The notes below the pieces were generated by a model. That model did no database searches. It saw nothing but the letters and a program-made list of their open reading frames with translations, and had not been told where the DNA came from. This document shows, piece by piece, positions 1-64,000 of a stretch of 64,000 bases of DNA (position 1 is its first letter; each line of letters begins with the position of its first letter). The translations under genes and the position numbers were made by a program. Location: positions 2,046,001 through 2,110,000 of the forward strand of contig NZ_BAFN01000001.1 in NCBI RefSeq assembly GCF_000949635.1, given 5' to 3'. The stretch comes from Candidatus Brocadia sinica JPN1. GTDB lineage: Bacteria > Planctomycetota > Brocadiia > Brocadiales > Brocadiaceae.

Positions 1-262
1 CCTGCACCTTACAATATGCACAGGTGCCGCGCCCACCACACGCCGATGGAATAAAAATGTTATTCTCCGCAAGTGACGACAGTAAGGAACCTCCGCCGGG
101 AACTTCTAATTTCTTTTCACCCTCGTTAATATCAATGCAGCACGTACCGTAATTCAGGATCTTCTTCTCCGCAAGAATCAGCAGTGCAGCCAAAACCAGT
201 CCCATAATCAGAAGAAACCCGACTGAGATGCCGATAGAAAAAAGGATACTTCCCATTATCAT
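1..262 (-). CDS. nqrF: Na+-translocating NADH:quinone oxidoreductase subunit F, N-terminal part
   Basis: Only the first 87 or so codons lie in the window; the gene continues beyond position 1. An N-terminal membrane helix (about residues 6-32) is followed by a plant-type 2Fe-2S ferredoxin domain with the cysteine spacing C-x5-C-x2-C (CGGRGTCAYC). In the Nqr family this subunit is the NADH-oxidising entry point: FAD passes electrons to the 2Fe-2S centre and on to the membrane flavins. The ATG at 262 is preceded by AAAGGA with 8 nt spacing; a second in-frame ATG lies two codons downstream. It is the last visible gene of the minus-strand nqrB-C-D-E-F cluster, 94 nt behind nqrE. The FAD/NADH domains are outside the window, so assignment rests on the N-terminus and its neighbours. 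Confidence 0.85.
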   Translation of the reverse strand, partial: MIMGSILFSIGISVGFLLIMGLVLAALLILAEKKILNYGTCCIDINEGEKKLEVPGGGSLLSSLAENNIFIPSACGGRGTCAYCKVQ

Positions 263-356
263 AGTTTCAATCCTTTGAGATGATGAAATATACGCGAGTC
301 AGAATGTCGGGCGCCGGTTCCAAAATGAGGAAATAACGCTCCGATTTCAGCAACGT

Positions 357-962
357 TCATATTTTTATCATTCCAGAAAATCCCACAAAGGCAAGCGACA
401 TAATACCGATAATAATGAGGGTAATGGCGGGACCCTCCAGACCCTTGGGAAGCTCGCTTTCTTTTATCTTCTCACGGATACCGCCGATAAGGGTAATTGC
501 GAGAAACCAGCCAAAGCCCCCGCCAGCGCCAAAGACAAAGGCCTGCCAGAATGTATAGGGTTTATTTAACATAAAAAGCGCAATACCCAGAATTGCACAG
601 TTAACGGTAATGAGTGGCAGAAAAATACCCAGGGCATAGTATAGTTTTTCAGAAAAGCGTTCAATGATCATTTCCAAAAGCTGTGTAAAGGCCGCAATAA
701 TAACGATAAAGGTTATTAAGCGCAAATACTCGATTCCCAGCGGGACAAGAACATATTGATAGATCAAAAAATTAAAGGCGGTTGTGCTGGCAGTCACAAA
801 CATCACTGCACCGCCCAGACCAATACTGGTATCGACCTTTTTGGAGATTGCCAGACACGAACACATCCCCAGAAACCGGGCCAGCAGGATATTGTCAGTA
901 AAAGCCGCGGAGGTAAAAACGAGCGCCAGTGATACAAAAAAATTCATATTTTGCAGATCCAT
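357..962 (-). CDS. nqrE: Na+-translocating NADH:quinone oxidoreductase subunit E
   Basis: Integral membrane protein of 201 aa with about six helices, the usual size of NqrE/RnfA. The family signatures LGIFLPLITVNCAILG (about residues 111-126) and GGIREKIKESELPKGLEGP (about 160-178) are present; the second and the early FLGMCSCLAISKK stretch are nearer to NqrE than RnfA. NqrD and NqrE form the inverted pair of membrane subunits that hold an iron centre between them and take part in electron transfer coupled to Na+ pumping. The start codon is 10 nt behind the nqrD stop, so the two are certainly co-transcribed. Rnf homology is the only serious alternative; the neighbouring NqrF-type ferredoxin subunit decides for Nqr. 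Confidence 0.9.
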   Translation of the reverse strand: MDLQNMNFFVSLALVFTSAAFTDNILLARFLGMCSCLAISKKVDTSIGLGGAVMFVTASTTAFNFLIYQYVLVPLGIEYLRLITFIVIIAAFTQLLEMIIERFSEKLYYALGIFLPLITVNCAILGIALFMLNKPYTFWQAFVFGAGGGFGWFLAITLIGGIREKIKESELPKGLEGPAITLIIIGIMSLAFVGFSGMIKI

Positions 963-972
963 GGTATTCTCC

Positions 973-1584
973 TTATCGTTTTACTTCTTTGATCAGCCAC
1001 CTGCGGGCAAACCAGGTAAACATACCAAGCATAAAAAAAGCGCCTGGAGGCATGACCATGATGATCCATGAATGCCACCAGACGTCGCGTGCAGGCAAGG
1101 CCATACCCAGAATAGTTCCAAATCCAAGAGGCTCACGCACTGATGCAATAAAGATAAGCACAAGCGAATATCCAACTCCTGATGCAACGCCGTCAAACAG
1201 TGAAAGCAGCGGCTTGTTCTGACTGGCAAAGGCCTCTGCCCTTCCCATGATTATACAATTGGTAATGATCAGGCCCACATAAGGACCGATAAAGCGATGA
1301 ATGTCGGGAGCAAAGGCCTTGATGATGATATCAACGATCATAACATAGGAGGCTATAATAAGTACCTGTACAATCATACGTATACGTTTCGGAACATAAT
1401 CTCGCAAGAGTGAAATAGTGAAGTTGGAAAGTGCGGTGGTGAAGATTAACCCAAAACACATAAAAAGGGTATTTGTCAGCAGATTGGTAACAGCAAGCGT
1501 AGAACAAATTCCCAATACCTGCCGATAGATAGGGTTTTCCAGCCAGATACCATTGAAAAAAACTTGTTTTGGTGTATAAGCCAT
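973..1584 (-). CDS. nqrD: Na+-translocating NADH:quinone oxidoreductase subunit D
   Basis: Membrane protein of 203 aa with about six helices, matching the NqrD/RnfE family in length. The conserved blocks VLGICSTLAVTN (about residues 23-34), TTALSNFTISLLRDYVPKRIRMIVQ and FIGPYVGLIITNCIIMGRAEAFA are clear; the last contains the family cysteine thought to ligate the intramembrane iron. It pairs with NqrE in the membrane. The gene lies 10 nt upstream of nqrE but 322 nt downstream of nqrC, with repeat-type DNA in that spacer, which is unusual for an operon that is otherwise tightly packed. The C-terminus (FARRWLIKEVKR) is basic, consistent with a cytoplasmic end. Confidence 0.9.
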   Translation of the reverse strand: MAYTPKQVFFNGIWLENPIYRQVLGICSTLAVTNLLTNTLFMCFGLIFTTALSNFTISLLRDYVPKRIRMIVQVLIIASYVMIVDIIIKAFAPDIHRFIGPYVGLIITNCIIMGRAEAFASQNKPLLSLFDGVASGVGYSLVLIFIASVREPLGFGTILGMALPARDVWWHSWIIMVMPPGAFFMLGMFTWFARRWLIKEVKR

Positions 1585-1906
1585 AAAATGCCCTTACATT
1601 AATTGAAGCACATAATTAAATTCGGTTGGGTTTTAAAAGTCTCGCTGGTTCAATTGTCCCCGATTGAACCGAAGCATTTGGAACAATTCCGTCTCATAGC
1701 ACGATTTCAAGCTACCATTCAAATATCTGGTTCAATCTGCAGGATTGAACCAGCCTTGAGAAATTCCTTAACATTTAATTAGGACTTCAGAGACTTTTTC
1801 ATGCAGAGCGATGGGGCTCGTTGCTCCACAACCGCAGCATTGGAATTCCTTTTTTGTGGTGACAGGGTTAACTTCTGTCGCCACGCCAATTTCGTATGTA
1901 ATCCAA
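1585..1906. repeat. Repeat-rich spacer inside the nqr cluster
   Basis: No gene is visible in these 322 bases between nqrC and nqrD. They hold two hairpins of the same GGTTCAATC...GATTGAACC type: 1647-1670, and 1727-1753 with 12-nt perfect arms. Next comes the block around 1770-1800 that is the reverse complement of the GAAGGCCTAATTTAA motif found in other spacers of this window, then a degenerate copy (about 1803-1831) of the GTAGAGCGA palindrome. The same hairpin recurs at 41924-41947. The spacer is therefore a chain of dispersed elements rather than a gene remnant. Confidence 0.75.
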
Positions 1907-2569
1907 TCATTCCCACGGCAAAGGAGGCTCAATCATTGTTTTTTCTTTTTGTTCCTTCATTACTTTTCTGAATGACTCAAGCTCGCTATTTAAAAACTTC
2001 ATGAGCGCCAGGGACGTTTGTGTGGCACCAGTAATAGCATCAACCCGGTTTTTTGCTTTAGGATCCGGCGCCGGACCTACAATAATACGCTTATCAACCG
2101 GCTTGTCCCATGAAATAAGAACGCCTTTAAATTGATCAATAAACCAGCCTTCTTCAATACGCGCCCCCAACCCGGGTGTCTCCTTCTGGTCGAGGAATTG
2201 AATATTCACGATTTCCGACAGATCCGGCGAAAGCACAAGAATACCTGTGATACGGTCCCAGAATCCTGTACCGCTGAAGACAAAGCCGATATTACCAGTA
2301 TCCATTTGTTTATATACATCCCATGTACGCCCCTGAGAGACAATCTGCTCATAGCTAATGTCGTCATCGATTGCTTTTTGAAAGGCATCAGCAGAGGCTC
2401 TGGCGACCGGCAGATTAAATACACGGCATATGCTCCTGTTCCTATGCAGTTTTTCGTTTTTCCTGAGCATATCGAGCGTTGCATAATGTACAGAAGAAAT
2501 GGCCGTGCCAAATACCGTGCAAATGATTATCATGAAGCCAAGAATATAGGCAGGAGAGGTTTTTGTCAT
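1907..2569 (-). CDS. nqrC: Na+-translocating NADH:quinone oxidoreductase subunit C (FMN-binding)
   Basis: Protein of 220 aa with one N-terminal membrane anchor (about residues 8-26) and a periplasmic FMN-binding domain. The attachment motif is DAITGATQTS, in which Thr183 is the expected site of covalent phosphoester-linked FMN (family motif S/T-G-A-T). The preceding segment QKETPGLGARI (about 128-138) is the conserved NqrC/RnfG signature. FMN here receives electrons from NqrF on the way to NqrB. The ATG overlaps the nqrB stop by four bases (ATGA), implying translational coupling. The sequence is shorter than many NqrC proteins and resembles RnfG in length; context favours NqrC. Confidence 0.88.
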   Translation of the reverse strand: MTKTSPAYILGFMIIICTVFGTAISSVHYATLDMLRKNEKLHRNRSICRVFNLPVARASADAFQKAIDDDISYEQIVSQGRTWDVYKQMDTGNIGFVFSGTGFWDRITGILVLSPDLSEIVNIQFLDQKETPGLGARIEEGWFIDQFKGVLISWDKPVDKRIIVGPAPDPKAKNRVDAITGATQTSLALMKFLNSELESFRKVMKEQKEKTMIEPPLPWE

Positions 2570-3633
2570 GGCGATACAACCCCTTTGCTATCCGGCGCAG
2601 TTCCTTTTTCAGGGCTTTTCATACGACTAATCCACAAATCCAGGGATGGGGCAAGTATATTGCCAAGCAGAATGGAAAATGCTGCGCCGCCGGCAAAAAT
2701 GCTTTTGGAACGGAAAACGACAATCATGGTGCCAATAAAGAAACCATAAATCCATTGCGACAGGGTGACCTTGGGAGCGCTGACCGGATCGGTAACCATA
2801 AAGACCGCTGCATAGAAGAGCGCACCGGAAAAGAGGGTAAAGAGTGGTGGCGGGACGGTTCTGATGCCGAAGGCATATCTGAAGACAAGTGAAGAGATAA
2901 TTGCCCCTAGTAATGTCGACAAGGTCAAACGCCAATTTGCCGTTTTGGTCCATAACAAATAGGCGCCCGACAGCAATATGACCAGCGCGGAAACTTCGCC
3001 CGCTGAACCGGCAGCCAGAACCATTTTTTTGCCTTCATATTCAAAAATGGTTCCTATATTACCAAGGAACAGGGAAACAATTGAACTGGTAAAACCATAA
3101 TCCCGATTCGTCCACATGGGTGTTGCAGCGGTTATTGCATCAACAACCTTTAGCCCTGCCTCAGCAATAAATTGCGGCGTTTGTTCCAAACCCGCCATGC
3201 TCCAATGGCCGAAACCTCCAGGAAACCCCGTAAATACCGGCACAAAACGACCCGTCAGTTCAATGGGAAAACATACAAAAACAAAGCCGCGTCCAACGAT
3301 AGCGGGATTAAATACATTTTTCCCAAATCCTCCAAACATCTCTTTCGCAAATAAAATAGCGATAATAATGCCAACAGTAACGATCCATAGCGGTGTGGTT
3401 GGTGGAAGAGAAAGGGCATATATCCCTGCAGTAACAAAACATGCATAACTTATTTTCCCTTTTCTCAAAGAAGCCATGACCCATTCTGTCAGGAAAGCAA
3501 ATATCATTGAAACGGCTATAACGCTGGCGATACACCAGCCAAAAAAATAGACAGCCACTACACCAACTGGTATGAGCGAATACAGCACCCGGAGCATAAT
3601 TTCCTGTTTCAGGACTTTGGGGGAAGAAAGCAT
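2566..3633 (-). CDS. nqrB: Na+-translocating NADH:quinone oxidoreductase subunit B (FMN-binding)
   Basis: Polytopic membrane protein of 355 aa (about ten helices) of the NqrB/RnfD family. VFNPAIVGRGF (about residues 107-117) is the conserved cytoplasmic-side signature, and DAITAATPM carries Thr171, the expected covalent FMN site (family consensus SGATPL, here with A in place of G). PVSAPKV near residue 285 matches the conserved late motif. NqrB carries the Na+ path and passes electrons through riboflavin and FMN towards quinone. This is the first gene of the cluster; in typical nqr operons nqrA precedes it, but upstream is 629 nt of non-coding DNA and then a divergent heat-shock gene. Confidence 0.9.
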   Translation of the reverse strand: MLSSPKVLKQEIMLRVLYSLIPVGVVAVYFFGWCIASVIAVSMIFAFLTEWVMASLRKGKISYACFVTAGIYALSLPPTTPLWIVTVGIIIAILFAKEMFGGFGKNVFNPAIVGRGFVFVCFPIELTGRFVPVFTGFPGGFGHWSMAGLEQTPQFIAEAGLKVVDAITAATPMWTNRDYGFTSSIVSLFLGNIGTIFEYEGKKMVLAAGSAGEVSALVILLSGAYLLWTKTANWRLTLSTLLGAIISSLVFRYAFGIRTVPPPLFTLFSGALFYAAVFMVTDPVSAPKVTLSQWIYGFFIGTMIVVFRSKSIFAGGAAFSILLGNILAPSLDLWISRMKSPEKGTAPDSKGVVSP

Positions 3634-4262
3634 TTTTCTACCAGAAAGAAATAAGATTTTTTTTAAAAGATTGACTTTCCTATTTGCTCAATTACTATAC
3701 CAAAAGTGACAGATTTTCATAAATATCACATAAATTTGTCCTAGTCATAATCAAATCTGGTAGTTACGGAAAACAGAATTAATCGGCAAGATTAAATTTC
3801 CGGATATTTTTATCAAGAATCTTAGACCAAAATTCTATTTAATTAGATTTCAGGAGAAATATTGCAAAGAAAGTTATGAGATATTTTGTTATATTACGAA
3901 TCTTTCCGAAAATATCCGTTACGAGAATTGGGAGTAATCCCACCAATTGGCATCTTTATTGCCTAATACAATAAAAATTTCTATGATTAACGATTATTTT
4001 GGATGCTGAATGGAAATGAACAGATACAGGAATTTTCATAAACCGCTATATCTCAAAGAGAAATGATTTCCATATGCATGATAATGGTAAAGTTTTGAAA
4101 ACCCCAAAAATGAAAATTAATCCAGGAGTGTGGAACACGACGTCTAAAATCTTGGATAATTCCAAAAGATTTAAAATAATCTATGAATAGAAGCTAAAAT
4201 TTATGAGATGAAGTGGTCCGTATATTATTTTTCATCCACGTACACACAGGAGGTGAATGTTA
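3634..4262. other. Divergent non-coding region between nqrB and hsp20
   Basis: AT-rich, 629 bases, with no plausible gene in either direction. It must contain the promoters for the nqr cluster (leftward) and the hsp20 pair (rightward). I see no CIRCE-type inverted repeat and no convincing sigma-32 promoter. nqrA, which would be expected here in a canonical operon, is absent. Confidence 0.6.
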
Positions 4263-4712
4263 ATGAACCTTATAAAATGGGACAGATCAGATCCTTTAAA
4301 TAGCCTTACCCATATCCAGCGAGAGATGAGTGATTTATTAGACATTTTGAGTTCCACACCTCAAATCGAAGGTTATGTGAATGTGGAATTTCCACCAATT
4401 ATTGTCTCTGCAAATGAAGATAGTGTTTTTGTTCGTGCCGAACTTCCCGGGGTCAGAATCAGTGATCTGGATGTCCAGGTAGTTGATGATGTATTAACGA
4501 TCAGGGGAGAAAGAAAACCCGTCGTTACCACGGCAAAGATAACGTATTTGCGCAGGGAAAGGAACTACGGAACGTTTGCCCGTTCTCTCATGTTGCCTGA
4601 AAAAACCGACGTGGAAAAAGTAACGGCTTCTTATAAAAATGGTGTTTTAACGGTAAAACTCCCGAAAGCCGCGGCGGCGAAACCAAAGCAAGTTGTAATT
4701 AAAAAAGCATAA
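4263..4712 (+). CDS. Small heat-shock protein, Hsp20/alpha-crystallin family
   Basis: Protein of 149 aa: a short N-terminal arm (MNLIKWDRSDPLNSL), an alpha-crystallin domain from about residue 38 to 135 (start FPPIIVSANEDSVFVRAELPG, with the family signature GVLTVKLPKA near the end) and a short basic tail. Such proteins form oligomers that hold unfolding proteins without ATP. Two ATGs are possible: the one at 4257 would be only 3 nt from AGGAGG, whereas that at 4263 is 9 nt away, so 4263 is preferred. First gene of a tandem pair, 20 nt before the second hsp20. Together with the next genes it suggests a general stress operon. Confidence 0.93.
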   Translation: MNLIKWDRSDPLNSLTHIQREMSDLLDILSSTPQIEGYVNVEFPPIIVSANEDSVFVRAELPGVRISDLDVQVVDDVLTIRGERKPVVTTAKITYLRRERNYGTFARSLMLPEKTDVEKVTASYKNGVLTVKLPKAAAAKPKQVVIKKA

Positions 4713-4732
4713 CAAAAAAGGAGATTTTTATC

Positions 4733-5137
4733 ATGGATACAAAAGAACATCCAGCTGTCGGAAAAAAGAAGATTACGCCTGATAAGTGTGTCGTGACTGG
4801 AAAAGGGGACTGGTACTTTCCTTTGTCTGATATTTATGAAACGCCGGACAACTTCACTATTTTGATAGATATGCCGGGAGTGTCTACCGAAAACATAACC
4901 ATTGATATGCGTGACAATGAATTAGTCATCAACGGTGAGGTTTCCCAAGAGGCGTATACTGATGAGAAAATACTCCATAATGAGTATAACATCGGACATT
5001 ACCATAGACACTTTGCTATCTCCGATGCCATTAACAGGGATAAAATTGAGGCAAAGATGTCTGATGGTGTCTTGTCTCTTGTCCTGCCCAAGGCAGAACA
5101 TGTAAAACCGCGGAAGATTGAAGTCAAGGCGGAATAA
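4733..5137 (+). CDS. Second small heat-shock protein, Hsp20 family
   Basis: Protein of 134 aa with a full alpha-crystallin domain (about residues 34-130), including PLSDIYETPDNFTILIDMPG at its start and DGVLSLVLPKA at its end. It diverges clearly from the neighbouring copy, so the pair is an old duplication or two subfamilies that may co-assemble. It lacks the usual long N-terminal arm and begins with a lysine-rich stretch holding a single cysteine (CVVTGKG). The start is set by AAAGGAG 8-9 nt upstream. It lies 20 nt behind the first copy and 64 nt before the ferredoxin gene, on the same strand. Confidence 0.92.
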   Translation: MDTKEHPAVGKKKITPDKCVVTGKGDWYFPLSDIYETPDNFTILIDMPGVSTENITIDMRDNELVINGEVSQEAYTDEKILHNEYNIGHYHRHFAISDAINRDKIEAKMSDGVLSLVLPKAEHVKPRKIEVKAE

Positions 5138-5163
5138 TCTCATAACCTTTTGCAGGAGGCTTC

Positions 5164-5199
5164 ATGGATGTGGTATTCCTGTCGTTGAAAGGCACCTAA
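5164..5199 (+). CDS. Possible 11-codon leader peptide before the ferredoxin
   Basis: A strong AGGAGG (about 5153-5158) sits 5 nt before an ATG that opens a frame of only 11 codons (MDVVFLSLKGT) ending in TAA at 5197-5199. The ferredoxin ATG follows two bases later. The arrangement would allow translational coupling by re-initiation, because the ferredoxin itself has only a weak AAAGG. It may equally be a remnant of an earlier start. Nothing in the peptide suggests amino-acid-dependent attenuation. Confidence 0.3.
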   Translation: MDVVFLSLKGT

Positions 5200-5201
5200 T
5201 T

Positions 5202-5399
5202 ATGATTTTTGTAGATAACACTGAATGCGTCGGTTGCGAAGAATGTTTGCATGTTTGCCCTATGGAATCCATTATTATGAAACATGAGAAGGCGGAAATT
5301 ATGCAACACAAGTGTGATGAGTGCGAGCGTTGCATCCCGGTGTGCCCTGTAAAGGCGATCCAGATTGCATCCACACCATTAAAGAAGAGGTATATTTAA
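5202..5399 (+). CDS. 2[4Fe-4S] ferredoxin
   Basis: Protein of 65 aa with two bacterial-type cluster motifs, CVGCEECLHVCP (about residues 8-19) and CDECERCIPVCP (about 38-49), each C-x2-C-x2-C-x3-CP. It is therefore a soluble low-potential electron carrier of the clostridial type. Start chosen at the ATG that gives the usual MIFVDNTEC beginning; reading further upstream in the same frame would add about 28 residues unlike any ferredoxin. Placed directly before superoxide reductase, it could be an electron donor to that enzyme, but this is inference from position only. Confidence 0.9.
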   Translation: MIFVDNTECVGCEECLHVCPMESIIMKHEKAEIMQHKCDECERCIPVCPVKAIQIASTPLKKRYI

Positions 5400-5432
5400 T
5401 TCTCTAAACATTTTTAATAAGGAGCGTGAAAA

Positions 5433-5798
5433 ATGGCAGAAACAAGTTTGTTTTGCCAGGTCAATACCCTGGCCACAGGTCCGGCAGATACTGCAAAGAA
5501 ACATGTGCCTGTAATTACCATACAAGGCAACGCAAAGGTGGGGCAGCCCTTTACGGTAAACATAAAGGTGGGAGAAGCCCCTCATGGAATGGAAAATGGC
5601 CATTTCATTCAATTTGTAGATCTGTATTGTGGCCACATATATATTTCACGGGTCGATTTTACCGCTGAGCTTAATAGACCGGAAGTGTCGCTAAGTGTTG
5701 TTTTGCAGCATGAGGGGAAAAGAACACTTCGGGCATTTAGTCGGTGCAATCTTCATGGCATCTGGGAAGGAACAAAGGAAGTGGATGTGACGAAATAA
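5433..5798 (+). CDS. Superoxide reductase, class II (neelaredoxin type)
   Basis: Protein of 121 aa equal to the catalytic domain of desulfoferrodoxin without the N-terminal rubredoxin-like domain. The Fe(His)4Cys centre is complete: His24 in KKHVPVI, His51 and His57 in APHGMENGHFI, Cys105 and His108 in CNLHG. It reduces superoxide to peroxide without releasing oxygen, typical of anaerobes. In many relatives the residues before His24 are Glu-Lys; here they are Lys-Lys, so the glutamate that can cap the sixth iron site is replaced. RBS AAGGAG lies 8-9 nt upstream. The ferredoxin upstream and the cytochromes downstream may supply electrons. Confidence 0.92.
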   Translation: MAETSLFCQVNTLATGPADTAKKHVPVITIQGNAKVGQPFTVNIKVGEAPHGMENGHFIQFVDLYCGHIYISRVDFTAELNRPEVSLSVVLQHEGKRTLRAFSRCNLHGIWEGTKEVDVTK

Positions 5799-5838
5799 TT
5801 TCCTACGTTTCTCTTAATGAAAAAAGAAGGAGCAATTT

Positions 5839-6033
5839 ATGGTAAAAGTAAAAACTTTTACTTCATCTCTGAAGATATTCCATGTCCATAACGAACTTAT
5901 GGAACTGGATAAAACGGTGAATGATTTTTTGCAGCAGAATAATATAAAAAAAGTGGTTTCCGTTTGCGATAGCACTACCAATACCGATGGCGGTACGATG
6001 GGCATCATTCGCGTCCTCACCTATGAAGAATAA
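5839..6033 (+). CDS. Small conserved-looking protein of unknown function
   Basis: Protein of 64 aa, preceded by AGAAGGAG 7-8 nt upstream, so it is probably translated. Predicted pattern: strand (KVKTFTSS), helix (ELMELDKTVNDFLQQN), strand (KKVVSVCDST), strand (GIIRVLTYE), i.e. a compact beta-alpha-beta-beta fold. The layout (short strand, helix ending in NDFL, late hydrophobic strand) recalls small Cse60/DUF2758-like proteins, but no motif proves this. It lies 40 nt after superoxide reductase and probably shares its transcript. No signal peptide or membrane segment; one cysteine. Confidence 0.7.
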   Translation: MVKVKTFTSSLKIFHVHNELMELDKTVNDFLQQNNIKKVVSVCDSTTNTDGGTMGIIRVLTYEE

Positions 6034-6131
6034 GATATCCATCGGAGAAAATAATCGCTGAAAGAGGCATCTGTGCCAGTCAGTACTGGATCTTGGTTTA
6101 ACATCTATCATTTTTAAGGAGGAAAAAAGAT

Positions 6132-6482
6132 ATGCGTAAGACAGGAATTTTTGCGGGAATATCATTGGCAGTTATTGGAGGGACAGTTACCTTTTTTTCG
6201 GGAATGCCGGCTTCTAAAGCCGCCGATATCGATGCTAAAAAACTATTCATGACCCACTGCAAAACCTGTCATGGCGAGGATGGCCATCCTACGGACCTCG
6301 GACTGGGATTAGGGGCGCGTGAGTTTGCTAATGCGGAATGGCAGGCAAAGACAACCGATGAACAGATCATCAAGCAAATTAACAATGGCACTCCGGAAAA
6401 GATGATGCCGTTTAAAGAAAAACTTACTCAGGATGAGATTAAGGCATTGGTATCTGTTATCAGGAGTTTTGGGAAGAAATAA
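6132..6482 (+). CDS. Periplasmic monoheme cytochrome c, class I
   Basis: Protein of 116 aa with a Sec signal peptide (about residues 1-30, cleavage near SKAAD) and one heme site CKTCH at about 43-47. The methionine ligand is probably in KMMPFKEKLT (about 93-102). Size and layout are those of a small class I cytochrome c acting as a soluble electron shuttle outside the cytoplasmic membrane. It is paralogous to the cytochrome at 6639-7001: the two share KKLF..HC.TCHGE.G, W.A...DE.I...I.NG and a KMP-type Met region. Strong RBS AAGGAGG about 8 nt before the ATG. Confidence 0.92.
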   Translation: MRKTGIFAGISLAVIGGTVTFFSGMPASKAADIDAKKLFMTHCKTCHGEDGHPTDLGLGLGAREFANAEWQAKTTDEQIIKQINNGTPEKMMPFKEKLTQDEIKALVSVIRSFGKK

Positions 6483-6497
6483 ATTCGTATTCAAACA

Positions 6498-6579
6498 GGA
6501 CACAGATCTTCACAGATACGCACGGATACTTATAAAGTTCTTTCCTTAAATATCCGTAGGTCTGTGTTTATCTGTGTCC
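6498..6579. repeat. 82-nt inverted repeat with GGACACAGAT ends
   Basis: The spacer between the two cytochrome genes is an 82-nt imperfect inverted repeat opening with GGACACAGAT and closing with ATCTGTGTCC, with inner CACGGATA/TATCCGT pairing. A second element with the same ends and the same 82-nt length is at 28093-28174. As RNA it would form a long hairpin between two co-oriented genes. Confidence 0.75.
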
Positions 6580-6638
6580 ATAAGGGAAATTCTATGCGAT
6601 TAAGATATCAGTATCCTTTTTTGAGGGAGCTTTGAGGT

Positions 6639-7001
6639 ATGGGCGATTGGAAAAGGGCTGTGTGTTATACAATATTCTCTTTTGTTTTCTTCTGTTTGTA
6701 TTCCGGTTTCTCAACGGTTTGGGGACAGGAGGAGGAAGAAATTAACCCAAAAAAATTATTTGAATACCACTGCGCTACCTGTCACGGTGAGAATGGTAAA
6801 GGTACCAAGAGGGGACGGGAATTGAAAGCCCCCGATCTGGCAGATTCAGATTGGCAGGCACAAAAAAAGGATGAGGAGATATTAAATTCCATTATCAATG
6901 GCAAGAACAAGATGCCTCGTTGGAGCGACAAGCTAAAACCAGAAGAGATACAAGCACTGGCCGGGTACGTACGAAAATTAGTCCCTAAAAAAAGAACATA
7001 A
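6639..7001 (+). CDS. Monoheme cytochrome c, class I (second copy)
   Basis: Protein of 120 aa with an N-terminal hydrophobic signal (about residues 8-29, ending TVWGQ), an acidic linker EEEE and one heme motif CATCH (about 45-49). KMPRWSDKL (about 89-97) supplies the probable axial methionine. It is a clear paralog of the cytochrome at 6132-6482, separated by an inverted repeat, so gene duplication is likely. The signal could be cleaved after the alanine-poor VWGQ region or stay as an anchor. Probable role: periplasmic electron carrier to the peroxidase and dehydrogenase genes nearby. Confidence 0.9.
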   Translation: MGDWKRAVCYTIFSFVFFCLYSGFSTVWGQEEEEINPKKLFEYHCATCHGENGKGTKRGRELKAPDLADSDWQAQKKDEEILNSIINGKNKMPRWSDKLKPEEIQALAGYVRKLVPKKRT

Positions 7002-7080
7002 AATCTTGGTTTTTCTACCATCCGGATAAAAATGAATCTATGATTTACTAGCGCTAATTTGTCAAAAAAACAGATGCATC

Positions 7081-8163
7081 ATGAAGAGAATCGGTGTACT
7101 AACAGGCGGAGGCGATTGTCCGGGATTAAATGCGGTTATCCGTGCCATTGTAAAATCGGCCACCGTGAAATATAACTACGAAGTGGTCGGGATTGAGGAT
7201 GGTTTTGATGGGCTTATTTTACCTGATAAAACACGGTCATTAACACCGTGGAACATCAGGGGTATCCTCCCCATCGGCGGAACAATCCTGGGTACAACCA
7301 ACCGGGCGAACCCTTTTGAATACAAAGCGACAAAAAACGGAAGATCCGAGGTGAGAGATGTCTCGCGGGAGGTAATAAAAAACATTCACTCACTGGGTTT
7401 GGATGCACTGATCGTTATTGGCGGTGATGGCTCGCTCAATATCGCTTACGAGTTATTCAAGATGGGCTGTCCGGTTGTCGGTGTTCCAAAGACCATAGAC
7501 AATGACATCCTGGCAACGGATGTCACTTTTGGATTCAACACGGCCGTGCAAACAGCTACAGACGCATTGGATCGGCTACACACTACAGCGGAAAGTCATC
7601 ACCGGATTATGGTAGTTGAGGTAATGGGACGATACGTGGGGTGGATAGCTTTACAAACCGGGATTGGAGGCGGCGCCGATGTAATCCTCATTCCCGAGAT
7701 TCCCTTTGATATCGAAAAAGTATGCCATAAAATTATTGACCGCAAAAACAGCGGCAACAGATCAAGCATTGTGGTCGTAGCTGAAGGAGCAAAACCCATG
7801 GGGGGCGATGTTTCAGTACTATGCTCTGCAGAGGAGGGTGGCAGTGCCGAACGTCTTGGTGGAATTGGAAATAAGGTTGGAGCCAATCTGAAGAGCACCG
7901 GGATGGAGGTGCGTGTCACCGTTCTTGGTCACTTGCAAAGAGGTGGTTCTCCCTGTGCCTTCGATCGTATCCTTTCAACCCGGTTTGGCGTGGCAGCAGT
8001 AGACCTGATCACCGGGAAACAGCTTGGTGAGATGGTTTGTCTCAGGGGGCAGAGGATCGAATCAGTTCCCTTAAGCGAGGTCGCAAAAGGTCAGAAAAGT
8101 GTACCAACCAAAGACGGGATGGTAAAAGCGGCAGAATCCATAGGAATTAGCTTCGGCCGGTAA
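7081..8163 (+). CDS. pfkA: 6-phosphofructokinase
   Basis: Protein of 360 aa of the PfkA family: GGGDCPGLNAVIR (residues 9-21), GGDGS (114-118), PKTIDND (136-142) with the catalytic aspartate, and MGRYVGWIAL. It phosphorylates fructose 6-phosphate. The donor is not settled by sequence: Gly117 (E. coli Gly104) is typical of ATP enzymes, whereas Lys137 (E. coli 124) is shared with PPi-dependent enzymes. This G/K combination is known from an intermediate clade that includes actinobacterial ATP-PFKs. No Shine-Dalgarno is visible before the ATG; the start is fixed by the beta-strand MKRIGVLTGGG. The gene stands among redox genes without glycolytic neighbours. Confidence 0.93.
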   Translation: MKRIGVLTGGGDCPGLNAVIRAIVKSATVKYNYEVVGIEDGFDGLILPDKTRSLTPWNIRGILPIGGTILGTTNRANPFEYKATKNGRSEVRDVSREVIKNIHSLGLDALIVIGGDGSLNIAYELFKMGCPVVGVPKTIDNDILATDVTFGFNTAVQTATDALDRLHTTAESHHRIMVVEVMGRYVGWIALQTGIGGGADVILIPEIPFDIEKVCHKIIDRKNSGNRSSIVVVAEGAKPMGGDVSVLCSAEEGGSAERLGGIGNKVGANLKSTGMEVRVTVLGHLQRGGSPCAFDRILSTRFGVAAVDLITGKQLGEMVCLRGQRIESVPLSEVAKGQKSVPTKDGMVKAAESIGISFGR

Positions 8164-8280
8164 AAGGAGGATAAATCGTAAATAGTGTTTTTATTTCAGG
8201 AAGATGTACTCTTGAAGAGGTAAGTATTGAGGGGATTTTTGTATATACCCTCGAGTTGAAATAGTTTGAAAGAGCGGTTC

Positions 8281-9201
8281 ATGAGCCCAGTAACAAATTC
8301 TCTATTAGCATTCAGTTTGCTCGGCACGGGTATTATTGCCACTATACATATCGTCATCCTGCTGGGCCAAAATAATACAACGCACGAAAAGTATTTCAAA
8401 TGGGCGCATCGAATAGGGGGATACATTTTTTTTGCCCTCTATGTATTTATCAGCGTCATAATGTTTCAGAAACTCGAAGAATTTAATGTGTTGCCACCAA
8501 AGGCCGTCGTCCATTCTTATATTGGAATCGCTATTTTCCCGCTGATCGTTATTAAGATATGCATCGCCAGACTCTATAAAAAGTTTTATAAAAGCCTGCC
8601 GATCTACGGAATGGTCCTTATGATTGCCGTTTATCTGCAGATCCCCTTGTATGCAGGATTATATATGATTTCTGCGATCAAAAGCCAATACGTTATCCTT
8701 CAGGAAAAGGGAAGGTTTGTAAAGGTCAATGTAAACATTGGCCGGAAGGTCGTCCAGCAAAGATGTGCTACCTGCCATTCACTGGAAAGGGTCTATGCCC
8801 ATGTCAAGACGGAGCCTGACTGGCGGGATTACTTGTCACGCATGCGCGCAAAAGATCCGGCAGTCATGACCAATCAGGAAGCATTGGAGGCGCTGGGATA
8901 TTTAGTCAAAAATCTGGGGATTGACGAAACGAAGATGGATATACAAATAGGTATGAAGATTATTTTGGAAAAGTGTCATAAATGTCATACCCTTGAGCGT
9001 GTATTTACCTCCAAGAAGACGCAGTCGGAATGGGTACAAACCATTGAACTGATGAGATCTTTCGATCCTGATTTATTAAATGATTCTGAGGCACGCCAGG
9101 TTAATTACTATCTCAGTAAAGTCCTTGCCAGACAAGAGCTGGGACAAAATAAGCTGAAAACGTATCGAATAACCCGAGATATGGATTTGCTCATACGATA
9201 A
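8281..9201 (+). CDS. Membrane-anchored diheme cytochrome c with duplicated heme domain
   Basis: Protein of 306 aa. The N-terminal half has four membrane helices with conserved-looking histidines (ATIHIV, KWAHRIGG, VVHSYIG). The C-terminal half holds two tandem monoheme units: CATCHSLERV followed by about 25 residues to SRMRAKDP, and CHKCHTLERV followed by an equivalent stretch to ELMRSFDP. The units are clearly an internal duplication. The layout suggests a quinol- or b-heme-linked membrane part delivering electrons to periplasmic c-hemes; whether the histidines bind heme b is unknown. A TTG at 8266 is possible, but the ATG at 8281 gives a more natural N-terminus. 18 nt before the SDR gene. 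Confidence 0.82.
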   Translation: MSPVTNSLLAFSLLGTGIIATIHIVILLGQNNTTHEKYFKWAHRIGGYIFFALYVFISVIMFQKLEEFNVLPPKAVVHSYIGIAIFPLIVIKICIARLYKKFYKSLPIYGMVLMIAVYLQIPLYAGLYMISAIKSQYVILQEKGRFVKVNVNIGRKVVQQRCATCHSLERVYAHVKTEPDWRDYLSRMRAKDPAVMTNQEALEALGYLVKNLGIDETKMDIQIGMKIILEKCHKCHTLERVFTSKKTQSEWVQTIELMRSFDPDLLNDSEARQVNYYLSKVLARQELGQNKLKTYRITRDMDLLIR

Positions 9202-9219
9202 GGATGGGAGTAAGGAAAT

Positions 9220-9984
9220 ATGTGTGTCGAATTATTTAGTCTGCGGGATAAAGTCGCGCTGGTAACGGGCGCCGGCAAAGGGCTGGGCAAGTCGATGGCC
9301 CTGGCGCTCTCCGAGTCGGGCGCTCACGTAGCAGTAGTTAGCCGTACACGATCTGATATCGAAGCCACGGCCAGGGAGATTCAGGAAAACGGGGTAAAAT
9401 CAATCCCCATAGTTGCTGATGTTACAAGGCAGGAAGAGGTAACAAGGATGGTGGAAAAGGTCTTAAGCGAATTGAAAACCATTGACATCCTCGTTAATAA
9501 TGTAGGCACCTATGTTTTTGGTCGTTGCCTTGAATCTTCCCTGGAAGACTGGCATAAGATGCTTGAGATCAATCTTACCAGCACCTATTTGTGCTCAAAG
9601 ACCGTTGGTCAGCATCTGGTCGAAAAACAGCAGGGAAAAATTATTAATGTTAGCTCAGCTTTGGGAATATTTGGAGCGGGTGGCTCCGCAGCTTATTGTG
9701 CCAGCAAAGGTGGAGTAATCCAATTAACACGGGCGCTGGCTATCGAATGGGCAAAATATAATGTCACGGTAAATTCCATTGCTCCCTATTCCATGGAGAC
9801 GGAAATGACTAAAACCATGCTGGAAGATGAAAAGATTAAAAAGGCCATCATTTCAAAGATACCTTTGAAGCGGATTGGCAAACCCACCGATCTTTCCGGT
9901 GTAGTCGTATTCCTGGCATCAAAGGCATCTGATTATATCACCGGACAGGTTATATCTGTAGACGGGGGGTTTTCCGCTCAATAG
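9220..9984 (+). CDS. Short-chain dehydrogenase/reductase (FabG/glucose dehydrogenase-like)
   Basis: Classical SDR of 254 aa. Nucleotide-binding TGAGKGLG (about residues 17-24), NNVG (93-96), catalytic Ser146, Tyr159 and Lys163 (S-x12-Y-x3-K), and the C-terminal GQVISVDGG. Arg42/Arg44 after the second strand (VVSRTRS) favour NADP(H). It would reduce or oxidise a keto/hydroxy substrate; whether that is 3-oxoacyl-ACP, a sugar or another alcohol cannot be told. It sits directly between the membrane diheme cytochrome and the diheme peroxidase. Cytoplasmic; no signal peptide. Confidence 0.88.
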   Translation: MCVELFSLRDKVALVTGAGKGLGKSMALALSESGAHVAVVSRTRSDIEATAREIQENGVKSIPIVADVTRQEEVTRMVEKVLSELKTIDILVNNVGTYVFGRCLESSLEDWHKMLEINLTSTYLCSKTVGQHLVEKQQGKIINVSSALGIFGAGGSAAYCASKGGVIQLTRALAIEWAKYNVTVNSIAPYSMETEMTKTMLEDEKIKKAIISKIPLKRIGKPTDLSGVVVFLASKASDYITGQVISVDGGFSAQ

Positions 9985-10026
9985 CAAATTCAAATTTATC
10001 TTTTTTTACAGGAGGTTATCGATAGG

Positions 10027-11142
10027 ATGAATATCATAAAAGTCACAAGTTTTATTTTTGGATGTGCATTTGCTTTTTTCGTAACGCAGTCTGCTCAGGG
10101 CAGTGACGTTCCCCAGTTTCCTGCTGGCGACAGTAATCCACCTGTAACATCAGCACAGACATCAGGCGCCTCCGGGCGCGCATTTCCCCCTCTTGGCCCC
10201 CTGCCTCCGGCAGCAATTCCGGCGTATAATCCTCAAACCAGGGCAAAGATCGATCTGGGTAAAAAACTCTACTTTGATCCCCGCCTGTCGGGAAACAACT
10301 GGATTAGCTGTGCTACCTGCCACAACCCATCCCTGGGTTTTGCAGACGGGTTACCCAGGATGCTGGGTGGGCCAACCTCCAAAGAGGGAGGCAGAAATTC
10401 TCCCACGATAATTAATTGCGCCTATAATGAATTCCAGTTCTGGGATGGCCGCGCCGCTACTCTGGAAGAACAGGCGCTGGGTCCTATCCAGAATCCTAAC
10501 GAGATGTTTGAAACCCTCGATAATGTTGTGAGAAAGTTGAGCGGAATTCCCGATTATGTTACGGCATTTAAGGAGGTCTTTGGGACAGGCGTAACCGCTG
10601 ACGGTATAGCCATGGCCATTGCTGCATTTGAACGTACCATTGTATTTGCAAATTCACCCTTTGACAGGTATATGCAAGGGGACGTAAATGCCATGAGTGA
10701 ATCGGCTAAACGTGGCATGGAATTATTCAATGCGAAAGCGGAGTGCATCAAATGCCATAACGGTCCGAATTTCACCGATAACAAGTTTCACAACATTGGC
10801 GTACCGGCGGATGGGCCGCTCAAAGAAGATTTGGGGCGATATAGCGTCACAAAGAATGACGCCGACAAAGGGGCATTCAAGACGCCTACTTTGCGGAATA
10901 TTACCGAATCGGCTCCTTACATGCATAACGGATTCTTTCCCACATTGTTTGAGGTGGTTCAGTTTTACAACGGTGGTGGAGGAAGGAGCGAAAACAAGAG
11001 CCCTGATATTCATGCCCTGAATTTGACCGGACAAGAGGTCAATGACCTCATTGAATTTATGAAGGCGTTAACCGGAGAACTGGTTCAGATTACCTATGAT
11101 GCCACGCCTCTTGTTTATCCAAATTTACCAAAAGGATTTTGA
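10027..11142 (+). CDS. Diheme cytochrome c peroxidase (CcpA/MauG family)
   Basis: Protein of 371 aa with an N-terminal signal peptide (about residues 1-25, ending SAQGS), a proline-rich linker and two heme motifs, CATCH at 95-99 and CIKCH at 240-244. Conserved blocks GKKLYFDPRLSG before the first heme, FWDGRAATLEEQ, and TPTLRNITESAPYMHNG mark the bacterial diheme peroxidase family. Normally it reduces periplasmic H2O2 with electrons from small cytochromes c, two of which are encoded about 4 kb upstream. MauG-like oxidation of another substrate cannot be excluded. RBS AGGAGG lies about 10 nt before the ATG. Three bases separate it from the cupin gene. Confidence 0.92.
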   Translation: MNIIKVTSFIFGCAFAFFVTQSAQGSDVPQFPAGDSNPPVTSAQTSGASGRAFPPLGPLPPAAIPAYNPQTRAKIDLGKKLYFDPRLSGNNWISCATCHNPSLGFADGLPRMLGGPTSKEGGRNSPTIINCAYNEFQFWDGRAATLEEQALGPIQNPNEMFETLDNVVRKLSGIPDYVTAFKEVFGTGVTADGIAMAIAAFERTIVFANSPFDRYMQGDVNAMSESAKRGMELFNAKAECIKCHNGPNFTDNKFHNIGVPADGPLKEDLGRYSVTKNDADKGAFKTPTLRNITESAPYMHNGFFPTLFEVVQFYNGGGGRSENKSPDIHALNLTGQEVNDLIEFMKALTGELVQITYDATPLVYPNLPKGF

Positions 11143-11145
11143 TTT

Positions 11146-11667
11146 ATGGACAGCATTTTAAGATCATTCATCAATCGCCTGGAATCTTTGCCGGATAAAT
11201 CGTCTCTGGATATACTGAAAAAATGTGTGATGGAAACAGACGGAAGGCAGTTACCGATTGAAGAGTACATCAGTTTTTCAGACCAGGAATATAAAAGGAA
11301 CTTCGTTCATGTCAGCAGTAAGTGTGAGGTCACGGTTTTGTGCTTTAAAAAGGGACAGATTACCCCAATTCATGATCATGGCGGTTCCATTGGTGTTACG
11401 GTCATCCGGCAGGGCACCATGACAGAGGAGCTGTTCAATAAACAGCCTGCCGGGATGATTGTTCCCACCTTTACCCGCAGATTTCATATGGGTGAGTTGT
11501 CTTACGTGAACCTCACAACGATCCATCGTGTATCAAATACTCATACGGGGGGATTGGTCACTATTAATATCTATTTTCCCCCCCTGACCCTGATGAATTT
11601 TTATAATCTGGAAAATATCCGCACAGAAAAATGGGTTGCAGATTATTCCGGCACGAAACAGGCATGA
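11146..11667 (+). CDS. Cysteine dioxygenase-like cupin (thiol dioxygenase)
   Basis: Protein of 173 aa of the type I cysteine dioxygenase family. Metal ligands are visible as ITPIHDHGGS (two histidines of cupin motif 1) and TTIHRVSN (third histidine of motif 2). Family members use non-heme Fe(II) and O2 to oxidise a thiol to a sulfinic acid; an O2-using enzyme would be notable in an anaerobe. The gene follows the diheme peroxidase by three bases and is clearly in the same operon. Substrate could be cysteine or 3-mercaptopropionate-type thiols. No signal peptide. Confidence 0.82.
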   Translation: MDSILRSFINRLESLPDKSSLDILKKCVMETDGRQLPIEEYISFSDQEYKRNFVHVSSKCEVTVLCFKKGQITPIHDHGGSIGVTVIRQGTMTEELFNKQPAGMIVPTFTRRFHMGELSYVNLTTIHRVSNTHTGGLVTINIYFPPLTLMNFYNLENIRTEKWVADYSGTKQA

Positions 11668-11778
11668 ATCTGTTTTCTTTTTGCATTCGAATGTGTAATC
11701 CTTTTCCATTATTAACTATTTCTAAACAAACCAAAATATGTGATGAATGTTTTGTCCTGACATGGAAGGTAAGATAGT

Positions 11779-13038
11779 ATGCCGGAAAAGACAATGATAC
11801 ATAGTGCCTGGCAAACGGCGCTGACACAACTCGATAGCGTATCAAAATTGATGATGCTTCCAGAGGACATCCATCAGATACTGAGAAGTTTTGATCGTAT
11901 ATTGACTGTTTCCGTACCCGTACGCATGGACGATGGTTTTCTGCGGGTATTCACCGGATTTCGGGTTCAGCACAATGCATCACGAGGCCCTTATAAGGGT
12001 GGCGTGCGATACCATTCTGAACTTACCCTCGATGACCTCAAGGCGCTGGCAATGGAAATGACATGGAAGTGCTCCTTGGCAGGGGTGCCATTTGGGGGCG
12101 CCAAAGGCGGCATTGTCTGCAATCCCAAAACCTTTTCAAAAAACGAATTGGAAAGGCTCACACGACGCTATACCTACGCTATTATGCCTATCATTGGCAT
12201 CGAAAAGGATATCCCAGCCCCCGATGTAAATACCAATGAACAAATCATGGCATGGATAATGGATATGTACAGTGTGAAAAACGGTTATTGTACACCGGGG
12301 ATTGTGACAGGTAAACCGGTGAATGTCGGCGGCTCTCTGGGAAGAACAGATGCAACAGGTCTTGGTATTGTCTTCACTATTACCAACGCCATGAAACAGA
12401 AGAAGATGAACCTGAAAGGCATTAAGGTGGTAATTCAGGGGTATGGGAATGTAGGATCGGCCGTAGGGAAATTTCTCAGCGAAATGGGCTGCAAGACTAT
12501 TGCCGTGAGTAGTTCAAGAGGCGGTATCTATAATCCAAAGGGGCTAAGCCACGATGCACTTATAAAATATTATACGAAAAATGGCTCGTTTGAGCATTTT
12601 CCCCATGCAGAAAGCGTAACGAATGCATCCCTGCTGGAGTTACCCTGCGACGTGCTGGTGCCGGCGGCAATGGAAAATCAAATTACAAAAGAGAATGCGG
12701 ATAAAATAAAAGCGAAGATAATTGTCGAGGGCGCCAACGGACCGACAACAATCGAGGCGGATCAGATACTGTCTGGGCGTAAAATACCAGTAATTCCCGA
12801 TATCCTGGCGAATGCGGGTGGTGTGATTGTATCTTACTTCGAGTGGGTTCAGGACGCACAATGTTATTTCTGGTGTGAAAACGAGGTAAATGCAAGGCTG
12901 AAAAATCTCATGAACCGCTCCTACGAAGAGGTATATGCCCTTTCCCGGGAAAAGAAATTAAACATGCGTACCGCTGCTATGATGATTGCAGTTAAGAAGG
13001 TTGCAGATGCAATCTCGGTAAGGGGTATATATCCATGA
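11779..13038 (+). CDS. gdhA: Glutamate dehydrogenase (Glu/Leu/Phe/Val family)
   Basis: Protein of 419 aa, the length of hexameric class I-type bacterial and archaeal enzymes. GPYKGGVRYH, LAMEMTWKCSLAGVPFGGAKGGI (with the catalytic lysine), DIPAPDVNTNEQIMAW and the dinucleotide-binding GYGNVG are all present; DILANAGGV closes the active site. It interconverts 2-oxoglutarate, ammonium and glutamate. In an organism bathed in ammonium it is probably the main assimilation route, though direction and cofactor are inference. RBS GGAAGG about 12 nt upstream. Followed by 433 nt of repeats. Confidence 0.95.
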   Translation: MPEKTMIHSAWQTALTQLDSVSKLMMLPEDIHQILRSFDRILTVSVPVRMDDGFLRVFTGFRVQHNASRGPYKGGVRYHSELTLDDLKALAMEMTWKCSLAGVPFGGAKGGIVCNPKTFSKNELERLTRRYTYAIMPIIGIEKDIPAPDVNTNEQIMAWIMDMYSVKNGYCTPGIVTGKPVNVGGSLGRTDATGLGIVFTITNAMKQKKMNLKGIKVVIQGYGNVGSAVGKFLSEMGCKTIAVSSSRGGIYNPKGLSHDALIKYYTKNGSFEHFPHAESVTNASLLELPCDVLVPAAMENQITKENADKIKAKIIVEGANGPTTIEADQILSGRKIPVIPDILANAGGVIVSYFEWVQDAQCYFWCENEVNARLKNLMNRSYEEVYALSREKKLNMRTAAMMIAVKKVADAISVRGIYP

Positions 13039-13471
13039 AGTATACATGGAAAAATTGAAATGCATAATAATAAATCAGGCTGCCTTTGGCAGCGACTTTC
13101 AAACTCCCCTCTATCAAGAGGGGCTGGGGGTGCGTTATGGCAGATTTACACACCTCTTAATCCCCTCTTTCTAGAGGGGAAATCACCAGTTTGAAATTCT
13201 TATACGTTAAATTAGGCCTTCGGGGACTTTTCAATGTAGAGCGAAGAGTCTCTTCGCTCTACAAACTGCGTAAATGAAATAAAAATTCCTATACAATCAA
13301 GTTAAAATTCAAATTTCGGGATAAATGATAGGTTTTTATATTTTCGGCAAAAACAATTTAGCACAACCTTTGTGTAGGGGCGGGGTAACCCCGCCCCTAC
13401 ATTTCGCAGGACAGCGATATAAATGTCACGCTATATATTTCAACTCATTTGGGTCAGGAGAGTAATACTGT
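13039..13471. repeat. Spacer built of dispersed palindromic elements
   Basis: No gene is visible. From left to right: an element with CCCCTC...GAGGGG arms (about 13105-13190); the block around 13205-13230 containing AAATTAGGCCTTCGG; a perfect palindrome at 13236-13262 (13-nt arms GTAGAGCGAAGAG, 1-nt centre); and a second perfect palindrome at 13374-13400 (13-nt arms GTAGGGGCGGGGT). The same blocks recur in other spacers of the window. The last 70 bases carry the RBS (AGGAGAG) of the next gene. Confidence 0.8.
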
Positions 13472-13975
13472 ATGAAATATGAAAATTTTAATGATGCGGA
13501 GGCGCTGAAGATTGCAATAAACGTCGAGGAAGAAGGTCTGGAATTCTATTCCATCCTTATGAAAAATACCCGGGATAACAGGGTAAAAGAAATCTTTTCA
13601 AAACTTGCCTCTGATGAGAAGGAGCACCTTGCCCATTTTCAAAAGGCCTATCTCGAAATAACTTCCCCAACAAGCACGGTGCCTGGTTTTGAGGATTATA
13701 CAGTTGATTTATATCTTAAATATTTAGTCGATACAGGCATTTTTACACAAAAGGGTGAAGCCAGAAGGCTTGCAGCGGAAATAAAGACGGATATCGAAGC
13801 ATTGAAAATCGGAATCCAGGCGGAAAAGGACTCTATTCTTTATTACACCGAGGCTGCAAAAAACACGAAATACGAAGCCGGAAGAAAGACGTTTGAACAA
13901 TTGGTAAACGAAGAAAAAAAACACGTAAAGTTACTTGCAGAACAAATGAAAGAACTAAAAAAGACAATCGCATAA
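13472..13975 (+). CDS. Ferritin-like / rubrerythrin-type diiron protein
   Basis: Protein of 167 aa, all helical, with two ferritin-like halves: NVEEEGLEFYSILMKN...DEKEHLAHF (about residues 13-56) and QAEKDSILYYTEAAKN...NEEKKHVKLL (about 114-156). The E-x6-Y and E-x2-H pairs are the diiron ligands of erythrin/rubrerythrin proteins. No rubredoxin domain is present, so it is the short form. Probable role: peroxide reduction or iron handling in the cytoplasm. RBS AGGAGAG about 12 nt upstream. It precedes two sulfur amino-acid genes and stands near other oxygen-defence genes. Confidence 0.85.
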   Translation: MKYENFNDAEALKIAINVEEEGLEFYSILMKNTRDNRVKEIFSKLASDEKEHLAHFQKAYLEITSPTSTVPGFEDYTVDLYLKYLVDTGIFTQKGEARRLAAEIKTDIEALKIGIQAEKDSILYYTEAAKNTKYEAGRKTFEQLVNEEKKHVKLLAEQMKELKKTIA

Positions 13976-14011
13976 CATTGCATTTCTTCTATAGTGCTGT
14001 GAGCCCGGAAA

Positions 14012-15025
14012 ATGAATACCACAGACTTCGGAATTTTACGAGAAAAATTTGGAAGCATAACCCCGGATATTTTGAAAACCATCGGCTGGACGCCGATTGT
14101 CAGGTTAAGCAAGGTAGCAAAAGGTATAAACTCTAGTATCTGTGCCAAGCTGGAATTCCTCAATCCAGCCGGGAGTGTAAAAGACAGGATGGCCCTGTTT
14201 ATCATTGAGGATGCAGAACGCAGGGGGCTTTTGAAACCTGGCGGAATCATCGTGGAAAACTCATCTGGCAATACGGGCGCTGCCCTTGCAATGATTGCAG
14301 CAGTAAAGGGTTACAAATGTATCATCACCATGCCCGATAAGATGAGTGATGAGAAAAAGAATCTGATGAAGGCATTTGGCGCACAAGTCGTTGTAACGCC
14401 AACAGACGTTCCTCCGGATTCCCCCGAAAGTTATTACAGCGTTGCCAGAAGAATAGCCAGGGAAACCCCAAACTCATATTATCCTGATCAGTATAACAAC
14501 CCCAGGAATATCGATTCTCATTACTATACCACCGGACCTGAGATATGGAAACAGACGGAAGGAAAGGTCGATTATTTTGTTGCAGGGATCGGTACAGGTG
14601 GTACCTTGAGTGGAGCAGGAAAATATCTCAGGGAAAAGAATCCTGAGATAAAGATCATCGCGGTTGACCCGGAAGGCTCTGTTTTTTACGACTATTTCAA
14701 GACGGGGAAACTTATAAAACCACACGTTTACAAGGTAGAGGGAATCGGGGAGGATTACCTCGTAAAGGCTGTTGATTTTAACCTTATTGATGACATCATC
14801 CGGGTTCACGATAAAGAATCGTTTCTGATGGCACGGAGGCTGGCAAGCGAGGAGGGAATCTTTGCCGGGGGCTCAAGCGGCAGCGCCGTGTGGGCAGCCG
14901 TTGAGATTGCCAGGGGAATGAAAGAAAATAAACGTATCGTAGTAATTCTTCCGGATTCCGGTGACAGATATCTGAGCAAGATCTATAATGACGAATGGAT
15001 GAGGGCCAACGGTTTTTTGGAATGA
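14012..15025 (+). CDS. Cysteine synthase / cystathionine beta-synthase family (PLP)
   Basis: Protein of 337 aa, fold type II PLP enzyme. Lys57 in NPAGSVKDRM binds PLP; SSGNTG (about residues 88-93) holds the substrate carboxylate; GTGGTLSGAGKYL binds the phosphate. No C-terminal CBS domain. It may act on O-acetylserine with sulfide (cysteine synthase) or on serine with homocysteine (beta-synthase). The next gene is a cystathionine gamma-lyase/synthase, so a transsulfuration pair is plausible. 36 nt behind the ferritin-like gene, possibly co-transcribed. Confidence 0.9.
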   Translation: MNTTDFGILREKFGSITPDILKTIGWTPIVRLSKVAKGINSSICAKLEFLNPAGSVKDRMALFIIEDAERRGLLKPGGIIVENSSGNTGAALAMIAAVKGYKCIITMPDKMSDEKKNLMKAFGAQVVVTPTDVPPDSPESYYSVARRIARETPNSYYPDQYNNPRNIDSHYYTTGPEIWKQTEGKVDYFVAGIGTGGTLSGAGKYLREKNPEIKIIAVDPEGSVFYDYFKTGKLIKPHVYKVEGIGEDYLVKAVDFNLIDDIIRVHDKESFLMARRLASEEGIFAGGSSGSAVWAAVEIARGMKENKRIVVILPDSGDRYLSKIYNDEWMRANGFLE

Positions 15026-15163
15026 TTCCGTAAACTGCTATGTCGCACCAAAAGGCCTTTTTTTTTCTCTTCTTTGCGACATTTGTGAAAGAGTATGACT
15101 AAGGAAAAAACGAACAACGGCTATCGTGTTGCAATAATGTATTTGAAATGAATGAGGTATATT

Positions 15164-16306
15164 ATGGAACACAGATTTGAAACAAGGGCCATTCATGCAG
15201 GCTGTGAGCCTGATGCCGGGACAGGCGCTATCATGACGCCGATATTTCAAACAAGCACATATGTCCAGGAATCTCCTGGCAAGCACAAAGGATACGACTA
15301 CTCAAGAACGCACAATCCTACGAGAACGGCTCTTGAAAAAAATATTGCCTCTCTTGAAGAGGGAAATTACGGACTTGCCTTTTCGTCCGGGATGTCCGCA
15401 ATTTTAACAATTATCCAATTATTCAATCCCGGTGACCATATTATCTGCTGCGATGATGTTTATGGTGGGACGTTCAGATTATTTGACAAAGTGCTAAAGA
15501 GGTACAAACTCGAATTTGATTTTGCTGATTTAACCAACCCCCAATCCCTGGAAAGATATACGAGAGATAATACAAAGCTCGTGTGGCTTGAAAGTCCTTC
15601 AAATCCACTTTTAAAACTCATCGATATTGAAACAATTGTTCGAACTGCTAAAAAGGAAAACATATTCATTGTAGTTGATAATACCTTTGCAACCCCTTTC
15701 TTCCAAAAGCCTCTGAAACTTGGGGCAGACATAGTTATGCATAGCACCACGAAGTACCTGAACGGTCACAGCGATGTTATTGGGGGTGCCCTTGTAACGA
15801 ATAACCGGGAATTATACGACAAACTCCAGTTTCTTCAAAACGCAGCAGGCGCAGTGCCGGGTCCTTTTGACTGTTTCCTGGTTCTCCGCGGAATTAAAAC
15901 CCTCGCTGTCAGAATGGAAAGACACGCAGAAAATGCAATGAGAATCGCACAATTTTTAGAAACTCACCCCAAGGTAAGAAGAGTTATCTATCCGGGACTT
16001 AAATCACATCCACAGCACGGCCTTGCAAGGAAACAAATGGCTGGCTTTGGAGGGATAATAACATTTTTTATAAAGGGAGGACTAGAAGAGGCACGGAGGT
16101 TTCTCGAACGGGTAAGGATATTCTCGCTTGCAGAGAGTCTCGGTGGTGTAGAATCTCTTATAGAACATCCCGCGATAATGACGCATGCATCCCTTCCAAA
16201 AGAAGTCAGGGAGAAATTAGGGATTTCTGATGAACTTATCAGAGTCTCTGTAGGAATCGAAAATGTTGATGATCTAATAGGCGACCTTGAAAAGGCTTTA
16301 TCGTAA
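15164..16306 (+). CDS. Cystathionine gamma-lyase/gamma-synthase (trans-sulfuration PLP enzyme)
   Basis: Protein of 380 aa of the Cys/Met metabolism PLP family. TRAIHAGCEPD at the start, SSGMSAI, DNTFATPFFQKPL and the PLP-lysine segment HSTTKYLNGHSDVIGG are all present, as is ESLGGVESLIEHPA near the C-terminus. It either splits cystathionine to cysteine or makes it from an activated homoserine; sequence alone does not separate these. An ATG 12 nt upstream exists, but GAGG spaced 6 nt before 15164 and the conserved MEHRFETRAIH beginning favour this start. Pairs with the preceding cysteine synthase-like gene. Confidence 0.92.
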   Translation: MEHRFETRAIHAGCEPDAGTGAIMTPIFQTSTYVQESPGKHKGYDYSRTHNPTRTALEKNIASLEEGNYGLAFSSGMSAILTIIQLFNPGDHIICCDDVYGGTFRLFDKVLKRYKLEFDFADLTNPQSLERYTRDNTKLVWLESPSNPLLKLIDIETIVRTAKKENIFIVVDNTFATPFFQKPLKLGADIVMHSTTKYLNGHSDVIGGALVTNNRELYDKLQFLQNAAGAVPGPFDCFLVLRGIKTLAVRMERHAENAMRIAQFLETHPKVRRVIYPGLKSHPQHGLARKQMAGFGGIITFFIKGGLEEARRFLERVRIFSLAESLGGVESLIEHPAIMTHASLPKEVREKLGISDELIRVSVGIENVDDLIGDLEKALS

Positions 16307-16348
16307 TATTCAATACATAAGACGGATAAACGAAAGGGAGGTAAGATT

Positions 16349-17755
16349 ATGAAACAAGAAGTACTAAAATATGGAAGAGCGCCATTGGCAATGCTTACGG
16401 TGATGTCTTTTGCATTCGGGGTATCCTACTCACAGGAAAAGAAAACGGAAAGGTCTAGCTATTCACCCGTGACCATAACTGAGCCTTTCAAAGAGACGAT
16501 GAGTATGAAAAAGGCTGCCAAGAGAGGGGTTATGAAGCGTCATATGGACTTGCTGAATGAGCGTTATGACTTAAGCAGCAATCCGGCCAAAGAGGTAACA
16601 ATGTCTCGGGGAAAACCTGTTCAAGCGGGTTTACGGGTAAAACTTCCAAAGGAAGTAATCTGGGAAAATCTGGCGGCGATGACCCCGGAAGAGATCCGTG
16701 AAAAGGGTCTTTTCCCGAAAGGGTTTATGCCGCTTCCTCACCCCAACCATGCTGAGGGTGGCATGCTTTTCCCGAAATTCCATATTAACGAAATCAAGAA
16801 ACAAGAAAAGCGAGATCTTGCCCGTTTTGACCTCGATTATGACTTGCCGGACCACTTTTTACCTGAGTTTCCGCCACCGATATATTTAACCACACGGCCT
16901 GATTTAGGCGATGTCTCTCAGGGTAACCTGGTAACCATTGCCAACTATTATGAATTGTTCAATGGGATACTGAATCCCAAACAGCTTGAAGGCTTAAGGC
17001 TGCTGGTAACGCCGTTTCCACAGCAGCAATTCAACCAGACGGAAGACCGCCGTTCGGAAAAACCGGGCCGGGGGGTTAGCTGCTTTGACTGCCACGTGAA
17101 TGGACATACCAATGCCGCAACCCATCTGGTAGGAGATATTCGTCCACAGGAATTCCGCCATCGCCTCGATACCCCTTCTCTCCGGGGGGTAAATATTCAA
17201 CGGTTATTCGGCTCTCAACGGGCGTTAAAAAGCATTGAGGACTTCACGGAATTCGAACAACGTGCCGCTTATTTTGATGGTGACCCGGTCATAGCCACAA
17301 AGAAGGGTGTTAATATCCTTGAACGCGGAAGCCAGGTACACTTCATGGCAGAAGTACAGGAGTTGTTTGACTTTCCGCCAGCTCCCAAGCTAAACATTTA
17401 CGGCATGCTGGACCCAAGAAAGGCAACAGAGGCTGAGCTACGGGGGCAGGCTATGTTCTTCGGAAAGGCAAGGTGTTCCATTTGCCATCTACCTCCGTAT
17501 TATACCGACAACCTCATGCACAACCTCAAGACTGAACGTTTCTTTAAGCCGCAGATGATCAACGGGCGTATGGCCAGTGCGGATGGCCCCATTAAGACAT
17601 TCCCGCTCCGCGGCATCAAAGATTCTCCTCCGTACTTGCACGATGGAAGGCTGTTAACATTGGAAGATACGGTAGAATTTTTTAACCTGATCCTTGAACT
17701 CCGGCTTGCAAAGCAAGAAAAGGAAGATTTGGTTGCCTTCCTGAGGGCGCTATAG
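16349..17755 (+). CDS. Exported diheme cytochrome c, peroxidase-like
   Basis: Protein of 468 aa with a signal peptide (about residues 13-30) and a long N-terminal region of about 200 residues not seen in ordinary peroxidases. Two heme motifs follow: CFDCH (about 248-252) and CSICH (about 375-379). FPLRGIKDSPPYLHDGRLLTLEDTVEFFN is the conserved C-terminal block of diheme peroxidase/MauG proteins. It is much longer than the classical enzyme at 10027-11142 and differs from it throughout, so a different substrate is likely. Good RBS GGGAGG 8-9 nt upstream. It precedes an exported superoxide dismutase. Confidence 0.85.
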   Translation: MKQEVLKYGRAPLAMLTVMSFAFGVSYSQEKKTERSSYSPVTITEPFKETMSMKKAAKRGVMKRHMDLLNERYDLSSNPAKEVTMSRGKPVQAGLRVKLPKEVIWENLAAMTPEEIREKGLFPKGFMPLPHPNHAEGGMLFPKFHINEIKKQEKRDLARFDLDYDLPDHFLPEFPPPIYLTTRPDLGDVSQGNLVTIANYYELFNGILNPKQLEGLRLLVTPFPQQQFNQTEDRRSEKPGRGVSCFDCHVNGHTNAATHLVGDIRPQEFRHRLDTPSLRGVNIQRLFGSQRALKSIEDFTEFEQRAAYFDGDPVIATKKGVNILERGSQVHFMAEVQELFDFPPAPKLNIYGMLDPRKATEAELRGQAMFFGKARCSICHLPPYYTDNLMHNLKTERFFKPQMINGRMASADGPIKTFPLRGIKDSPPYLHDGRLLTLEDTVEFFNLILELRLAKQEKEDLVAFLRAL

Positions 17756-17817
17756 TTGTTTGCATCAGAACAAAAGTAATTTGATTGCAAATGACAGGAA
17801 TTTCAATAGTAAGGGCG

Positions 17818-17843
17818 GCACGGACAAACAAGTTTGTCCGTGC
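17818..17843. repeat. Palindrome, GACAAAC...GTTTGTC type
   Basis: Near-perfect palindrome GCACGGACAAAC/GTTTGTCCGTGC (12-nt arms, 2-nt centre) just upstream of the superoxide dismutase gene. A related palindrome is at 46177-46203. It could act as a small hairpin in the leader transcript. Confidence 0.75.
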
Positions 17844-17876
17844 CCAATTTAACTGTTAACGTAGGAGAATATAACT

Positions 17877-18566
17877 ATGCTTAATAGGCGTGAATTTTTA
17901 ACGGTAACGGGCCTGGGAGGGGCGGCCTTGTTATTTGGTATTACGAACCCTTTAACCGCATCAACAGCAGAAAAGGAGGAAAAAACCATGTCATACAATG
18001 CAAAAGATTATTCAAAACTCATTGGAATGGAGGGATTCAGCGACACACTCCTGAAAAATCATTTCACCCTTTATCAGGGATATGTGACAAACACAAACAA
18101 GGTACTTGATACCCTCAGCCAAATGTTAAAGGAAGGAAAGACGGCCAACCCGGAATTCGCTGAGTTGAAGCGGAGACTGGGATGGGAATTCAACGGAATG
18201 AGGCTTCATGAATATTATTTTGAAAATCTTGGGGGAAAAGCAGGTATTAACAAAGAGGGAAAACTGGCCAAAAAGATGGCAGATGCCTTTGGTGATTATG
18301 CAACATGGGAAAAGGACTTCAGGGCAGTAGGGGCCATGAGGGGAATCGGTTGGGCAGTTCTCTACCAGGATAGCGCCAATGGGCAACTCATCAACTTCTG
18401 GGTAAACGAACATGATGTCTCCCATCCGGCGGGATGTAATCCTATCTTGATTATGGATGTATTTGAACATGCCTTTATGATTGATTATGGCCTCAAGAGG
18501 GCCGATTATATCGAGGCATTCTTTAAGAATATTGACTGGTCAGCCGCAGAAGCAAGGCTAAAATAA
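17877..18566 (+). CDS. sodB: Fe/Mn superoxide dismutase with a Tat-type export signal
   Basis: Protein of 229 aa. Residues 1-30 form a twin-arginine signal (NRREFLTVTGLGGAALLFG), so the enzyme is probably exported folded with its metal. The mature part is a Fe/Mn SOD with ligands His62, His111, Asp194 and His198 (DVFEHAF). Metal preference cannot be read reliably. An internal ATG (MSYNAKDYSKLIG) could make a cytoplasmic form. Together with a cytoplasmic superoxide reductase at 5433 it suggests compartment-specific defence. RBS TAGGAGA about 10 nt upstream. Confidence 0.9.
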   Translation: MLNRREFLTVTGLGGAALLFGITNPLTASTAEKEEKTMSYNAKDYSKLIGMEGFSDTLLKNHFTLYQGYVTNTNKVLDTLSQMLKEGKTANPEFAELKRRLGWEFNGMRLHEYYFENLGGKAGINKEGKLAKKMADAFGDYATWEKDFRAVGAMRGIGWAVLYQDSANGQLINFWVNEHDVSHPAGCNPILIMDVFEHAFMIDYGLKRADYIEAFFKNIDWSAAEARLK

Positions 18567-18681
18567 ACTGATGGATTACAAGGGCACACAAAAACTTACA
18601 CGAATAATAAAAGGTTTCATCGCTCTGAGTATTTTGTGGGCAAAAATATTCATGCCTTTGTTTAGTCGCCGGGAATTTCGA

Positions 18682-18710
18682 CGTAGAGCGAAGTGGCGCT
18701 TCGCTCTACG
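18682..18710. repeat. Palindrome, GTAGAGCGA type
   Basis: Inverted repeat CGTAGAGCGAAG/CTTCGCTCTACG with a short loop, the same family as 13236-13262 and 19319-19345. It follows a GTCGCCGGGAATTTCG block (about 18664-18680). Confidence 0.8.
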
Positions 18711-18822
18711 CAACTGAAAAAAACACTGAAAGGTAGTTGCTGAACAAGTGAAAATATCGCAGAAAATAGCGATTTTGTAATTGGGTGGGTCAGAAATAAT
18801 AAACAAACGAAAGGAGCATACC

Positions 18823-19281
18823 ATGAGGAAAACAGGAATAGTCATAGTGGTGATTGCTATTTTTAGTCTTCTCCACATCACTCAGTCATTTGCTCAACAA
18901 GGAATGCAGTGGAGAGGAGGCGGTGGCTGGGGGATGGGAGCCCCGTACGGCAGGATGTATGACCCAAAGACCGTTGAGACCATCAGCGGAGAAGTGGTCA
19001 GTGTGGATACCATTACGCCGGTAAAAGGGATGTGTTATGGCGTGCATCTGATGGTAAAGACAGCCAAAGAAACAATTTCTGTTCATTTGGGACCAGGATG
19101 GTACATTGAAAACCAGGACACCAGGATCGAGCCAAAGGACAAGGTTGAGGTTACAGGTTCAAGAATCACCATAGAAGGCAAACCTGTCATTATTGCCGCC
19201 GAAGTGAAGAAAGGTGAAGAAATACTGAAGCTCCGGGATGAAAAAGGTTTTCCCTTTTGGAGTGGCTGGAGAAGACGCTAG
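18823..19281 (+). CDS. Small exported protein of unknown function
   Basis: Protein of 152 aa with a signal peptide (about residues 1-24, ending SFAQQ), a Gly/Trp/Met-rich stretch (WRGGGGWGMGAPYG), and a beta-rich domain of about 90 residues starting ETISGEVVSVDTITP. The domain carries paired strands such as VEVTGSRITIEGKPVIIAAEV, which recalls OB-fold exported proteins that bind small ligands or metals; this is only a fold-level impression. One cysteine (MCYGVHL). Start chosen at the ATG after AAAGGAG (about 8 nt spacing); a further upstream start would precede the signal peptide. Confidence 0.75.
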   Translation: MRKTGIVIVVIAIFSLLHITQSFAQQGMQWRGGGGWGMGAPYGRMYDPKTVETISGEVVSVDTITPVKGMCYGVHLMVKTAKETISVHLGPGWYIENQDTRIEPKDKVEVTGSRITIEGKPVIIAAEVKKGEEILKLRDEKGFPFWSGWRRR

Positions 19282-19318
19282 TTTCATGTTAATGTTAAGG
19301 ACTTTCAAGGTTGCGGTT

Positions 19319-19345
19319 GTAGAGCGACGAGCCTCGTCGCTCTAC
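19319..19345. repeat. Palindrome, GTAGAGCGA type, with GAAGGCCTAATTTAA tail
   Basis: Palindrome of 13-nt arms and 1-nt centre (GTAGAGCGACGAG/CTCGTCGCTCTAC), followed at about 19353-19375 by GTCACAGAAGGCCTAATTTAA. The combination of palindromic core and conserved tail is the same as in the spacers at 13.2, 42.0, 46.3 and 56.2 kb. Confidence 0.8.
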
Positions 19346-19444
19346 ATTGAAAAAGTCACAGAAGGCCTAATTTAACTGAGTTCCATCCAATTACAAAACA
19401 GATATTTTTCTCGAATACTTTCAGGAATAGGAACTTAGAAGGCG

Positions 19445-19636
19445 ATGGATAAATCAAAAGTCAATTTGGTAATCGATGCCTTACTGTTCCTCTATGTAAT
19501 GGCAATGGCAGGGATCGGACTCCCGATAAAGTTTGTCTTACTACCCGGCAAGGACACCTGGGCAGCATATGGCAGAAAAGCAGAGTTGTTCCTATTTGAA
19601 ATGGACCGCCACCAATGGGGAACGATTCATCTCTAA
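19445..19636 (+). pseudogene. Truncated DUF4405-type membrane protein
   Basis: Frame of 63 codons. It resembles the first half of DUF4405 membrane proteins: NLVIDALLFLYVMAMAGIG helix, then a loop ending MDRHQWGTIHL, the histidine-containing segment that normally leads into the next helices. Here a stop codon follows immediately. The following 100 bases contain no recognisable continuation in any frame, so the 3' half is deleted rather than frameshifted. It may still be translated (AGAAGG just upstream, with short spacing). Confidence 0.55.
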
Positions 19637-19784
19637 AATATTAGGGGTCTACAATTTTACTTGAAACTCGATTCATATTTTGCTATTATCCCGTATCGAA
19701 TTCTGAAAAATTTCTTCCCTAATTGCAGGGTATATTACGAAAATAGTAAAAATTTACTTTAAAATACAATAAAAGGGGGATCTT

Positions 19785-20627
19785 ATGTCTAGTTGTAACA
19801 CGAAAGCAAAGGCAATTATGGTAGTATTGGTAGGTCTTTTCGGACTACTGTGTGTTGGTTTTGCAGTATCGGTTACTGAAAAGTACAGATTACAGAAGGA
19901 GCGGGTACACGGGCTTGAAAGACAGCTTGGCGCGGGGCGTAAGGAGGTTTTGAAAGTTCCTGAACTTATGGAAAACCTCGATAAGGCAGAGGCTGCAAAA
20001 AAAGAAGTGGAGGGTAAATTTACCGCTTGTGCCACAGAAAAGGATGGATTGACGACAAAGGTAGCTGAATTGCAGAAGGAGGTAGATACCTTCGGCGCTA
20101 TAAAAGTCGCGGTAGGTGTTCAGATCAGTGGATTACAATCCACCATACAGGAACAGCAAGGCAAGGTGAACGAATTGGAAGGAGAACGAAATAAATTGGC
20201 AGAACGAATTGCCTCGCTTGAAGGGGAGAGTAAGGGTATTGCCGAAAAATTTGAATTGCAGATCGCGGACAAGAAGAGGAGTCAGGAAGAACTAAAAAAT
20301 CAACTCGTTTATTATACCGAAGCGAAAAAGATCGCCGATCAGGAACTTGCTGAAAAGCAAAAGATTATTACAGAACTCCAAAAGGCAAAAGAAGATTTGG
20401 AGAAAGAATTAGCAAAGATCAAGCAACAGGAACCATCTGCTGCGCCGGAAAGTTCTTCCACATCCGGGTCTCATTTTCCGCTCGTGGAATCCGGAAATGC
20501 TACGGCAGAAGAGTTAGACAAAACATTTGCTTTATTACGCGAAAGGGTTACTTCTCCCGCAATATCTATCTCTGAAGTAAGTATATTACTTTCCAGAATG
20601 GAAAAGGCATTAAAAAATTTAAAATAA
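19785..20627 (+). CDS. Membrane-anchored coiled-coil protein
   Basis: Protein of 280 aa with one N-terminal membrane helix (about residues 10-30) and then a long, highly charged coiled coil (about 35-215: EKYRLQKERVHGLERQ onwards, repeated LxxExxx and KxxLxxE patterns). A Ser/Pro-rich break (PSAAPESSSTSG) and a small C-terminal helical part follow. A structural or scaffolding role at the cell or organelle membrane is possible, but no family is recognised. RBS AAGGGGG lies 6-8 nt upstream. A rho-independent terminator follows, so it is probably a single-gene unit. Confidence 0.8.
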   Translation: MSSCNTKAKAIMVVLVGLFGLLCVGFAVSVTEKYRLQKERVHGLERQLGAGRKEVLKVPELMENLDKAEAAKKEVEGKFTACATEKDGLTTKVAELQKEVDTFGAIKVAVGVQISGLQSTIQEQQGKVNELEGERNKLAERIASLEGESKGIAEKFELQIADKKRSQEELKNQLVYYTEAKKIADQELAEKQKIITELQKAKEDLEKELAKIKQQEPSAAPESSSTSGSHFPLVESGNATAEELDKTFALLRERVTSPAISISEVSILLSRMEKALKNLK

Positions 20628-20676
20628 AAGTTTACGGATTATCATCTGTTTTCTGTATCGTTTTTGAACTTGTTCA

Positions 20677-20701
20677 GGGGAAGGGAAAGCCTTCCCCTTT
20701 T
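20677..20701 (+). terminator. Rho-independent terminator
   Basis: Perfect stem GGGGAAGG/CCTTCCCC with a 5-nt loop, followed by TTTT, 50 nt after the coiled-coil gene. Confidence 0.8.
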
Positions 20702-20925
20702 CATTTGAGGGAATACCGGGACTCTTCTTTTGTTTCTTTATCATACGCAGGTTCTGGTGTCAAATACACCCTGTTTTCCATCTCCAGTTATTCGCACTTT
20801 TAAGAATCTGAATTTATCCCAACAAGCTCTTATATTTTTCATCCTTCTGGAAAACATCAAAAACTTCTTGCCTTACGATTTTTTTAATGGTAATATAAAT
20901 TTTTTGTTCATGTAATGGTAATACT

Positions 20926-20998
20926 GGCGGCTTCGCCAAGTGGACTAAGGCCACGGTTTGCAAAACCGTTATCCTGGGTTCGAATCCCAGAGCCGCCT
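20926..20998 (+). tRNA. tRNA-Cys (GCA)
   Basis: Full cloverleaf of 73 nt: acceptor GGCGGCT pairs with AGCCGCC, anticodon loop TTGCAAA in stem CGGTT/AACCG, T-arm CTGGGTTCGAATCCCAG. Discriminator base T; the CCA end is not encoded. 14 nt before tRNA-Leu. Confidence 0.95.
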
Positions 20999-21012
20999 AT
21001 TTATAAATCATT

Positions 21013-21097
21013 GGGCGAGTGGTGGAATGGCAGACACGAAGGACTTAAAATCCTTTGACCGTAAAAGGTTGTGTGGGTTCGACTCCCACCTCGCCCA
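21013..21097 (+). tRNA. tRNA-Leu (TAA)
   Basis: Class II tRNA of 85 nt with a long variable arm. Acceptor GGGCGAG pairs with CTCGCCC, anticodon TAA in loop CTTAAAA, T-arm GTGGGTTCGACTCCCAC, discriminator A as required for leucine. CCA is not encoded. Confidence 0.95.
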
Positions 21098-21199
21098 TAT
21101 GGCGGTTGTCGCTTGAATTTAGGTGCAGTTCATAGCGTCTTTTGGTAAAATTCTTACATTCAGGGAACTTATTTAATTTGCGACTTGTTATTGAAAGAC

Positions 21200-21433
21200 A
21201 TGGATACGATCAAATTAATAAAATACCTTGCGTTTAAACCAAAAACCGCAATAGATGTAGATCCTGGAATTTATGAGGCATTAAAGCAGATCACCGCCAG
21301 GAATCCGCGGCTTTCTGTCAACCTTCTCATCGATGTAGCACTCGATTACATTTCGAATCTCAAAGAAGAAGACCTCTTGAAGCTTATCACAGAATATTAT
21401 GGAAGAAAACATACCCCGCCTACTTCTCTGTAG
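21200..21433 (+). CDS. Small protein of unknown function
   Basis: Protein of 77 aa, predicted mainly helical, without signal peptide or cysteine. The stretch DVDPGIYEALKQITARNPRLSVNLLIDVALDYISNL looks like a small ribbon-helix-helix-type DNA-binding core (strand, then two helices), but this is a weak impression. Start at the first ATG; a TTG five codons upstream is less likely. It lies between the tRNA pair and the PpiC lipoprotein gene, 50 nt before the latter. Confidence 0.6.
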   Translation: MDTIKLIKYLAFKPKTAIDVDPGIYEALKQITARNPRLSVNLLIDVALDYISNLKEEDLLKLITEYYGRKHTPPTSL

Positions 21434-21483
21434 GTAGTTTTTTGTTGGTTCTAGCCAAAAGTATTTTTCATTAAGGAGCGATT

Positions 21484-22596
21484 ATGTTCAAAGGAATTAC
21501 TGTTTCCGTGTTTATTTCAGGTTTACTTGCATTGTCCGTCTGTGGCTGCGGGAAAAATGAACCGGGCAATCCTCAATTAAGCAGCCAGATGACAGAACAA
21601 GATTTTGCAAAGGTACACAAGAATGTTAACTTCAACCAGGAAGACAAAGAGAAAATGCATGGGTCGGGACTAGCGCCAGAAGACAGCGGCTATGGTGGAC
21701 ACGGCATGGGCAGTGTACATGGCAAGAAGGAAAAACCTGATCCGAACAAGGTAATTGCAACCATTAATAGCGAAAAAATCCTTCGCAAAGACCTTGACAA
21801 AATTCTGGAGCGGTTCAAAAATCATGTAAATCCGGCCGCGTTACCTTCCATGGAACAGCAAATCACCGATCAGCTTGTTACACAAAGCGTGTTGAGACAA
21901 TTTGTTGTAGAAAAGAAATTGAGTGTTTCCGGTGAAATCGTAGATAAAGAGATTGCCAAGATGCGGGATAACATTAAAAATAATCCCGCAACGAAAGATA
22001 AAACGTTAGAACAGTTTCTGGAGTTTCAAGGCAGCAATATTGATGAATTAAAAACCGCAATCAACATGTCGGCGGCAATTGAAAGCTACGTATCCAAAGG
22101 TGTCGATGACAAAAGGATGGAAGAATATTTTATAAAGAATATTGGCAATTTTAATGGCGAGACCGTCACGGCAAGCCACATACTGGTTGACACTAAAGGG
22201 AAGAATACGCAGGAAGAAATAGACAAGGCAAAGGCTAAAATAGATTCGATTAAAAAAGAACTTGACGAAGGGGCCGATTTTGCTGAATTAGCAAAGAAAT
22301 ATTCCGACTGTCCGACAGGGAAAACCGGCGGTGATTTAGGCACATTTCCCAGACATGGCGTTATGGTAGAAAATTTTGCAAAGGCTGCATTTGCCACTGA
22401 AGTTGGCAAAATTTGCGATCCCGTCAAAACAGAATTTGGATATCACTTAATAAAAGTTACCGCAAAGACCTCTCCCAAAGATGTGAGTTTTTCCGAAGTA
22501 AAAGACAAAGTCAGGGAAGAAATGATAGCATATGAAATGAATGCCCTGGTTAAAGATCTGAAGGAAAGAGCAAAAATAGAGATTACCTTGCAATAA
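21484..22596 (+). CDS. Lipoprotein peptidyl-prolyl isomerase (parvulin, PrsA/SurA-like)
   Basis: Protein of 370 aa. A lipobox (LALSVCGCG, Cys near residue 20) predicts lipid anchoring outside the cytoplasmic membrane. A His/Gly-rich spacer (GYGGHGMGSVHGKK) follows, then a SurA-type N-terminal helical chaperone region (about 90-215) and a parvulin domain (about 220-320) with ASHILVDTKGKN, DCPTGKTGGDLGTF and FGYHLIKV. It would help fold exported proteins; directly coupled to ccsA (stop and start overlap, TAATG), it may serve cytochrome c assembly. RBS AAGGAG 6-7 nt upstream. Confidence 0.9.
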   Translation: MFKGITVSVFISGLLALSVCGCGKNEPGNPQLSSQMTEQDFAKVHKNVNFNQEDKEKMHGSGLAPEDSGYGGHGMGSVHGKKEKPDPNKVIATINSEKILRKDLDKILERFKNHVNPAALPSMEQQITDQLVTQSVLRQFVVEKKLSVSGEIVDKEIAKMRDNIKNNPATKDKTLEQFLEFQGSNIDELKTAINMSAAIESYVSKGVDDKRMEEYFIKNIGNFNGETVTASHILVDTKGKNTQEEIDKAKAKIDSIKKELDEGADFAELAKKYSDCPTGKTGGDLGTFPRHGVMVENFAKAAFATEVGKICDPVKTEFGYHLIKVTAKTSPKDVSFSEVKDKVREEMIAYEMNALVKDLKERAKIEITLQ

Positions 22597-23363
22597 TGGA
22601 TACCGCCCAGTTTCTGAATCAAATATCTATAAGTTTATACTGGCTTTGCTTTATTGCCTATACAACGTATTGGGGCATTGGATTTACACGATGGAAATTA
22701 CGCTTCTCTGTTTTATTGGGATTCGTGCTTCTTCATATTGCAACGATCACGTTACGCGGCATATCAATAGAATATTTTCCACTCACCAATAAATTCGAAT
22801 CCTTTAATGCCTTCGCCGCTGCGACTTTTATTATCCTGCTCATCTATGCCAGAACAGAAAGCCGTATCTATCGCATGTCTCTGTTCGGGGTTGGATATGC
22901 CTTTTTCGTAGCTGCCATGCTTTTCCCGAAAGGGTTAAACTATGCCCCTCCGCTAATGCTTACGATTTGGTATGTATTACACGTTCCCCTTTCCTTCTTT
23001 TGCTATGCATTGTGGGTTAGCGCCATGGCTGCTGCTGTAGCACGTTATTTCACATCAGGTGGAAAAAAACCATATGACCAGATTATCGACTCAGGGTTCC
23101 AATATGGTCTCATTACATTTTCCATTTCGATGATTTTTGGGGGCTTATGGGGATATGTAGCATGGGGGGCATATTTTCTCTGGGATGCAAAGGTCGTCTG
23201 GTCTGTCATTATATGGTTTTTTTACGCTACTTGCCTGCACCTGGATTATTGGCAGGAGGCAAAGCGATTCAAGCCACCTATGGCCATTCTGGGATTTGTA
23301 ATACTCATAATGACGTACGTAGGAACAAGTTTTTTTATCGGTAGTTCCCATAGTTTCAGATAA
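22596..23363 (+). CDS. ccsA: System II cytochrome c maturation protein, CcsA/ResC type
   Basis: Polytopic protein of 255 aa with about eight helices. The tryptophan-rich heme-handling segment reads WGYVAWGAYFLWDAKVVWS (about residues 184-202), corresponding to the WWD domain (typically WG..WG.YW.WDPKE.W). Here Pro is Ala and the Glu is Val, a noticeable departure. Conserved histidines lie in LHIATITLR, LHVPLSFF and CLHLDYW. It works with ResB to carry heme outward and attach it to CxxCH motifs. Its ATG overlaps the preceding stop by one base. Confidence 0.87.
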   Translation: MDTAQFLNQISISLYWLCFIAYTTYWGIGFTRWKLRFSVLLGFVLLHIATITLRGISIEYFPLTNKFESFNAFAAATFIILLIYARTESRIYRMSLFGVGYAFFVAAMLFPKGLNYAPPLMLTIWYVLHVPLSFFCYALWVSAMAAAVARYFTSGGKKPYDQIIDSGFQYGLITFSISMIFGGLWGYVAWGAYFLWDAKVVWSVIIWFFYATCLHLDYWQEAKRFKPPMAILGFVILIMTYVGTSFFIGSSHSFR

Positions 23364-23457
23364 ATGAAATCTTATTTTGGATTTTGCAATTGTGCTATTT
23401 TTAATCAGGACATTTTTGCCATAGATTTGAATAGAGAAGTCGGGAAACAATTTCAAA

Positions 23458-24429
23458 GTGAAAAAAATTTACCATATCTTTAAATCACAAAAAGTGGGGA
23501 TTCTTACCGGATTTACGGTCACCGGATTACTTATTATCGGAAGCCTCATCATGAGTTTTTATCCCCGTCAATACGCAGGTCTTTCCGGCGAGGATATTTC
23601 CTTTTTTTTCAATCACAGGAAACCGATCCACATCTGGTTTTATCTGTTATTTCTCGCCTGTATTCTTTACGGCATTAATACCTTTTTATGCACCCTCGAC
23701 TCGATTATAAGAAAGGCGAAGGGTGGTGTAAAGAAGATCACCCTGTATGGGGCGTCGGTGGTACATATTGGATTTGTAATCACCCTCGTTGCTCACCTCA
23801 TTGGCGGACTTTATTCATCAACGGAACCACCGGTAACCGTGGCAGATGAGTGGACTGATTTGGGCGGTGTTGAAATGAAGGTTACAGATCTTAAAACAAG
23901 TTCTTACCCGAATGGAATGCCTAAAATAATAGAAGCTTTTGTTACCGTTCGAAAGGGCGGCATTGAATTCTCAGATACTATTGGCTACAATAAACCCGTT
24001 CTTTTGCAACACGGTATCCTCGAAATCCTCATGCAGGATTATGGCTGGATTTCATCAAGCGTAATCCTGAAGATAGATAATCGAACCTGCAACCTGAAGA
24101 TCAACGATACATTCAATGCAAATGGCACTCAGGTACGCGTAGTAGATCTGTATATGCCTCCACAATATCGTTACCCCGTAGTGCAATTAACTTCTTCCGC
24201 TGAAAACAATGAAACCCAACAAACCTTCCTGACAATTGGAGAAAATAACGCAAAAGATATCCATGGGGCAAAGGTTGCATTTGCAGACATCAATTCTGTA
24301 CCAGGTGTCCTTGTCAGTATAAAAAACAATCCCAGCATTCCACTGACTTTTGTAACTATATTCTTCTTTTCCATCGGTATGATTCTCGTAATTCTCAGGA
24401 TTATTGGCAGAACGGTCAGTAATTACTGA
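23458..24429 (+). CDS. ResB-like cytochrome c biogenesis protein
   Basis: Protein of 323 aa starting at GTG. Three N-terminal helices (about residues 16-36, 58-76, 93-115), a periplasmic region of about 170 residues, and a C-terminal helix (about 290-315). This is the ResB/Ccs1 layout, though shorter than the usual 450-600 aa. NHRKPIHIWFYLLFL resembles the early ResB motif. The partner CcsA lies 94 nt upstream. The family call rests on topology and position as much as on motifs. Confidence 0.72.
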   Translation: MKKIYHIFKSQKVGILTGFTVTGLLIIGSLIMSFYPRQYAGLSGEDISFFFNHRKPIHIWFYLLFLACILYGINTFLCTLDSIIRKAKGGVKKITLYGASVVHIGFVITLVAHLIGGLYSSTEPPVTVADEWTDLGGVEMKVTDLKTSSYPNGMPKIIEAFVTVRKGGIEFSDTIGYNKPVLLQHGILEILMQDYGWISSSVILKIDNRTCNLKINDTFNANGTQVRVVDLYMPPQYRYPVVQLTSSAENNETQQTFLTIGENNAKDIHGAKVAFADINSVPGVLVSIKNNPSIPLTFVTIFFFSIGMILVILRIIGRTVSNY

Positions 24430-25087
24430 TGCCAGGCACAAACAAAACCAGTTTGCCCTTTGATTGAGTACTCACGATATTGCCGATGCCATTCTTTAGC
24501 AGTGAAATTCCCAGAGCATCAAGAGGATAGTATGCATCAATTTCTTTCAACACAGCAGAGACGAAGACCGAAAAAAGGATACAAAAGAAATACTATTCCG
24601 GAAAAGAAACGTCATACCATCAAGACGCAAATTACGGTAAACACCCTGTACAATTACGCAATATATCTGCTGAATATCCTCTAAAGAACAATCCTCTGGC
24701 AAGCGGTTGAGAAACTCGCTTACCTCTTGTTTAGCTGTTTGCTATTTATCGCCTCCTTAAAAGTATGGCGTTTTGTTTCCTAATGGTTATTATTGATAAA
24801 CCCCTCGCACTTGTCAAACGATTTTCAACGCTTTTTAACTTAGCTTATTCGCAGCACTTACTAGATTTATCTTGAGAGTACAGCGTGAAAATCTTATATT
24901 TAATGTCTTGGAATTTCAATCATTGGGATTCTCTGAATGTCTTAATTCCTTCGGCTTTGTTCAGGACAGGCCCTTGAGAACAAGAAATACAATGATTCTC
25001 AATTGGCCACAGAACACACCGGGAACAACGATAAAAGAATATCTGTGTAATCTCTGTAACCTCTGTGGTTAGTAGGTTTTATAAGGT
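24430..25087. other. Non-coding stretch before uvrA
   Basis: No convincing gene. A frame at 24532-24684 (50 codons, very basic N-terminal part, AGAGGA 5 nt upstream) is possible but unsupported. About 25040-25075 contains the ATCTGTGTAATCTCTGTAAC-type direct repeat that is related to the 82-nt inverted repeats elsewhere. Confidence 0.5.
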
Positions 25088-27913
25088 ATGAAAAAATCCA
25101 TTATTGCCCGTGGCATACGGGTGAATAATTTAAAGAATATAGATATTGAAATTCCCCACAAAAAATTGGTGGTGATTACGGGGGTCAGCGGGTCGGGCAA
25201 ATCCAGCCTTGCATTCGATACCCTTTTTGCAGAAGGGCAAAGGCGATACGTGGAATCATTTTCAGCCTATGCCCGTCAATTCCTGGAAAGGATGGACAAG
25301 CCAGATATCGACCACATCGAAGGAATTCCTCCGGCAATAGCCATCCAGCAGAAAAACCCGGTAAAAAACCGGCGTTCAACTGTTGGAACTGCCACGGAAA
25401 TTAATGACTATCTCAGGTTGTTATTTGCTCGGGTTGGCAAGACCTATTGTGCTAACTGTAAGCGGCATGTGCAGATCGATACCGTTTCTCAAATTGTAGA
25501 GACTGTCCTTTCTTTGCCCGAAGGTACAAAATTTCTGGTCACCTTCCCCATTGCTGTCAGCCAAAAAGTATCGGGTCAATCACAAATCAATCTCCTCAAA
25601 GAACGTGGGTTGGTAAGGATACTGGCGGATAATGCCATTGTCGATATAACAACTGAAATAAAAGACTGGGATATCCGTACTGCAAAGTCTGTGTATGGAA
25701 TTATCGACCGGCTGGTTGTCAAGGACGTAATTAAAGAACGTCTTGTGGACGCTCTGGAAACTTCATATCGTTTGGGTGCAGGGCATTTGAGTATTATATA
25801 CAATATCCTGAATACCCCTGCCTATCCCGATATTCATTTACAAGGACATCCTTTGATTATCCAGGAGTCTCCATGGGTAGAACTGAGATACAGCAAACAA
25901 TTCTTTTGCAGTTACTGTGCTATTGAATATCCGGAACCTGTCCCTGTGTTATTTTCTTTTAATAACCCGATCGGCGCGTGTCCGAAATGTCAGGGATTTG
26001 GATACACCATTGAGATTGATATGGATAGCGTCATGCCGGATAAAGAAAAGACGTTGAACGAGGGGGCTATTGCGCCGTGGAATACCCCTACCTATAGCAC
26101 GATGTTTGATTCTCTGAAAAAGGCATCTTCCAATTATGGTATCCCGTTGGATGTTCCATTCCGTAAGCTGACGAAAGAACAAGCAAGACTGATTTGGGAA
26201 GGCACAGAAGATTTTTGCGGCATCCGCGACTTCTTTGCGTGGTTGGAACAGCGGAAATATAAGATGCACGTTCGCGTGTTTTTGAGTAAATATCGGGGAT
26301 ACACTTTGTGTCCCGCCTGTAACGGAAGGCGTTTAAAAAGCCAGGCACTGAACGTTTTGATAAACCATAAGAATATAGCTGATGTTTGTATTATGACAAT
26401 CGATGATGCATACCAATTCTTTGAAGAGATCCAGCTAACTGAGTATGAAAAAAATATTGCCCATCTGCTCTTACAGGAAATTAAAAAACGTCTAGACTAT
26501 ATGATTAAGGTAGGCTTGGGGTACCTTACCCTGGACCGTATGACCCGCACACTTTCAGGAGGAGAGGCCCAAAGGGTCAACCTGACAACGTCTCTGGGTT
26601 CTTCGCTAGTGAATACCCTTTACATCCTGGATGAACCCAGCATCGGACTCCATCCGAGGGATACGGAAAGGTTAATACAGATACTCGAACGGTTGCGCGA
26701 TATCGGAAATACCGTTGTCGTAGTAGAACATGATGAAGAAGTCATCAAGGCTGCCGATGAAATCGTTGATCTTGGGCCAGGCGCCGGTGAAAATGGCGGC
26801 ATGCTTGTTTATCAGGGTCCATTTCAGGATTTGCCTGCCCGCAACGGCTCACTCACCGGACAGTATTTAAAAGGCGATAAGGCAATTAAAATACCCCCTG
26901 AACGGAGAAAACCTTCCACCCGGGCTATCGTATTAAAAGGCGCCTCACAAAATAATCTGAAAGGCATTGATGTTGTCTTTCCCCTTCATATGCTCGTTTG
27001 TGTAACGGGAGTGTCAGGTTCAGGCAAAAGTACGCTCGTACAGGATACCCTCTATGGGGCGATCAAAAAAAAGCGTGAAGGATATGCAGGATTTGTTGGA
27101 AAATATGAAAGTATCCAGGGCGTACAGTTTATTAACGATGTTATTCTTGTGGATCAATCTCCTATAGGGCGCACTCCCCGTTCCAATCCTATTACATACA
27201 TAAAAGTATTTGATGAGATCCGAAGGCTTTTTTCTTCAACACGTGATGCAAAGATACGCAATCTGAGTGTCGGGTCTTTTTCATTCAATGTCGTTGGCGG
27301 GAGATGTGAGCAGTGCGAAGGCGCGGGCTCTATCAGGGTTGACATGCAGTTCCTCGCGGATATCTACGTCACCTGTGATAAGTGCAATGGAAAGCGATTT
27401 AACAAAAAGGTGCTCGATGTGCAATATAAAAGCATGAGCATCCATGAGGTACTTGAGATGACTGTAGATGGAGCTATTGCTTTCTTCTCTGATTCTCCCC
27501 GGATCACCAGGGGGCTGAAATTTTTACAGGACACAGGGTTGGGCTATTTGAGGTTGGGCCAACCAGCCACCACTCTGTCCGGCGGTGAAGCACAGCGACT
27601 TAAGATTGCTACCTATATGGCCCAGGAAAATCCTGATGCAATGCTCTTTATCTTTGATGAGCCCACCATCGGCTTACACATGGACGATGTTCAAAAATTA
27701 CTTACCTGTTTCCAGCAATTGATTCAGGCAGGACATTCCCTGATTGTAGTGGAACATAACCTTGACGTAATCAAATCTGCCGATTATATTATCGACCTTG
27801 GTCCCGAAGGTGGCGGTGAAGGAGGATATATCGTAGGGTGTGGCACACCGGAACAAATAGCACAAAGAGAAACGAGTTACACGGGGAGGTACCTGAAACC
27901 CTGTTTTTCCTGA
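25088..27913 (+). CDS. uvrA: Excinuclease ABC subunit A
   Basis: Protein of 941 aa, normal UvrA length. Two ABC ATPase modules: Walker A GVSGSGKSS (about residues 33-41) and GVSGSGKST (about 640-648), signature motifs LSGGEAQRVNL and LSGGEAQRLKI, and Walker B ILDEPSIGLH and IFDEPTIGLH. Zinc modules are visible as C-x2-C pairs (CANC, CSYC, CPKC, CEQC, CDKC). It recognises bulky DNA lesions and loads UvrB. The start MKKSIIARGIRVNNLKNI is the conserved beginning. No uvrB or uvrC neighbour, as is usual. Confidence 0.97.
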   Translation: MKKSIIARGIRVNNLKNIDIEIPHKKLVVITGVSGSGKSSLAFDTLFAEGQRRYVESFSAYARQFLERMDKPDIDHIEGIPPAIAIQQKNPVKNRRSTVGTATEINDYLRLLFARVGKTYCANCKRHVQIDTVSQIVETVLSLPEGTKFLVTFPIAVSQKVSGQSQINLLKERGLVRILADNAIVDITTEIKDWDIRTAKSVYGIIDRLVVKDVIKERLVDALETSYRLGAGHLSIIYNILNTPAYPDIHLQGHPLIIQESPWVELRYSKQFFCSYCAIEYPEPVPVLFSFNNPIGACPKCQGFGYTIEIDMDSVMPDKEKTLNEGAIAPWNTPTYSTMFDSLKKASSNYGIPLDVPFRKLTKEQARLIWEGTEDFCGIRDFFAWLEQRKYKMHVRVFLSKYRGYTLCPACNGRRLKSQALNVLINHKNIADVCIMTIDDAYQFFEEIQLTEYEKNIAHLLLQEIKKRLDYMIKVGLGYLTLDRMTRTLSGGEAQRVNLTTSLGSSLVNTLYILDEPSIGLHPRDTERLIQILERLRDIGNTVVVVEHDEEVIKAADEIVDLGPGAGENGGMLVYQGPFQDLPARNGSLTGQYLKGDKAIKIPPERRKPSTRAIVLKGASQNNLKGIDVVFPLHMLVCVTGVSGSGKSTLVQDTLYGAIKKKREGYAGFVGKYESIQGVQFINDVILVDQSPIGRTPRSNPITYIKVFDEIRRLFSSTRDAKIRNLSVGSFSFNVVGGRCEQCEGAGSIRVDMQFLADIYVTCDKCNGKRFNKKVLDVQYKSMSIHEVLEMTVDGAIAFFSDSPRITRGLKFLQDTGLGYLRLGQPATTLSGGEAQRLKIATYMAQENPDAMLFIFDEPTIGLHMDDVQKLLTCFQQLIQAGHSLIVVEHNLDVIKSADYIIDLGPEGGGEGGYIVGCGTPEQIAQRETSYTGRYLKPCFS

Positions 27914-28216
27914 GTATCAATGTGTCTTTTAATTAGGTTGGGTTTTAAAAGGCAAAACCCAACGACTTTTTTATCCACCCCAAAATCCCCTCCCAAGAGG
28001 GGACTTCTCAAATTACCCTCTTGAGGGGGGCAAGGGGTGTGTTTATTCATAACTTAACGAAAAAGGAATTGAAATTCCTGTACATTAAATCAGGACACAG
28101 ATTTTTTCGATACACGCAGATAATCGCAAGTCCTTTATATTTTGTATCCTGATAATCTGTGTGCATCTGTGTCCAAAACAAAAATTCCCCTATCATAAAT
28201 CACATGAAAGGATACA
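27914..28216. repeat. Repeat-type spacer after uvrA
   Basis: About 27930-27970 has GTTGGGTTTTAAAAGGCAAAACCCAAC (inverted repeat). Next comes CCCCTCCCAAGAGGGG and CCCTCTTGAGGGGGGCAAGGGGTG (about 27985-28040), then the GGAATTGAAATTCC palindrome, and finally the 82-nt GGACACAGAT element listed separately. No gene. Confidence 0.75.
28093..28174. repeat. 82-nt inverted repeat with GGACACAGAT ends (second copy)
   Basis: Same terminal sequences and same total length as the element at 6498-6579 (GGACACAGAT...ATCTGTGTCC), with a diverged centre. Positioned 43 nt before the flippase-like gene. Confidence 0.75.
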
Positions 28217-29329
28217 ATGAAACTTAGCAAGAAGAATATCCTGTTTATTCTGAGTATTATAGCCAGTATCGTTTGTACCTGGTTGTTTATAAGAAATATT
28301 GATTGGTTGCTCCTGAAAAACGCCTTACGAGATGCAAATTACTGGTTTATCATCCCTACGCTCATTTTAACCCTGCTGGTTTATGTAATAAGGGCAATTC
28401 GGTGGCGTGGATTATTGTCACATATTAAATCAATTTCTGTAATAAATTTGTTGTCTGTTACCAGTATTGGCTTTATGGCAAACAATATTCTTCCTGCCCG
28501 CGTGGGAGAAGTCTTGCGGCCGTTTATATTGACGAAAAAGGAGAATATAAAATTTTCAACCTCCTTTGCAACGGTAATCGTGGAGCGGATCTTTGACATG
28601 CTGGGACTCATTATATTTACGGTAGTCGTCATTGCCCTGTTACCGCATCCATCTGACACTCACCACAACACTTTTGCGCAGGCTTCAGCAAGTCATGTGA
28701 GCGCGGTCAAGGAATCAATTATCCCTTCCCTGAAAAAATGGACCGAAATATTTGCTGCAGTTGGGGTCCTTACCGTTGCCGGTATTTTTTTTGTCGTTAT
28801 GAAACCTGATTTCTTTAAAAAAATCCTTTCAAACCTATGCTCCTTTCTCCCGCATAAACTGAGAGATAAGGTTTTGGGACTGTATGAATCCTTTATTTAT
28901 GGCCTGAAAATCCTTGAAGATAAAAAACAAACGGTATGGATTTTGGTACTTTCACTTTTTATCTGGTTCCTTGGGGGAGCCGAAATATATCTTCTTGGAT
29001 TTTCATTTCACATGCATCTCCCTTTTGTGGGGGCGTGCCTTGTCGCTGTTTGTCTTGCACTGGCGGTTGCCCTGCCTCAGGCGCCCGGCTACATTGGCGT
29101 TTTCCATATCGCGGTGCTAAAATCTTTACATATTTTTGGAATAGAAACCACAGCGGCTCAAAGCTATGCCATTGTTTTATGGGCTATCAGCATTTTTCCT
29201 TCTACGATTATGGGTTTTCTTTTTCTCTGGAGAGAAGGTATTGCCTTCCGTGAGGTAGTCAAACTGGAAGAAGAAATCGCCGAAGGAAAGCTGGAAGAGC
29301 TGGAAGGTGTAACACGAGACATAAAATAA
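28217..29329 (+). CDS. Flippase-like membrane protein (LPG synthase TM / UPF0104 family)
   Basis: Protein of 370 aa with about eight membrane helices. The family signatures are seen in RAIRWRGLL (about residues 58-66), NNILPARVGEVLRP (about 88-101), and VALPQAPGYIGVFHIAVL (about 288-305). Members flip or transfer lipid-linked substrates; without the soluble aminoacyl-transferase domain this one cannot be a lysyl-PG synthase by itself. It is followed by an efflux operon but separated from it by 170 nt. RBS AAAGGA 7-8 nt upstream. Confidence 0.88.
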   Translation: MKLSKKNILFILSIIASIVCTWLFIRNIDWLLLKNALRDANYWFIIPTLILTLLVYVIRAIRWRGLLSHIKSISVINLLSVTSIGFMANNILPARVGEVLRPFILTKKENIKFSTSFATVIVERIFDMLGLIIFTVVVIALLPHPSDTHHNTFAQASASHVSAVKESIIPSLKKWTEIFAAVGVLTVAGIFFVVMKPDFFKKILSNLCSFLPHKLRDKVLGLYESFIYGLKILEDKKQTVWILVLSLFIWFLGGAEIYLLGFSFHMHLPFVGACLVAVCLALAVALPQAPGYIGVFHIAVLKSLHIFGIETTAAQSYAIVLWAISIFPSTIMGFLFLWREGIAFREVVKLEEEIAEGKLEELEGVTRDIK

Positions 29330-29499
29330 ACCGGCGAGGCAAAACCTCAGACCAATAAAGACAAGATGCGAGTTTGGCTGAATGGCTAAATGGTTAAAAA
29401 ACTATCCAGCCATACAACCTTTCAGTCATTATCATGCATCGTATATCGTGTATTGAAAACTTACTCATTTGTGAAGATACATCGCATAGAAAGTATTCA

Positions 29500-30720
29500 G
29501 TGTCACAGGAAGACCTTTTAAAATTAAAGATAGATAAGTCGGCAAGGAGTATTCGTCCGGTACGACACGGAAAACCGTACTATCGTATTGCAATTATAGC
29601 AGTCATTATCGCAGTAGTGGGATTCCTTTATTCGGTGGGGATTCTGACACCGGCTGTCCCTGTTGAGGTTGCCAGCGTTACCAGGGCGTATCCGTCTCAG
29701 ACTCTTACTCTGTTGAATGCCAGTGGCTATGTAGTAGCTCAGCGCAAGGCTGCCGTGGCGTCCAAAATCACCAGCCGGCTTGTATCATTGAGCGTTGAGG
29801 AGGGAAGCAAGGTAAAAAAGGGAGAGATCATCGCATGTCTTGAAAATGAGGATGCTATTGCCTTACAGAACCAGGCTGAAGCCAACCTGAATGTTGCACG
29901 CTTCGACCTACAGCAGGCGAAGGCAGAACTTCGGAATGCCACAGTCTCCTATCGTCGTGAAAAAAAGTTACTGGCAACGGGGATCGCAACGCCGGCCGAA
30001 TACGATGCTGCTCTTGCCCGTTACAAGAAGGCCGTTGCCGCTGTTGCCGGTGCAAAAGCTGCGGTTAAAGCTGGCGCCGCAGCGCTTCAGGTGGCTGAAG
30101 TATCTTTAGAATATACCCTGATTCGGGCTCCTTTCGACGCGGTGGTTTTAACGAAAAGCGCTGATATCGGCGATATCGTTACCCCAATTGGAGCGGCTGC
30201 CGATTCCAAGTCTGCCGTTGTTACTATTGCCGATATGGGTTCGCTTCAGGTAGAGGCTGATGTTTCTGAATCGAATCTGGAATTGGTGAAGGTTGGGCAG
30301 CCATGTGAGATACAGCTCGATGCACTGCCAGAGTCCCGTTTCCGCGGAGAAGTCCATATGATCGTGCCAACTGCCGACCGTAGCAAGGCGACGGTCATGG
30401 TCAAGGTTCGCTTTATCGATAAAGATATCCGTATATTGCCGGAAATGAGCGCAAAAGTCGCCTTTCTCTCCAGGCCAGTAAAAAGTGAAGAGCAGGAACC
30501 GATGACTACCATTAACCACGCAGCTATCGTAACTCGTAACGGCAGGAATGTTGTCTTTCTTATAAAAGACGACTATGTGGTACAGACTCCTGTCACTTCA
30601 GGAAGACAGATCGATGATATGATAGAAGTCCTTGACGGGATAAAACAAGGCGATAAAGTGGTAATCAGACCATTGAACAAATTGAAAGACGGCTCAAAGA
30701 TAAAGGTGATAGAGAAGTAA
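29500..30720 (+). CDS. Efflux periplasmic adaptor (HlyD/MacA family)
   Basis: Protein of 406 aa: short cytoplasmic tail, one membrane helix (about residues 25-45), barrel-sandwich (lipoyl-like) halves flanking a helical hairpin (about 105-185, Ala/Lys-rich), beta-barrel and membrane-proximal domains. EYTLIRAPFDAVV is the conserved adaptor motif. It bridges the ABC transporter encoded next to an outer-membrane channel. The start is uncertain: GTG at 29500 gives VSQEDLLKLKIDKS, the sort of N-terminus usual in these adaptors; an ATG at 29434 would add 22 residues and lacks an RBS. Stop and the next ATG overlap (TAATG). Confidence 0.9.
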   Translation: MSQEDLLKLKIDKSARSIRPVRHGKPYYRIAIIAVIIAVVGFLYSVGILTPAVPVEVASVTRAYPSQTLTLLNASGYVVAQRKAAVASKITSRLVSLSVEEGSKVKKGEIIACLENEDAIALQNQAEANLNVARFDLQQAKAELRNATVSYRREKKLLATGIATPAEYDAALARYKKAVAAVAGAKAAVKAGAAALQVAEVSLEYTLIRAPFDAVVLTKSADIGDIVTPIGAAADSKSAVVTIADMGSLQVEADVSESNLELVKVGQPCEIQLDALPESRFRGEVHMIVPTADRSKATVMVKVRFIDKDIRILPEMSAKVAFLSRPVKSEEQEPMTTINHAAIVTRNGRNVVFLIKDDYVVQTPVTSGRQIDDMIEVLDGIKQGDKVVIRPLNKLKDGSKIKVIEK

Positions 30721-31421
30721 TGGAACAGAAAGCACCTATTGTTGAAATAGAAAATCTGAATAAGTCTTACCGCAGAGGCAACCAAACTATACCGGTATTG
30801 GAAAACATTACTTTTGATATTGAGGAAGGTGAATTTCTGGCATTGATGGGTCCCTCAGGCTCGGGAAAGAGCACCTTGTTGAACCTGATTGCCGGTATCG
30901 ATAAGTCGGATAGCGGTATCATCAAAATTCATGGCGTAGATATTACGGTACTATCAGAAACAGAACTTGCCCGGTGGCGTTCTGCCAATGTTGGCTTTAT
31001 CTTCCAGTTTTATAACCTGATCCCGGTACTTACCGCCTTTGAGAATGTTGAATTACCCTTGCTTCTCACGTGGCTCTCCAGAAAAGAACGGAGAGTGCAT
31101 GTTGAAACGGCGCTTCGGGTAGTCAATCTTTCCGATCGTATGGATCATTATCCTGGTCAGCTCTCTGGAGGACAACAGCAGCGTGTGGCTATTGCCCGTG
31201 CCCTTGTTACCGACCCTGCGATAATTGTAGCAGATGAGCCGACCGGCGACCTGGACCGTGTTTCAGCGAAAGAGATACTGGAATTGATGGGTCGTCTCAA
31301 TGCCGAATTTGGCAAGACCATTATCATGGTTACCCACGATCCGCATGCAGCAGAAAAGGCCCATACGATAAAGCATCTGGAAAAGGGCATTTTGGATGTA
31401 CATAATCAATCTCATTTATAA
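30720..31421 (+). CDS. ABC transporter ATPase (MacB/LolD type)
   Basis: Protein of 233 aa with Walker [10 protein letters not shown] (about residues 42-50), Q-loop [16 protein letters not shown], signature [15 protein letters not shown] and Walker [13 protein letters not shown], followed by the switch histidine in MVTHDP. This is the cluster typical of the MacB/LolD subfamily, which drives mechanotransmission rather than classical transport. Translationally coupled to the adaptor (one-base overlap) and to the first permease (26-nt overlap). Confidence 0.95.
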
Positions 31422-32553
31422 AAATGCCTTCCGCCACAAACTGCGTACCTCGCTAACCATTCTTGGCATTACCATCGTTATCCTTGCTTTTAGTCTCCTG
31501 AGGACTGTGGTAAGCGCCTGGTATGCCGGAGTAGAGGCATCATCAGCAACCCGCCTTGTGACCAGAAATTCCATATCCCTCGTCTTCCCGCTCCCCATTT
31601 CGTATAAGGATAAAATACGACAAATACACGGAGTCAGTTTTGTATCCTCTGCATATTGGTTTGGTGGAATTTATATTGACGAAAAAAATTTCTTCGCCAA
31701 CTTTGCCGTGGAACCAAAAAATTTCCTGGAATTGTATCCTGAATACATACTTCCTCCTGACCAGAAGGACGCCTTCCTCCGCGACCGGAAGTCTGTTATT
31801 GCAGGACAAAAACTTGCTTCAAAATATCATTGGGAGATCGGCGATACCCTTACCCTGAAAGGAACGATTTTCCCGGGTAACTGGGAGTTTGTTGTACGCG
31901 GAATCTATAGAGGCAGGGATAAAAGCACCGATGAGACCCAGTTCTTTTTCCACTGGGATTATCTCAATGAATCGCTGAAAAAAACCACATCCTTGCGTGC
32001 AGATCAGGCCGGCTTTTATCTCGTTGGGGTAAATAATCCCGATCTGGCTGATGATGTGGCGGTGACTATTGATAAAACCTTTAAAAATTCACTTGCGGAA
32101 ACTTTGACGGAGACTGAAAAGGCATTCCAGTTAAGTTTTGTTTCCATGAGTGAAGCGATCGTTATTGCCATACAGTTAGTTTCTTTTGTGGTAATTATTA
32201 TCATCATGGCAGTCATGGCGAATACCATGGCGATGACTGCCCGCGAGCGAATTGGAGAATATGCAATATTGAAGACCCTGGGATTCGGCGGCTGGTATAT
32301 TGCTGCGCTCATATTTGGAGAATCCCTGTTTATTACCGTGGTTGGCTGCGCCATTGGTATTGCTTTTACCTTTCCGATAGCAAAAGTCTTTGGGAATGTT
32401 ATGGGGACATACTTTCCCGTGTTTAACGTGACAACGAAAACCATCTACCTTGATATAGCAGTCTCTCTCCTGGTCGGGATGGTAGCAGCAATCATTCCGA
32501 CCTGGCGTGCAATAACGATACGGATTGCTGATGGTCTCAGGAGGATTGGATAG
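31396..32553 (+). CDS. ABC transporter permease (FtsX/MacB-like), first
   Basis: Protein of 385 aa: one N-terminal helix, a large periplasmic MacB-PCD-like domain (about residues 45-265) and three C-terminal helices, the standard type VII permease topology. The start [25 protein letters not shown] matches family N-termini and overlaps the ATPase gene by 26 nt. It forms a heterodimer with the next gene product, inferred from adjacency. Substrate unknown; candidates include lipophilic compounds, peptides or lipoproteins. Confidence 0.9.
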
Positions 32554-33720
32554 GTGAGAATACCGTTTTCATACAGCTTTCGTAATCTCCTGACCCGCAG
32601 GCTTACTACCATGCTGACGGCATCTGGTATGGCATTGGTGGTATTTGTATTCACCTCGATTTTAATGCTTGCAGAGGGGTTGCGGAAAACCCTGGTGAAT
32701 ACCGGTTCTTATGATAATGTCGTGGTGGTCCGCAAGGCAGCGGCCTCTGAAGTGCAGAGCGGGATTGATCGGCAGCAGGCTTCTGTCTTAGAGACGCAGC
32801 CGGAGGTGGCTCTTGGGGCAAATGGCCAAAGGTTGCTGGCTAAAGAGATGGTAGTGCTTATCAACCTCCCCAAGAGAGGGAGCAATAAACCATCGAATGT
32901 GGTTATCCGGGGAATTTCGCAAAACTCTCTCTTGTTGCGTCCTCAGGTAAAGCTCATTGATGGTCGTATGCCCCGGTCTGGTTCCTCTGAAATAATTGCA
33001 GGTCAAAACATTGCAAAACGGTTTAAAGGTGGTGGAGTTGGTGAAACCCTCAGATTCGGGATGAGAGACTGGGCAGTGGTGGGGACGTTTGATGCGGGGA
33101 ATACGGGTTTCAGCTCGGAGATATGGGGGGATGTGGATCAGCTGATGCAGGCATTTCGCCGCCCCGTGTACTCGTCTGTCATCTTTCAGTTACGCGATCC
33201 TTCCGAGTTCAATAAGGTGAAGGCACGCATTGAAAGCGACCCGCGCCTGACCCTGGAGGCCAAACGGGAAATCGCGTACTATGAAGACCAATCTAAAATG
33301 ATGGCAAAATTCCTGCGCATTCTGGGGCTATCACTCACCATAATCTTTTCTTTAGGTGCAATTATCGGTGCTATGATTACTATGTACTCGGCTGTGGCAA
33401 ATCGTACCAGTGAAATTGGCACGCTGCGCGCACTCGGCTTTCAAAGAATAAGCATTTTGGGTGCGTTTCTCATGGAGTCATTAATACTCGGTTTTTTGGG
33501 GGGGTGCGTGGGTCTGTTTTTTGCCTCATTTATGCAACTGCTTACCATTTCCACCATGAACTTTCAGACTTTTTCCGAACTCGCCTTTACCTTTTCCCTT
33601 ACCTTTGGTATCGTTTATAAATCTTTTGCTTTTTCACTGATAATGGGATTTCTTGGCGGTGTACTGCCTGCGGCCAGGACGTCACGCATGAATATCGTAG
33701 ATGCACTCCGGGCGAGTTGA
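32554..33720 (+). CDS. ABC transporter permease (FtsX/MacB-like), second
   Basis: Protein of 388 aa starting at GTG directly after the stop of the first permease. Same topology: one N-terminal helix, periplasmic domain (about residues 45-255), three C-terminal helices with the FtsX-like block ANRTSEIGTLRALGFQRISI. The short stretch NLPKRGSNKP in the periplasmic part is encoded by a small CCTCCCCAAGAGAGGGAG inverted repeat, which may be a trace of a palindromic element or coincidence. Completes a tripartite efflux operon. Confidence 0.9.
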   Translation: MRIPFSYSFRNLLTRRLTTMLTASGMALVVFVFTSILMLAEGLRKTLVNTGSYDNVVVVRKAAASEVQSGIDRQQASVLETQPEVALGANGQRLLAKEMVVLINLPKRGSNKPSNVVIRGISQNSLLLRPQVKLIDGRMPRSGSSEIIAGQNIAKRFKGGGVGETLRFGMRDWAVVGTFDAGNTGFSSEIWGDVDQLMQAFRRPVYSSVIFQLRDPSEFNKVKARIESDPRLTLEAKREIAYYEDQSKMMAKFLRILGLSLTIIFSLGAIIGAMITMYSAVANRTSEIGTLRALGFQRISILGAFLMESLILGFLGGCVGLFFASFMQLLTISTMNFQTFSELAFTFSLTFGIVYKSFAFSLIMGFLGGVLPAARTSRMNIVDALRAS

Positions 33721-33761
33721 CAGTATCTGCAAAAATTCATGAAAAAAAGGAGGTATTCACT

Positions 33762-34085
33762 ATGAGTTGGTTGTATCTGTTCCTGGCAATAATCCTGGAA
33801 GTCTCGGGTACCACCTGCTTGAAATTGTCCCAGGGTTTCACGAAGTTATTGCCATCGGTATTGCTCTTTATCCTGTACGGATTTAGTTTTACTTCGTTTT
33901 CCTTTGCCCTCAAAAAGCTTGACGTAAGCGTTGCCTACGCCGTATGGTCAGGGCTGGGAACCACTCTTATAGCAACGGTGGGCATTTTGTGGTTCAGGGA
34001 GCCATTAAGCGCCGTAAAGATAATTTCAATTGGACTGATTATAATAGGCGTGATAGGGTTGCGTCTGAGCGGAGGAATACAGTAA
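33762..34085 (+). CDS. Small multidrug resistance (SMR/EmrE family) transporter
   Basis: Protein of 107 aa with four helices. The essential membrane glutamate is Glu13 in LAIILEVSGTTCLK, and the family AVWSGLGT motif with its tryptophan is present. SMR proteins work as dual-topology dimers exporting cationic drugs or guanidinium in exchange for protons. The ATG at 33762 follows AAAGGAGG with 8-9 nt spacing; an upstream in-frame start would add residues that do not fit. It lies 41 nt after the ABC operon and may be co-transcribed. Confidence 0.92.
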   Translation: MSWLYLFLAIILEVSGTTCLKLSQGFTKLLPSVLLFILYGFSFTSFSFALKKLDVSVAYAVWSGLGTTLIATVGILWFREPLSAVKIISIGLIIIGVIGLRLSGGIQ

Positions 34086-34272
34086 TCGCCAAGAAACCGC
34101 CTCCAACTATGGCAAACACAAAAAGAAAGGAATACTTAACGCCAGCGTCACTGACGAGGAGCACAGAATCTTAAAAAAATGCCTAAAACCAATTCGCTTG
34201 ATTGAAGCCAAACATAAGCAAAAAAAGTGTACTGTACTCCACGTTCATGTGCACGCAGTTGTTATGCATTAC

Positions 34273-34509
34273 CTAAATTTCATCCCCATGAAGGGGTTTC
34301 CTATCTGGAACTCTATCAAGTATTCTTCTGAAGTCAGACTTCTTCGCTCTTTTTGCCCTTCTTCCCAGGTAATCTTCAGTCAATATTGCAGATATCTTCT
34401 CAGCAACTGCCGATGAAATAAACTGGTTGATTGATACCCCTTCCTTCCTCGCAATTTCCTTTATGTGCCTATGTATTGAATCAGGCAATCTTAAGCTTAA
34501 CGCACTCAC
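34273..34509 (-). CDS. Ribbon-helix-helix antitoxin
   Basis: Protein of 78 aa with an N-terminal ribbon-helix-helix fold: strand ALSLRLPDS, helix IHRHIKEIARKEG, turn VSINQ, helix FISSAVAEKISA. The C-terminal tail (RRAKRAKKSDFRRILDRVPDR) is basic and would wrap the toxin. Such proteins repress their own operon and neutralise the PIN nuclease. The ATG overlaps the upstream toxin stop by four bases, so the toxin gene comes first, the reverse of the usual order. Confidence 0.82.
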   Translation of the reverse strand: MSALSLRLPDSIHRHIKEIARKEGVSINQFISSAVAEKISAILTEDYLGRRAKRAKKSDFRRILDRVPDRKPLHGDEI

Positions 34510-34925
34510 TTTATTTCCTCCAATAATTTCCTCGGTGCTATAGCTCTTACCCCAAACTTATTGGACCCCTTAAAATCAGTTACATTGTGGGTTACAATAG
34601 TTTTAGTTCCGGACGCAACTGCCACTTCTAATATGAGGTCGTCCTTGGCGTCCGATAAACATGGTCTCCACAAAAAGTATATTTTCTGATGTTCGCCAAA
34701 TTTGCACAAATTATCTAATACCTTATCAATATCCCGATCTGATAACCCTAACTCTGTTCTATTTTCCTTCAATATATACTCGTATTCGAATAACAGCGCA
34801 GTTGATAAAACTATTTTCACCTTTCCTCGTTCAATAGCTCTAAGAATCTGATGTGATGCTCCTCTCGAGGAATATAGCCCAGCATACAATACATTGGTGT
34901 CGAGGACTACCCTTGCTTTAATCAT
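34506..34925 (-). CDS. PIN-domain toxin (putative ribonuclease)
   Basis: Protein of 139 aa of the PIN family of putative toxin components. Acidic active-site residues are seen in VVLDTNVLYAGL (Asp8), FEYEYIL (Glu) , DAKDDLILEVAVAS (Asp) and THNVTDF (Asp). It should be a Mg-dependent RNase, possibly acting on tRNA or mRNA. The pair is on the strand opposite to its neighbours and isolated between unrelated genes, typical of a mobile toxin-antitoxin cassette. Confidence 0.85.
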   Translation of the reverse strand: MIKARVVLDTNVLYAGLYSSRGASHQILRAIERGKVKIVLSTALLFEYEYILKENRTELGLSDRDIDKVLDNLCKFGEHQKIYFLWRPCLSDAKDDLILEVAVASGTKTIVTHNVTDFKGSNKFGVRAIAPRKLLEEIK

Positions 34926-35392
34926 ATCACTATGATATTACATATAGTATTGCATTAAATCAAGCTTGTCTTGTAACGTTTAAATGCATAACATGTTATT
35001 ATACAGTTTCTGTCTTTTAGCAAAGCAAAACTTGAAAGTCAATACAAAACTATAAATATTGGCAAAAAAAACAAACTTTCTGCACAGAAATGCCATGAAA
35101 AATTACAAAAAAGTACATTTGTGATCCGTTTTTTTTGTATTTTTCTCCTTGCCACCATTTCCACCCGGTTGTTTTAACTGTTGAATATTCTTACCGTTAA
35201 AAAAACTTCATCGCTTTTTTCCCTTTGAAAACATGTTTGGAATATCATTTGTGCTAACAGACCAGAAAGCACAAAAAGGAAGCAAGGGACTTGTATCCTT
35301 GTTGAATAATTTCATCGCATAAAATCTTTTGTGTTAAGATACGCCCCACCTGACGATAGTTTTCACTAACCTTCATGATGAGGAGTTCGTTT
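34926..35392. other. Non-coding region between PIN toxin and the lipase/MopE-like array
   Basis: AT-rich with no supportable gene. It must contain the leftward promoter of the PIN/RHH pair near 34930-34990. From about 35385 a GAGGAG ribosome site begins the remnant described next. Confidence 0.5.
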
Positions 35393-35488
35393 ATGCATAC
35401 CGTCAAAGGTAGTCTCGTTGTTCTTTTGTTTTACAGATGGAAGGACAGTTGTTCCTTTGATGTGGACGATACAGGAGACAAAGAATGA
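35393..35488 (+). pseudogene. Internally deleted remnant of a MopE-like gene
   Basis: After GAGGAG and 7 nt, an ATG opens a 31-codon frame whose second half (WKDSCSFDVDDTGDKE, stop at 35486-35488) matches the C-terminus WKDSCSFDVDATGGDQ of the intact gene at 35612-36586. The stop overlaps a following ATG in the same ATGA arrangement as in the intact pair. The second gene of this remnant reads only MKVL and a stop. The beginning of a gene has thus been joined to the end of a paralog with loss of the middle. Confidence 0.65.
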
Positions 35489-35546
35489 AAGTTCTATAGA
35501 TAAGCCACTCTTGAAATTATCGTTACGATTATTATTGTGTCAATTG
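35437..35546. repeat. 110-nt direct repeat, left copy
   Basis: This segment (from TGGAAGGACAGTTGTTCC to GTGTCAATTG) is closely similar to 37785-37894. The last 60 bases are almost identical in the two copies. Together they flank the intact MopE-like/lipase pair. Confidence 0.75.
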
Positions 35547-35611
35547 CAGGGAGCGTAACCTTAGATACCTGTTCCCGTTTATTTCAATGAATATCCTGAC
35601 AGGAGCAAAAT

Positions 35612-36586
35612 ATGAGAAAGTTTATTTTATACGCGAATGTGATGGTGCTTCTTTTTTCCCTGGCAACAAACCTGATGGCAGATGTAGTTACGGTTTTTGA
35701 ACACACCTATGTGCGCGAGACCGGATCACCCAAAGCGCGGACAAACACATTCTCCGGCATTAAAGGTCCCGCTACTATACGGGTGACCAATGGCGGTCTT
35801 GAGGGAGCAGACAACAAGAAGGTAAGCAATGCAGATATTGTATTAAATGGAGAGACCATCATCGACTCATCCAATTTTCATCAAAATGTAGAGGTAGTAG
35901 ACGTAGAGAAGACCCTTGACGGCAGAATAAATACGATTGAAGTTACCGTAAAAGGCAAACCGGGAGGGGCATTAACCGTCCAGGTACTTGCAGAAGATGG
36001 GGGTGTCGACTTTGACGGCGATGGTTTTACGAGAGTCGATGGGGATTGTGATGATAACAACTCCTCCGTAAATCCGGGAGCTACAGAGATCAAGAAGAAC
36101 GGCATTGATGATGACTGTAACGCATTGACACCGGATGATGATATAGGAGTGAACCTCCCGCCTGACCCCGGTGAGGAAGGAAAGAAAACCCTGCTTGGGA
36201 TAGATACGGATGGCGATGGGGTACGTGATGACATTCAAAGGTACATATACTTTACCTATCCCGATGACAAGAAACTTCGATTAGGTCTTACGTACTATGC
36301 CAAAGAGTTTCAGGGCGTGCTGAAAGACGCAAACGACCGTGAGGCTGCTTATGATCATGCAATGAAGATGGTTCGTCATGGTGATTGTCTTTGGTACCTT
36401 AAGGGTGAAGAAGCCATAGACATTTGTCGTGCACTCCGCGCTCAGATTCTGAACACCAGGGAGCGCAGTATTGCATACATTAAGTACAGCGATAATCTGG
36501 GTGGCAGATTTATTAGAGGCGCTCCGCAAAAAGAATGGAAAGACAGTTGTTCCTTTGATGTGGACGCTACAGGAGGTGACCAATGA
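35612..36586 (+). CDS. Secreted MopE-like calcium-binding protein
   Basis: Protein of 324 aa with a signal peptide (about residues 1-23, ending LMAD). A beta-rich domain (about 25-128) is followed by an Asp-rich MopE-type metal-binding motif at 133-170 (DFDGDGF, DGDCDDNN, NPGATE, NGIDDDCN) and a second EF-hand-like loop DTDGDGVRDD at 198-207. The C-terminal 110 residues contain three cysteines (GDCLW, IDICR, DSCSF). The motif binds Ca2+ in related surface proteins. Its stop overlaps the start of the lipase-like gene (ATGA), so the two are made together; a chaperone, inhibitor or adhesion role for the hydrolase is inference. RBS CAGGAG. Confidence 0.82.
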   Translation: MRKFILYANVMVLLFSLATNLMADVVTVFEHTYVRETGSPKARTNTFSGIKGPATIRVTNGGLEGADNKKVSNADIVLNGETIIDSSNFHQNVEVVDVEKTLDGRINTIEVTVKGKPGGALTVQVLAEDGGVDFDGDGFTRVDGDCDDNNSSVNPGATEIKKNGIDDDCNALTPDDDIGVNLPPDPGEEGKKTLLGIDTDGDGVRDDIQRYIYFTYPDDKKLRLGLTYYAKEFQGVLKDANDREAAYDHAMKMVRHGDCLWYLKGEEAIDICRALRAQILNTRERSIAYIKYSDNLGGRFIRGAPQKEWKDSCSFDVDATGGDQ

Positions 36587-37734
36587 AAATCCGATGGCTA
36601 CCTAAAATAGTACTTCTTACCTTTCTTGCTATGCCAGGTGTTGTATATGGTGAGGGTGGGCAACAATGTCAACCAAGGACAGTTGTCTTTTTTGGCAATG
36701 GCGTGTGGAATGATGTGGAGGACGCCAGTGAAAGCAGACGTAAATTGGAAAATCGTCTGAATACACATATATCAGGAACAAACCTGGATGGTATAATAAC
36801 ATATGAATTAGCATACAATCCTTCCAATGGTTATTTAGAAGACCTGTTGGAGACATTTGAACAAGATTTACAAACGAACTACAGCCTGTTCTGGAATTAT
36901 CTTGCCGAATGGGATATCATGCCAGACTTCCTTCAAGATAAAATACTTGCGATAGCAAAGGAGGTTGACGCTGCTGTAGTAAGCGCCAACCCATCGGTAC
37001 AAGAGCATATTGCTTTGTATAATACCTATCTAAGTGAAGGCAAAATGATTGTGCTTGTCGCGCATTCTCAGGGTAATCTGTATGGCAACATTGCATATCT
37101 TGGCATAGACCCGCAATATATCGATGGATTTGGCATGGTATCGGTGGCAAATCCAGACAGTTACGTTGCCGGTGGAGGTCCCTACACGACAATTAACGAA
37201 GATTTTATCATCAACAGCATTCTATCTGCATTACCACCGAATCTTGACAATTTCTTCGGCCCTCTCAATTGGGGCGATATCTGGGGTGGCCATAATTTTA
37301 TAAAGTCTTATATGGCTCCCGGCCATAAGGCAGAAGCGAAAATCCTTAATGACGTTGTCTCTATGGTCAACGAACTCATACCATCGAACACAGAAGCCGT
37401 AGAAATAGTGCATACGTATAATATTTTCGAGGTGGTCTGCGGTAATCCTGGTACAACATTTATAACCATACCGCAGGATGCATATATCACGGAAATCCGT
37501 ACCTATCACTGGTGTGATGAAGGCCAGCCAGCAGGAACACATGCTTTATACAATTGCAACTCATTTCTCATGTATGGGCCATTTCCAGGAACGACCGACT
37601 TTCGTTCCTGGGTATCGCATCCCAATACCTATGTGCCCGCAGGAAGCTATGAAGTCATCGATTCTGAACCAAGTACCTGGTCACACACGTATGGCGGGGG
37701 ATTTGTAATAATCAAGGGTATATTGTGTTACTAA
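36583..37734 (+). CDS. Secreted alpha/beta hydrolase, lipase/esterase-like
   Basis: Protein of 383 aa with a signal peptide (about residues 5-23, ending VVYGEG). Strand TVVFFGNGVWND (33-44) looks like the oxyanion-region start of a lipase. VLVAHSQGNLYGN (158-170) is a nucleophile elbow of the form A-H-S-Q-G with Ser162; GGHNFIKSYM (about 242-251) may supply the catalytic histidine. About 90 C-terminal residues with paired cysteines (VCGNPG, HWCDEG, YNCNS, GILCY) form a separate beta-rich domain. Substrate unknown. Coupled to the MopE-like gene by a four-base overlap. Confidence 0.78.
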   Translation: MKIRWLPKIVLLTFLAMPGVVYGEGGQQCQPRTVVFFGNGVWNDVEDASESRRKLENRLNTHISGTNLDGIITYELAYNPSNGYLEDLLETFEQDLQTNYSLFWNYLAEWDIMPDFLQDKILAIAKEVDAAVVSANPSVQEHIALYNTYLSEGKMIVLVAHSQGNLYGNIAYLGIDPQYIDGFGMVSVANPDSYVAGGGPYTTINEDFIINSILSALPPNLDNFFGPLNWGDIWGGHNFIKSYMAPGHKAEAKILNDVVSMVNELIPSNTEAVEIVHTYNIFEVVCGNPGTTFITIPQDAYITEIRTYHWCDEGQPAGTHALYNCNSFLMYGPFPGTTDFRSWVSHPNTYVPAGSYEVIDSEPSTWSHTYGGGFVIIKGILCY

Positions 37735-37747
37735 CGTGCATTCATTG

Positions 37748-37894
37748 TGGGTGGCAGATTTATTAAAGGCGCTCCACAGAAAGAATGAAAGAACAGTTGT
37801 TCTTTTGATGTAGACGGCACGGGAGGCGAACAATGAAAGTTCTATAGATGAGGCACTCTTGTAATTATCGTTACGATTATTATTGTGTCAATTG
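37748..37894 (+). pseudogene. Decayed third copy of the MopE-like/lipase junction
   Basis: The bases translate as GGRFIKGAPQKE, stop, KNSCSFDVDGTGGEQ, stop, matching the end of the intact MopE-like protein (GGRFIRGAPQKEWKDSCSFDVDATGGDQ split by TGG-to-TGA). The following ATG overlaps the stop as in the intact pair, but its frame is MKVL and then stop, identical to the left remnant. The next 40 bases could encode TLVIIVTIIIVSI in another frame, a degraded hydrophobic segment. The last 110 bases form the right copy of the direct repeat 35437-35546. Confidence 0.7.
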
Positions 37895-38096
37895 TTCGCA
37901 AAGAATAAATCTTTGTGTCTCTGTGTGAGAAGCAAAAAACACACTTTTCCAACTCGTTTGGGTGTGCATCCAGAAGAAAGCTGATATGTTCAGTGGGAGA
38001 TAGACCCACCAGGGAAAAAGCTAGAAGCCATATAAGATTCTTTAATGCATAAGTAAAGTAGTAATTGCAATATGCATTTTGCAATCACGCAGATTT

Positions 38097-38777
38097 TTAG
38101 AAATGACGATACCGTGATTTGGGAAATGTTTTTATGAGAATTACGCCTAAAACAAAACCGCCGATATGCGCCCACCATGCCACGCCTCCCCCCTGGACTG
38201 AGGAAATAGTGGCTGCACCACTAAAAAACTGGATGAGAAACCAAAAGCCCAGCACAAAAATGGCGGGTAATTCCATCATCTGCCAGATAATAAAGAGGGG
38301 TATGATAACCAATATCCTCGCTCTCGGAAAGGTAACCATATAGGCGCCCAGCACACCGGCGATTGCCCCGCTTGCCCCCACGCAAGGAATTCCTGACTGA
38401 CTGTTGAAATAGACATGCACCATGGCTGATCCAATCCCGCAGATCAGATAAAATAAGGCGAATTTGAAGTGTCCGAGCGTGTCCTCAATATTGTCTCCAA
38501 AGATCCATAAATACCACATATTCCCGATAAGGTGAACAAACCCTCCGTGAAAAAACATGTAACTCAGGAAAGGGAAATAGGTATTTACAAAAGTGGAATC
38601 CGGGATTTCGGCTGAATAGGACACTTTGATGGGGACAATACCGAATTGGAACAGGAGGGAGTCTAGGCTGGGACCTGCTGAAAGTTCAATGAGAAAAACC
38701 ACAACATTTATGAAAATAATACCAACCGTAATGAATGGAAAGGTTCCCGAAGGATTTCGGTCTCGGATAGGTATCAT
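38097..38777 (-). CDS. Rhomboid family intramembrane serine protease
   Basis: Protein of 226 aa with six to seven helices. The catalytic serine lies in GASGAIAGVLGAY (motif GxSG) and the catalytic histidine in WWAHIGGFVLG; the L1-loop region PFLSYMFFHGGFVHLIGNMWYLWIFGDNIED carries the conserved HxxxN pattern. It cleaves membrane proteins within the bilayer; the substrate is unknown. A Thr/Pro-rich N-terminus (PIRDRNPSGTFP) is the usual soluble leader in this subfamily. GAAGGTG lies 9 nt before the ATG. Confidence 0.94.
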   Translation of the reverse strand: MIPIRDRNPSGTFPFITVGIIFINVVVFLIELSAGPSLDSLLFQFGIVPIKVSYSAEIPDSTFVNTYFPFLSYMFFHGGFVHLIGNMWYLWIFGDNIEDTLGHFKFALFYLICGIGSAMVHVYFNSQSGIPCVGASGAIAGVLGAYMVTFPRARILVIIPLFIIWQMMELPAIFVLGFWFLIQFFSGAATISSVQGGGVAWWAHIGGFVLGVILIKTFPKSRYRHF

Positions 38778-38954
38778 TTGGTCTTACACCTTCGTAAATG
38801 TCGTCTTTTCTTTGTGTATTCTCTTTTATTCAATATCCCTGAAGATATATCTTGCTGATAATATTCTCCGCATTTTTGTAATAAATTAACTTTGTAAAAT
38901 CACTAATTAAGTATAACTTATTACATTTCAAAGAGTTAACTACAACATATACTA

Positions 38955-39000
38955 CATCGACAATAAATTGTCGATGAATAGGCGCTAAGCACCTATTCAT
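38955..39000. other. Two adjacent hairpins downstream of the amidase gene
   Basis: Perfect inverted repeat CATCGACAAT/ATTGTCGATG (38955-38976, 2-nt loop) overlaps the next one, ATGAATAGG/CCTATTCAT (38974-39000, 9-nt loop). They lie 32 nt after the end of the minus-strand amidase gene, so transcription termination or mRNA 3'-end protection is likely, although no long T-run follows. Confidence 0.5.
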
Positions 39001-39031
39001 TTATCGCAGCTTTGTAAAATGAAGCGGGGCA

Positions 39032-39631
39032 TTACCATCGGGTGGTTTTAGCGAGTAACTTATAATAGGGGAAATTTCTTCCGGGACATTCAGTTTCCCT
39101 GAAGTGTCTGTGCATGATAATGTTCTCGGAAGGGATACGGCATCGTTCCTGGAGATACTCTACCAGCACCGAAAGTGAGGCCATCTGTGCTGCCGTTGGA
39201 TAGGAATCGTTGAAGTTTCCAACCAGACAGATTCCGATACCATAGTGATTGTATTCCTCAACGCCTGCATGTGCGCCGTTTATCTGGTTTATCCATCTGT
39301 TGCCAATCTCAATCTTCCCATCTCCAGCACCCTTTCCGTTGCCTATCACAAAATGGTATCCTAAGCCATTTTCCCAACCTCTCTTTTCCCGGTGAAACCT
39401 GTCAAATTCAGCGGCACAACCCGACACCGAGGCGCTGTGATGGATAACAATATATTTCCAGTCACGTACAAAATAGCGATCCAGCTGTCTACTAATATAA
39501 GGTACTTCCTTTTTTGGAGGTTTCACGGTTGTTGTTGTTATTGGTTTGAAAGTAGGCGGGGTAGAGCAACCAGATAAATAAAGAATGACGAGAAAAGACA
39601 GGCAAATATACATTTTTTTCCTAAAGCGCAT
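39032..39631 (-). CDS. Lipoprotein N-acetylmuramoyl-L-alanine amidase (PGRP/Amidase_2)
   Basis: Protein of 199 aa. Lipobox LYLSGCSTPP (Cys at about 22) and a Thr/Pro/Lys linker lead to an amidase_2 domain (about residues 58-195). Zinc-site residues are visible in VIHHSAS, in HYGIGICLVGNF nearby, and in MHRHFRETECPG (His and Cys). It would cut the peptide from the glycan of peptidoglycan or take part in recycling, anchored to a membrane. In planctomycetes with thin or debated walls such a gene is informative. RBS GGGGGA 8 nt upstream. Confidence 0.88.
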   Translation of the reverse strand: MRFRKKMYICLSFLVILYLSGCSTPPTFKPITTTTVKPPKKEVPYISRQLDRYFVRDWKYIVIHHSASVSGCAAEFDRFHREKRGWENGLGYHFVIGNGKGAGDGKIEIGNRWINQINGAHAGVEEYNHYGIGICLVGNFNDSYPTAAQMASLSVLVEYLQERCRIPSENIIMHRHFRETECPGRNFPYYKLLAKTTRW

Positions 39632-39995
39632 GTGTTATCCCCCGAAATAAGAACTATACCTACCTGATAAATCAAACATATCCTATCCAGTTTGTGGGAG
39701 TATATCATAAGTGTTTTTGTTGTCAATTAACAAATTTACTTTTCCTAAGGAATTCATTCATAAATTCTTGACTTTAGACTCTTTCCGGTGTATACACTGG
39801 GTCTGGGGCTCGCTTGAAAATTAGCAAAAGATGTGCTATTATACCAACTATTGATGTCATCGGAAAATCAAATAACAAGAATGCTTTTGTACTAAGTGTT
39901 CTTAGATTTATGACTTAAGAATATCTTCAGAACTACATTGGTGCTCCGGGATACAAGTGCATACTGCAAAGGCAATTTTATGAAGTGAGTATTAC
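39632..39995. other. Divergent intergenic region
   Basis: AT-rich, 364 bases between the divergent amidase and FAD-oxidoreductase genes. No gene, tRNA or strong hairpin seen; promoters for both directions are expected here. Confidence 0.5.
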
Positions 39996-41354
39996 ATGGA
40001 AAGGATAAAAGGTTTGATCCTAACTGACGGCGCTCGCATAGGAATAATTGGAGGAGGGCCTGCCGGTTCCTTTTTTAGTATTTTCGCCTCAAAATTAGCC
40101 AGGGATATAGGGAAAGCACTTGATTTCACCATTTACGAAAGAAAGACGTTCGCCAACCACGGGGCATCCGGTTGCAATATGTGCGCAGGAGTCATCTCTG
40201 AGTCCCTGGTACAATCATTGGCGCTGGAGGGTATTAATCTGCCATCTTCCGTCGTACGATGGGGCATAGAGTCTTATTTCTTCCATACGCAGAATGGCAG
40301 TGTTCAGATAAAGTCTTCACGCCTCCAGCAACGAGGAATCGCCACCGTCTTCAGGGGTGGTGGACCAGCTGGAAGTCTGGAAAAAGATGTACAGAGTTTT
40401 GACGGGTTTCTTCTCCAGAAAGCAATTGATTGCGGGACACAGGTTAAGCATGTTATTGTGGATGAGATTCGTTTGGATGGCGGGAAACCAGGACTCTATT
40501 CGGGGGGAAGGATTCTTCAGGATTGCGATCTCCTCGTGGGTGCCTTTGGGGTCAAGGCGAGTACAAGCAAGATGTGTGAAAAACTGGGCACAGGGTACAA
40601 AATTCCTCCTACCATCAAGGCTACTCAATCTGAAATTGAACTGGGAAGAGATTGGGTTGCAAGCCGGTTTGGGCACTCCATACACATCTTTCTCCTGCGC
40701 ATTCCGGGGATAAAGTTCATAAGCATTATACCCAAAGGGGATTATATCACTATCAGTGCGCTGGGAAAGGAGCCGGGCGTAAATCACATAAAGACCTTTC
40801 TTGACCACCCGGTAATGAAAAAGATGCTTCCATCAGGTTTTAAAATACCCGAAAGATTTTGCCACTGCTTCCCAAAGATAAACGTAGGCGCTGCGCGAAA
40901 ACCTTTTGCCAATAGGCTGGTATTTGTTGGGGATGCTGGTAGTTCAAGACTCTATAAAGATGGAATAGGTTCTGCTTACATAACTTCCAAGGCGGCGGCC
41001 TATACGGCGTTACTCCACGGAGTAGGAGAGGAAGACTTCAGGGGGTATTACCTCCCGGTTTGCAAAACCCTGAACAGAGATAATCTGTTTGGGCGATTCC
41101 TTTTTTCTGCAAACGACTTCATTTCCATTATCCCACCAGTCAGCAGGTGCTACTTTAAAGTAATACAGCTGGAGCAGGATGGTTTGCAAAGAAACACTCC
41201 CTATGGTGATGTCCTCTGGGATATGTTTACCGGAAGCAGGTTCTATAAGGACATTTTTGTAAGGGCGCTTAGCCCATGGCTTACTATGCACCTGCTCAGT
41301 GTAATGATTGCTTCTTTTTTCAAGAAAGTGTTTTTTCCCCACACAAGAAAGTAG
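39996..41354 (+). CDS. FAD-dependent oxidoreductase (geranylgeranyl reductase-like)
   Basis: Protein of 452 aa. N-terminal dinucleotide site RIGIIGGGPAGSFFS (about residues 15-29) with the ribose-binding IYERK; a second FAD site VFVGDAGSSRLYKDGIGSAY (about 308-327), the conserved GD motif of the group. GASGCNMCAGVIS near residue 58 is a cysteine pair found in geranylgeranyl-reductase-like flavoproteins, which saturate isoprenoid chains or act on other lipids. Ends in a basic C-terminus (FFPHTRK), perhaps membrane-associated. The next gene is 14 nt downstream, so an operon with the cyclic-nucleotide-binding protein is likely. Confidence 0.85.
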   Translation: MERIKGLILTDGARIGIIGGGPAGSFFSIFASKLARDIGKALDFTIYERKTFANHGASGCNMCAGVISESLVQSLALEGINLPSSVVRWGIESYFFHTQNGSVQIKSSRLQQRGIATVFRGGGPAGSLEKDVQSFDGFLLQKAIDCGTQVKHVIVDEIRLDGGKPGLYSGGRILQDCDLLVGAFGVKASTSKMCEKLGTGYKIPPTIKATQSEIELGRDWVASRFGHSIHIFLLRIPGIKFISIIPKGDYITISALGKEPGVNHIKTFLDHPVMKKMLPSGFKIPERFCHCFPKINVGAARKPFANRLVFVGDAGSSRLYKDGIGSAYITSKAAAYTALLHGVGEEDFRGYYLPVCKTLNRDNLFGRFLFSANDFISIIPPVSRCYFKVIQLEQDGLQRNTPYGDVLWDMFTGSRFYKDIFVRALSPWLTMHLLSVMIASFFKKVFFPHTRK

Positions 41355-41368
41355 GAAGGAGTAGCTCC

Positions 41369-41887
41369 GTGTCAGAAGACTCTCTTTTAGGAAGGTTATA
41401 CAAAGATGGCGAGACTGTCGTTGAGGAAGGTGTGCAGAGCCGCACTATGTATGTGATACAGAGCGGGAAAGTAAAGGTTGTAAAGGACGATGCTGTGGGA
41501 AAAGAAACCACTCTTGCCTTATTAGGGGAGGGGGATATCTTCGGTGAGATGAGTCTGTTCGATGCCAGCCCCCGCTCGGCAACGGTTAAGGCTGTGGGGG
41601 AGGCAAGGGTCCTTGCCATAGAACACGAAGGCCTTCTCAAGAGGATTAAGATGGATCCCACCCTCGCCTTCCGTATTATTAAGCAGATGAGTCAACGCAT
41701 CAGGGATCTGAATATCAAGTTAATCTCCGCACAGAAAACAATGAATCAAGCCAATGAGAAACTATTACAGCTCAATAAAACTGAAAACGTTCGTATGGAA
41801 GACCTGGAAATGAAAGTAAATCGCATCGTTGCACAACTGCGGGAAAAACTTCAGAAGCTAACTGATCAGTTCATCGACAAGGATTAA
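41369..41887 (+). CDS. Cyclic-nucleotide-binding protein without DNA-binding domain
   Basis: Protein of 172 aa starting at GTG, 7 nt after GGAAGGAG. A CRP-type beta-barrel cNMP domain (about residues 5-118) includes the phosphate-binding cassette GEMSLFDASPRSATVKA, in which Glu and Arg of the cAMP site are both present. Instead of a helix-turn-helix it ends in a coiled coil (about 120-170). It would therefore be a ligand-dependent adaptor rather than a transcription factor. A receiver-linked adenylate cyclase is encoded 3 kb downstream on the same strand, a possible source of its ligand. Confidence 0.88.
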   Translation: MSEDSLLGRLYKDGETVVEEGVQSRTMYVIQSGKVKVVKDDAVGKETTLALLGEGDIFGEMSLFDASPRSATVKAVGEARVLAIEHEGLLKRIKMDPTLAFRIIKQMSQRIRDLNIKLISAQKTMNQANEKLLQLNKTENVRMEDLEMKVNRIVAQLREKLQKLTDQFIDKD

Positions 41888-42138
41888 ATATTTTCTGTGA
41901 GACGGTATTATACCAGATGTTACGGTTCAATCGAGGACGATTGAACCAGCGAAGGTGAAGGAATTTTGTCGTAAAAAGGTGTACGTATAAGTAGCCGAAG
42001 GCCTGATTAAAACGGATGCCCTGATGATGAAAAAGATAGTAGACAATTTGGCAACAGTCATTCTTTTATTTCCCCATAACTCCGGTTCAATCTCTGCGGC
42101 AATACGAAACAGTTTACAAAAGAAGAAGATGCCATACT
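41888..42138. repeat. Spacer with dispersed repeat elements
   Basis: A palindrome GGTTCAATCG/CGATTGAACC (41924-41947) of the type at 1647 and 1727 is followed at about 41960-42010 by GGAATTTTGTCGTAAAAAGGTGTACGT... and GCCGAAGGCCTGATT. This roughly 50-base block is nearly identical to 46277-46323. No gene seen. Confidence 0.75.
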
Positions 42139-43119
42139 ATGGCAAAAAAATATCCTAAATCATACAGACACCGGAATTTTACCGTGGTATTTTGGTTTGT
42201 CCATGTGTTTTTCTTCCAGGCCGCATTCCTCATGCCTCATGCAATACCTGCGGAAAATGCGGTCATTATCATCCGAAGCCAGCAAATCCCGGCCTATAAC
42301 GAGGCGATCAAGGGTTTCGAGGAAGGATGTAAAGGGGAAAATATTTCCATAAAGGCGATTTACGATCTCAACGGGGATATAGAAGAGGGCAAGAGGATTA
42401 TTCAGAAAATCAAGGATAACAGTTTCAAACCCAGGGTCATCCTGGCCATAGGGGTACTTGCAGCAACTTTCGTAAAGGAACAATTTCCCGATGTCCCTAT
42501 TATATTCTGCATGGTTATCAATCACAACCGCTTTAATTTGCAGGGCGCTAATATTACAGGTATTTCTTCAGAGGCATCACTGGAAGATCAATTTGCTATT
42601 CTGAAAGGGCTTCTTGGTTCGCGGAAGAGTGTCGGTGTCATTTATGACCCGGCAAAGACCGGGAAAATTATCACGGAAGCAAGTATTGTGGTGAAAAAAT
42701 TTGAGTTCAATCTTGTCAAGGCACAGGTCTTTTCTGAAAAAGAGGTTGCGCCAGTGCTAGAAAATATTGTCAATAAGATTGATGCCTTATGGATGATACC
42801 CGACAGTACGGTAATTACAAAAAACACACTTAGCGCTATCTCCAAAATAACCCTGGAGCATCGTCTGCCCATATTCTGCACTTCCGACGCCATTGTAAAA
42901 GCAGGCGCGCTTGTTTCCGTTTCACCAAATTATAAATATACAGGCTTACAGGCAGCCCATCTGGCGCAAAGGCTGTTAAATGACCCGATGACAACTTCGC
43001 TGGGCATTAAACAGCCGGATAAATTAAAATTAACCTTAAATACCCAAACTGCGGAGATAATTGGGATAAATCTTTCTCCCATACGCTCTTTTCCGGATGT
43101 AGTTTTATACCCACAATAG
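42139..43119 (+). CDS. Periplasmic substrate-binding protein (ABC_sub_bind/TrpX-like)
   Basis: Protein of 326 aa with an N-terminal signal (about residues 14-40, ending AIPAEN). Two-lobe binding protein of the PF04392 type: VILAIGVLAATFVKEQFPDVPIIF and VGVIYDPAKTGKI are the characteristic beta-alpha units. Relatives bind tryptophan or other small ligands for ABC importers. Here no permease or ATPase is nearby; the next gene, 19 nt downstream, is a sensor histidine kinase. It probably acts as the ligand-binding part of that sensor, which is inference from context. Confidence 0.82.
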   Translation: MAKKYPKSYRHRNFTVVFWFVHVFFFQAAFLMPHAIPAENAVIIIRSQQIPAYNEAIKGFEEGCKGENISIKAIYDLNGDIEEGKRIIQKIKDNSFKPRVILAIGVLAATFVKEQFPDVPIIFCMVINHNRFNLQGANITGISSEASLEDQFAILKGLLGSRKSVGVIYDPAKTGKIITEASIVVKKFEFNLVKAQVFSEKEVAPVLENIVNKIDALWMIPDSTVITKNTLSAISKITLEHRLPIFCTSDAIVKAGALVSVSPNYKYTGLQAAHLAQRLLNDPMTTSLGIKQPDKLKLTLNTQTAEIIGINLSPIRSFPDVVLYPQ

Positions 43120-43138
43120 TTTTTCCTTTTCTGATCAC

Positions 43139-44815
43139 ATGATTAGCATCCGTCTAAAACTTATTCTTTTTACGAGTATGCTGGTGATCATTATCAGTAC
43201 ACTCAGTTGCCTGTTCTTTCTCAGCCATACAAAAAGGCAACAGAAAGATGCGCTGAAGAGATTTGGCACGTCTCTTGTCATGTTGCTTGCACAAGACAAC
43301 GAGGTCAAACATGCCTTGCGTTCTATACAACCTGCATTCCTGGATACCTCTATCCAGAGGGTTCGGGAACTTGACAGGGAAGATGAAATTGGTTATTTGC
43401 GTGTATCAAATAACCAGGTTATCATGTTTGAAGAAAAGGCGAGCTGGATTAACAGTGATATGGAAAAAATCCCCCTCAGGAAAGACTATGAAAAACCAGT
43501 TGCCACACTCACCCATACTGTGTGGACAAGAGGCGGCTCCCGGCTTGTGGGGGAACCCTCCCAAACTTCGGAAGCGCCGTTCTTCGGTTGCATTACCCTG
43601 GATTCAGGAGAGACATTTTGCGATTTTACAGCGCCTATCTTCGAGAAACAAACCTTTTCTGAGGAGGAATTTGCCGCACAGATTTTGGGTGAAGAAGTGG
43701 TCTCCGAGGAGAAGGTGCAACAGATTTTGGGTTTCGTGCAGATTGGTTTATCCCACCGCAAATTGGACGAAAGGATTCAGAAAATCATCTGGCAGAGCAT
43801 TATCCCCATGGGGGTATTTATTGTTCTTGGGGGGATCTGCATCACATTCTTTCTCACCAGATACATTGTTTCTCCATTACGACATATGGCAAGTATTACC
43901 CTTGATATTGCCAGAGGGAATCTCACTCGCGCCGTAGATATCCGTTCCAGAGACGAAATCGGGCAACTGTCCCTAAATTTTAACGAGATGACAAAGGCGC
44001 TTAAGACGTCTCACGATGAAAAAGAAAAGATTATGACCCAGTTGCGAGAACATATTCATAGCCTGTGTCATGCAAATAGTGAACTGCAAAAGGCGCAAGA
44101 GCGTCTGGTGCGCTCGGAAAAATTGGCTGCCGTTGGGAAATTAGCGTCGGGTGTTGGACATGAATTGCGGAATCCGCTGGGAGCCATCAGAAACGCACTG
44201 TTCATTATAAAAAAGAAGACCACGGATATGGATGTGTCAACCGGTACTCAAAAGGTAAATCAATGGCTGGAAATCATTGAAAAAGAAACAGAGCGGGGTT
44301 TAAAGATCGTTAATGATCTTCTGGGATTCTCAAGGACTGCAAAACCCACGGTATCCCCCACAAAAATTCATGCTATCATTGAATCGTCTCTTTCAAGACT
44401 CAAGATATCAGAGAAAATTAAACGTGTCATACAGGTGGAAGACCCTGTGCCTTTGGCGCTTGTAGACGCAAGCCAGATCGAACAGGTATTTATCAATCTG
44501 ATCCAAAATGCCTGCGACGCGATGCCGATGGGCGGAATATTAACGATTCGTGCTCAAAGAGAAGACAACTCTGTTTTAGCCGTTACGTTTACAGACACCG
44601 GCTGCGGCATACCAGATGGTATTAAAAATCTGATATTTGATCCCCTGTTTACCACAAAACCCAAAGGGCTTGGATTGGGACTGGCCGTCAGTTCCAGTAT
44701 CGTACAAAGACACGGAGGGTGTATTGATATAAAAAGTAAGGAAGGAGAAGGCGCCACTTTTATCGTCAAGTTACCTATTGCAACTATCCCGTACAGCGAA
44801 GCTGCAATCAAATAA
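43139..44815 (+). CDS. Sensor histidine kinase with periplasmic domain and HAMP
   Basis: Protein of 558 aa. TM1 about residues 5-27, periplasmic part about 28-218, TM2 about 220-241, HAMP about 242-295, coiled coil to about 325, then HisKA with the phosphorylated His341 (GHELRNPLG) and a HATPase_c domain with N box NLIQNACDAM, G1 DTGCGIPDG and G2 GLGLGLAV. It senses an outside signal, perhaps through the binding protein encoded just before, and phosphorylates the receiver-cyclase encoded 16 nt after it. No strong RBS is seen before the ATG. Confidence 0.93.
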   Translation: MISIRLKLILFTSMLVIIISTLSCLFFLSHTKRQQKDALKRFGTSLVMLLAQDNEVKHALRSIQPAFLDTSIQRVRELDREDEIGYLRVSNNQVIMFEEKASWINSDMEKIPLRKDYEKPVATLTHTVWTRGGSRLVGEPSQTSEAPFFGCITLDSGETFCDFTAPIFEKQTFSEEEFAAQILGEEVVSEEKVQQILGFVQIGLSHRKLDERIQKIIWQSIIPMGVFIVLGGICITFFLTRYIVSPLRHMASITLDIARGNLTRAVDIRSRDEIGQLSLNFNEMTKALKTSHDEKEKIMTQLREHIHSLCHANSELQKAQERLVRSEKLAAVGKLASGVGHELRNPLGAIRNALFIIKKKTTDMDVSTGTQKVNQWLEIIEKETERGLKIVNDLLGFSRTAKPTVSPTKIHAIIESSLSRLKISEKIKRVIQVEDPVPLALVDASQIEQVFINLIQNACDAMPMGGILTIRAQREDNSVLAVTFTDTGCGIPDGIKNLIFDPLFTTKPKGLGLGLAVSSSIVQRHGGCIDIKSKEGEGATFIVKLPIATIPYSEAAIK

Positions 44816-44831
44816 TCAACAACTTACAAAA

Positions 44832-45974
44832 ATGGCAAATGAATTGTCTGATAAAATCTGCATCATGTTAGTCGATGACGATCTTTCTATGCTTCAAACC
44901 ACCGCCGCAGTACTGGAAGAAGAGGGATACAATGTCCTGGCCTGCAGCGCAGGAAAAGAGGCTATTGATGAATTTCATGATGCTGTTTTTGCAATGGTAC
45001 TGGATATCAATATGCCTGATATTTCAGGACTGGAAGTCTTTGAAATTATCAAATCCAGAAATCGTTATGTCCCTATTATCTTTCATACAGGGTATGATGA
45101 AAGAGAGAAAAGGATAGACATTCGCAGGCATTTTCGACCGCATGCGTATGTGGTTAAGGGCAGTGACCCGGAGCAACTGCTTGATACCGTTGCCGGTGCC
45201 GTAGAATCTTACAAGAGTATACGGGAAAACATCGTCCTGAATGAGACCCTCCGGGAACGAAATAAATTGATCGAGGAATTCAATCGGTCATTAGAGGATA
45301 AGGTTAAAAGACAGGTGGAAGAAATCCAGAGGACGTCACGGTTAAAAAGGTACGTCTCGCCGCAGATTGCCGAGAGCATTGTTTCGAGCGGCAGTGATAA
45401 GTACCTGATGAATGCCAGAAAATTATTGACCATATGTTTTTCCGATCTGAAAGGTTTTACCGAGGCTTCTGAGAGTATGGAGCCGGAGGACACCATAAAA
45501 TTATTAAACGAATATTTCACGGAGATGACGAAAATTATCTTTCAATACGGAGGTACGCTTGACAAATTCATTGGGGACGGTATCCTGGTATTTTTTGGTG
45601 ATCCAATTATGTATGAAAACCATGCCGAAAGGGCAGTCAGGATGGCCATTGATATGCGTGAAAAGGTACGCGACCTGCGCAACCACTGGCTTGAAATGGG
45701 ATGCAATATTGATATCTATTTTGGAATAAACACCGGCTATGCTACCGTTGGAAACATTGGCTCAGCAATCCAAATGAACTATACCGTTATCGGACACCAG
45801 GTCAACATTGCCCACAGGTTACAAATGGAAGCCAGGCCAGGACAGATCTTGGTTACCGCCCGTACTCTCTCGGAAATAAAGGATATAGTGGAAACAGAGG
45901 AAATTAGGCAGGTAAAACTGAAAGGGATTCATAAACCGGTTGACGTGTATAATGTTTTACGGTGCAAAAGGTAA
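44832..45974 (+). CDS. Response regulator with class III adenylate/guanylate cyclase output
   Basis: Protein of 380 aa. Receiver domain (about residues 8-125) with phospho-acceptor Asp58 and LVDDD acidic pocket, a coiled-coil linker (about 130-180), and a class III cyclase catalytic domain (about 195-375). Metal-binding aspartates are Asp205 (FSDLKGF) and Asp249 (IGDGILVFFG); NIGSAIQMNYTVIGHQVNIAHRL carries the transition-state region. It should make cAMP (less likely cGMP) when phosphorylated by the kinase encoded upstream. The ATG at 44832 places the start directly before the receiver; a TTG 54 nt earlier is possible. Confidence 0.92.
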   Translation: MANELSDKICIMLVDDDLSMLQTTAAVLEEEGYNVLACSAGKEAIDEFHDAVFAMVLDINMPDISGLEVFEIIKSRNRYVPIIFHTGYDEREKRIDIRRHFRPHAYVVKGSDPEQLLDTVAGAVESYKSIRENIVLNETLRERNKLIEEFNRSLEDKVKRQVEEIQRTSRLKRYVSPQIAESIVSSGSDKYLMNARKLLTICFSDLKGFTEASESMEPEDTIKLLNEYFTEMTKIIFQYGGTLDKFIGDGILVFFGDPIMYENHAERAVRMAIDMREKVRDLRNHWLEMGCNIDIYFGINTGYATVGNIGSAIQMNYTVIGHQVNIAHRLQMEARPGQILVTARTLSEIKDIVETEEIRQVKLKGIHKPVDVYNVLRCKR

Positions 45975-46497
45975 ATCCATGGGGAAACCACGTAGAGGCT
46001 CATCTCTATTTTTTCTGCATCTGGGCACTTGTTTCAACGTCTTCGCAAAAAGGGATGATTACCGTGATCCCGCCCCCCCCTTACCATACCGGATGATATC
46101 TCCAGGCAGGGGGAGGACGTTTTTTGTCGGGCTGAGCTACCGCTTCTGACAGCGATTTTTCCTTTCATACGCAGTGGCGCAGACAAACGGAGTTTGTCTG
46201 CGCTGAACTTGATGATTAGGAATTTCAAACTTTTCGCCTCTCCCGTAGTCCCCCTCGTGAGGGGGGTAAGGGGGTGGAATTTTGTCGTAAAAAAGGTGTA
46301 CGTGTGAGTCGCTAAAGGCCTACTTTGAAACAGAAGCGCGGACAAACATCGCTTGTTCATGCCGCCCCAGGAGAATAGATACAATGTATCAATTTTACAA
46401 ATTACAATTTGTGACCCTTTTGGGTATTGATGTTTCGGTGTATCCCCACACCGTAACCATTTGTTGCCTTTATTCTGTCTTGCCTGGGTGGAAGGGC
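45975..46497. repeat. Repeat-filled spacer between convergent genes
   Basis: No gene. Elements: palindrome GCGCAGACAAAC/GTTTGTCTGCGC at 46177-46203; GGAATTTCAAACTTTTCGCC block at about 46217; CCCCCTCGTGAGGGGGG hairpin at about 46247-46264; GGAATTTTGTCGTAAAAAAGGTGTACGT and GCTAAAGGCCT at about 46277-46323, nearly the same as 41960-42010; then a degenerate GCGCGGACAAAC palindrome. Between the cyclase and the minus-strand TPR gene the hairpins may also serve as a bidirectional terminator. Confidence 0.75.
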
Positions 46498-48999
46498 TTA
46501 CCGAAAATCATCTAAATATTGTTTTGCCTTTGCATGATTTGGATTTAGCCTTAATACCCCCTGCCATGATTTTATGGCCTTTTCTTTTTCTCCCCGCCTG
46601 GAATAAATAGTTCCCATACAAAAAAGGGCCTCGGTATGGGTTGGGGCTAATTTCAGCGTCATTTCGAATTCCTTCAGGGCATTTTTCAAATCGCCTTTTT
46701 GTAAAAGGGCATATCCGATATTAAAATGGAAATCGGGCTGGTCGGGAAGCAAATCCACAGCCTTTTGAAATGAGGCCAGAGCACCATTCCTGTCTCCTTT
46801 TTTGATCAGTGAGGCGCCAAGATTATTATACGAATAAGGATACGCTGAATCGAGCCTTATTGCATGGTTATATTCTGCTATTGCATCTTCCAGACGGCCT
46901 TTTTTGTCATAAATAGTGCCCAGGTTATTATGGACATAAACTTGTGACGGATCGACCTTCAGGGCAGTCTGATATACCTCTAAGGCAAGGTCATACTGTT
47001 CTCTTGTCTCGTAAATATTACCCAGATTATAATACGCATCGCCGTATTGCGGGTCTAACGACAGTGCTTTTTTGTATGCAATCACAGCATCTTCCTGCCT
47101 GCCGAGTTTATTATATAAGACACCAAGATTGTTGTATGCATAGGCAAAATTGGGGTCGATGGCAATGGCATTGTTATACTCGGCGATTGCATCATCATAT
47201 CGATTCAGAACAAAATAAACCTTTCCCAGGTTGTTGTGCGCCTGTTGGTAATCCGGTTTTATCTGAATTGCTTTTTTGTAAGCAGTAACGGCCTGATTGA
47301 GCAGGTTCTTTTTCTCGTAGACATTTCCCATATTATAATACACAGTTGCATACTGAGCAAATCCAACCTCCCTGGCCTTTTGCAGGGCTTTTTGATAGCA
47401 AAGCAATGCCGCGTCCGGATAACCCTTCTTGTTGTATTGTGTTCCCAGATTGTTATACGTTGTAAAACTGCACAACGGGCTTTGGGAAGAATTATACCAG
47501 AGCGTAAATTCATCCCGCCAAACGTTGTTTCTGGTAACTGTCACAACAATATAGAATATCATCAAAGAAATGATTACAGGATACTTTATTATTGATATCT
47601 TCAGCTGTAGCAGGGTAGTTGAAAGAAACAGGCAGAAGCCGAGAATGGGTAAATAGAGATAACGGTCCGCCATGACATTTGCCAATGGGATAATATTCAT
47701 GACCGGGAGGACAGAGATAAAAAACCACAGTGTGGCAAATATCATTATACGGTAATGATGCCTTTTTTCCCGTAGTCGAATCGCAATAATGACAATGGAA
47801 ATTAGTACAAAAAGGGGAATAATAAAGGATAATGTCAAAGGCGTTTTCAGATATAGAACATGATAGTCTGCATTCAGGTTTAATGGCAGGAAAATATTGG
47901 ACATGTATCTCCCCAGTACCTTTGTCATGGTAAGCATATTGACAAAAAAACTGCCTTCCGGATAGACAATCTTTTCCTGGGGATTATGAAAAATGAAGAA
48001 CCTGATGGTGAGGTATACAAGGCTTATTCCGATATATCCCAGGAAAAAAGGAGAACGTATTATTTTTGAAACGGTTTTGTAAACAGCAAAATACAGAGGC
48101 AGGCGGACGTTCTCCCTTATTCTTGCATTGAATAGCAGATCGAAGAAAAAAATCAAAGCCGGCAATACAATGGCGGATTCCTTGGAAAGCAAGGCAAAGA
48201 AATAGGCTGCCATGGCGCCCGCACAGAGAAAAACGGTACCGGTGTGGAAATGTCCTGACAATGAGAATCCCCCTGAATCCGCAATTTTTAAAAGGTCACA
48301 AAGGGAAGTCTGCGTGCCTTTCCTCTCCCTATAAAGCAAATAGAGTAAAAATGAAACAATCGAAAATGCTGTTGTAATCAAGTCTTCCCGGTAACTGATC
48401 ACATTGACAACCTCGCTTGATATGGGATGTACTGCAAAAAGCATGCACGTAAGCGATGCAAGACAGGCATAGGAAATTTGGTCAAGACGCGGTTGGGTTT
48501 TTGGGGCAAGTTTTTTCTCCCCAGTGGTATTCCCTTTACAAGGGAGTGATTGAAAAGTTTGTTGGCATACCTTTCTCTTCATACGCCCTTGCGAAGGGGA
48601 GGGGAGTTGGTTGTGGCTGTATGGCGTTTTATATGTGCTATATTGGCGGAATAAGAGAAGTACGAGAAAATAGATAAGCATTACATTCAGGGTATGCAAT
48701 ACCACATTTACCATGTGGTATCCCATAGGGTTCATGTGCCAGAGGAAATAATCGATGAAGTAGGAGAGTGTAACAAGGGGGCGGTAGGTAAGCTCACCCG
48801 AATATTTGAAATAGTCGTGAGTAATTAAGTCATGAAAATTTCCCCAATCCTTGATGAGTCGGTTCTCTACAATGGTAGACGTATCATCGTAAACAAACTG
48901 ATTTGGCAGGCAGTTCAGGTACGTGATTATCGTTAGCACAACAATTATAGGGATTGTAATATTCTGCAAATAGAGGTTATTTTGATATGCTTTCTTCAT
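46498..48999 (-). CDS. Large membrane protein with C-terminal TPR array (TMTC-like)
   Basis: Protein of 833 aa. The N-terminal 500 residues carry about ten helices with the early luminal-type motif NQFVYDDTSTI...YRPL (about residues 33-74), as in glycosyltransferase-C-like TPR membrane proteins (TMTC type). The C-terminal 330 residues are about nine TPR units with the repeating pattern A..NNLG..Y...G...DAI..Y..AI..DP. The catalytic Asp pair would be DD at 38-39. Residues about 128-168 are an odd Pro/Lys/Ser-rich insert between two helices, encoded by palindromic repeat DNA. A role in O-mannosylation-like glycosylation or protein assembly is inference. Confidence 0.85.
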   Translation of the reverse strand: MKKAYQNNLYLQNITIPIIVVLTIITYLNCLPNQFVYDDTSTIVENRLIKDWGNFHDLITHDYFKYSGELTYRPLVTLSYFIDYFLWHMNPMGYHMVNVVLHTLNVMLIYFLVLLLFRQYSTYKTPYSHNQLPSPSQGRMKRKVCQQTFQSLPCKGNTTGEKKLAPKTQPRLDQISYACLASLTCMLFAVHPISSEVVNVISYREDLITTAFSIVSFLLYLLYRERKGTQTSLCDLLKIADSGGFSLSGHFHTGTVFLCAGAMAAYFFALLSKESAIVLPALIFFFDLLFNARIRENVRLPLYFAVYKTVSKIIRSPFFLGYIGISLVYLTIRFFIFHNPQEKIVYPEGSFFVNMLTMTKVLGRYMSNIFLPLNLNADYHVLYLKTPLTLSFIIPLFVLISIVIIAIRLREKRHHYRIMIFATLWFFISVLPVMNIIPLANVMADRYLYLPILGFCLFLSTTLLQLKISIIKYPVIISLMIFYIVVTVTRNNVWRDEFTLWYNSSQSPLCSFTTYNNLGTQYNKKGYPDAALLCYQKALQKAREVGFAQYATVYYNMGNVYEKKNLLNQAVTAYKKAIQIKPDYQQAHNNLGKVYFVLNRYDDAIAEYNNAIAIDPNFAYAYNNLGVLYNKLGRQEDAVIAYKKALSLDPQYGDAYYNLGNIYETREQYDLALEVYQTALKVDPSQVYVHNNLGTIYDKKGRLEDAIAEYNHAIRLDSAYPYSYNNLGASLIKKGDRNGALASFQKAVDLLPDQPDFHFNIGYALLQKGDLKNALKEFEMTLKLAPTHTEALFCMGTIYSRRGEKEKAIKSWQGVLRLNPNHAKAKQYLDDFR
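48496..48618. repeat. Palindromic repeat inserted in frame in the TPR membrane gene
   Basis: The DNA of residues about 128-168 holds CCCTTCGCAAGGG and CCCTTGTAAAGGG hairpins within CTCCCCT-rich flanks, the same style as intergenic elements of this window. In the protein it reads SPSQGRMKRK...SLPCKGNTTGEK, low in hydrophobic residues, and lies in a loop between predicted helices. Confidence 0.65.
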
Positions 49000-49443
49000 A
49001 AATTTCCGTAGAGTCGTGTGGAAATAAAACGCTATCCGCGATGATTTCTTTCTGAAGGAATTTTAAAAGACGGTATGTATTAAAGACAAAATATGGTTTT
49101 TTTACAATGTAAAACTCTGTTGCCACACGAAAATTCAAAGCGTTTTCATCAAAAATAGATGTCCGGCATTACTACTTGGTTTTGCAAGATGCTCCGCCTT
49201 TTTCTATTGCCAAGGAAAGGCTTGCTATGGTAAAGTAAAACCGTTTTTTGTGAAATTTAAACTGGGCATTCGGCAACTTATTCCCGTGTAGTGGCAAGGC
49301 TCGCCTTTGCACTGCGCGATTGATTTGAAATTCCAATCGTGTAAATAAGATTCCTCGACTTCCTTTTGAATGACGTCATCCCGGGCGAAGCCGAAGGGTC
49401 AAAGTTAAGGTGTAACAAAGGGTATTTTTTTAAGGTAAAGCCA
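49000..49443. other. Intergenic region upstream of the DUF4438 gene
   Basis: No gene. Holds short repeat fragments (GTGTAGTGGCAAGGCTCGCCTTTGCACTGC at about 49290-49320, partly palindromic; GTCATCCCGGGCGAAGCCGAAGG at about 49376). In-frame codons continue upstream of the chosen DUF4438 start from 49366, but this part is repeat-like and not protein-like. Confidence 0.55.
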
Positions 49444-50340
49444 ATGGAAACCAACGAAAAAAATCTTGTAGAAATGTCGGTTGTCGGTGAGATTTCGAGT
49501 CCACAAAGTGGGCCGTCGCCTTACAGCATAACTCCTGATGGAAAGCCCAAAATATTACCAGGCATTGGGGGGATTACTTACAACGTCAAAGTAGGTGACA
49601 ATGCCATCCGGTGGGAGGCAGATCATGTGGAGCCCTGCGTATCCGTTAGAAACAAGGACAGAGACGAGAACGGAGCATTAAATTTACTATCCTGCATTGG
49701 AAATATTGCCAGGGTTATAACCGGCGATGCGAAAGGTAGCACAGGTGTCGTAACAGGAAAACATGGCGGTATTGAAAACGTGCTGGTTGATTTCGATGAC
49801 AGGACATTGGAAAAACTCGCCATCGGGGATAAAATACTTATTCGGGGTATTGGTGTGGGTTTGTCTTTTACGGAGTATCCACACATCAAACCAATCAACG
49901 TGTCTCCGGATCTTTTAAAGGTGTTACCAATTCGTGAGGACGAAACGAAAGATGTTTTCAATATCCCTGTGACACATGTTGTCCCTGCGGGCATTATGGG
50001 TTCAGGCCTGGGATCTCAGCAATGTTACCGTGGCGATTACGATATACAGCTTTTTGACAGGCAAAACGTAGAGAAGTATCATTTGCAAACATTGCGTTTT
50101 GGCGATATTGTGGCAATCATGGATGCAGATCATTCCTATGGAAGAATCTATAGAACCGGAGCTGTGAGTATCGGGGTTGTTGTACACAGCAATTGTGTGA
50201 CGGCAGGGCACGGTCCTGGTGTAACGACATTACTTACTTCTGCTGAGGGTAAAATCGTGCCGTACCTTGATAGTACAGCAAATATTGGCATATACTTGAA
50301 AATTGGACGGTTCAGAAAAAGATCAAAAAAGAAAAGCTAA
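49444..50340 (+). CDS. DUF4438 domain protein
   Basis: Protein of 298 aa. The sequence runs as a DUF4438 protein: GIGGITYNVKVGDNA, ADHVEPCVSVRN, NIARVITGDAKGSTGVVTGKHGG (a KOW-like segment), VVPAGIMGSGLGS and YGRIYRTGAVSIGVVVHSNCVTAGHGPGVTTLL. Function of the family is not known; the AGHGPG segment suggests a ligand or metal site. No signal peptide. Start at ATG 49444 after AAGGTAA; upstream in-frame codons to 49366 derive from repeat DNA. It precedes the rpsB operon by 131 nt on the same strand. Confidence 0.82.
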   Translation: METNEKNLVEMSVVGEISSPQSGPSPYSITPDGKPKILPGIGGITYNVKVGDNAIRWEADHVEPCVSVRNKDRDENGALNLLSCIGNIARVITGDAKGSTGVVTGKHGGIENVLVDFDDRTLEKLAIGDKILIRGIGVGLSFTEYPHIKPINVSPDLLKVLPIREDETKDVFNIPVTHVVPAGIMGSGLGSQQCYRGDYDIQLFDRQNVEKYHLQTLRFGDIVAIMDADHSYGRIYRTGAVSIGVVVHSNCVTAGHGPGVTTLLTSAEGKIVPYLDSTANIGIYLKIGRFRKRSKKKS

Positions 50341-50471
50341 CGGGTATTTTGTTTCACTTGATGTGTGATGTGCTTTTAAAATAAACTTGACATTTCATCA
50401 GTAATTAATATAATGTTAAACTTTCTAAATATTTATCTGTTTTCGTTTATTTTAAAAGGAGAGGAGATTAT

Positions 50472-51176
50472 TTGTCTACGGTGAGTATTCAGGAGTTGGT
50501 CGATGCAGGATTTCATTTCGGTCATAGGACAAGTAAATGGAATCCCAAAATGAAGCCCTTTATCTTTGGCAAGAGAAATTTAATCCATATTATTAATTTG
50601 CGTGAAACGGTAAAGGGTCTTGTAACAGCATGTAAGTTTTTGACTAATCTTTCCCGGACAAAAAGAGATGTGTTATTTGTAGGCACCAAATGGCAGGCTC
50701 GGGATATAACGGTACGTGAGGCCCAGCGTTGCGGAATGCACTATGCAAGCGAACGATGGCTGGGTGGCACATTAACAAATTTCGATACCATTCGGAAACG
50801 ATTAGAACGTCTGGAAGAATTAGAAAACCTGGAAAAAACGGGGGAGATTAATCAGTTCAGCAAAAAGGCCATTTCTTCTCTCAATCGCGAGCGAAAAAAG
50901 ATACTTGCAAACCTTGAAGGTATTCGTAAGATGACATCGCTTCCGGGGGTGCTTGTAATAGTAGACCCACGGCACGAACACAATGCCGTGAGTGAAGCAA
51001 AAAAACTTGGAATTCCAACGGTATGCCTTGCAGATACGGATTGTGACCCTGATATGATAGATATTTGTGTCCCGGGGAATGACGATGCTATACGATCCAT
51101 TGATCTCTTTTTAACGAAAACGGCGGATGCTATTTTAGCCGGAAAAGAACTTGCGGCGACCATGTCAAAGGTCTGA
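50472..51176 (+). CDS. rpsB: 30S ribosomal protein S2
   Basis: Protein of 234 aa. VSIQELVDAGFHFGHRTSKWNPKMKPFIFG, RDVLFVGTKWQA, ERWLGGTLTNF and PGVLVIVDPRHEHNAVSEA are all S2 signatures. TTG is the probable start, 5 nt after AGGAGAGGAG; a GTG nine bases further in is an alternative. First gene of the conserved rpsB-tsf-pyrH-frr order, with 203 nt before tsf. S2 commonly represses its own operon in other bacteria; the 131-nt leader could hold such a site, though none is recognised. Confidence 0.96.
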   Translation: MSTVSIQELVDAGFHFGHRTSKWNPKMKPFIFGKRNLIHIINLRETVKGLVTACKFLTNLSRTKRDVLFVGTKWQARDITVREAQRCGMHYASERWLGGTLTNFDTIRKRLERLEELENLEKTGEINQFSKKAISSLNRERKKILANLEGIRKMTSLPGVLVIVDPRHEHNAVSEAKKLGIPTVCLADTDCDPDMIDICVPGNDDAIRSIDLFLTKTADAILAGKELAATMSKV

Positions 51177-51379
51177 TGTGGATATTGAGGGCGTAAGAGA
51201 AGTTCCTTCCATTTTTTGTAGAAGACAACACTTTTGTCCGATACATCGCATGTCTGGTAACTGACTTAGAAGAACATTTCTCAAGGGATCTATTTCTGAA
51301 ATTATTTTTATACAAATAAAGTTGTCTTTGCTATAGAATAATGTTTTTATTCTATCAGTATATCGTACGGAGGATGTGA

Positions 51380-51967
51380 ATGGCTGATACAGCGAGTATC
51401 ATGAAGTTGAGAGAGCAAACAGGCGCGGGAATATTGGAATGCAAAAGCGCCCTGGATGATGTCAAAGGTGACTTTGAAAAAGCCCTGGAGATTATCAAGA
51501 AGAAGGGCTTTGCCAAGGCCGCAAAAAAGGAGCAGCGTGTGACGGCGGAAGGCAGAGTTGGCACATATATTCATACAAATGGGAAGCTGGGTGTAATGGT
51601 GGAACTCAATTGCGAGACTGATTTCGTAGCAAAGAATGATGTTTTTCAGCAATTACTAAAGGATATTTGCATGCAGGTGGCCGCCACAAAACCAATAGCT
51701 GTAAGAAGGGAGGATATCCCTGCTCATATTCTGGAAGAGCAAAAAAAGATATTTATGGAAGAGGCTAAAGGGAAACCAGCTAATATCATAGAAAAGATCG
51801 CCGCGGGAAAGCTGGATAGTTTTTATAAGGAAAAATGTCTTCTGGAGCAACCATTCATAAAGGATAATACCCAGACGATCCAGGATTTATTAGTTGCAAA
51901 TATTGCTAAAATAGGGGAAAATATTAAAGTTAACCGTTTTGTTCGATTCGAAGTCGGAGAATGTTAA
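51380..51967 (+). CDS. tsf: Elongation factor Ts (short form)
   Basis: Protein of 195 aa. N-terminal UBA-like domain MKLREQTGAGILECKSALDD, the EF-Tu contact motif ELNCETDFVAKND (about residues 74-86) and the C-terminal INRFVRFEVGE-type end. It is the short EF-Ts of about 200 residues that lacks the second core subdomain present in the E. coli protein. It exchanges GDP for GTP on EF-Tu. RBS GGAGG 6 nt upstream. 203 nt after rpsB, 33 nt before pyrH. Confidence 0.96.
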   Translation: MADTASIMKLREQTGAGILECKSALDDVKGDFEKALEIIKKKGFAKAAKKEQRVTAEGRVGTYIHTNGKLGVMVELNCETDFVAKNDVFQQLLKDICMQVAATKPIAVRREDIPAHILEEQKKIFMEEAKGKPANIIEKIAAGKLDSFYKEKCLLEQPFIKDNTQTIQDLLVANIAKIGENIKVNRFVRFEVGEC

Positions 51968-52000
51968 CCGACTGCAAGACGTTGTATCATCTCCACGTCC

Positions 52001-52720
52001 ATGAAAAGCGCTATCAAATATAAGAGGGTATTGTTAAAATTAAGCGGCGAAGGTTTTGGTGATGAAGGTGGGCGTGGCCTTGAGTCTGAGCGGTTTGATA
52101 CGCTGGCCAAAGAGATACAAAAAATTTCCAGGACGGGAGTAGAGCTGGCAATAGTTGTTGGCGGTGGCAATATCCTTCGTGGCGCCAAGCTAAGCAATAC
52201 GGGTAAGTCGCGGGTGCAGGCCGATCAGATTGGTATGATTGCCACGGCAATTAATGCGTTGTTCCTGCAAGACACATTAGAAGGATTGTCTGTTGAGACG
52301 CGCGTTGTCAGCGCTCTTGAAATTAAAAATATAACGGAACCCTTTGTATTGCGAAATTGCCTGCAGTATTTAAAAGAAAAAAATGTTGTTATTTTTGCGG
52401 GGGGGACGGGAAATCCTTATTTTACAACTGATACAGCAGCTGCCCTTCGTGCAATTGAAATTAAGGCAGATATCATGTTAAAGGCAACGCAGGTTGATGG
52501 CGTGTATTCGGATGACCCCAGAAAAAATGTATCTGCAAAATTATATAAAAAACTAACATATATGGACGTATTGAGCGAACAGTTGGGGGTAATGGATCTA
52601 ACGGCGATTTCCTTGAGTATGGAGAATAAATTACCGATTATTGTGCTTAACATAAACAACTGTAAAAACATTGAAAAGGCGATTTCAGGAAAACCTGTTG
52701 GAACATATATCGGGGAATAA
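52001..52720 (+). CDS. pyrH: Uridylate kinase
   Basis: Protein of 239 aa of the bacterial UMP kinase family: YKRVLLKLSGEGFG at the start, VVGGGNILRGA, MIATAINAL, FAGGTGNPYFTTDTAAALRA and DGVYSDDPRKN. It phosphorylates UMP to UDP and is typically allosterically regulated by GTP and UTP. Conserved position between tsf and frr. The ATG has no clear RBS, so it may depend on translation of tsf, whose stop is 33 nt upstream. Confidence 0.96.
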   Translation: MKSAIKYKRVLLKLSGEGFGDEGGRGLESERFDTLAKEIQKISRTGVELAIVVGGGNILRGAKLSNTGKSRVQADQIGMIATAINALFLQDTLEGLSVETRVVSALEIKNITEPFVLRNCLQYLKEKNVVIFAGGTGNPYFTTDTAAALRAIEIKADIMLKATQVDGVYSDDPRKNVSAKLYKKLTYMDVLSEQLGVMDLTAISLSMENKLPIIVLNINNCKNIEKAISGKPVGTYIGE

Positions 52721-52732
52721 CGGACACAGACC

Positions 52733-53293
52733 ATGTCAAAAGAATCAATATGCAAAGAAGCAAGGGCAAAAATGGAAAAGGTAGTTGTCCATTTGCAGGA
52801 AGAGTTGAGGGGATTGAGAACGGGCCGGGCAAGCACTGGGTTGGTGGAAAATATAAAGGTGGAGTGTTATGGAGATTTGTCACCTTTAAAACAAATAGCA
52901 GTCCTTTCGACTCCTGATGCGCAGTCCATCGTGATTAAGCCCTACGATGCCTCTATAATTGCAAATGTTGAGAAGGCCATATTACAATCGGATCTCGGTT
53001 TAACGCCATCGGTTGAGGGGAAAACCCTGCGCATTGTAATTCCGCCACTCAATGAAGAGCGAAGAAAGAAACTTTCCACACACGCGAAAGAATTTGGAGA
53101 AACGGCAAAGATCTCTTTGAGAAATATAAGGCACGATGCGAATAAACAGGTAGACAAAGAAGAGAAAGACGATATCCTGACCGAAGATGATGCGAAACGG
53201 GCTAAAGATGATATACAAAAACTTATCCACGAGCATGAGGGTAAGCTTAACGATTTGGTCAAGAAAAAGATAGAAGAGATACTCAAGGTATAA
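52733..53293 (+). CDS. frr: Ribosome recycling factor
   Basis: Protein of 186 aa, normal length. ARAKMEKVVVHLQEELRGLRTGRAS, VECYGDLSPLKQIAVLSTPDAQSIVIKPYD and the long helix-rich RKKLSTHAKEFGETAKISLRNIRHDANK are diagnostic. It splits post-termination ribosomes with EF-G. Last gene of the operon, 12 nt after pyrH. Confidence 0.97.
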   Translation: MSKESICKEARAKMEKVVVHLQEELRGLRTGRASTGLVENIKVECYGDLSPLKQIAVLSTPDAQSIVIKPYDASIIANVEKAILQSDLGLTPSVEGKTLRIVIPPLNEERRKKLSTHAKEFGETAKISLRNIRHDANKQVDKEEKDDILTEDDAKRAKDDIQKLIHEHEGKLNDLVKKKIEEILKV

Positions 53294-53356
53294 AATGTAA
53301 TTGTTCTTTATTTGATACTATATAGCACTACAAAGATATATGTTGTGAGTGCTCTA

Positions 53357-53442
53357 ATTTCTGATTTCGGATTGCGGATTGTAGATTAATAATAAAATCA
53401 ATAACAAATCCGAAATTTGCATTCCACAATCAAAAATCTAAA
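53357..53442. repeat. Imperfect inverted repeat after frr
   Basis: GATTTCGGATTGCGGATTGTAGATT on the left pairs imperfectly with AATCCGAAATTTGC...CACAATCAAAAATC on the right. It looks like a dispersed hairpin and may act in mRNA 3'-end formation after frr. Confidence 0.6.
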
Positions 53443-53523
53443 AGGGAGTTTTAGTTGTGGCCACTGAAAGTGTTCTATAGACAATTTTTTTTACGTGCAA
53501 TTAGAAGTGAAGTGGATATAATA

Positions 53524-53599
53524 GGGGGCATAGCTCAGTAGGTAGAGCACCGCCCTTTTAAGGCGGGCGTCGATGGTTCGAATCCATCTGCCCTCACCA
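53524..53599 (+). tRNA. tRNA-Lys (TTT)
   Basis: Acceptor GGGGGCA pairs with TGCCCTC (one G-T pair), anticodon loop CTTTTAA in stem CCGCC/GGCGG, T-arm GATGGTTCGAATCCATC. Discriminator A is followed by genomic CCA (53597-53599), so CCA is encoded here, unlike the other three tRNA genes in the window. Confidence 0.95.
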
Positions 53600-53615
53600 T
53601 TTTAGTGTATAAAAT

Positions 53616-53690
53616 GGCCCCATCGTCTAGCCTGGTCTAGGACAACAGATTTTCGATCTGTGAACTGGGGTTCAAATCCCCATGGGGTCA
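53616..53690 (+). tRNA. tRNA-Glu (TTC)
   Basis: Acceptor GGCCCCA pairs with TGGGGTC, anticodon loop TTTTCGA in stem ACAGA/TCTGT gives TTC, T-arm CTGGGGTTCAAATCCCCA. Discriminator A; no encoded CCA. 16 nt after tRNA-Lys. Confidence 0.93.
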
Positions 53691-53705
53691 AATCCCTATA
53701 GAAAC

Positions 53706-53743
53706 AAAAAGCCATGAGATTTTTCCAATCTCATGGCTTTTTT
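53706..53743 (+). terminator. Strong rho-independent terminator
   Basis: Perfect 11-bp stem GCCATGAGATT/AATCTCATGGC with 5-nt loop, followed by TTTTTT and preceded by AAAAA, so it can work in both directions. It ends the tRNA pair and also the facing htpG gene. Confidence 0.9.
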
Positions 53744-53802
53744 CTGGATAAAGATATTTAGAAATACTTTGTATCTTTATGAATTTGTGGCTATTTGTAA
53801 GT

Positions 53803-55713
53803 CTAAATAATAATCCTCTTTCCTTCTCCCAGCACTGCCTTCGTCAATTCTTCCATAAGTTCATTCAAGCGCGGAACCATCGCCGTGGGGTCAAAAACAA
53901 CCCCATCCTGCATTAATGCATTCTCAAAAAGCTGTTGCACCATTTTTTCAATGAGTAGTTGGTAACTGGGATTCTCATTCATCCTGGCCAGATTCTGGAT
54001 CATCCGATTTTTCCTGTTAATCTCCATGATCTTTTTGGATATCTTATAATTGCCGTCTACCATTTGTATCAGTTTCTGGACATGTACACTGGGTACCCCA
54101 TCAGGGTTCACCAGGCAACAGGGGCTGTCGACCAATCTGTTTGATTCCTTGACGTCAATAACCTTGTCTGCCAACGTTACTTTGATCGTCTTCAAGAGAT
54201 GTTTGAATATTGCCTCATAATTTTGAGGTTCTTCAGAAGTGTCGACTATCTTCTTCTCCGTATCCTTGAGTAAGTCAAGATTGGCCTGGTCTGCTGAACG
54301 AATAGGCTTCTTTTCAAATTCGTGAAGACCCGAAAGGATGAATTCGTCGTTGGGATCTGTTAAATAGAGTACCTCTACATCTTTCTTTCGGAATATTTCA
54401 AGATAAGGACTTTTTTCTATTGTTTCACGGTTTACTGCCGTTATGTAATAAATCTCTTTTTGTTCCGGTTTCATCCGGTCTATGTACTCTTTCAGAGAAA
54501 TCAGACCACTTGCATCCGTGCAGGTTGAAGAATTGAACCTCAGTAAATGAGATAATTGATCCCGGTTTTCGAAATCAAAGTGCACACCTTCTTTGAGGAT
54601 TCTTCCAAACTGCCTCCAGAAGGTTTCGTATTTTTCCTTCTCATTTTTGGCCAGATCCTGCAGAAGTGTTATGATTTGCTTAACAAGGATGCTCTTCATC
54701 TTGTGAATAATCCTGTTGTCCTGGAATGTCTCCCTTGAAATATTCAAGGGAATATCCGCAGAATCCACTACCCCCCGAACAAACCGCAAATATTCCGGCA
54801 GAAGCAGCTTGCAATCAGACTGAATGAGGATTTTATTGGAATAAAGTTGAAGTCCGTGTTCCAATTTTTTAAAGCCGTAGGTTTCATAATTTGTCGAGGG
54901 GCAGTACACGATACTGGAAAATTGGATCGGCGCCTCGGCAGAGGTGTGCAAACGGAAAAGAGGGATGTCTTCCGTGTTTGAAATAAATTTGTAAAACTCG
55001 TTATATTGCTCTTCTGTAATATTCTTTTTGGGTTCTTTCCAGATGGCCGTAATTTGGTTGGCCCTTTCACCGCAAACCATAATGGGGAAGCTTACAAAGT
55101 TCGAATATTTTTTGATAATAGATTGGATCCTGGACTTTTCGGTATATTCCTTCTCGTCATCTTTTAGATGAACTACAATATCAGTCCCCCGTCGTTCTTT
55201 TTCAATAGGATTTAAGAAATATTTCCCTGTACCATCCGAATGCCATTCAAATGCCGGTTCATCCTTTTTATAAGATTTCGTTCTGATCCTGACCTCATCA
55301 GCGACCATAAATACGGAATAGAAACCCACGCCAAATTGGCCTATGATATTTGAATCCTTCTTGGCCTGTTCCGATAGGTTTGCTATAAAGTCCAGTGACC
55401 CCGATTTTGCTATAGTCCCTACATTTTGAATAATTTCATCCTTTGTCATCCCAATGCCAGTGTCGCTGATCGTTAATATCTTACTTTTTTCATCTACATT
55501 TATGTTGATTTCGAGGGGCAGGTCTTTTCCTTCGTAATCCGGATTTGTGAGGGAGTAATATCGGATTTTGGTCAGTGCATCGGAGGCATTGGAGATGAGT
55601 TCCCTCAAAAAAACCTCCTTATGCGTATAAAGGGAGTGTGAAAGGATGTTTAATAACTTCTTTATCTCCGCTTGAAACTCAAAACCCTCTTCATGTTTCA
55701 TTTTTTCAGTCAT
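53803..55713 (-). CDS. htpG: Molecular chaperone Hsp90
   Basis: Protein of 636 aa, normal bacterial Hsp90 length. GHKL ATPase motifs: FLRELISNASDALTKIRY, ISDTGIGMTKDEI, GQFGVGFYSVFMVAD and GTDIVVHLKDDEKEY; middle domain VRGVVDSADIPLNISRETFQ. No C-terminal MEEVD, as in bacteria. RBS AGGAG 6 nt before the ATG. Single-gene unit on the minus strand, upstream region of over 500 nt, without an obvious CIRCE element. Confidence 0.97.
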   Translation of the reverse strand: MTEKMKHEEGFEFQAEIKKLLNILSHSLYTHKEVFLRELISNASDALTKIRYYSLTNPDYEGKDLPLEININVDEKSKILTISDTGIGMTKDEIIQNVGTIAKSGSLDFIANLSEQAKKDSNIIGQFGVGFYSVFMVADEVRIRTKSYKKDEPAFEWHSDGTGKYFLNPIEKERRGTDIVVHLKDDEKEYTEKSRIQSIIKKYSNFVSFPIMVCGERANQITAIWKEPKKNITEEQYNEFYKFISNTEDIPLFRLHTSAEAPIQFSSIVYCPSTNYETYGFKKLEHGLQLYSNKILIQSDCKLLLPEYLRFVRGVVDSADIPLNISRETFQDNRIIHKMKSILVKQIITLLQDLAKNEKEKYETFWRQFGRILKEGVHFDFENRDQLSHLLRFNSSTCTDASGLISLKEYIDRMKPEQKEIYYITAVNRETIEKSPYLEIFRKKDVEVLYLTDPNDEFILSGLHEFEKKPIRSADQANLDLLKDTEKKIVDTSEEPQNYEAIFKHLLKTIKVTLADKVIDVKESNRLVDSPCCLVNPDGVPSVHVQKLIQMVDGNYKISKKIMEINRKNRMIQNLARMNENPSYQLLIEKMVQQLFENALMQDGVVFDPTAMVPRLNELMEELTKAVLGEGKRIII

Positions 55714-56285
55714 ACATTACTCCTGAATTAAATGGACACACATTCTCTTTATTTTTTATCTGCACATGCAAATCAAATCTTAAAAATAACAAATCCATAA
55801 GAGATTGTCAATACCATCACAAGTTCCTGATACTCCCAAATTCCAGCCTAAAACAATGCCTGATTCATGCTTGACACATTAAACACATCGTGATACACTT
55901 CACACCACAAGATTTAAAATGTGTGTAAGATTGAGGAAGCTGGGTGAACAGGGAGAACAGGAATTAATCCTAAACCCGAACGAGTCGGAAAAGACAAAAT
56001 CCGAAGCACGAAATTCGTGAGTCAACCCTGGCAGCGCTAATTTAACGTTAAGGAATTTCAAACTTTTCGCCTTCCCCTTAGTCCCCCTCACGAGGGGGGC
56101 AACAGCTGTCCCCCGCTGGCGGGGGTGAAGGGGGTGGACTGCCATTGCGAAAATAGATATTTTAAGTCGCCGAAGGACTAATTTTTCAGATTTTTGCTAA
56201 AAATGTCAAAATTATCTTTGGAAGATACTATCGGTGTTCTTCAATCCCCTTTTTTCCCAGCACATTTTGTTAGAACAGGATTTTC
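55714..56285. repeat. Divergent intergenic region with composite repeat element
   Basis: No gene. From about 56040 a full composite element is seen: TTAACGTTAAGGAATTTCAAACTTTTCGCC, then CCCCCTCACGAGGGGGG, then CCCCCGCTGGCGGGGG, GAAGGGGGTGG, and at about 56160 AAGTCGCCGAAGGACTAATTTTT. It shares both ends with the spacer at 46.2-46.3 kb but has an extra palindromic core. The remaining part must hold the htpG and glyQ promoters. Confidence 0.75.
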
Positions 56286-57182
56286 ATGACTTTTCAGGAA
56301 ATTATCTTAAAACTGCAAAACTATTGGTCTGATTATGGTTGTGTCATATGGCAGCCCTACGATAGTGAAAAGGGCGCAGGGACCTTTAACCCTGCGACAT
56401 TTCTCAGGGCATTGGGTCCAGAACCCTGGAAGTGCGCTTACGTGGAACCTTCCCGGCGTCCAACCGATGGACGATATGGTGAAAATCCCAATAGACTGCA
56501 ACATTACTACCAGTTTCAGGTAATGATAAAACCAGCCCCGGATGATGCACAGGATATCTATTTAAATAGTTTAAGGTTTTTGGGGATTGATCTTGTGAAA
56601 CACGACGTGAGGTTTGTCGAAGACGACTGGGAATCACCCACCCTTGGCGCTACCGGCCTTGGCTGGGAGGTATGGCTGGATGGGATGGAGGTCACCCAGT
56701 TTACCTACTTCCAACAAGTGGGTGGTTTTGAACTCGAGCCTATTACACTGGAACTTACCTATGGACTCGAACGCATCGCCATGTTCATCCAGGAAAAAGA
56801 GTCCGTTTTCGACCTTGAATGGGTCAAAGGCTGTACATACGGAGATATTCACAAGCAGGATGAAGTCCAATTCTCCACCTATAATTTTACCGTTGCAGAT
56901 ACTGCTATGCTTTTTCAACTCTTCGAGTCATACGAAAAGGAATGCCAGCGGCTCATAAAAGAGGGGCTGGTCCTGCCCGCATATGATTATGTCTTAAAAT
57001 GCTCGCATACCTTTAACATGCTGGATGCCCGTGGGTCAATCGGAGTTACACAGCGTACCGGTTATATTGGAAGGGTTCGGAATCTTGCCCGGCGCTGTGC
57101 AGAAAGCTATGTCCAGCTACGCGAGGCATTGCATTGGCCACTATTGAAGGACAAACCAGCGGCAACAATTTGCCACTGCTAG
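56286..57182 (+). CDS. glyQ: Glycyl-tRNA synthetase alpha subunit
   Basis: Protein of 298 aa. [47 protein letters not shown] at the start (class II motif 1 region), [28 protein letters not shown] (motif 2), [12 protein letters not shown] (motif 3) are all present. It is the catalytic subunit of the bacterial alpha2beta2 enzyme; the beta subunit gene glyS normally follows, but here the next gene is on the opposite strand. RBS AACAGGA 6 nt upstream. Confidence 0.97.
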
Positions 57183-57232
57183 GCACGGAATATTGCAGAA
57201 ATAAATCTGCAGGGGAAGGGCGCCGTGCCCTT
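57182..57232. terminator. Probable bidirectional terminator between glyQ and the mnmE-like gene
   Basis: GGCACGG (57182-57188) pairs with CCGTGCC (57223-57229) around an inner AAGGGC/GCCCTT hairpin (57216-57232), placed between convergent genes. T-runs are short, so confidence is moderate. Confidence 0.45.
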
Positions 57233-57246
57233 TCATGCTTGATCTA

Positions 57247-58740
57247 TTAATGCCCCTTTAAGCACGAAGTAAAAATATCCTTCAATTCATTGATTATTTG
57301 AAGCGCCTTACTGGTGCCGCCTTTTGCAATCAAACATTCTGCATCCTGTTTAATCAAAATATCAGCTTGTGTCATCAATAGATACTGCCTTCTGTTAAAT
57401 AGTATTGGTTTCATGGGTTTGTATACTGTATCAAATTCCTCTGTAAGCCTCCTGTGTAGCTCTTCAAACTCATTGCTGTTTACCGCGGATATGCAACATG
57501 CTGACTGCTGAAGCGCGGATTCGATCCTTAATCTGTTTAATTTTGTGGGTAGGTCACATTTGTTAATCACGGGTATAATTGCCTTCATATCTCCTTTTTG
57601 GCTCAGATTGTCAAAATTCCCTGTCTTCAACCACGAGTTTAAGGTATTCAGGATTCCCTCATCCTCTTGATCAAAAGGTCTGGAATTATCAAAAACGGCA
57701 ATAACCTTATCAGAACGATGAACTTGTTCCAGTGTCAGTTCTATACTCAAAGCCTCCAGCTTATCGCTCGTATCCCGCATACCTGCTGTATCCACAAGTT
57801 CAAAGGGGATACCTTCTATCGAAATAAGCTCGCTCACATAATCACGCGTTGTCCCTGGCTCATGATGGACAATCATCCGTTCTTCCCCAAGGATGGTATT
57901 TATAATGGTCGACTTGCCTACATTGGGTTTACCCAGAATTACCAAAACTTGCGGGGAGGTCAGCGCCATACCCAAGGAAGCCGTTTCCAATAAGCTCTCA
58001 ATGTGCTCTGACAGGGCAGAAATTAACACACTGGTCTCATCCGAAAATCCCCCCTTACACCACTTTTTCAAAGGAGGAATATTTGAAATCCCATTTTTGC
58101 AAGGTGGGATTAAAGGGGATTTTCCTTCTCCTTTGTGTTGCTCTGTGTACGGAATTGTTTCATGGCGAGAGGATCCTTTGTGCAAGGCTTGCCTGATTTT
58201 TTCAATGATCTCTAACCCTTTTTTGAGCGCTTCCGACAGCGCTCCTGCGTTTTGATCTAGCAAGACCTTTACACCGAACCTGGTCCGTGCCCGGACAACC
58301 TCCAGAAGCGCCTCCTTCCGAATAAAATCCATCTTGTTATTTTCATAGGACTGCAATAGCAACGCATCCCATGCAGCACCCTTTGCGCCTGCGAACTGTA
58401 AGCATTCATGGATACGCATCAGAACGCGGATGCCGCCGTGACAATTTACCTCTACTACATCTTCTCCGGTAAAACTATCCCCTTTCTTTGCTATATTTAC
58501 AATAACCTCGTCAATCCTTTGGCCCCCATCAAAAATATACCCGTAATAGAGCTTATAGCTCATGGCTTTACGAAGATCATCAATTCCCTTTCCCTGAAAC
58601 ACCTTATTGACGACGCTCAAAGCATCCGGGCCGGACACAATAACTTTACCAATGCCACCTTCGCCCAAAGGAGTAACAATCGATGCTATGGGTTTACATT
58701 CTATAAATCCATCTTCTTTTGATTCATGTATTCTTTCCAT
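57247..58740 (-). CDS. mnmE: MnmE-like GTPase (divergent tRNA modification GTPase)
   Basis: Protein of 497 aa, longer than usual (about 450). N-terminal folate-binding-type domain (IASIVTPLGEGGIGKVIVSGPDAL), helical domain, then an inserted G domain: GKPNVGKST, TTRD, DTAGMRD, NKCD. Oddities: an N-terminal extension of about 15 residues; a weakly conserved central region (EFTxRAFxNGKxDL-type motif is not recognisable, replaced by NNKMDFIRKEALLEVV); a C-terminus DIFTSCLKGH in place of the essential FCIGK; and a repeat-encoded insert at about residues 203-233. It may be a functional but drifting MnmE or a paralog. Start at ATG 58740; one six codons upstream is possible. Confidence 0.78.
   Translation of the reverse strand: MERIHESKEDGFIECKPIASIVTPLGEGGIGKVIVSGPDALSVVNKVFQGKGIDDLRKAMSYKLYYGYIFDGGQRIDEVIVNIAKKGDSFTGEDVVEVNCHGGIRVLMRIHECLQFAGAKGAAWDALLLQSYENNKMDFIRKEALLEVVRARTRFGVKVLLDQNAGALSEALKKGLEIIEKIRQALHKGSSRHETIPYTEQHKGEGKSPLIPPCKNGISNIPPLKKWCKGGFSDETSVLISALSEHIESLLETASLGMALTSPQVLVILGKPNVGKSTIINTILGEERMIVHHEPGTTRDYVSELISIEGIPFELVDTAGMRDTSDKLEALSIELTLEQVHRSDKVIAVFDNSRPFDQEDEGILNTLNSWLKTGNFDNLSQKGDMKAIIPVINKCDLPTKLNRLRIESALQQSACCISAVNSNEFEELHRRLTEEFDTVYKPMKPILFNRRQYLLMTQADILIKQDAECLIAKGGTSKALQIINELKDIFTSCLKGH
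58045..58123. repeat. Palindromic repeat inserted in frame in the mnmE-like gene
   Basis: About 80 bases with inverted ends AAAATCCCC.../...GGGGATTTT and inner AAATCCCA/TGGGATT pairing, of the class AAATCCCCCTT...AAGGGGATTT common as intergenic elements in many bacteria. On the coding strand it gives GKSPLIPPCKNGISNIPPL and KKWCKGGFSDE, a hydrophilic Pro/Gly/Lys-rich loop inside the helical domain. Reading frame is kept. Confidence 0.8.
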
Positions 58741-58800
58741 AAAAATAGATAATAACAATTATTATCAATGACGACAATAACACACTTTGTTAAATTTTAC

Positions 58801-58829
58801 TTGACATAGAACATTGTCCATGTTAAATA
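58801..58829 (+). promoter_or_regulatory. Possible promoter of the GGDEF/EAL gene
   Basis: TTGACA at 58801-58806, 17-nt spacer, TAAATA at 58824-58829. The -35 is a full match, the -10 weak. It would start transcription just before the structured leader. Confidence 0.35.
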
Positions 58830-58856
58830 AAACCAGTTAAAATAGAATATACGGAA

Positions 58857-58887
58857 GGCAAACCCTGAGCAATCAGTGGACTCAAAG
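58857..58887 (+). promoter_or_regulatory. Leader element resembling half of a c-di-GMP-I riboswitch
   Basis: GGCAAACC, stem CTGA/TCAG closed by the GNRA tetraloop GCAA, then TGGACTCAAAG. The 5' part of the c-di-GMP-I (GEMM) aptamer has the same order: GGCAAACC, GNRA-capped stem, GGGACGCAAAGCC. Departures: ACT for ACG and no closing GCC, and the second aptamer half (CGGCCUAAACC...GGUAGGUAGCGGGG) is not recognisable. It lies between a possible promoter and a terminator, ahead of a c-di-GMP turnover gene. Candidate only. Confidence 0.3.
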
Positions 58888-58922
58888 AAAAGTGTCTTTA
58901 TAAATTTAAAACAGAAAAGGCA

Positions 58923-58975
58923 GCCTTACTGTCGAAAATTGTTCTTGAAACATTTTTCGATAGTAAGGCTTTTTT
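58923..58975 (+). terminator. Rho-independent terminator in the leader of the GGDEF/EAL gene
   Basis: Long stem GCCTTACTGTCGAAAA/TTTTCGATAGTAAGGC with one mismatch, followed by TTTTTT. It is 58 nt before the ATG of the downstream gene, in the same orientation, with no gene upstream on this strand to terminate. That position suggests attenuation rather than simple 3'-end formation. Confidence 0.8.
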
Positions 58976-59033
58976 GTTTTTAAAGGTCTTTCAAAGATAG
59001 ATACAGACATTAAATTAGGCTTATGGCAGAGAG

Positions 59034-62000
59034 ATGAAAACTGTGAAATTTTTGATTATTGATAATCACAGGGATGACCGCGAACAGATTAGGCAGGTAC
59101 TCCAAAAGGAGTTTTACGGATTAGAGTTTTGGGAAGTGGTAAAGCGGGAGGATTTTGATGAGGCAATCGTTCGGGGCGACTCTGATGTGGTGTTCACCGA
59201 CTACCTCCTGGACTGGACAGACGGTTTGTGGATTCTCAAGATAATAAAAGAACGGTTTCCTGATATACCCGTGATCATGGTTACCGATACCGGTAATGAA
59301 GAAATTGCTGTGACAGGGATAAAGTCCGGTTTGAGTGACTATGTTCTCAAGAGGCATTTGTACCGCCTGCCGTCTGCCGTAAAGGAAAGTCTTGATAAAA
59401 TAAGACTGGACAGGAAGTGCGATGACACCAGCAAGCAATTAACGGTTTCTGCAGAACGCTACCATGGTATCTCCAAATACATCCACGACTTTGCATACGA
59501 CTTCCGAGTTGAACATGACGGTTCACTCGTATGCGAATGTGTGACTGAAGGCTTTGTTTTTATCACCGGGTATATACCGAAAGAACTGGACGAGCGTGGC
59601 GGCTTGATTAGTCTCGTTCATCCTGCGGATATGCCTGTCTTCTTACAACACCGCGATAGCCTGTTTTCTGGCAGGTCTAACATCAGCGAATTTCGTATCA
59701 TCACGAAAAGCGGTGAAATACGATGGTTGCGTGATTATGCTCAACCCGTATGGAGCGAGACACATGGCCGCACCAGCCACATCTACGGCACAGTGCAGAA
59801 TATTACAGAATACAGGCAGTATGCAGAAACATTACGGGACGCTGAAATAAAATACCGCAATCTCATCGAAACTGCCAATGATGCTATTTTTATAGCCGAT
59901 GCAGAATCCGGAAGAATTATCGATGCCAATAAAAGGGCGGAAGACTTGATTGGGTATTCTCGCGAAGAGATTATCGGCATGCACCAAACACAACTTCATC
60001 CTAAAGAAGAAGTGATGCATTATGCGAAGATCTTTGAAGGGCGCGTTAGCGGGGGTAAGGCCTTTATAGAAGACCTGTACGTTTGTCATAAAAATGGTCA
60101 TAAAATACCCATTGAAATAAATGCCAGTGTTGCGCTTTTAGGTGATAAGAAGATCGTTCAGGGTGTTTTTAAAGACATTACCGAACGCAGGCGGGCCGAG
60201 GAGTGTATCCGGCTCTATGCAGAAATCTTGAATAATATCCAGATTGGCCTGGTCGCCTGGCATCTGGAAAATATTGACGATATAAAAACCTGCAAACTTA
60301 TCGCCGCCAATACTGCCGCGGCGCAATTTACCGGTGTGGCAATGGGGGAGCTTATTGGAAAGACTATGGCAGAGAGTTTTCCTGCCCTTATGAAGACAGA
60401 AGTCCCAGAGGTGTATGCCGAAGTTGTTCGTTCCAGGAAAATAAAAGATTTAAAAGAAGACCATTTTGTCGATACGGGTAATTTTAAAAGTGTCTTATCC
60501 GTTAAGGCCTTTCCCCTTTCGAATAACTGTGTGGGTGTAGCATTTGTAGATATAACCGAAAGTGAGAAGATTCATGAAGAAGTGAAAATATTTAAAATAC
60601 TCTTCTCGGAGATAAGAGACCTCGCGTACATTTGCGATACGCAGGGTAACATCTTGTATGTAAATAAGATATTTGAAAAATTTACCGGCCACAAGCCTGA
60701 AGAATTCTTTGGGAAGTCATTCTCGCCTCTCTTTGATGAAGAAAACCTGAAAAAGGCAATGGATGCCCATACAAGAACCGTACAAGGGGAGAGTCTTCAA
60801 TTTGAGCTTTATTTCAAAGATACCGGAATATTGTGCGAATATAGAAATTTTCACCTGAGAGATGGGAAAGGAAATATCATCAGGACGATAGGTATTGCCA
60901 GGGATATTACCGAGCGCAAGCATGTTGAGGAGGCGCTGCGGGAAAAGAACCAAGCACTTCAGGCGTTAATTCATGCCTCGCCACTGGCTATTATGGCGCT
61001 TGACCCGCAGGGAAAAGTTGCAATGTGGAGTTCTGCAGCCGAACGCATGTTTGGCTGGAGAAAAGAAGAAGTACTCGGCCACATTCTTCCTATTATTCCC
61101 GATGATAAACAAGAAGAGTTCCGTGCATTACGGGAAAGGGTGTTGCGAGGTGAATCATTTGCCGGCGTAGAGGTGCGCAGGCAGAAACGGGATGGTTCCC
61201 CAATTGACGTTCGTATCTCTACTGCACCCTTACGGGATAGACAAGGCAACATCAGCGGCATTATGGGAGTAGTCGCTGATATCACGGAGCACAAACGAAC
61301 CCTGGCTATTGATGCCTTGTTTCACGAAATCGATCAACTTGTATTACAGGGACAAACGCTGGATTTCATCCTGCCTTATGTATGTACACGTCTTGTTGAC
61401 ATCTTTGCCTATCCTCTCATCTGGATCGGCATGAAGGAGCCTGATGGTGCCGTTAGTATTTCTGCAAAAGCCGGTACCCATACGAACTATCTTCATGGGC
61501 TTAAGGTGCGCTGGGATAATACATCCGATGGCCAATGCACAATAGGCCTGTCTGTTCGCAGTAAAAAGACACAGACCAGCAGTAATACACAGGAGCCTGC
61601 AATTAGACGATGTCTGGAATGGGCTTCCCGGTATGGATTTCAGTCATTTGCCGCCGTGCCCTTGCTCGTTAATGACAAGATACTCGGTGTACTAAACCTG
61701 TATGCCCTGGAACCCAATGCCTTTGATACGGAAACCATTCGCATGCTTGAAAATCTGGCCGCACGCATTAGCGTGACCTTGTTGATAGCGATGGATCAAC
61801 AGCAGTTGCGACTGCAAGGCATTGCCATGGAGTCGGTAGCTAACGCCGTATTTATTACCAACTGTGATGGCCGTATCAAGTGGGTCAATAATGCATTTAT
61901 CAGACTCAGTGGATACACTGAGGGTGAGGTCAGTGGCAAAACCCCGCGGCTGTTCAAATCAGGCAAACAGGATCCCTCGTTCTATCAGCAGGTCTGGCAG

Positions 62001-63470
62001 ACCATACTTGCAGGAAAAGTCTGGCGTGGCGAAATTATCAATCGTCGCAAAGACGGCGATCTTTACACGGTAAACCAGACTATTACCCCCCTTCTGGATA
62101 CTCATGGAAAGGTATGCCACTTTGTTGCCATACATGAGGATATTTCCGATAAAAAGAAGATAGAGGAACGCATTCACTATATGGCTCATTACGATGCATT
62201 AACAAATCTGCCTAACCGCAACCTGTTTCTCGATTATCTGGAGCTGGAACTGGCCCATGCACACCGTAATGAACGGATGGTTGCGGTCATGTTCCTCGAT
62301 TTGGATCGGTTTAAAATTATTAACGACACGATGGGACATGTCTTTGGTGATAAATTGCTCAAGGCGGTTGCAGAACGCATGAGGGCTTGTATCCGTGAGG
62401 GCGATACTGTGTCACGCCTGGGTGGCGACGAATTTACATTTATTATTCCGGATATTGTCCAGCCGCAGGATGTTGTTCTTATTGCACAGAAGATTCTCAA
62501 CGCTATGTCCCGTTCCTTTCAGGTCGAAGGTCGCGACATACACGTAACTCCCAGTATAGGCATTGCTTTGTATCCATCAGATGCAGATGACGCAGACAGT
62601 TTGATCAAAAAGGCCGATACTGCAATGTACCATGCAAAAGAACAAGGGAAAAATACCTTTAAGTTCTACAGGGAGGACATGAATGTCAGTAATTTTGAAA
62701 GGTTAACGCTGGAAAATGACTTGAGAAAGGCTCTGGAAAAGGGAGAATTATTCGTATATTACCAGCCCCTGATAGACCAAGACACGGGACAAATCATCAG
62801 TATGGAGGCTCTGGCACGCTGGCAGCATCCGGACATCGGCATGATCTCCCCTGCCAAATTTATTCCCATTGCGGAAGAAACGGGACTGATTGTGCCCATT
62901 GGCGAATGGGTACTGATGAAGGCTTGTGACCAAACCAGGGCATGGCATGATGCAGGGTTTCACGCACTCCGCGTCATGGTAAACCTCTCAGCGCGTCAAT
63001 TTAAGCAACAAAATCTCGTGAACACGATCACACAGGTATTACAAAAGACAGGCCTTGACCCACACTATCTTGAACTGGAACTCACGGAGGGAATTGTCAT
63101 GCAAAATGACATAACAATCCTCTCGGCGCTCCGTGAGCTGAAGGCGCTGGGAATACTCCTTTCTATTGATGATTTTGGCACCCAATATTCTTCACTGAGC
63201 TACCTGAAACGATTTCCCATTGATACACTCAAGATTGACCGTTCCTTTGTACACGACATTACCACAAACCCGGATGATGCAGCGATTGTCACCGCCATTA
63301 TTGCCATTGCAGAAAGCCTTAAACTGAAGGTAGTTGCAGAGGGCGTTGAAAATAAAGAACAAGCTGCCTTTTTGCGTAAACTCCGGTGTAACAATATTCA
63401 GGGATATGTTTACAGCCACCCGCTGCCAGCCCGTGCTATTGAACACCTATTGCAAAAGGGCGCAGTTTAG
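59034..63470 (+). CDS. Multi-sensor response regulator with GGDEF and EAL domains
   Basis: Protein of 1478 aa. Order: receiver domain (about 4-125; acidic FTDYLLDW, Lys in DYVLKRH), about five PAS domains (roughly 140-260, 265-390, 392-510, 515-640, 642-765), a GAF domain (about 768-920), another PAS (about 925-1045), GGDEF (about 1050-1215, intact RLGGDEF with GGDEF at 1130-1134) and EAL (about 1225-1475, EAL at 1258-1260; DDFGTQYSSL instead of DDFGTGYSSL). Both c-di-GMP synthesis and breakdown motifs look intact. No membrane helix, so signals are cytoplasmic. No partner kinase adjacent. Leader with terminator upstream hints at transcriptional control. Confidence 0.95.
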   Translation: MKTVKFLIIDNHRDDREQIRQVLQKEFYGLEFWEVVKREDFDEAIVRGDSDVVFTDYLLDWTDGLWILKIIKERFPDIPVIMVTDTGNEEIAVTGIKSGLSDYVLKRHLYRLPSAVKESLDKIRLDRKCDDTSKQLTVSAERYHGISKYIHDFAYDFRVEHDGSLVCECVTEGFVFITGYIPKELDERGGLISLVHPADMPVFLQHRDSLFSGRSNISEFRIITKSGEIRWLRDYAQPVWSETHGRTSHIYGTVQNITEYRQYAETLRDAEIKYRNLIETANDAIFIADAESGRIIDANKRAEDLIGYSREEIIGMHQTQLHPKEEVMHYAKIFEGRVSGGKAFIEDLYVCHKNGHKIPIEINASVALLGDKKIVQGVFKDITERRRAEECIRLYAEILNNIQIGLVAWHLENIDDIKTCKLIAANTAAAQFTGVAMGELIGKTMAESFPALMKTEVPEVYAEVVRSRKIKDLKEDHFVDTGNFKSVLSVKAFPLSNNCVGVAFVDITESEKIHEEVKIFKILFSEIRDLAYICDTQGNILYVNKIFEKFTGHKPEEFFGKSFSPLFDEENLKKAMDAHTRTVQGESLQFELYFKDTGILCEYRNFHLRDGKGNIIRTIGIARDITERKHVEEALREKNQALQALIHASPLAIMALDPQGKVAMWSSAAERMFGWRKEEVLGHILPIIPDDKQEEFRALRERVLRGESFAGVEVRRQKRDGSPIDVRISTAPLRDRQGNISGIMGVVADITEHKRTLAIDALFHEIDQLVLQGQTLDFILPYVCTRLVDIFAYPLIWIGMKEPDGAVSISAKAGTHTNYLHGLKVRWDNTSDGQCTIGLSVRSKKTQTSSNTQEPAIRRCLEWASRYGFQSFAAVPLLVNDKILGVLNLYALEPNAFDTETIRMLENLAARISVTLLIAMDQQQLRLQGIAMESVANAVFITNCDGRIKWVNNAFIRLSGYTEGEVSGKTPRLFKSGKQDPSFYQQVWQTILAGKVWRGEIINRRKDGDLYTVNQTITPLLDTHGKVCHFVAIHEDISDKKKIEERIHYMAHYDALTNLPNRNLFLDYLELELAHAHRNERMVAVMFLDLDRFKIINDTMGHVFGDKLLKAVAERMRACIREGDTVSRLGGDEFTFIIPDIVQPQDVVLIAQKILNAMSRSFQVEGRDIHVTPSIGIALYPSDADDADSLIKKADTAMYHAKEQGKNTFKFYREDMNVSNFERLTLENDLRKALEKGELFVYYQPLIDQDTGQIISMEALARWQHPDIGMISPAKFIPIAEETGLIVPIGEWVLMKACDQTRAWHDAGFHALRVMVNLSARQFKQQNLVNTITQVLQKTGLDPHYLELELTEGIVMQNDITILSALRELKALGILLSIDDFGTQYSSLSYLKRFPIDTLKIDRSFVHDITTNPDDAAIVTAIIAIAESLKLKVVAEGVENKEQAAFLRKLRCNNIQGYVYSHPLPARAIEHLLQKGAV

Positions 63471-63651
63471 AATATTAAAAACAGGGAAAACAAGAATATT
63501 TGTAACACTTTAGTTCTTTGAAAAATTAACAAGCGATTTTATAGGCCAACCCAGAAGGCGTTTTTACCGTAAGAGCGTTAAAACGCAAAAAAACGCTGGC
63601 GTCAGTTTGCCATTTGTGGTATAAAGGGCTTCAGAGAAAAGGAATCTGATT
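63471..63651. other. Intergenic region before the DUF4338 gene
   Basis: No gene. Contains palindrome GCGTTAAAACGC (63574-63585) and AAAAAAACGC/GCGTTTTTACC-like inverted pieces (about 63558-63597), which could be part of a mobile-element end or a weak terminator for the GGDEF/EAL gene. Confidence 0.4.
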
Positions 63652-64000
63652 ATGAAGCCTATCCTATTCCACTACCGTTCACGAGAACTGCATGCAGACG
63701 ATATAGCCTTTATCAAGGCTCTCACTGAGCGTCATTTTCTCAGAGGGCGAAGTTATATTTCCCGTGAACTCTGCAAGAGCTGGAACTGGATGCAGCCCAA
63801 TGGCAAGTTGAAAGAATACGCAGCACGAGACCTCCTTCTGAGATTGGAAGAGCAGGGATTGGTTTCGCTTCCGCCACGAATACGGCCGAAAAACAATCTC
63901 AAACCCAAGGTCTTTGATCAGATGCCCCTTTTCGTCAAAAGAACACTGGAAGGTGCCATCACCGAGTATGAAACCCCGACGATCCAGGTGGTAAGAGATC
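63652..64000 (+). CDS. DUF4338 (DruA-like) protein, N-terminal part
   Basis: The first 116 codons are in the window and the frame is open at the edge. ISRELCKSWNWMQPNGKLKE and AARDLLLRLEEQGLVSLPPR are the winged-helix-like N-terminal block of DUF4338 proteins. This family includes DruA of Druantia anti-phage systems and many stand-alone or transposon-associated proteins. ATG at 63652 after AAAAGGAA (about 9 nt). Upstream, 63574-63585 holds the palindrome GCGTTAAAACGC. Whether this is a defence gene or part of a mobile element cannot be decided from the fragment. Confidence 0.7.
   Translation, partial: MKPILFHYRSRELHADDIAFIKALTERHFLRGRSYISRELCKSWNWMQPNGKLKEYAARDLLLRLEEQGLVSLPPRIRPKNNLKPKVFDQMPLFVKRTLEGAITEYETPTIQVVRD

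Follow-up and report, generated by a model that had tools for sequence, protein, structure and literature searches.

The mnmE-like gene of Candidatus Brocadia sinica JPN1 carries, in frame, a palindromic stretch that is very probably a decayed member of a family of non-autonomous palindromic elements dispersed in Brocadiales genomes (type A), apparently tolerated in a loop of the protein. The gene lies in a 64,000-nucleotide stretch of DNA (the window; NZ_BAFN01000001.1, positions 2,046,001 to 2,110,000), and the coordinates below are those of the window unless a locus is named. The genome, G000, comprises 4.08 Mb in three contigs. Copies of the element are found between genes and inside genes, and related genomes have empty sites where some copies lie. 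In relatives, the same loop of MnmE is occupied by an unrelated palindrome (type B).

The palindrome in mnmE

The host ORF (57247..58758, minus strand) encodes 503 aa from a TTG start, although an ATG at 58740 is the more natural start. It matches the Pfam domains TrmE_N (6e-21) and MMR_HSR1 (3.5e-21), its best solved relative is TrmE of Thermotoga maritima (1xzp, E 4.6e-51), and MnmE structures are the best fold matches to its AlphaFold2 model. Named relatives of the protein come from Ca. Brocadia and other Brocadiaceae. The MnmE of E. coli ends in CIGK; the Brocadiales proteins end in CLKG or CLxG (57247-57330 in the window), with the cysteine kept and the motif shifted. In G003, mnmE-like matches are found on two contigs, C253 (L022, complete) and C229 (first half), which may mean that the gene is duplicated or that the assembly mixes strains.

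The element is an imperfect palindrome of 82 nt (58043..58124, minus strand) with inverted arms. In the coding sense its 5′ side is the outer arm GGGGATTTTC (58115..58124, given on the plus strand) and its 3′ side the outer arm GAAAATCCCC (58043..58052, likewise plus strand). By its sequence and by comparison with full-length copies, it holds two inner hairpins on the minus strand: hairpin 1, ATCCCACCTTGCAAAAATGGGAT (58088..58110), and a decayed hairpin 2 around ATTCCTCCTTTGAAAAAGTGGTGT (58058..58080, limits approximate). An inverted-repeat search returned 24-nt arms that are 75% complementary with a spacing of 34 nt. The mRNA-sense strand of the element folds at −30.9 kcal/mol, a value equalled by 1 of 200 dinucleotide shuffles. 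The arm motif alone occurs in the window as often as chance predicts, so it is no evidence by itself. The first-pass annotation had described a palindromic repeat kept in frame within an mnmE-like GTPase, and the inverted arms, the fold relative to shuffles and a match to an independent model of the family (58046-58122; see below) bear this out. Its placement at about residues 203-233 was slightly off: translation puts the element at residues 212-239, with the peptide KSPLIPPCKNGISNIPPLKKWCKGGFS.

The AlphaFold2 model, built on a 29-row alignment, places residues 199-238 (58045..58164, minus strand) in a loop, predicted to be disordered, that joins helix 173-197 to helix 239-258. In these residues pLDDT falls below 50, with block means of 32-42 against 77 overall, so that the insert is modelled as 40 residues of low confidence. 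The roughly 13 residues that precede the element (SSRHETIPYTEQHKG) are partly common to G015 and G022, pointing to a layered history of insertion. The DNA of this preceding stretch (58125-58164, residues 199-211; CTTCTCCTTTGTGTTGCTCTGTG on the plus strand) recurs beside two palindromes in G015, and the stretch may be a second, older repeat.

A dispersed element family

In its own genome the 100-bp stretch recovers almost nothing by BLASTN and no good second copy, and a search with the exact arm pattern likewise finds almost no copies. The conclusion that no other copies exist, which these searches suggested, was overturned by a profile model, since the copies have diverged beyond the reach of BLASTN. 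Full-length copies in relatives were found with an idealised insert, designed from the window sequence with its decay smoothed out. A covariance model, R1, was then built from eight copies that all come from other genomes, so that it contains no window sequence. R1 matches the mnmE insert with 44.1 bits (E=5.8e-9 in the window, 3.8e-7 in the genome) and the mnmE orthologue of G009, the closest relative compared, with E=8.6e-7; these and the other R1 E-values derive from a shortened calibration.

Type A elements are about 70-82 bp long, with ends ACACACCCC/ACAACCCCC and a C-rich/G-rich outer stem that encloses two inner hairpins. Full-length copies, of which L145 (ACAACCCCCTTCACCCCCTTTGCTAAGGGGGAACTCCGAAATCCCCCTTAGCAAAGGGGGACTTAGGGGGTTGT) is an example, fold as single strands into one long hairpin (z −7 to −10). 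R1 has matches in 32 of the 32 Brocadiales genomes searched, and counts over both strands run from 1 to 115: the highest are in G015 (115) and G006 (98), and the lowest (1-9) in G035, G037, G038, G041 and G042. The palindromic core CCCCCTTT..AAAGGGGG occurs 110 times in G015, 39 times in G033, 23 times in G014, 12 times in G006 and once in G000, with none in the reversed control. The genome-wide R1 count for G000 is a lower bound, as 150 of 1114 candidates were scored and copies missed there are present in a scan of 460 kb around the window. That scan holds 18 R1 copies at E up to 0.1. The element has no match in Rfam, and plasmid records compared with its consensus gave one weak match only, in Pseudanabaena. 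One palindrome subfamily (L210, L213, L216, L221 and L073) has conserved flanks, about GCAATGACAG ... AATTTTTGTTTGAA, so that the palindrome there is part of a longer repeat.

Further copies thus exist in numbers both inside and outside genes. Within the 460 kb, 11 of the 18 copies lie outside any ORF of at least 100 aa, and two such intergenic copies stand in the window itself, at 27971..28043 (E=4.2e-6) and 56069..56138 (E=3.9e-4). The other seven keep the reading frame of five genes, all with Pfam domains: mnmE, the Type III Res gene (ResIII), the Type III Mod gene (N6_N4_Mtase; three copies), the TPR gene at 46498-48999 and a TPR paralogue in L071. Elsewhere in G000, in-frame copies are carried by an integrase, where a single Pfam Phage_integrase match spans the insert, by a UvrD-type helicase and by an ORF that resembles a methylase but has no Pfam match; a single TPR gene of G015 carries two copies. 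Among six type A copies sampled, 0-2 of the 6 frames are open (1-4 in the young subfamily of G000), so the in-frame genic copies are a surviving, filtered subset. The elements are not unusually open in all frames: the type A mean is 0.8 of 6 frames, below that of shuffles.

Clean empty sites are seen for the Type III Mod gene. At its site 2 the G000 gene reads ATATCAAGAATTGT[ACACACCCC...GGGGTGGGT]TGGCAGG, with ATATCCAAAGCTGTGAACTGGCAGG in G004 and G017 and nearly the same in G009 and G011; relative to these four genomes there is a net gain of 99 nt (33 codons), with about four target bases replaced and no duplication. At site 1 of the same gene the replacement covers about 16 bases, and in G009 a second copy is nested there. 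Different short repeats stand at the integrase site in the G000 copy, its paralogue in G000 and G009. The Type III restriction-modification locus (L080, G000:C1:1850001-1870000, positions 633-6832) packs five palindromic copies into 6.2 kb, and four of these keep the frame of the Mod or Res gene in which they lie. Several of the five are nearly identical, and the youngest subfamily may therefore have been active recently.

The first-pass annotation had claimed the same phenomenon for the TPR gene, which encodes a membrane protein (46498..48999, minus strand), and this holds in part. The gene has a decayed repeat at residues about 128-161 (48513..48614, minus strand) within a repeat-like loop whose length varies among orthologues; the loop is absent in G006 and G002, and G009 lacks 22 residues between the two hairpin halves. 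The R1 match is weak, however (E=0.005 in the window search, 0.067 in the 460-kb search), which makes this the second, weaker host.

One loop in many genomes

Across 29 mnmE orthologues the loop ranges from 13 to 116 residues, while its flanks align easily. The type A element is present in two of the 29 (G000 and G009); some of the rest have a short loop and others an unrelated type B palindrome, and the insert is accordingly far from universal among relatives. Repeat-free loops of 13-30 aa occur in many of them, including G001, the sister of G000 and G009 in the mnmE tree (support 97/97). When this tree is built without the loop, presence and absence of the insert amount to 8 changes, at least 5 of them forced by well-supported branches, a count that does not separate gain from loss.

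Type B is described by a second covariance model, R2, built from seven copies outside mnmE; it comprises an outer stem TTCACCCCC... and two hairpins in about 100 bp. R2 matches the mnmE loops of L043 (1.8e-16), L021 (3e-11), L032 (4e-9) and L023 (6e-8), and also those of L012, L017, L018, L013 and L027. The loops of L012, L017, L018 and L043 combine an A-like hairpin with type B, and those of L026, L029 and L033 have, by eye, the look of a decayed type A. A broader reading can be put forward tentatively, at somewhat under even chances: that the MnmE loop is a recurrent landing site across the order for unrelated palindrome families that are kept as protein and move without tags or duplications.

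Between G000 and G009 the loop has the same length, with no indels and 83% identity over the tree columns. Its 132 nt hold 15 differences, as against a pS of 0.29-0.30 at synonymous sites elsewhere in the gene, and a loop that is slower than these sites is not evolving freely. Nonsynonymous and synonymous differences number 13:2 in residues 197-240 and 66:74 outside them (Fisher p 0.005), and pN/pS reaches 2.05 in the element, compared with 0.23-0.30 elsewhere. A reading of this value as positive or fully relaxed selection was abandoned, as the ratio is high through the scarcity of synonymous changes (2 in 27.7 sites in the loop, 74 in 249.7 sites in the rest); per site, the loop shows no significant excess of nonsynonymous changes. 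Codon positions in the loop are treated alike, as in sequence without amino-acid preference. The scarce synonymous change could be due to small numbers, to constraint at the DNA level or to conversion between copies.

Origin, retention and relation to known repeats

On the simplest reading, mnmE would have received a type A element before G000 and G009 diverged, in their common ancestor. Two circumstances would explain its retention: the insertion did not break the frame, and the helical domain has at this point an exposed linker joining two of its helices, which could accommodate a flexible, hydrophilic stretch. The peptide is presumably translated, and tolerance probably accounts for its persistence. 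The same mnmE site has taken up the type B family in other lineages, and the same elements lie in frame in other genes.

A Pro-, Lys- and Gly-rich loop that AlphaFold2 predicts to be disordered could instead be an ordinary low-complexity linker grown by slippage, with a fortuitous likeness to a palindrome, and the loop of L013 does contain a slippage-like run of G codons. Slippage would not yield unrelated palindromes in different lineages, though, and the DNA fits a two-hairpin model made from other genomes, just as the type B loops fit R2; this explanation is largely refuted and very improbable. Somewhat less improbable, but still unlikely, is exaptation, in which the peptide, or a hairpin in mRNA or DNA, now functions in MnmE or in its expression. 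The frame kept without indels since the G000/G009 split and the slow evolution of the loop relative to synonymous sites would suit such a role, whereas a nonsynonymous rate no lower than that of the rest of the protein, and the many relatives with unrelated sequence or no insert at the site, speak against it. Tolerance of a decayed type A element is preferred.

How the copies spread is a separate matter. No consistent target-site duplication is seen at the copies and empty sites compared; the empty sites show replaced target bases instead, though flanks have diverged. No transposase gene was found near element copies. Mobility, by transposition or by recombination between copies, is for this reason inferred. 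The GTAG/CGTC tag is absent from the ends of 26 of 27 copies and present at one, and the loci fetched around the 15 Y1_Tnp loci of the genome hold no R1 element; a RAYT might still act on the elements in trans. Compatible with the type A origin is the possibility that sites were seeded once and that recombination or gene conversion between copies, not fresh transposition, did the rest. Recombination following an initial insertion explains the replaced target bases and the reuse of sites no worse than repeated transposition does: different repeats occupy one position in mnmE and in the integrase (G000 copy, its paralogue, G009), the G009 TPR gene lacks the stretch between its two hairpins, and in G009 the first Type III Mod site holds the nested copy. 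Clean empty sites such as Type III Mod site 2, on the other hand, need a first insertion by another route, and the proposal is a plausible one that falls a little short of being favoured.

The classical in-frame palindromic repeats of coding sequence are the Rickettsia palindromic elements (RPE; Ogata et al., 2000, 2002), accounts of which are given in PMC10969869 and PMC2229807. Type A resembles them in being a dispersed palindrome with a long stem-loop that occurs between genes and in frame in unrelated intact genes, where a peptide of tens of residues is apparently tolerated. RPE measure 105-150 bp, whereas type A has about 70-82 bp, two inner hairpins and C/G-rich ends and belongs to a different phylum; in the Brocadiales, moreover, one and the same loop hosts element families that differ between lineages. 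Type A may therefore be said to work like RPE by analogy, with a planctomycete as host and with neither membership nor sequence relation implied. The in-frame and intergenic copies support the earlier analogy with Rickettsia, but Rickettsia is not the sole precedent. Intragenic GTAG/CGTC REPs that encode 20-30 aa are reported from Opitutus terrae (PVC), Thauera, Thioalkalivibrio and others (PMC3733652), and these share with type A their short palindromes, often hairpin dimers, some of them in frame, in the PVC superphylum and in DNA repair genes; they differ in the tag and in the link to Y1_Tnp loci discussed above. MITEs such as ERIC/RU-1 and Correia/NEMIS (PMC2229807) are likewise small, non-autonomous palindromes with terminal inverted repeats and a long stem-loop, sometimes fused in frame. 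Type A has terminal inverted repeats, is short and contains no transposase gene, yet its copies show no consistent target-site duplication. The repeat may be selfish, as the first-pass annotation suggested.

Intragenic palindromic repeats outside Rickettsia are thus already published, and what stands out here is that one loop has been colonised repeatedly. Searches of open-licence papers brought up no earlier account of inserts like these in the Brocadiales, and a term search of a comparative study on Ca. Kuenenia (PMC7709395) yielded transposases and a CRISPR repeat, not these elements. For annotators, Pro/Gly-rich peptides like KSPLIPP..KGGF or HPHPNPPPSRGGRG in these genomes are a warning of repeat-derived sequence. 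As mnmE is found empty, occupied, doubly occupied and decayed in related genomes, the birth and decay of inserts, and the roles of site and element, become directly testable. The Brocadiales offer, besides Rickettsia, a second and phylogenetically deep system for how non-coding repeats become protein sequence, traceable across a bacterial order.
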